From positions 1 to 20,889 of the IMG/VR virus record IMGVR_UViG_3300044645_001328: DNA of 20,889 bases; one strand, 5' to 3'. Shown here piece by piece: positions 1-20,889 of this stretch; position 1 is the stretch's first letter, and every line of letters begins with the position of its first letter. This stretch comes from a virus. The notes beneath the pieces were generated by a model. That model was not told where the DNA came from. It searched no databases and saw only the letters and a program-made list of their open reading frames with translations. The position numbers and the translations under genes were made by a program.

Positions 1-2
1 TA

Positions 3-1271
3 TTTTCTCCATATCCGTTGGGTTATCTTATCTTACAAGATACACCATCAAGCAATATTGTTTCTAGAATTAGTCAAGATGGTTTGATCGGTAAGGGTGA
101 AGAAATTGCTTTGGCTTTTACCGCAAAAATAGGCGAATACTTTCAAGAATTGCAAGGATTTTTTATCTACAAAGTAGAACCCTTTGCACCAGATGAACCA
201 CAAGCAAGTCGTCAAAAGATCATATACAAACTTTATTTCTCTTCGCAGATTTTCTTTACAAATGAATTGATTCGTATCAATCGTTATTATGAAGATAAGT
301 TATCAAATATTGTAAAGAGAATTGCTGAAAATCAATTACAAATAAAATTAGAAACTATTGAGGAAACTGCCTTAAAGCAATCGATATTTTTTCCTGTATT
401 GACACCACTTGAATGTATCAACATGTGCGCTTCTCGTAGCACATCTAAAGAAAATAATCATGATGCTAATTATGTCTTTTATGGTGATATTGATCACAAA
501 TATCATTATGTAACTCTTGGTAGATTAATGAAAACCAAACCAGTCATAGGAACATATGATTTTGATGGTATTACTGTTGCAACTCCATTTGGTATGAATT
601 ACATGGGAAGTGGAAATATCGATAAAGGTCCAACAAAATATAATGCATTAAGATATCAGATAAAACCAATTTCTCCAATTCGAAACATGGTAAATGGTAT
701 GTTTTCTTCATCCTTATTGGAATTTGATGTAGTAAAAAGAAAATATAGAAGTTATCACTACGATTATTCTGCCGAATTTCCAAATCAACGCCATCTTGTT
801 GATAGTCCAATTGTAAGCAAAGGTGCAGATTTTATTAATTTATCTTATTTAAATCCTCATGCTTTTCCTTTATATTATTCGACTTCTCAATGGCAGCATG
901 ATGAAAATGAACTTTCAGAATTATCAAATAACTCAGTAAACTCAGGAAGAGATTATATCCAAAAAAGAAGATCTCAAATGCTTCAAGTAAATCAAATGGG
1001 ACTTGAAATAGAATTACCTGGCAATCCAATTCTCAAGATCGGACAGACTGTTTATTTTGGTAGATCTCAATTGGATTTTTCTGGTCAAAACTCAGAAACA
1101 TGGCTAAGAAATCCTTATGTAACTGGAAAGTTTTTAATAACAAGAAAAACCACAATACTAGAAAACAGCAAATCAAACAATACTCTTGGTTTCAATTTAA
1201 AAACAACATTCTCATTAAGAAAAGATTCTGATGTAGGAACACTAAGTATTGGGTCGGAGGATTCTGAATAA
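3..1271 (+). CDS. Baseplate hub protein, gp27-like (5' partial)
   Basis: Likely the hub ring that connects the tail tube to the central spike. The reading frame is open from base 3 with no stop, reading FSPYPLGYLILQ, so the TTG at 18 is only an internal codon and the gene starts outside the window. The visible part (422 codons) has the layout I associate with gp27-like hub proteins: a beta-rich first part with FFIYKVEPFAP followed by a segment ending in SNIVKRIAENQL, then a second domain with TPLECINMCASR and ANYVFYGDIDHKYHYVTLG. It ends with a beta domain around LEIELPGNPILKIGQTVYFG, similar to the low-identity VgrG/gp27 fold. T4 gp27 is 391 residues. The next gene is the gp5 OB-fold protein, its expected binding partner, and the two overlap by one base (TAATG). 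The fold assignment is from remembered family patterns; sequence identity to T4 gp27 is low. Confidence 0.72.
   Translation, partial: FSPYPLGYLILQDTPSSNIVSRISQDGLIGKGEEIALAFTAKIGEYFQELQGFFIYKVEPFAPDEPQASRQKIIYKLYFSSQIFFTNELIRINRYYEDKLSNIVKRIAENQLQIKLETIEETALKQSIFFPVLTPLECINMCASRSTSKENNHDANYVFYGDIDHKYHYVTLGRLMKTKPVIGTYDFDGITVATPFGMNYMGSGNIDKGPTKYNALRYQIKPISPIRNMVNGMFSSSLLEFDVVKRKYRSYHYDYSAEFPNQRHLVDSPIVSKGADFINLSYLNPHAFPLYYSTSQWQHDENELSELSNNSVNSGRDYIQKRRSQMLQVNQMGLEIELPGNPILKIGQTVYFGRSQLDFSGQNSETWLRNPYVTGKFLITRKTTILENSKSNNTLGFNLKTTFSLRKDSDVGTLSIGSEDSE
1256..1260 (+). promoter_or_regulatory. Shine-Dalgarno of the gp5 OB-fold gene
   Basis: GGAGG lies 10 bases before the ATG at 1271, inside the end of the gp27-like gene. 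It is the strongest ribosome-binding site seen in the window and supports the chosen start. The start codon overlaps the preceding stop as TAATG, so the ribosome could either reinitiate or bind anew. Confidence 0.7.
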
Positions 1272-2167
1272 TGTATACTGGAAAAGACTCATTAGTATTT
1301 TGGTTTGGTGTGATAGAAGATCGCTTAGATCCGTTAGAAATTGGCAGATGTCGAGTTCGTATTCTTGGTTTTCATCCTCAATTAAAAAAAGATTTTCCAA
1401 CCAATAAATTACCTTGGGCACAAATAATACAACCAAGTCATTCTGCCTCTTTGAGTGGTAAAGGTATCAGTCCAACAGGATTAGTAGAAGGATCGTGGGT
1501 TGTTGGATTTTTTGTCGATAATGGTTCTGCTCAAATTCCTATTATTATGGGAAGTATCTGTGGAATGAACGAAGAAACAAAAGAGGGAGATAATCCTGGC
1601 GATTGTTTTAGAGATCTAAGAGAAGAAAATGATCTTGCAATTTTTCCTGTAGATGAATTCGAGAAAAAAGAATATCCAAATGGTAAAGAATCTGACGGAG
1701 ATGCTCATGGCGCTCAAATTAAGAATGTATCAAAATCTAAGAATTATCCAAGAGAATTGTATTCTCCCGAATCATCGGGACGCGAACGAGGAACGCCCGA
1801 TCTAAATATTCTAGCAATTGGCGATCTGCAAAGAATAGATAAAACAATTGTAAAAACAAAACGCGATCCTGTTGGTTCTGGACTTCGTGATATTGGTATT
1901 GATGTGGCAGATTGTGATACTCCAAGATTTAATTGTGGTGTGACAAATGAAAGTGGAGTGAATATTGGAACGATCAAAGGATTGGGAATTGGTGTCAATT
2001 CTCAAGAATCATCATCTGTTCCTTCACGAAAAACAAAATACAAGCAATTTAAAGATAAACCAACAAATAATAACGCAATTCAAATCGATTCGTCAAAAAC
2101 AATGAATCTGAAACCAACAATGGTTGATACCGCTGCAACTGTTGATACATCTATAGGATTAGCATAA
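1271..2167 (+). CDS. 5: Baseplate hub gp5 N-terminal OB-fold protein, no lysozyme domain
   Basis: Residues 9-95 match the N-terminal OB-fold of T4 gp5, with GVIEDRLDPLEIGRCRVR (13-30), LPWAQIIQP (47-55), SGKGISPTGLVEGSWV (62-77) and a final IIMGS. In T4 this domain sits on the gp27 trimer and links the spike to the hub. The T4 protein continues into a lysozyme domain. Here, residues 100-298 have no lysozyme-like motif; they are a polar linker containing GTPDLNILAIGD, which resembles the linker in gp5 of T4-like marine phages. The frame stops at 2165-2167, before the beta-helix, which is encoded by the next gene. The product is therefore 298 residues against 575 for T4 gp5. It overlaps its neighbours by one base on each side. 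The OB-fold call is secure; the role of the linker is inferred. Confidence 0.9.
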   Translation: MYTGKDSLVFWFGVIEDRLDPLEIGRCRVRILGFHPQLKKDFPTNKLPWAQIIQPSHSASLSGKGISPTGLVEGSWVVGFFVDNGSAQIPIIMGSICGMNEETKEGDNPGDCFRDLREENDLAIFPVDEFEKKEYPNGKESDGDAHGAQIKNVSKSKNYPRELYSPESSGRERGTPDLNILAIGDLQRIDKTIVKTKRDPVGSGLRDIGIDVADCDTPRFNCGVTNESGVNIGTIKGLGIGVNSQESSSVPSRKTKYKQFKDKPTNNNAIQIDSSKTMNLKPTMVDTAATVDTSIGLA

Positions 2168-4182
2168 TGGCAGGAACACAAGCAAATACAGGACAATGGT
2201 TTGAACCAGAAACCCCTTATGCGACAATTAAGGGTGAACCAATCAAACCAAGAGACAATGCTTCAAAAAGCACGGTTTATCCTTTTAATAAAGTAACAGA
2301 AACAGAATCTGGGCACATTGTAGAATTTGATGATACTCCAGGCGCAGAAAGAATTCACATCTATCACCGATCTGGTTCATTTTTTGAGTTTCATCCAAAC
2401 GGAGATAAAGTAGATAAAATTGTAAGAGATTATTATCTCTCTATTCTTCGTGATGCAAATGTTCACATTGATGGATTTACGAATGTTACTATAGACAAGG
2501 GATTAAAAGTTTATATCAATCGTGACAATTTACCAAACTCTGAAAATTCTTCTGTTAATTTTGATATTCATGTTGGACAAAATGCAAATGTCAATTTATT
2601 TTTAGAAAAGGGAAATTGCAATCTTAAGTTAAAGGATGGAGATGCAAATCTTCAGATTGATAAAGGTGATGTGAATATTCGTCAAGATGATGGTAATTAT
2701 AATCATTTTGTAAATGGTGATTATAATGTCGAATGCACAGGTCATATGCATACTGTTGTTGGTGGTCATAAAGTAGATGAGATTGGTGGTTCCAGAGATG
2801 TAAGAGTCGATGGTGAATTTGATAATCTTCAAGTTACAAATGGATACAAAGAAACTCAGGTTGCGGGGGATCATCGTCTTGAAGTGAAGGGTGGAGTTTA
2901 TGATTTGTTTCATAAAACACATGAAACTAAAATATTGCTTGATCGAATTGTACAAATTGTAGGTGGTAGACAGCAAGCAATTACAGGAGAAGATGTTTTA
3001 TCTGTTGGTGGATCACAAGATAATACAATTACTGGTTCTCGTTCTATGACTATTGGAGGAGATCAAAATACATTAATTGGTGGTTCTACAAAACAAACTA
3101 CAGGTGGTTCTCTTGATGTTTTGGTTGGTGGTTCTTCTCGTCATACCGCATCTAGTTACGATGTAAGCGGTGGAGCAGAAATTAAAATGAGTGCGGGAAG
3201 AATTCATTGGAACGGGCCGCAAGCAGCAAATGCATCGACATCTGGTACTGCTGCATTAGTTTCTAAAAATCCAATTTATGTTCCAGGCCCAGGCGCACAA
3301 TGGGTTCCTTCACAACCAACACACCCAAGAAGTCCATTAGGACAACTTCAATTGGCGTCTGCTCAGTTGACACAACAACTCGGAACTGTATCTGCACTAC
3401 AGCAAATCAATAACGAGAATGCAAACCAAATAGCACAATTGAATGCAAATAATTCGGAACTTTCTGGATTATTGGAAGAAGATACGGGATTTGGGCCAGC
3501 AGTAAAACAAAATGTAAGCGGATCCTTAACATTAGCACAAAATGCAACTTCGTCTTTAAGCAATGTAACCAATCAAGCAAGTGGAGTTGTTTCTTCTGCG
3601 GGAGGAATCACAAGCGGAGCAATTTCTTCAACTCAAGCAGCAACGACAGGATTAAATGGAAACATTCCAGGCTCAAATAGTGGTTCTGTGGGTGGTGGAT
3701 TGTTTGGTGGTGCGACTTCAACTCTTCAATCTGGAAATCAAGATTTGGGTGCATTGGGTGATATTTTTACGGGTGTTGGTTCTGTTTTGGGGGATGTAAT
3801 TGACGCCATTGTGGAAGTTGGGTGTGCAATTGGTGAACTAATTAATGGATTGATTGATGCAGTCGTCAAACCCGTACTTGAAACAATAAACTCTGTTTTT
3901 GCTAAAATTTCAGAAATTCTTGGTGAAATCACGAATGCAATCGGACAAGTATTATCGAAAATTGGCGAAGTAATCAACGGAGTTCTTGGTGCAATAAATG
4001 AAATTATTGGCAAAATAATTGACGCCGCTGGACAATTTATTGGTGGAATTGCATCTGCAATCAATGGTTTATTATCAAACTTATTCGAAGGTTTCAGCGA
4101 TATTGGTTGCGGTGATGGTATTCTTTCTGGACAAGAACCACCATTGGGAACAGAGGCGATTGCGCCAGGAGTCATAACATGA
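2167..4182 (+). CDS. 5: Central tail spike, gp5 C-terminal beta-helix type, with long hydrophobic extension
   Basis: Encodes the needle part of gp5 as a separate 671-residue protein. Residues 37-75 carry the conserved entry segment (YPFNKVTETESGHIVEFDD, then TPGAERIHIYHRSG) typical of gp5/VgrG spikes. Residues 96-328 form the needle, with about 20 octapeptide repeats of the xGGSxxxx type, which build a three-chain beta-helix in T4. The repeats end near AEIKMSAGRIHWNGP, where related spikes also end. A further roughly 310 residues follow: a Gln/Asn-rich, helix-prone stretch (about 391-440), a Ser/Gly/Thr-rich linker (440-530), and a long amphipathic segment rich in Ile, Val, Leu and Gly (531-645) with Cys553 and Cys648 near its ends. 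T4 gp5 lacks such a tail. The start is ATG in TAATG with AGGA 8 bases upstream. The PAAR tip gene follows with a 4-base overlap. The needle call is firm; the role of the extension is unknown. Confidence 0.9.
   Translation: MAGTQANTGQWFEPETPYATIKGEPIKPRDNASKSTVYPFNKVTETESGHIVEFDDTPGAERIHIYHRSGSFFEFHPNGDKVDKIVRDYYLSILRDANVHIDGFTNVTIDKGLKVYINRDNLPNSENSSVNFDIHVGQNANVNLFLEKGNCNLKLKDGDANLQIDKGDVNIRQDDGNYNHFVNGDYNVECTGHMHTVVGGHKVDEIGGSRDVRVDGEFDNLQVTNGYKETQVAGDHRLEVKGGVYDLFHKTHETKILLDRIVQIVGGRQQAITGEDVLSVGGSQDNTITGSRSMTIGGDQNTLIGGSTKQTTGGSLDVLVGGSSRHTASSYDVSGGAEIKMSAGRIHWNGPQAANASTSGTAALVSKNPIYVPGPGAQWVPSQPTHPRSPLGQLQLASAQLTQQLGTVSALQQINNENANQIAQLNANNSELSGLLEEDTGFGPAVKQNVSGSLTLAQNATSSLSNVTNQASGVVSSAGGITSGAISSTQAATTGLNGNIPGSNSGSVGGGLFGGATSTLQSGNQDLGALGDIFTGVGSVLGDVIDAIVEVGCAIGELINGLIDAVVKPVLETINSVFAKISEILGEITNAIGQVLSKIGEVINGVLGAINEIIGKIIDAAGQFIGGIASAINGLLSNLFEGFSDIGCGDGILSGQEPPLGTEAIAPGVIT
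2689..3150 (+). repeat. Octapeptide beta-helix repeats in the spike
   Basis: Residues 175-328 of the spike consist of tandem octads such as VGGSQDNT, ITGSRSMT, IGGDQNTL, IGGSTKQT, TGGSLDVL and VGGSSRHT. About 19-20 units are visible, with one nine-residue unit near VTNGYKETQ and a less Gly-rich stretch around FHKTHETK. At DNA level the repeat shows as recurring GGTGGTTCT. The pattern is the same kind as the VxGxxxxx repeats of T4 gp5 and VgrG needles. Confidence 0.85.
3757..4110 (+). other. Amphipathic hydrophobic segment at the spike C-terminus
   Basis: Codes for spike residues 531-648. The segment has Ile/Leu/Val recurring every three to four residues with Gly, Ala and Asn between them, for example IGELINGLIDAVV, ISEILGEITNAIGQVLSKI and GEVINGVLGAINEIIGKII. 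Few charged residues break the apolar face. It could form amphipathic helices that pack as a coiled bundle or insert in a membrane. No function is known to me for this segment. Confidence 0.65.
4167..4171 (+). promoter_or_regulatory. Shine-Dalgarno of the PAAR gene
   Basis: AGGAG lies 7 bases before the ATG at 4179, inside the last codons of the spike gene. It confirms the ATGA-overlap start, which gives a complete PAAR domain. Confidence 0.65.
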
Positions 4183-4457
4183 GAGTAATACGAAAAGGTA
4201 TAGATTATTCATTAGGACATTGTTTTAATCCTCGTCCTGCTGTGGAAGGAAGTCCTGATGTATTTTGCAATAACATTTCGGTTGTTCGTGCGGGTGATTA
4301 TTATCCTGTTCATAGTTGTGGAAGTAAATCACATGATGGGAGAGCGACAAGTGGTTCTAATGTTTTTGTAAACAACAAACCTGTACATCGTTCTGGAGAT
4401 CAAATTACTTGTGGTGACACGGCTTTCAACGGTTCTTCTGATGTTTTTGTAAATTAA
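4179..4457 (+). CDS. PAAR-domain spike tip protein, gp5.4-like
   Basis: A 92-residue PAAR protein, the metal-bound conical cap that sharpens the tip of phage and type VI secretion spikes. It has the double PAAR pattern: GHCFNPRP near the start, EGSPDVFCNNISVVRAGD (24-40), then SNVFVNNKPVHRSGD (60-74) and GSSDVFVN at the end. Likely metal ligands by family analogy are His14, His45, His70 and Cys78. Extra cysteines (15, 30, 47) are present. The length matches T4 gp5.4 (97 residues), with no added effector domain. It overlaps the spike gene by 4 bases, as expected for a protein that binds the end of the beta-helix. In this phage it must do so despite the spike's long C-terminal extension. The gene ends directly before the putative late promoter. 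Confidence 0.93.
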   Translation: MRVIRKGIDYSLGHCFNPRPAVEGSPDVFCNNISVVRAGDYYPVHSCGSKSHDGRATSGSNVFVNNKPVHRSGDQITCGDTAFNGSSDVFVN

Positions 4458-4458
4458 G

Positions 4459-4466
4459 TATAAATA
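4459..4466 (+). promoter_or_regulatory. Putative T4-type late promoter TATAAATA
   Basis: Exact match to the T4 late promoter consensus octamer, placed in the longest intergenic gap of the window (15 bases, between PAAR and gp25). T4 late promoters need only this -10 element, recognised by gp55 with the gp45 clamp. By T4 spacing, transcription would begin at about 4472, next to the gp25 ATG at 4473. No other exact copy was found on the + strand between genes. Such an octamer can arise by chance in AT-rich DNA, so the position is the main support. Confidence 0.5.
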
Positions 4467-4472
4467 ACAAAT

Positions 4473-4865
4473 ATGGCAAAAGAAAAAATTTACAAGGATA
4501 TAGACTTAAATTTTGAACCAAATCCTTTAAGTGGGGATGTGGATAGTCTTATTGGCGTAAATGCCATTAAACAATCCTTAAAGAATATTGTTCTTTATAA
4601 TATTTTTGAAAAACCATATTCATCGGAATTTGATGTAGGATTGCGTAATTTGCTATTTGAAAATAAAGGACACGGTTTTCAAAACTTCCTGAGAAAACGA
4701 GTAAGAATTCTCATTGAAGCATATGAACCTAGAGTAATTTTAAATGATGTTTTGGTGAAGTTTATATCAGAACGAAATAGTATGCAGATATCTGTGTTTT
4801 ATACAGTCAAAGAAACCCAAACCCCAGAATCATTAGAATTCTTTTTAGGTAAGTACAATGGATAA
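4473..4865 (+). CDS. 25: Baseplate wedge protein gp25
   Basis: A 130-residue member of the GPW/gp25 family (T4 gp25 has 132), found in the baseplates of all contractile injection systems (TssE in type VI secretion). It helps start sheath assembly at the wedge core together with gp6, gp7 and gp53. The signature features are present: the N-terminal YKDIDLNFEPNPLSGDV, the central AIKQSLKNIVLYNIFEKPY, and the family's EPR motif as YEPRV at residues 84-88. Unlike T4, where gene 25 lies in another cluster, it sits here beside gp6. No Shine-Dalgarno is visible before the ATG; the preceding bases are an AT-rich gap holding a candidate late promoter. It overlaps gp6 by 8 bases. Confidence 0.95.
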   Translation: MAKEKIYKDIDLNFEPNPLSGDVDSLIGVNAIKQSLKNIVLYNIFEKPYSSEFDVGLRNLLFENKGHGFQNFLRKRVRILIEAYEPRVILNDVLVKFISERNSMQISVFYTVKETQTPESLEFFLGKYNG

Positions 4866-6759
4866 TAATAATTTCTTGAACAACGCTGGTTTGAATTTTT
4901 ATGATATTAAGTATAATTTTATTAATTATTTAAAATCAAAACCAGAATTTACCGACTACGATTTTCAAGGCTCAAATCTGAGCGTCTTGTTGGATATCTT
5001 ATCATATAACACCTCTCAACAAGGTTTTTATAATGCAATGGTTGCAAATGAAATGTTTATCGAAAGAGCAACCAAGAGATCCTCAATTGTATCTTTGGCA
5101 AAAACAATGGGATATACGCCAAATACAAAGAAAGCATCAAGAGCAAAGATTTTTCTTACCGTTGGTGCAGCAGATGTTCCTGCATCACGAATATTAGAAA
5201 AAGGTTCTTTATTTACAGGAACAATAGAAAATCAAGAGTATACATTTACAAATATAGAATCTTTTGCATTTTATCCTTATACCTTTGATGCCAATACAGA
5301 TCCTGCTAATTCTGAAAATGGACAAATTTTGAGTTATGCTTGTGGGCCATTTGAAATAAAACAAGGTGTTCTAAACACGATTAGTTATAATGTTCAAGAA
5401 TCAAATCAGGAATTTTTGGTTACAGACAAGAATACGGATAAAGATTCCATTCGTGTCTTTGTATTAAATTCCATCACCGATACAACAGGATTGAATATTC
5501 CTTGGACAGTTTCTACAGATATCACTTTATTGGATGAAAATACCAGAGCATTTTTTCTAGAAGAAAATAGTTATGGACAATTGGTTTTGACATTTGGTGA
5601 TGGAGTTCTTGGTAAAAAATTAGAAATTGGAAATGTTGTTATTATTGAATATTTAAGTACATTTGGTTCTGTTGCAAACGGTATAGGAAGAAGTGATACC
5701 GCAACAAAAAGATCTTTTACATTTGATTCAGATAATATCTTTACCGTGTTTACAATCGAACCATCCAATTCGGGTGCGGATCGTGAAACATCTGGTTCCA
5801 TTAAGAGAAATGCTGTTAGAAATTTGACATCAAAGGGAAGAGCAGTAACGATAAAGGACTACGAAGGATTGGTGATTGGTTCTTTCAATGATGGTGCTGC
5901 TGTTCGTTGTTGGGGCGGAGAAGAAAACGATCCGCCATATTATGGTAAGGTATTCATGTCTGTTCGTCCTGTTGGACAGACCATTTTGACATCAGAAGAT
6001 AAAACAAATCTTGTCAACAATATTTTAAAGGAAAAAAATATTGTCGGAATGGATGTGGTAATTGTTGATCCAGAGGTATTGTATATTAATCCTGTGGTTG
6101 AGATTTTCTACGAAAAAGCATTGACAAAAGATTCCGAATCAACTTTGATGAACAGAATTAAAAATTCATTGGTTGTTTATTTTAGACGCAACTTAGTGGA
6201 ATTTGGCGACTCCATATTTTCCACGGATGTCGAGAATGATATTATGGGTATTACACCAGCATTCAAGAGTGTTGATGTTAATATGACTATCGAAAGAAGA
6301 ATTGTTCCGACACTGGGAGTTTCGGAAAGAACAACAATAGATTTTCAAAATGAATTGTACCACCCCTATGATGGTTATCAATCAATTATCAAGACAAACA
6401 AGTTTCAAATTTCTCAAAACTCAGATTACCATTACATCGAAGACGATGGAAATGGAAAATTGCTATTAAAAAAAATCAAGAACGGTGTGGTTTCTACTGT
6501 AAATAGTAATTATGGAACAATTGATTATACCACAGGCAAATTAATTATAACCGCATTAAAAGTATATACAATTGAAAACAACTCAAGTTATGTTTATATT
6601 AGAGCAGAACCAAAGACAAATAATATATTTACAAAAAGAAATTCTGTTTTGAGTTATGATTTCTTAACAGACTCGGCTCTACAAATCAACTTAAATCAAG
6701 TAAAAACTCAACAAGTAATCGGTGGTTCTGGAACAGTAATTACAAGGCCTAACTTCTAA
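4858..6759 (+). CDS. 6: Baseplate wedge protein gp6 (baseplate J family)
   Basis: A 633-residue homologue of T4 gp6 (660), the protein whose dimers join wedges into the inner baseplate ring around the hub. The N-terminus is strongly conserved: FYDIKYNFINYLKSKPEF, then LSVLLDILSYNTSQQGFYNA, ATKRSSIVSLAKTMGYTP (about residues 14-90). The baseplate-J core follows, with QLVLTFGDGVLGKKLEIG near 240 and FNDGAAVRCWGGEENDPPYYGKVF from about 343, split by the usual short loop. The last 130 residues are beta-rich with YHYIEDDGNGKLLLKK, as in gp6 of related phages. The start overlaps the end of gp25 by 8 bases with a weak AGG 8 bases upstream. The end is joined to the next gene by TAATG. Confidence 0.95.
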   Translation: MDNNNFLNNAGLNFYDIKYNFINYLKSKPEFTDYDFQGSNLSVLLDILSYNTSQQGFYNAMVANEMFIERATKRSSIVSLAKTMGYTPNTKKASRAKIFLTVGAADVPASRILEKGSLFTGTIENQEYTFTNIESFAFYPYTFDANTDPANSENGQILSYACGPFEIKQGVLNTISYNVQESNQEFLVTDKNTDKDSIRVFVLNSITDTTGLNIPWTVSTDITLLDENTRAFFLEENSYGQLVLTFGDGVLGKKLEIGNVVIIEYLSTFGSVANGIGRSDTATKRSFTFDSDNIFTVFTIEPSNSGADRETSGSIKRNAVRNLTSKGRAVTIKDYEGLVIGSFNDGAAVRCWGGEENDPPYYGKVFMSVRPVGQTILTSEDKTNLVNNILKEKNIVGMDVVIVDPEVLYINPVVEIFYEKALTKDSESTLMNRIKNSLVVYFRRNLVEFGDSIFSTDVENDIMGITPAFKSVDVNMTIERRIVPTLGVSERTTIDFQNELYHPYDGYQSIIKTNKFQISQNSDYHYIEDDGNGKLLLKKIKNGVVSTVNSNYGTIDYTTGKLIITALKVYTIENNSSYVYIRAEPKTNNIFTKRNSVLSYDFLTDSALQINLNQVKTQQVIGGSGTVITRPNF

Positions 6760-8567
6760 TGCCAACTAATTTATTATTACAATATCCTGTTCAAGATACC
6801 GTATTGTTTTCTGACACGCTTCGTGTCAATTACAAACTATCGTCATATAGTGATCCAAATGTAAAATCTGTGTACTTTGAGTTGGATGGATCAACACAAA
6901 CTGTTTTGGTTTCAACAGAATCTGTAACATTTACTGGACTTACAGAAGGTAGTCATACTCTCAATGGTTATCTTATTGACAGACGAAATAATTCGATTCC
7001 CAATACTAATTTTTCGGTTTCGTTTCAAACATTTGATTCGGAATTGAGCGTTGAAAACAAGTTAACTCTTGTTCTGGAATCTACTATTCCAGGCTTTGTC
7101 AGAGAAGATTATCCAAACTTTGTGATGTTCCTAAAGGCATATTACGAATGGTTGTACTCTTCCAACAATCCTTTCTATGCACCATTAATATCTGAAGATT
7201 TCAAGGACATTGATAAGACACCAGAATATTTTGTAAAATATTTTAAAGAACAATATCTAAAAGATTTTCCTGAGTATTTAACTTTAGATAAGCAAACAGG
7301 TTCTCCATTAAACCTAAAGACTCTCATCAAGAATGTGGGAGAGTTTTATTCATCAAAGGGAACCGAAAGATCCATAAAGTTCCTGTTGAAAATTCTATAT
7401 GATACTTATTCGGAAGTTTATTATCCAAGAAAAGATCTTTTCCGTTCGTCTGATAGTAAATGGAATAAAAGAAAATCAATTAAGTTTACTGGGGATAATG
7501 TAAATATTAATGATATCAAGCAAAGAGAATTGGTTCAGAAAATAGGCGAATCAATTACTTGGAGATCGTCGGTTGTTGATATTCAATGTTACCACGCAGT
7601 TAATAAAAAAATAATTGAAGTCTTCTATCAAGAAATTAACGGAACTCCTAATTTTAATTATCCCTTCCAAGTAATTACTGAAAATGAAACCATATCACTA
7701 AATCCTCTTCGTGTGGTTTCTGATATTAACATAACAAATTCTGGTATTAATTATAGAACAAATGATGTAATTAAGATACAAAAAGTCTATACAAATCAAG
7801 AACCCGTTGATGTTTCTGTTGCTTTAGTGGTAGAGGTGGATGAATATGGACAGATTCAAAAAATAGAAATTGCAAACTTCTTGACTGTTGAAGATGTTGA
7901 AGGTGAGTATTACTTTGAAATCACTTCGAATATTGGATCTGGAGCCGTTCTGGTTCCAGTGGAAGGTTATATCTGTGATTACGCAGGCTATTGGACGCAA
8001 AAGAATTCTCATGCAAGTTCGATCAAAGTTCTTCCAGATAACTTAAAGTATCAAGAATTATCATATGTCGTAAGAACGAATAGAAGTTTAGACAAATATG
8101 TTGATGCTTTGAAAAAATTGGCGCATCCTGCGGGGTTTGCTGTTGTTGGTGATGTTGTATTACAAAATCAAGTGGTCGAACCAGTAGAAATTGAAGATGC
8201 GTTGTTGAATTTCTTTACACCGCTGATCGGTAATTATGCTGCGTATAGATTAAAAACTTCAATTAATATCAGAAATGCTCCAAGACCAAGTGATTCGAAT
8301 ATAGATCTTTATCCAGATGGATATGATCCAAATGTTTCTATTAAATTACAAAATGGAACAGATACAACTGCACATATTCCAGTTAATAAAATTAATACAA
8401 ATGTAGCAAATACAAAATTTAAGCATCTTCCATCGGTTTCCGATATTGCAAATAAAAATATATATTGGGTTGTATACCCACATCCGAATGGTGAAATAAA
8501 TAATTCTACAAATATAGAACGCTTTGTGGATATTCAACTGAAAGACTTCTTAAAGCAAGAAAAATAA
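6759..8567 (+). CDS. Baseplate wedge protein in the gp7 position, with N-terminal Ig-like domain
   Basis: A 602-residue structural protein lying between gp6 and gp8, where T4 has gp7 (1032 residues). Residues about 1-93 look like an Ig-like or fibronectin-type beta-sandwich: VKSVYFELDGS followed by VTFTGLTEGSHTLNGYLID. Next comes a block I know from T4-like marine phage wedge proteins: IPGFVREDYPNFVMFLKAYY (from residue 110), DIDKTPEYFVKYFKEQYLKD, then SSKGTERSIKFLLKILYD and EVYYPRKDLFRSS (198-233). A beta module with INITNSGINYR (about 322-332) resembles one in gp8. In T4, gp7 clamps gp6, gp8 and gp10 within the wedge; that role fits by position, but direct homology to T4 gp7 cannot be shown by eye. 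Start ATG in TAATG, with AAGG 11 bases upstream. Confidence 0.8.
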   Translation: MPTNLLLQYPVQDTVLFSDTLRVNYKLSSYSDPNVKSVYFELDGSTQTVLVSTESVTFTGLTEGSHTLNGYLIDRRNNSIPNTNFSVSFQTFDSELSVENKLTLVLESTIPGFVREDYPNFVMFLKAYYEWLYSSNNPFYAPLISEDFKDIDKTPEYFVKYFKEQYLKDFPEYLTLDKQTGSPLNLKTLIKNVGEFYSSKGTERSIKFLLKILYDTYSEVYYPRKDLFRSSDSKWNKRKSIKFTGDNVNINDIKQRELVQKIGESITWRSSVVDIQCYHAVNKKIIEVFYQEINGTPNFNYPFQVITENETISLNPLRVVSDINITNSGINYRTNDVIKIQKVYTNQEPVDVSVALVVEVDEYGQIQKIEIANFLTVEDVEGEYYFEITSNIGSGAVLVPVEGYICDYAGYWTQKNSHASSIKVLPDNLKYQELSYVVRTNRSLDKYVDALKKLAHPAGFAVVGDVVLQNQVVEPVEIEDALLNFFTPLIGNYAAYRLKTSINIRNAPRPSDSNIDLYPDGYDPNVSIKLQNGTDTTAHIPVNKINTNVANTKFKHLPSVSDIANKNIYWVVYPHPNGEINNSTNIERFVDIQLKDFLKQEK

Positions 8568-8568
8568 A

Positions 8569-10920
8569 ATGTCAAATTATCTAAAACAAACCTTCAAAAC
8601 AGAACTTGCCTTGGCATTTGCAGAATCTTTTGCTGCGGACAGTTCCGACAATTATTTTTTATTCTTGGGAAAAGCCTCTGCTTGGAACGATGAACAAAAT
8701 CCACCAGCGGCACAGGATACACTTCGTGAAGAATTGGATGCTTGGAGAAATATGATGGCTCTTGCAAAGATTAATAAAAGTAATGTAATGGTTGGAGTTG
8801 CTCGTTATAATTGGCAATACAATAAAGTATTTGACCAATTTGATGATACGGTTGATTTGTACCAAGAAGGGAACGAATTCCATTTTTATTGTATAACGGA
8901 TGATTTAAATGTATATAAATGCATTTCGAATAATTACGGAAGACCATCTTTGTATAAACCAACTACGGTTTCGACAGAAGAACAAATAACTCAAGATGGA
9001 TATGTCTGGAAGTTTTTGTTTAAAGTGCGAGAAGAATTAAATGAATTTTTAACAGATGATTTTATTCCAATTGAAAAATTAGAATCTATTCTTTATAATG
9101 ACGAAAGAAATCTTCAGAACAATGTAAAGATCACTGCTGTTCCTAGTTCAATTGATAATATCATTGTGACTCAATATGGCGGTTCCTATCCTTTAGCAAT
9201 CACAACCGATCCATCAAATACAGATCAGAAACATACAATTACCGAAGTAATCAATTCAAATACATTTGTTCTTGCTCCTGTATTCGACTTAGATAAAACA
9301 AATGGTATTTACAATGACTACTATGAACTTTATATTGCTCAGGGGCCAGGAGCAGGAAGCAAAGCAACCATTCTTTCCTACATCGTAGATGAAAACGAAA
9401 TTACTGTGGTTGTGGATAAAGCATTATCTCTTACAACGAGCAGTGTTTATAGAATCTACCCTAAAATAGAAATAACAGGAGATGGAACGGGAGCGACAGC
9501 GATTCCTGTTATGAACGAGGATAAGGTCATTACTGGAATTGATGTTATCAATTCTGGCAAAAATTATCGTTATGTTACAGTAAAAGTATACAGAAAGAAT
9601 GAATCATATGCTTCTGTCACACTAGCAAGAGCAATCTTGGCTCCCGTCTATGGCCACGGATATAATGCTATTCGTGAATTGGGTGCAAACTATGTGGCGA
9701 TTCATATACCACTTCGTAATTCGGAAAAAATATCACAAGCGGATGCGGTGAATATTTTAAATAATGATTACCGTCAAGTTGGTATTTTAAAGAATGCATT
9801 TTATAATAATGAAAATACATTGACACCAATCACAACAGAAGAAAATCTTGCAACATTTTTGCAGATAGAAAATATCAATTCATATAGTGTAATTTATTTA
9901 GAAACAACCCAGATTATTACCGATAATACAGGAACAAAGATTTCTGTGGGTGATATTATCAAGCAAGGTTCTGAGCAAAATGCATATCAAGCAAGAGGAA
10001 TCATCAAGTCAATTATTTTGGATGAAGGAACTTCTGCTCTGAATAATTACCGTATCACAGTTCAAAATACAAATGGTAGATTCTTGTCTACATCTTCCAG
10101 TACCTATCCTCTGTTAAAAGAAGACGATTCTGTGATTTCTGGAACAATTACTGGAGTCGATTCTTCAAATTTTTACGATCAAAATACATTCTTAGCAAAT
10201 AAAAATATTATTGGAACCACAAGCAACGCAACGGCAAAAGTAGTGAAGTGGGAATGTGATCCTTATGGGTTGTCTGGAAAATTGTTTATTAATAATATAA
10301 ATGGATCGTTTATAGATTCTTATTGGACGAAATCCACAGGTGGGGAAATTGTTCTTGTGAAGGGAGAAAATATCGTATCTTACGATAGTATCATTTCAAC
10401 CCCAACAAATACTGATTTGGACAATGATGGTGATGTAGATTCTGCTGATTTGGCGATCTTACTTTCTTCGTGGACAGGGCCGCAATTCTCTGGAAGCGAT
10501 CCTTCCAAATCGGGAATTATTGCAGATATTGGAACCTTAGAGGGAGAGAATAAGGTATTCTATAAAGTATCAACAACTTTAAATGTTGTACCTACTTCTG
10601 GGGTTCTAACTGGAACTATGTTTGAACCAGATGACATTATTGTAAATTCTTCTGGAGTGCAGGGAAGAGTTATATCATTTGCTCTAAATACTAGTAGTTC
10701 TGGTACTTTAGAGGTAAATGCCTTAACGGGTTCCTTTGCTGTAAATGATGTACTGTCTATTTTGACGAATACTGAAATTTCTACAAACGCTAGAATCTCA
10801 ACCATCGTCCAACCAGAAGTATTACCATTTTACGGAGATGTGATATACATACAGAATGTAGTGCCAGTAACTGCTGCAACAGATTCAGAAGAACACATAA
10901 AAGTCTTACTTAAGTTTTAA
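8569..10920 (+). CDS. 8: Baseplate wedge protein gp8 with large central insertion
   Basis: Both ends match T4 gp8. Near the N-terminus are FLFLGKASAWNDEQNPP (32-46 region), LDAWRNMMALAKI, an R-x-N-W element and DGYVWKFLF (143-151). The C-terminus has GDVIYIQNVVPVTAAT then DSEEHIKVLLKF (756-783), the equivalent of T4's GEMIYMENRPPI end. T4 gp8 has 334 residues; this one has 783, so roughly 450 residues of repeated beta modules are inserted. These include GDGTGATAIPVM with IDVINSGKNYR (about 305-335), HGYNAIRELGANYVAIHIPL and an EF-hand or dockerin-like loop at 616-627. In T4, gp8 is an outer wedge protein that binds gp7 and gp10. No Shine-Dalgarno is visible and the ATG is one base after the previous stop, so translation is probably coupled. 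Confidence 0.9.
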   Translation: MSNYLKQTFKTELALAFAESFAADSSDNYFLFLGKASAWNDEQNPPAAQDTLREELDAWRNMMALAKINKSNVMVGVARYNWQYNKVFDQFDDTVDLYQEGNEFHFYCITDDLNVYKCISNNYGRPSLYKPTTVSTEEQITQDGYVWKFLFKVREELNEFLTDDFIPIEKLESILYNDERNLQNNVKITAVPSSIDNIIVTQYGGSYPLAITTDPSNTDQKHTITEVINSNTFVLAPVFDLDKTNGIYNDYYELYIAQGPGAGSKATILSYIVDENEITVVVDKALSLTTSSVYRIYPKIEITGDGTGATAIPVMNEDKVITGIDVINSGKNYRYVTVKVYRKNESYASVTLARAILAPVYGHGYNAIRELGANYVAIHIPLRNSEKISQADAVNILNNDYRQVGILKNAFYNNENTLTPITTEENLATFLQIENINSYSVIYLETTQIITDNTGTKISVGDIIKQGSEQNAYQARGIIKSIILDEGTSALNNYRITVQNTNGRFLSTSSSTYPLLKEDDSVISGTITGVDSSNFYDQNTFLANKNIIGTTSNATAKVVKWECDPYGLSGKLFINNINGSFIDSYWTKSTGGEIVLVKGENIVSYDSIISTPTNTDLDNDGDVDSADLAILLSSWTGPQFSGSDPSKSGIIADIGTLEGENKVFYKVSTTLNVVPTSGVLTGTMFEPDDIIVNSSGVQGRVISFALNTSSSGTLEVNALTGSFAVNDVLSILTNTEISTNARISTIVQPEVLPFYGDVIYIQNVVPVTAATDSEEHIKVLLKF
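10414..10449 (+). other. Dockerin/EF-hand-like calcium loop inside gp8
   Basis: Codes for gp8 residues 616-627, DLDNDGDVDSAD, followed by LAILLSSW. Acidic residues occupy loop positions 1, 3, 5, 7, 9 and 12 with Gly at 6, which is the canonical calcium-binding EF-hand loop. The following hydrophobic helix with a Trp resembles single dockerin-type repeats common in secreted bacterial proteins. Only one loop is present; cellulosomal dockerins have two. Calcium binding is inferred. Confidence 0.7.
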
Positions 10921-10921
10921 C

Positions 10922-10925
10922 GGAG
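10922..10925 (+). promoter_or_regulatory. Shine-Dalgarno of the DUF4815-type gene
   Basis: GGAG lies 8 bases before the ATG at 10934, in a 13-base gap after gp8. It fixes the start that gives the conserved MGYNHPDILKSSPYYDDF N-terminus. Confidence 0.65.
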
Positions 10926-10933
10926 AGTAATTA

Positions 10934-13900
10934 ATGGGTTATAACCACCCCGATATTCTAAAATCAAGTCCATACTACGACGATTTTGAAAACACAAAGA
11001 ATTTTCTTCGTATTTTATTCAAGCCTGGTGTTGCAACCCAAACCAGAGAATTGATTCAATTACAGACTCTCCTTCAGAATCAAATTGCAAAATTAGGAAG
11101 TCACATCTTTAAGGATGGAAGTCAAGTATTTGGTGGTGGTATCACTCTCAATGAAGCCAATTACATCAAAACGGTGGTTACTCTTCCTTCTGGAACGACT
11201 ACAGATAGTTTAAAAGGTAAAATTCTTGTTCAAGGTACAAATTCTTCAAATAGCGTAAGAGCAAGAATTGTTGACATTTTACCTAGTGTTTCTGCTGATC
11301 CATTTACTATTTTTGTTGTTCAATATTTGACAGGAAATGAATTCCAGAGTACATCTTCTCTTACTATTACGGTAGAAGGACAACTCGGAGTTAATGTTTT
11401 ATTTACTGGGGCAGCAGACAGAAAAGGTACATGTCAAACTCTATCCGTTGAATCTGGTATTTTTTATGTTGATGGATTCTTCGTAAATAGCAACCCACAA
11501 ACAACAACTCTTGTTCGTTATGATAATGGTGTTCGTAGATTTACAGATGCAATCTTAACATCAGAAGGAGTAACCAACCGAGTAGGTTTCGAAATTGAAA
11601 GAACGGTGGTAACTTCGGTTGATGATGAAACCTTAAACGATCCTGCCCGTGGATTTTACAATTATTCCGCTCCTGGCGCAGATCGTTATGTAATTAATTT
11701 AAATCTTATTGCTCAAGAATTTGATCCTGCTTCTGTAGAACCAGGCGAATTTGTAACTCCAGATTTTGTCGAATTGGCGAGAGTTGTAAAAGGTGTTCTT
11801 GATTATGTAAAGAAAGTACCAACCTATTCTGAATTGGTAGATACTCTTGCAAGAAGAACATATGACGAATCTGGAAATTATACAGTAACTCCATTTGAAT
11901 TGGAAGTCAAGAACCATTATAGAGATGATGAATATTTTCTTTATGTTAAAGTAAATACACCTTCTACTATAAATTCTGTCTTTGAAGGTGATTTTATTGT
12001 CAATAATATAAATGGATTGGCTACAAAAATAGGATTGATTACTTCCGTAGAAACCTATTCACCAACAACAGCGGAGTTGACTTCTGGTGGAACAAATGAT
12101 CTTCCTACTCATGTAATACGAGTAAAAAGAGAAAAAGTAAATGGAACATATAATTATGTTTTCTTTACTAGTTCCGATACTGCAATTCACAGAAGCAGAA
12201 GTTTAGTAGATACTACATTGGGTGCAATTAAGAGAATCACGGTAAGTCGTGATCCTAATGGTGTATATTCTCCAGAAGAAGGTGGAACAGACGATAAATT
12301 TGTATTGTCTGTAAAGCCTGGTAAAGCATATGTTTTTGGTTATGAATTTGAAACCATCAATAATACAAATATCGTTGTGGATAAAGAAAGAAATGATTCT
12401 GTCTATACGGTAAATGATTATAATTTGGGTGCAAATATTGGAAATTACTTCTTGGTTAAAGCAAATCTTGCAAATGGTAAATATGCATTTAATCGTTGGG
12501 ATACTTCTATCAATCTAGAAGAAATGCCATACATGAAGTTTGGTGGGAAATATGTTCGCATAACAATTCCAACACAAGCAGAAGATACAAGAGATCATGC
12601 GCTAAAGTATTGGTCTCCAGTTGCAAAAGATCAAACAACATCGTTTAGAAGTGTTGCTTTTGTTACGGAAGAATCCGCACTCTCTACAGAAAGTATTGCG
12701 GCACACACAAATCCCGCAAACCCATCATACTTAAATCTTATTGATTTTTCTGGTGAAGGCGCAACAAATGACGATCTTTATGGTGATGGATATATTCGTC
12801 CACAGAACACATCAAGAACTCAATCTAAGTCCATTGGTGGTGCGTCATCCTTGACTGCATATCCTATGGTAAATATGAGTAATGATATTGAAACTAATAT
12901 TTCAAGATTAGCATTTTCAGAACCTTGGCATGGAAATTTTGATACTTCATACAATTCTACTTCAGAATCGAATGGAGCATTATCGACTTATTCTGGAACA
13001 TTCCCCGTTAAGCAAATTAAGTGTCTCGATACTGCAAATCCATCTTCGATTCAAGTAACAACAGGACACGCTTTGCGTTGGGTTCCTGCTTCAAATAGTG
13101 GTGCATATTCTACTTCTGGAAGTACACTTTTTGTCAAATTAATTAACACAACAGATTACACTGGTGGTACAAATCTCGAAACAGCAAGATTTAATGTTGA
13201 AGATGGTGTAATCTTTGCAGATCCTACAACATCAACAAATCCAATTTCATACGGTTCAAGTATCGCGTATATTTTAAGAGATACGAGTATCAAGAGAATT
13301 ATTGTTCGTTCTGCTCAGGATTTGGGTTGTGTAAACGATAGTGCTTGTACGGACGCAGGACAGGGTGGTTTCTATTCTGTTGGTGATATCGTAACACAAA
13401 ATTACGATAAGAATGGAATTGAAATTCAAGCAACAGGTGAAATTATTGCAATCGGTGGAGATTTCACAACACCAAACACTAACATCGAATTGTACATTCA
13501 AACATCTGGAACAAATTACATCTATGGTGTAAATGATACCGTAGAAATGTCAGTTCAAGGTATTACGAATCTCGGATGCTTGATTGGGCCATGCGGACTT
13601 TACAAACCAAGATCAAGTATAACATTAAATAATCCTGGCTGCGGTGAGTGTGTGAGAATTGGTTTCCGTGATTCTGAAAATGTCGGTGCATATACTGTAA
13701 ACGAAATTGCATTCCAGTACAACTATCTTGCTCTTCAAGAAGTCTCTGGAGTACCACAATACCTTGATTCAAACTTGGTAAAGGGTCGTATTGTTGGTTG
13801 GGATGACACATCTAAAGAATTGATTGTTCTTGAAACACAAGGACGATTTGAAATTGCAAATGGTACAATATACGAATTGAAATCATCTACAGGACAAGCA

Positions 13901-16900
13901 GTAAAATATGGTGGACGCGGTTGGGATAAATTTAAGACTAAGTTCCAAAAGAACACAGGTGCAACTCAACCCCAATACGATATTGAAAAAGTAAGTGGTA
14001 TCTTCATTGATATTGCAAGTACCCCAAATAAAAATTTTATTGAAACTTCTTATTCTGTGTTCGATGCAGCGATTGCGTCTGGTACTGGTGAAACCATTAC
14101 TCAGATTGCGGTTCCGTTTGTTGGAAATTACTTTGAAGGTAAAGATTTTGTTGTTGGAGAAGAAGTTAACCAAACAATATCAACATCATCAATTGCAAGA
14201 GGAACTGTTCTTTCTTGGACACACCGAGATTTAACAAATCCATCAGATAGAGCAGATACAATTATCATTATCAAACCAATTAATACGGTAGAGTTTGTTG
14301 TTGGTTCATCTGCAATTAATAACCCTCTTGTGAGTTTCGCAAACCCTGCGGTAAGTTATGATTTGTCTGGTGTGGGAACAACAAGAACAAAAGAAATTCT
14401 TGGTGCAGGAAGAATTCGTCTTCTACGCAGACAAGAAGAAGATGCATATCAGGCATATTTCTTTGATATAAAAATGGATTTCTTACCCGACAGATCTCGC
14501 AAATACAACTTGAATGAAGTGTTTAATTTCTATTATGAAGATGGATTTAAGAATGCAATTTTAAGCGAATTTGAGGACGAAGATATTCAATTAGAAATTT
14601 CGGAAAATAATTTTGTATTTGAAGTTCATCCTACACTTGGTATCGAAAGTACAGATTACAGTAAGGTATTCGATACCGATAGAAATTCGTTGTTGTTTAG
14701 ACTTGCTGGTAGCGAATCCGTAAAGAATGTTGGAGAATTGGATTATCGTATTCAAAGACAATATAATTTATCTGGACCTTTTGGAACAGATACTTTGTCT
14801 TTCTCAACAGATAGTCCTTATGTACGATTTATCGGTGGTGAATCTTCAACAACAGGTTTGGTAGATTCGAATGATTTGATCGAACACTATAGTTTAATTT
14901 TAACTTTTAATACAGGATTACAATACATTGAATCCTTGTCAAATGGAAACTATACAGTAACAACCAACAATTATTCATCTCCAACTAGCATTGCTACATT
15001 GTCGATTAAGAGAAAGAGCGGAGTCGCTTGGAGTGACTTGACAAAAGTTTCTTTGATTGCAAATTTAAATGTAAATCCAAGTGGAAATACATCCCTAATT
15101 CGCACAAAGACAGTAGAAAGATTTACAGAAACAGTAACTTTAAAGAAAACAAAGTCTGGTGTTTGGAAAGCAACTCTGTCCCGAGCAGATATTTTAACAA
15201 TTGACAAGATTACTGCAATATCATCCAATACAAATGTAAAAGAACAATTTGATCTATATGATGGTCAAACAGATAATCTTTACGATTTGGGACAAATTAC
15301 ACTCAAGTCACAATACTTGGTAAATAATGTACCAAATTTTGCAAATTATCAGGTGATTGTATCGTACCGCTATTTCTATCATGAAAACAGTGGACCATTT
15401 ACAAAGAACTCATACGAAAATATTGACTATACAGATATTCCTTCGTATACGAGTTCGTTGAATGGTCAATATTACAAATTGGATTCTGTAATCGATCTTC
15501 GTCCATTGAAGACAACAGATGGATCTATTGTATCTGGATCCAAGTGGATTCCCGCTCCTGCAAATTCATTTAATGTAGATTATGAATACTACTTGCCAAG
15601 AGCATACAAATTGGCAATTACAAGAGATTTGAATTTTAAACTTATCAGCGGTATTCCCGCGTTCACACCAGAATTACCTTCTGATGATGAAAACGCAATG
15701 ACAATTTACAATATTACAACCTCTCCATATATCTTTGATAAAACGGATGTCGTTGCAAATATGGTAAATAATCGTCGCTATACGATGAAAGATATCATCG
15801 CATTGGATGATCGTATACAAGCACTGGAACAATTTACATTATTGAATTCTTTGGAAAGAGAAGCAGAAAACAAGTCTATCATAGACGAAGCAAGTTCTCT
15901 CCCAAGAGTCATCAGTTCGATTCTTGTAGATAATTTCAGTACGCATGGTAAGGGTGATACGCTAAACAAAGAATACAATGTAAGTATTGACTCTGAAAAT
16001 AACCTGATTCGTCCATCATTTGAAATGGGAACAGTTGATCTAGTAGATTCAACGAGTGCAAACACAACAAGCAATGTGATAAAAACACCAGATAATGTTG
16101 TAATGCTATCTTATGATGCGGTTCCATTAATTTCACAATTGTCAGCAAGTGGAACAGAAAAGATCAATGCATTTAATGATAACTCATGGATTGGTTCTAT
16201 TGCTCTCACACCAAGCACAGATTCTTGGTTTGATGAAACCATCAAACCAGATGTTCGTGTAAATGAAAACAATGCTAACAATGCAATCAGTGATGTATTC
16301 CCTGCTCCAAATAGCAGAAACAACAATGGTATGGGATCTGATTGGGGATTCTGGAAGAGAAAGTGGTTTGGTAATAAACCAGAAGCAAAGAAAAATACAA
16401 ATCCAGATCGCAGACCTTGGTGGTTAAAGCAAAGAAAGATCGTACCCGATACTAAGATTGCAGCAGCAACGACATCGAGTAATGTCGTAAATGTTGGTGA
16501 AAATAAGATCGTAGACAAGTCGGTTGTTCCATACATCCGTGAAAAAACAATAACAGCAGTAGTCGAAGGGTTAAAACCATTTACTGTCGTATATGTGTTC
16601 TTTGACGATGTAAACATTACCTCACAATGTCAAATCTTAAACAGTGTGGGACAAGTTGTAAGTGGAACGGGATTGAGAACAGACTCAAGAGGATCGCTAC
16701 AATTCAGTTACACTATCGAAAAAGGTAAGTTTAAGACAGGTGAAAAATTACTTGTTGTTACAAACTCACCCACAAACAATGCTCAATCTGCAACAACAGT
16801 AGCAGAAGCGGTATATGTTGCTTCTGGTGCAATTCAGATTGCTACAAATACGGGAATTTCAACAAGAAAGTTAATTAAAAAACCAGCATCTTACACAAAA

Positions 16901-18157
16901 AATATCAGCGATCCATTGGCACAAACATTCTTTGTGGATGAAGCGCAGTATCCAGAAGGTGTCTTTGTAACGAGTGTTGATATTTTCTTCGCCACAAAGG
17001 ATTCAAATCTTCCCGTGACGCTAGAATTGCGTCCTACGGATAGCGGATATCCTTTGACTAGAAACAGAACAACAATCTATCCATTCTCTTCTCTAACAAA
17101 ATATCCTTCACAAATAACCGTATCCGATGATCCAAACTTAGATAAGGATATGATCAAAACTACCTTTACCTTCTCGACTCCTGTACATTTACTGCCAGGA
17201 GAACACGCAATCGTTTTGAGAAGTAATAGTTCTGACTATTCGATCTATGTTGCTGAAGTGGGCCAGTTGCTAGTAAATAGCGAATCTAGAATTACTCAGC
17301 AAGCAGCAGTCGGTTCATTCTTCAAGACGCAAAATGCAGGAAAGTGGCAGAATTACGAAAACATCGATATGATGTTTGCAATCAATCGTTGTGAATTCAA
17401 TACCACACAAGGTTACATTACATTTACAGATACTCCTGGCGTATTGGCATCAGAAAACCCATACGAAACATATACGGTAAACAATGACGAAGTAAAATTC
17501 AACAATACTTCGATCAAGTATCGTGTAAGAAACACAGTTGCTACGGATTCGGTAATTCAACCAAACTCGGTATTGATTACTCCAAATACTAACATAGATT
17601 TGAATGCTTCTCATAAGATAACAAATACTGGTTTGAGTTTTGAATTGGAAGTAGAACTAAACAGCGATAGTACAGTAGTTTCTCCGTTGTTTGATATTGA
17701 TAGACTCAGAGTTGCTACAGTACACAATGTATTGGACAACAATTCGGATATTAATGTTCAATCCGAACAATACAATGGAGAATTGGAACCAAAATCGGAT
17801 GTTCTTCGTGCAAGATACATAACGAAAATTGTGGAATTGGAATCTGGATTTGAATCATCAAATATCAAAGCGACATTTAATGTAAATATTCCTGCGGACA
17901 CAAAGGTGCAAGTATTCATCAAGCACCAATCTGCGGGTGCAGATAATCCATTCGATGACGAAAGATATACTCTTCTTGTGCCAAATAAATCAAATTATGT
18001 GTCACCAGATGTGGATAGTTTCACGGACATTGAATATACTCTTCCTCAAGATTTGGATCAACCTTTCTGTAAGTTTGCTATCAAGATTTGTTTATATTCA
18101 AGTAATCCTGCAAGAGTACCAAAAGTAAAAGAAATGCGAGTGGTAAGTGTCATCTGA
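10934..18157 (+). CDS. Giant DUF4815-type baseplate/tail structural protein
   Basis: At 2407 residues this is the largest gene here. The N-terminus has the DUF4815 signature: SPYYDDFENTKNFLRILFKP, GVATQTRELIQLQTLLQNQI, then GSHIFKDGSQVFGGGI (about 11-75). Long beta-rich repeats fill the middle. A cysteine-paired region occupies 799-906. Around 1804-1830 is a basic, Trp-rich patch. The C-terminal third has motifs shared by large tail proteins of T4-like marine phages: TITAVVEGLKPFTVVYVFFD (about 1873-1892) and DPLAQTFFVDEAQYPEGVFV from about 1993. The last 200 residues resemble a beta-sandwich. Homologues are virion proteins whose exact place is unclear to me; position after gp8, where T4 has gp9-gp12, suggests an outer baseplate or fibre-attachment role. 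No signal peptide or enzyme motif is visible. It ends 11 bases inside the next gene. Confidence 0.86.
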   Translation: MGYNHPDILKSSPYYDDFENTKNFLRILFKPGVATQTRELIQLQTLLQNQIAKLGSHIFKDGSQVFGGGITLNEANYIKTVVTLPSGTTTDSLKGKILVQGTNSSNSVRARIVDILPSVSADPFTIFVVQYLTGNEFQSTSSLTITVEGQLGVNVLFTGAADRKGTCQTLSVESGIFYVDGFFVNSNPQTTTLVRYDNGVRRFTDAILTSEGVTNRVGFEIERTVVTSVDDETLNDPARGFYNYSAPGADRYVINLNLIAQEFDPASVEPGEFVTPDFVELARVVKGVLDYVKKVPTYSELVDTLARRTYDESGNYTVTPFELEVKNHYRDDEYFLYVKVNTPSTINSVFEGDFIVNNINGLATKIGLITSVETYSPTTAELTSGGTNDLPTHVIRVKREKVNGTYNYVFFTSSDTAIHRSRSLVDTTLGAIKRITVSRDPNGVYSPEEGGTDDKFVLSVKPGKAYVFGYEFETINNTNIVVDKERNDSVYTVNDYNLGANIGNYFLVKANLANGKYAFNRWDTSINLEEMPYMKFGGKYVRITIPTQAEDTRDHALKYWSPVAKDQTTSFRSVAFVTEESALSTESIAAHTNPANPSYLNLIDFSGEGATNDDLYGDGYIRPQNTSRTQSKSIGGASSLTAYPMVNMSNDIETNISRLAFSEPWHGNFDTSYNSTSESNGALSTYSGTFPVKQIKCLDTANPSSIQVTTGHALRWVPASNSGAYSTSGSTLFVKLINTTDYTGGTNLETARFNVEDGVIFADPTTSTNPISYGSSIAYILRDTSIKRIIVRSAQDLGCVNDSACTDAGQGGFYSVGDIVTQNYDKNGIEIQATGEIIAIGGDFTTPNTNIELYIQTSGTNYIYGVNDTVEMSVQGITNLGCLIGPCGLYKPRSSITLNNPGCGECVRIGFRDSENVGAYTVNEIAFQYNYLALQEVSGVPQYLDSNLVKGRIVGWDDTSKELIVLETQGRFEIANGTIYELKSSTGQAVKYGGRGWDKFKTKFQKNTGATQPQYDIEKVSGIFIDIASTPNKNFIETSYSVFDAAIASGTGETITQIAVPFVGNYFEGKDFVVGEEVNQTISTSSIARGTVLSWTHRDLTNPSDRADTIIIIKPINTVEFVVGSSAINNPLVSFANPAVSYDLSGVGTTRTKEILGAGRIRLLRRQEEDAYQAYFFDIKMDFLPDRSRKYNLNEVFNFYYEDGFKNAILSEFEDEDIQLEISENNFVFEVHPTLGIESTDYSKVFDTDRNSLLFRLAGSESVKNVGELDYRIQRQYNLSGPFGTDTLSFSTDSPYVRFIGGESSTTGLVDSNDLIEHYSLILTFNTGLQYIESLSNGNYTVTTNNYSSPTSIATLSIKRKSGVAWSDLTKVSLIANLNVNPSGNTSLIRTKTVERFTETVTLKKTKSGVWKATLSRADILTIDKITAISSNTNVKEQFDLYDGQTDNLYDLGQITLKSQYLVNNVPNFANYQVIVSYRYFYHENSGPFTKNSYENIDYTDIPSYTSSLNGQYYKLDSVIDLRPLKTTDGSIVSGSKWIPAPANSFNVDYEYYLPRAYKLAITRDLNFKLISGIPAFTPELPSDDENAMTIYNITTSPYIFDKTDVVANMVNNRRYTMKDIIALDDRIQALEQFTLLNSLEREAENKSIIDEASSLPRVISSILVDNFSTHGKGDTLNKEYNVSIDSENNLIRPSFEMGTVDLVDSTSANTTSNVIKTPDNVVMLSYDAVPLISQLSASGTEKINAFNDNSWIGSIALTPSTDSWFDETIKPDVRVNENNANNAISDVFPAPNSRNNNGMGSDWGFWKRKWFGNKPEAKKNTNPDRRPWWLKQRKIVPDTKIAAATTSSNVVNVGENKIVDKSVVPYIREKTITAVVEGLKPFTVVYVFFDDVNITSQCQILNSVGQVVSGTGLRTDSRGSLQFSYTIEKGKFKTGEKLLVVTNSPTNNAQSATTVAEAVYVASGAIQIATNTGISTRKLIKKPASYTKNISDPLAQTFFVDEAQYPEGVFVTSVDIFFATKDSNLPVTLELRPTDSGYPLTRNRTTIYPFSSLTKYPSQITVSDDPNLDKDMIKTTFTFSTPVHLLPGEHAIVLRSNSSDYSIYVAEVGQLLVNSESRITQQAAVGSFFKTQNAGKWQNYENIDMMFAINRCEFNTTQGYITFTDTPGVLASENPYETYTVNNDEVKFNNTSIKYRVRNTVATDSVIQPNSVLITPNTNIDLNASHKITNTGLSFELEVELNSDSTVVSPLFDIDRLRVATVHNVLDNNSDINVQSEQYNGELEPKSDVLRARYITKIVELESGFESSNIKATFNVNIPADTKVQVFIKHQSAGADNPFDDERYTLLVPNKSNYVSPDVDSFTDIEYTLPQDLDQPFCKFAIKICLYSSNPARVPKVKEMRVVSVI

Positions 18158-18365
18158 AAAAATAAAAGTTGCGGATCGTGAAGATGTGGTGAGAGATACC
18201 AAATCGGGTGCAATCTTAAATACTGATTTGGCAAGGGTAAATGAATATAAAAAAAGAAAAATTGAAATAAATAAGATTAAGCAGTTAGAGAACAAAATGA
18301 ATTCTATAGAATCCGATGTTCGAGATATTAAGAGTATTTTACAAATTTTGCTTGAGAGAAAATAA
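18147..18365 (+). CDS. Small coiled-coil protein of unknown function
   Basis: A 72-residue protein starting at GTG inside the last codons of the DUF4815-type gene, 11 bases overlapping. Residues 9-30 contain DREDVVRDTKSGAILNTDLA, a motif I recall from short proteins beside tail genes in marine T4-like phages. Residues 31-72 are highly charged with Leu/Ile every three to four positions (IKQLENKMNSIESDVRDIKS), predicting a single coiled-coil helix. The only Met in frame after the start is near residue 51, too late for the conserved part, so GTG is preferred. A weak GAG lies 6 bases upstream. Its place between two large tail genes suggests a fibre or baseplate oligomerisation or assembly role; this is inference only. 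Confidence 0.78.
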   Translation: MSSEKIKVADREDVVRDTKSGAILNTDLARVNEYKKRKIEINKIKQLENKMNSIESDVRDIKSILQILLERK

Positions 18366-18368
18366 TCA

Positions 18369-20889
18369 ATGCCCAATACAAATGATATTGATCTTCAAAA
18401 GTTAACACTTGATAGTACATTTTATGATTGGTATCTTCGTACCAATCAGATCATTGATTATATCAATCCGATCAATGTCTATGATGTATTTGCTGGCAGT
18501 GGTCTTCAAGAATCCCGAACAGGTACGCCAGGAACTGTACAAATAAGTTTGGGTACAAATCCTGCAAATTATGGTATTGATACTCTTACAGATAGTAATG
18601 GAGATTCTATTACTATTTTGAATATTGCTGGTTTAACATCAAGTACAGTATCGAACACAAGCACATTTGCATTTGGTGGTACGACTTCAAAATCTGTTTT
18701 AAGAAAAGTGGCAGCATCGGATATGCTTCCACCAACAATTAACGGTAATCATTTATTTACAGGAACAATTACTGTCGGTGATTTGATTGTACGAGATGGT
18801 ACAATTATTCTTAATGATACAGGTTCTACGAGAGACAATGTAGGACTTGTAATAGAATCGACAGCAGATACCGCAGCAAATAATGTGTCTTTCTTGTTCG
18901 ATACAGATACAAATGCATGGTATTCTAACAGAAATCTAGGAATGACTTCTGGAAGAAGATTTGTTACGAATGCTATAGGTTCGGCAACATATCCATTTTA
19001 TGCGTCCAATTCTCAAGCTATTGTAGACATTCAATTACAAACTAATGTTGGTGCTACTCTTGAAGCATGGTCGATAAGAGGTGCTTGGGGCTCTCCCGAT
19101 ACTCTTATTTTTGGACATTATACCAATGGTGTAAAGGTTGCAGATGTTTTAGAATTAAGATCTGGTGGTACAAATACAGATACTAGAGTTATTGTAAAAG
19201 ATGCATTAACTATTACCGATATTTTAAATTCCTCTCCGTTTAGTGCAACTCCTGCGGTTACGAGTGTACCTATCACAGATTCCACCAATGGTTATTTAAG
19301 TACATTTGTTAATCGAATTAAAGCATCAACAGCACTAACAGGAAGTGATATTGGTCGCATTGTCAGACTAGATGGTAGCGGTAACGCAATTAGTGCTGTT
19401 GCAAGTTCTGAAGCAAATTCACAAACAATTGGTATTTTGGAATCTGTTTCTGGTGGCGTAGCAACAGTAATTACTTCTGGTATTTGTCCAATTAGACCAA
19501 GAGATAACACTGGTACTCAAATATCAATGACCGCTGGTACGGTATATTATTTACATCAATCAATAGCAGGAGCAGTACAGGCTACAAAACCATCTTCTGG
19601 GTTCGTAAAACCAGTATTGATTGCAACATCTTCAACACAGTGTGTGTATGTTCCTGATTTTTATTATGCAGCAGGAACATCCGCGTTTACTGCCGTTCAA
19701 GTTGTAGATACGGGTGAAACATATACAGCATCCGCAGCAGGAACTACCTTGCGCTTAGACGGTGGAAATTCAATTGCTTTAGATTACACGACAAACGGCA
19801 CAATTGTATTCAATTATACAGGAACGCAATTACCAAGCGTTGGGAATAGTTCATTTTATATTAAAAACAGTGTAGGTACTAATACAGGATTTGCTCCAAG
19901 CACCTATAGTTTAGTTGGACAACCACTAAATTCTGGTATTGCTGATATTCCTGTAGCGCCAGGAACATTAGTTGGTAGACGCGACGATACGGATGATAGT
20001 AACAATCCAGTAGAAGCACTTTTACCAAGTCAAGTTCGCAGTATTCTTGGATTTAGTGGCAATCGTTACATTAAATCCATTCTGTTTGAAGAATCTGCAA
20101 GTACAGATATTATTAATTTTGATGCTATAAATTCAGAATCGGTAAAGGTTCGTGCTGGATTTGGTATTGATTTTACTTATGATTCCGTGGAAAAAGCAGT
20201 AGTAATTACAAACACAGGCGGTGGGGGTGGTGGTACAGGTGGACCAAGTACATTAGACATCACTGCTACTGGTGGTGGTTCTGCAAGCGATATTGGTGCT
20301 ATTCGTTTCTTGAATTCTGATGCAAGAAACTTTATTGATTTTACAGTAGAAGAAAACACTTCGGGTACAGCATCTATAGTAGCAAGACCAAAAAATACAT
20401 TTTTAACATTAGCATCTGTGTCAAGTATAAATCATGATGCTGGTGACATATTAAGAATAATTGGAACTACTGGAGTAAATGTTGCGCTTGCATCTTTAGG
20501 ATCAACAAATACATTTACATTATCGTTATCGTCTACTATAACACCAAATACAGTAAGATCGACAACAAATACACTTGAATTAGATACAAATTCACTAAGA
20601 ACTCTTTCATTTAGAGTCAAGGATTCTGCTACGAGTGGTCCTGCTTATTTCAGTACCGATACAAATTACATTACCACACTTGAGACATTTGATAATATCA
20701 CTCAGGGAACAAGAGTTGATAGCACACTCTACAATTTTACTGGTAGTAATCCCGTATCAAGAGAAAAATGTGTATCTATGTTTGCTGATATGACTATTGG
20801 TCCTGATACAGTAAGTTTCCCATTCAGATTCTATAAAATCATTGCAGATAAAATTAAAGTTACGGATCTTGAGGTAACAGGAACAGCAA
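18369..20889 (+). CDS. Tail-fibre-like structural protein (3' partial)
   Basis: Open from ATG at 18369 to the right edge: 840 codons without a stop, read through by eye. The N-terminus LQKLTLDSTFYDWYLRTNQI, followed by IDYINPINVYDV (9-40), is a head segment seen in fibre and structural proteins of T4-like marine phages and probably anchors the protein to the baseplate. Next come INGNHLFTGTITVGDLIVRD and NVGLVIESTADTAANNVSFL, typical of trimeric fibre shafts. A domain follows around 310-435 with GIVRLDGSGN-like and TVYYLHQSIAGAVQATKPSS elements. A Gly-rich linker (617-625) separates this from further beta-rich sequence. The protein is almost free of Cys and rich in Thr, Ser, Asn and Gly, as fibres are. 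Receptor specificity cannot be read because the distal end is missing. GAGAG lies 10 bases upstream of the start. Confidence 0.82.
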   Translation, partial: MPNTNDIDLQKLTLDSTFYDWYLRTNQIIDYINPINVYDVFAGSGLQESRTGTPGTVQISLGTNPANYGIDTLTDSNGDSITILNIAGLTSSTVSNTSTFAFGGTTSKSVLRKVAASDMLPPTINGNHLFTGTITVGDLIVRDGTIILNDTGSTRDNVGLVIESTADTAANNVSFLFDTDTNAWYSNRNLGMTSGRRFVTNAIGSATYPFYASNSQAIVDIQLQTNVGATLEAWSIRGAWGSPDTLIFGHYTNGVKVADVLELRSGGTNTDTRVIVKDALTITDILNSSPFSATPAVTSVPITDSTNGYLSTFVNRIKASTALTGSDIGRIVRLDGSGNAISAVASSEANSQTIGILESVSGGVATVITSGICPIRPRDNTGTQISMTAGTVYYLHQSIAGAVQATKPSSGFVKPVLIATSSTQCVYVPDFYYAAGTSAFTAVQVVDTGETYTASAAGTTLRLDGGNSIALDYTTNGTIVFNYTGTQLPSVGNSSFYIKNSVGTNTGFAPSTYSLVGQPLNSGIADIPVAPGTLVGRRDDTDDSNNPVEALLPSQVRSILGFSGNRYIKSILFEESASTDIINFDAINSESVKVRAGFGIDFTYDSVEKAVVITNTGGGGGGTGGPSTLDITATGGGSASDIGAIRFLNSDARNFIDFTVEENTSGTASIVARPKNTFLTLASVSSINHDAGDILRIIGTTGVNVALASLGSTNTFTLSLSSTITPNTVRSTTNTLELDTNSLRTLSFRVKDSATSGPAYFSTDTNYITTLETFDNITQGTRVDSTLYNFTGSNPVSREKCVSMFADMTIGPDTVSFPFRFYKIIADKIKVTDLEVTGTA

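Follow-up and report, generated by a model that had tools for sequence, protein, structure and literature searches.

A predicted amphipathic hendecad helix at the C-terminal end of a gp5-type spike from an uncultured group of T4-like phages

The chain of the bacteriophage T4 central spike runs from the baseplate to the tip. T4 gp5 is a chain of 575 residues. A study of this tip reports that its C-terminal end binds gp5.4, and states the inner-membrane step as unknown (PMC7600766). The same study reports that a tip fragment of gp5 484-575 with gp5.4, which has no extension of the kind described here, showed no liposome binding, bound spheroplasts weakly and bound the membrane-anchored chaperone PpiD (PMC7600766). 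Among the papers listed by our literature searches, which were judged by title and abstract start and left most subscription journals outside, none described a spike of the gp5 type that is extended at its C-terminus by a hydrophobic helix. Here, we describe a candidate encoded in a window of 20,889 nucleotides, the whole stretch of viral DNA that was analysed (IMG/VR record IMGVR_UViG_3300044645_001328).

The spike locus and its relatives

The window covers some of the clustered baseplate genes of a T4-like phage from an uncultured group, in which Pfam and PHROG profiles gave the order gp27-type hub, separate gp5 OB gene, spike of 671 residues, PAAR, gp25 and gp6. The best-ranked named phages by gp6 were Methylophilales phage Melnitz (32.6%) and Pelagibacter phage HTVC008M (32.5%). 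The features are the following.

3..1271, + strand: gp27-like hub gene, 5' end cut by the window (phrog_350 tail protein, 6.2e-39)
1271..2167, + strand: separate gp5 OB-domain gene (Gp5_OB 6.9e-16, the sole Pfam family at E<=1)
2167..4182, + strand: spike ORF of 671 residues, T4 gp5-type
2167..3201, + strand: spike residues 1-345, gp5C-type triple beta-helix part (T4 gp5 match, Gp5_trimer_C, AlphaFold)
3202..3333, + strand: spike residues 346-389, tip motif joining the beta-helix to the extension (alignments of relatives)
3334..3657, + strand: spike residues 390-497, rapidly evolving pair of predicted helices (low-confidence models and pairwise identity)
3658..3741, + strand: spike residues 498-525, Ser/Gly/Thr-rich linker (sequence; length varies across the alignment of close relatives)
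3742..4104, + strand: spike residues 526-646, 11 consecutive amphipathic hendecad units (moment, period, position composition)
3823..3825, + strand: codon of conserved Cys553, near the repeat start (15/15 aligned, 16/16 repeat-bearing spikes)
4108..4110, + strand: codon of conserved Cys648, just past the repeat (15/15 aligned, 16/16 repeat-bearing spikes)
4179..4457, + strand: PAAR tip protein, start codon overlapping the spike stop codon (PF05488 3.2e-9, phrog_281 1.7e-21)
4473..4865, + strand: gp25 baseplate wedge (PF04965 1.7e-7)
4858..6759, + strand: gp6 baseplate wedge (phrog_219 8.1e-133)

Judged by the homology of its beta-helix, the ORF at 2167-4182 is a T4 gp5-type central spike. Residues 33-208 align to T4 gp5 382-556 (E 3.7e-17), residues 250-324 match Gp5_trimer_C (1.4e-8; 35.3 bits against a cut-off of 30.9), and AlphaFold block means reached 70-87 at residues 131-190 and 261-330. 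The spike and PAAR protein named in an initial annotation of this DNA, made from the letters, were thereby corroborated, the spike as gp5-type and the PAAR gene as lying directly downstream, and both features are shared with T4 gp5/gp5.4. In contrast to T4 gp5, the OB domain of the window is not in the spike chain and lies in the separate ORF 1271-2167, no lysozyme was found, the beta-helix is longer, and about 325 residues follow the tip. Pfam detected no lysozyme domain in either the spike or the OB ORF, and neither Pfam nor PHROG profiles detected a lysozyme or other hydrolase domain after the OB domain in the latter. PHROG families named 'tail lysozyme' matched the OB protein solely within residues 1-153, and its residues 111-298 matched no PHROG family at E<=0.001. 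Hub families of this name match the OB and beta-helix parts, and two of them (phrog_694 and phrog_1922) match the hydrophobic segment as well. A PHROG scan of eight window ORFs revealed no hydrolase domain; in the scan of the window ORFs, phrog_971, named endolysin, matched the hydrophobic segment itself (1.6e-5).

The beta-helix ends at about residue 345 and is followed at residue 346 by 'IHWNGP', the start of a tip motif that reads 'IHxNGP...YVPG..W...SPL' in alignments of the relatives. The extension of about 310 residues that had been noticed at 3244-4182 (residues 360-671) is real and conserved, but it is slightly longer, comprising about 325 residues when counted from this motif. Its order is the tip motif (346-389), a Gln/Asn-rich region prone to form a helix (390-440), another predicted helix (444-497), previously counted as linker, the linker itself (~498-525) and a segment rich in Ile, Leu, Val, Gly and Ala. 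Two AlphaFold models, one restricted to the extension (15 sequences, mean pLDDT 38.7) and one of the whole spike (19 sequences, mean pLDDT 47.9), both placed helices, with low confidence, at ~390-437, 444-497 and most of 528-642, and they differ on the break in the last helical stretch (600-606 vs 585-588). In these monomer models, pLDDT was below 50 in the hydrophobic segment, and this confidence allows neither statements about the tertiary structure nor a decision between membrane and bundle.

In the extension of the window, all Pfam matches stayed below their curated cut-offs, the best being DUF7217 (1.5e-5) and pAdhesive_17 (2.4e-5). A confidently assigned compact fold of a soluble family already described, the outcome that would have spoken against the initial annotation, was not found. 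DUF7217 (PF23854), a family without known function on which a literature search returned nothing, gave 22.8 bits for the spike and 25.3 bits for its extension against a curated cut-off of 29 bits. The relative L025 passed this cut-off with 37.9 bits, and 2 of 15 records did so when pieces of one frame were summed, the L022 frame among them. None of 1892 matching named-phage records covered 80% of the spike, none of 75 covered 80% of residues 390-671, and the extensions of the relatives L025 and L097 had no named-phage match. Solved structures related by sequence were not found (best E 0.42), and none of 206 pattern matches was confirmed in one single-protein scan of genome contigs for cellular relatives of the extension, which reaches close relatives only.

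A first scan of viral contigs yielded 14 loci, of which 12 had 60-67% identity, one was a 100% identical fragment (residues 1-268 only) and one a short match of 38%. Wider scans, one of which took the best 80 of 272, added more distant relatives. After removal of spikes cut at the 3' end or more than 90% alike, 88 of 160 loci were retained as a sample, not a census. The repeat was present in 16 of them, the window's own spike (L001) included, with a moment over 66 residues of 0.41-0.55 and a mean hydrophobicity of 0.24-0.46, while the other 72 reached at most 0.34. Among ORFs of at least 150 residues in the window and 11 pieces of five contigs, only spikes had a strongest window of at least 0.40 with a mean hydrophobicity above 0.2. 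The 16 spikes comprise the window with its close group (60-67%) and a second group with 36-38% identity to it. In a tree built from 63 members of this set of 88 spikes, the repeat label needs two changes; the starred branches are compatible with a single origin of the repeat, which 0 of 200 bootstrap trees showed.

The hendecad segment

Residues 526-646 form eleven consecutive 11-residue units without gaps. The hydrophobic moment of residues 544-640 peaked at 98 degrees per residue, corresponding to 11/3 residues per turn, and this peak was matched by 0 of 2000 composition-preserving shuffles; the variance of hydropathy was 6.08 at period 11 vs 0.35 at period 7. The amphipathic distribution of Ile, Leu, Val, Gly and Ala perceived initially was thus substantiated, but the spacing is a strict 11-residue hendecad and not merely three-four. 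Counted over ten units (537-646) of 11 close sequences, i.e. 110 cells per position, position a was I/L/V in every cell, positions d, e and h were 81-91% I/L/V/F/M with zero charged residues, and position k was 67% ILVFM. Gly, Ala and Ser made up 51-70% at b, f and g, and most charges were located at c (51% charged) and j (72% charged). This composition results in one broad I/L/V face comprising five of every eleven positions, a flank of small residues and a narrow polar edge. As far as can be judged from its sequence, the segment is a hendecad repeat with apolar positions a, d, e and h, as in a hendecad coiled coil. The same four positions form the core of soluble hendecad coiled coils, too; the apolar face of the segment is wider and its glycine content (14% in the window) higher than usual in these. 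The net charge of the segment is -9 in the window, which is unusual for binding to anionic membranes and was counted against a membrane role, and near 0 in several close relatives. The polar face is more charged in part of the second clade than in the window group, and two of the distant spikes have charged residues at 40% of the outside positions, like soluble coiled coils.

Two cysteines, Cys553 and Cys648, flank the repeat. They had been pointed out as lying near the ends of the segment, and they are the sole cysteines of the extension, conserved in 16 of 16 spikes at a distance of 88-95 residues. Mean pairwise identity within the close group was 0.86 for residues 1-240, 0.70 for 241-345, 0.59 for 390-440, 0.56 for 441-525 and 0.79 for 526-660. 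In six of the seven pairs listed, the repeat had a dN of 0.02-0.05 with a dS above 1, the seventh pair (L002/L003) being almost without changes. For the same pairs, dN was 0.00-0.06 in the first part of the beta-helix, and it was 0.16-0.32 in the helix and linker ahead of the repeat in five of the seven. Because dS approaches saturation in many cases, only differences between regions are interpreted here, and by these the repeat is about as constrained as the beta-helix.

A transmembrane prediction, which had been suggested along with an amphipathic one, did not reveal a clear transmembrane stretch, although amphipathicity was evident. On the octanol scale, the best sum for the window protein was -1.54, with only residues ~622-640 marginally favourable, and the Kyte-Doolittle maximum over 19 residues was 1.68. 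Of the 16 repeat-bearing spikes, 10 had a best 19-residue octanol window past residue 380 that was either unfavourable or did not reach -1, and in three of the other six this window was located outside the repeat. Due to these marginal windows, a classical transmembrane domain was dropped as a simple reading. A glycine zipper (Tde1-like) was rejected as well, with three GxxxG motifs observed vs 2.1 expected (p 0.36). Estimated roughly on the Wimley-White interfacial scale with a folding gain of -0.4 kcal/mol, the folded 110-mer came to -26 kcal/mol, and to +18 without that gain.

The end of the beta-helix as a putative cargo site

HMMs built from the C-terminal domains of two relatives were run on the same 88 spikes. 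An M15-peptidase-like domain was located past the beta-helix in 29 of them, and 17 of these had a GH19-like domain as well, ahead of it. In one further spike, the domain past the beta-helix was GH19-like. A hydrolase domain after the beta-helix was therefore present in 30 of the 72 spikes without the repeat, and these home-built M15-like and GH19-like HMMs detected none in the 16 repeat-bearing spikes. The remaining 42 carry none of M15-like domain, GH19-like domain or repeat, or something unassigned. PHROGs names the C-terminal domains of the relatives endolysins (phrog_894, phrog_181); Pfam support is weak for the peptidase type (0.0097 for L056; 0.043 and 0.072 for Melnitz) and clear for the GH19 type (2e-7, L050). 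A PAAR gene was encoded within 1.2 kb downstream of 13 of 14 repeat-bearing spikes, counted among those with more than 400 bases downstream, as well as of 24 of 30 hydrolase-bearing spikes and 12 of 41 of the rest; a few of the contigs stop short of 1.2 kb. The Fisher p for either cargo vs the rest was 3e-7, and 7e-5 for the repeat alone, with the caveat that the spikes are related and the counts not independent. As an exception, L021 and its near copy L026 carry the repeat and have no PAAR match.

Given that hydrolase domains occupy the same position in relatives and were never found together with the repeat, the end of the beta-helix looks like a C-terminal cargo site, which here would hold an amphipathic helix. 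The cargo at the piercing point envisaged in the initial annotation fits this arrangement, while its insertion in the inner membrane and a guidance of DNA, proposed there as well, are putative. In some T6SS VgrG proteins, the cargo at the end of the spike is exchangeable, and our data suggest the same for the end of the gp5-type beta-helix in T4-like phages.

With slightly less than even confidence, we favour a T4 gp5C-type trimer in which an amphipathic hendecad helix replaces the cell-wall enzyme and engages the inner membrane by its hydrophobic faces. Since the spike chain ends at the tip, the extension would be delivered at the piercing end beside the PAAR protein, and because some relatives place cell-wall enzymes there, the helix is taken as their counterpart for the barrier that follows, the inner membrane. 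Three extensions would emerge at the tip of the spike beside the PAAR protein, and in the virion they would presumably be folded back or bundled with their broad hydrophobic faces buried against each other. Sheath contraction would drive the spike across the outer membrane, upon which the bundle might be released in the periplasm. The hydrophobic faces could then bind the inner membrane, hold the tube end there and destabilise the bilayer where the DNA channel will open; speculatively, the cysteine pair might form a disulfide in the oxidising periplasm. We counted the broad I/L/V face and the favourable interfacial estimate of the folded helix for a membrane role, and the missing strong transmembrane window and the more charged polar face in part of the second clade against a spanning helix. 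The reported binding of the T4 tip to PpiD (PMC7600766) suggests that a spike might do without its own helix, which also argues against this reading. A conserved amphipathic helix at the spike tip is nevertheless a testable candidate for a spike engaging the inner membrane.

The main rival, which we rate as somewhat less probable, is a soluble hendecad coiled coil or bundle, the alternative that the initial annotation offered as a coiled bundle folded back along the needle, whose chains are packed together or along the beta-helix, filling the lysozyme space or capping the tip without membrane contact. It would explain hydrophobic and uncharged positions a, d, e and h, the weak transmembrane scores and the more charged outside of the two distant spikes. 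It would also fit the split gp5: neither the OB gene of the window nor those of five relatives with the repeat (L004, L012, L022, L024, L025) yielded a hydrolase, so that the space would be empty. However, position k is hydrophobic, too, the rest is largely Gly/Ala/Ser, and no solved relative emerged by sequence. The two readings predict opposite results of a liposome assay.

We consider it unlikely that a membrane-perforating helix has been moved onto the spike tip of a contractile tail, where three helices would insert in the inner membrane and seed the DNA channel; the tip would then do what the tape measure protein (TMP) is thought to do in long non-contractile tails. Still less probable is a loading platform, in which the helices recruit and carry a further protein, for instance a cell-wall hydrolase or an effector from a gene at another place, with the hydrophobic face as dock. 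C-terminal extensions of some VgrG proteins recruit effectors, the extension sits where relatives carry a hydrolase in cis, and the eight window ORFs scanned lack one by PHROGs. However, besides PAAR no extra conserved gene was seen between the spike and gp25/gp6 in the close group of the window, and an amphipathic repeat of 121 residues is long for a docking site.

Comparison with tape measure proteins and other spikes

The TMP lies inside the tail tube. Many TMP profiles matched the segment (phrog_1535, 1.3e-7; for the relative L025 phrog_1272, 5.5e-16), and the TMP of Microbacterium phage Kauala was found by tblastn (2e-5). Like siphophage TMPs, the segment is a long hydrophobic stretch with an 11-residue period; the Kauala TMP, the only one examined, has a phase of 97-100 degrees over a hydrophobic stretch of more than 300 residues. 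These TMPs are, however, another protein in another place, and the similarity is mostly explained by register. The segment scored 147 against the Kauala TMP, and register-kept shuffles had a mean of 117, with 5 of 300 at or above the observed score, vs 0 of 300 each against the homologous spikes L021, L025 and L012. For T4 gp29, 168 of 300 such shuffles scored as high, which is no excess. The extension might conceivably stand in for a membrane segment lacking from the phage's own TMP; the T4 gp29 family had no match in 12 records. The 45 listed segment matches among 333 named-phage records comprised 21 TMPs, 21 Felix O1-type phages and three others, one annotated as endolysin. The Felix O1-type match, with the phage type taken from name and match range, is a hypothetical or putative membrane protein; in two records that were opened, it is a product of 244 or 265 residues inside a tRNA cluster, and a relation to this small protein was dropped as non-specific similarity. 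Another match of the segment is to positions 275-382, in the interior of phrog_694, a T4-type hub family (8.1e-6). The TMP likeness is probably mostly a shared periodicity, of design, with common descent unproven, and after the shuffle control it was kept as a resemblance only. That the extension is the hydrophobic part of a TMP fused to the spike with its function kept is very improbable in spite of the many profile matches, given that register-kept shuffles scored nearly as high and that the match is not specific. The segment is the C-terminus of a gp5-type spike and not an independent long gene that sets tail length. A study on TP901-1 describes a TMP with 11- or 18-residue repeats whose hydrophobic regions were tested as possible membrane parts; there, membrane insertion 'seems less likely', the second region being deletable with little effect (PMC5099701).

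T6SS prePAAR/TMD effectors (PMC7773334) and Tde1 (PMC10240207) likewise have hydrophobic helices that a VgrG/PAAR spike brings into the envelope of the target. There, effectors with glycine zippers or transmembrane domains contribute these helices, whereas those of the window lie within the spike chain itself, form no clear transmembrane stretch and show no GxxxG enrichment. Melnitz and IMG/VR relatives with an endolysin-like C-terminal domain share the split gp5 and a C-terminal extension past the beta-helix, followed by PAAR. Their extension matches the endolysin family phrog_894 (8.6e-14 in Melnitz), whereas that of the window is a hydrophobic hendecad. Helix-bearing spikes thus exist beside relatives with enzyme-bearing or unrecognisable ends, which offers a ready comparison for liposome binding.

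Exchange of the spike tip

The spikes of the related loci L027-L031, L035 and L036 share approximately 60% identity with the 671-residue gp5-type spike of the window across window residues ~5 to 230-255, but they lack the amphipathic 11-residue repeat. In its place their C-terminal end is a short CPPxKWxPT..K-type tail, and no PAAR gene lies downstream of them. Given these similar N-terminal parts with different ends and without PAAR, the tip region has been swapped among the relatives. The PAAR gene is also absent from two loci that carry a further gene:

L021:2630-3295 and L037:7273-7929, gene of ~220 codons (phrog_30125) between the spike gene and the gp25-sized gene

In the L037 copy, a hydrophobic stretch forms the N-terminus, and it is possible that the product of this gene is a functional stand-in for PAAR.

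Hydrophobic stretches in other proteins

The repeat-bearing segment (window 3742-4104) aligns with positions 275-382 of the T4-type hub family phrog_694, an inner stretch preceding the beta-helix part of this family, which suggests that comparable repeats may sit elsewhere in the chain of other hub proteins. A resembling hydrophobic stretch was also found in Felix O1-type phages, in two proteins of which one is annotated as a putative membrane protein:

L179:4593-5390 and L180:5656-6390, protein of 244-265 residues, inside a tRNA cluster

Domains resembling cell-wall enzymes in split and fused hubs

In the window, the approximately 190 residues following the OB domain of the separate gp5 OB gene (1601-2164) matched no PHROG family at E<=0.001. 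A tail-associated cell-wall enzyme, if any, would therefore lie outside the scanned ORFs. Two compared phages carry the following hubs:

L053:3658-7701, fused hub protein of 1348 residues
L089 4586-7629, split gp5 of Methylophilales phage Melnitz, two halves, peptidase-like domain in each

In the fused hub, a long Gly/Leu-rich stretch separates the OB part from the beta-helix, and the C-terminus is endolysin-like (phrog_894). In Melnitz, a VanY-like domain follows the OB domain (1.1e-4, below the cut-off), and an endolysin-like domain (phrog_894, 8.6e-14) follows the beta-helix in the other half.
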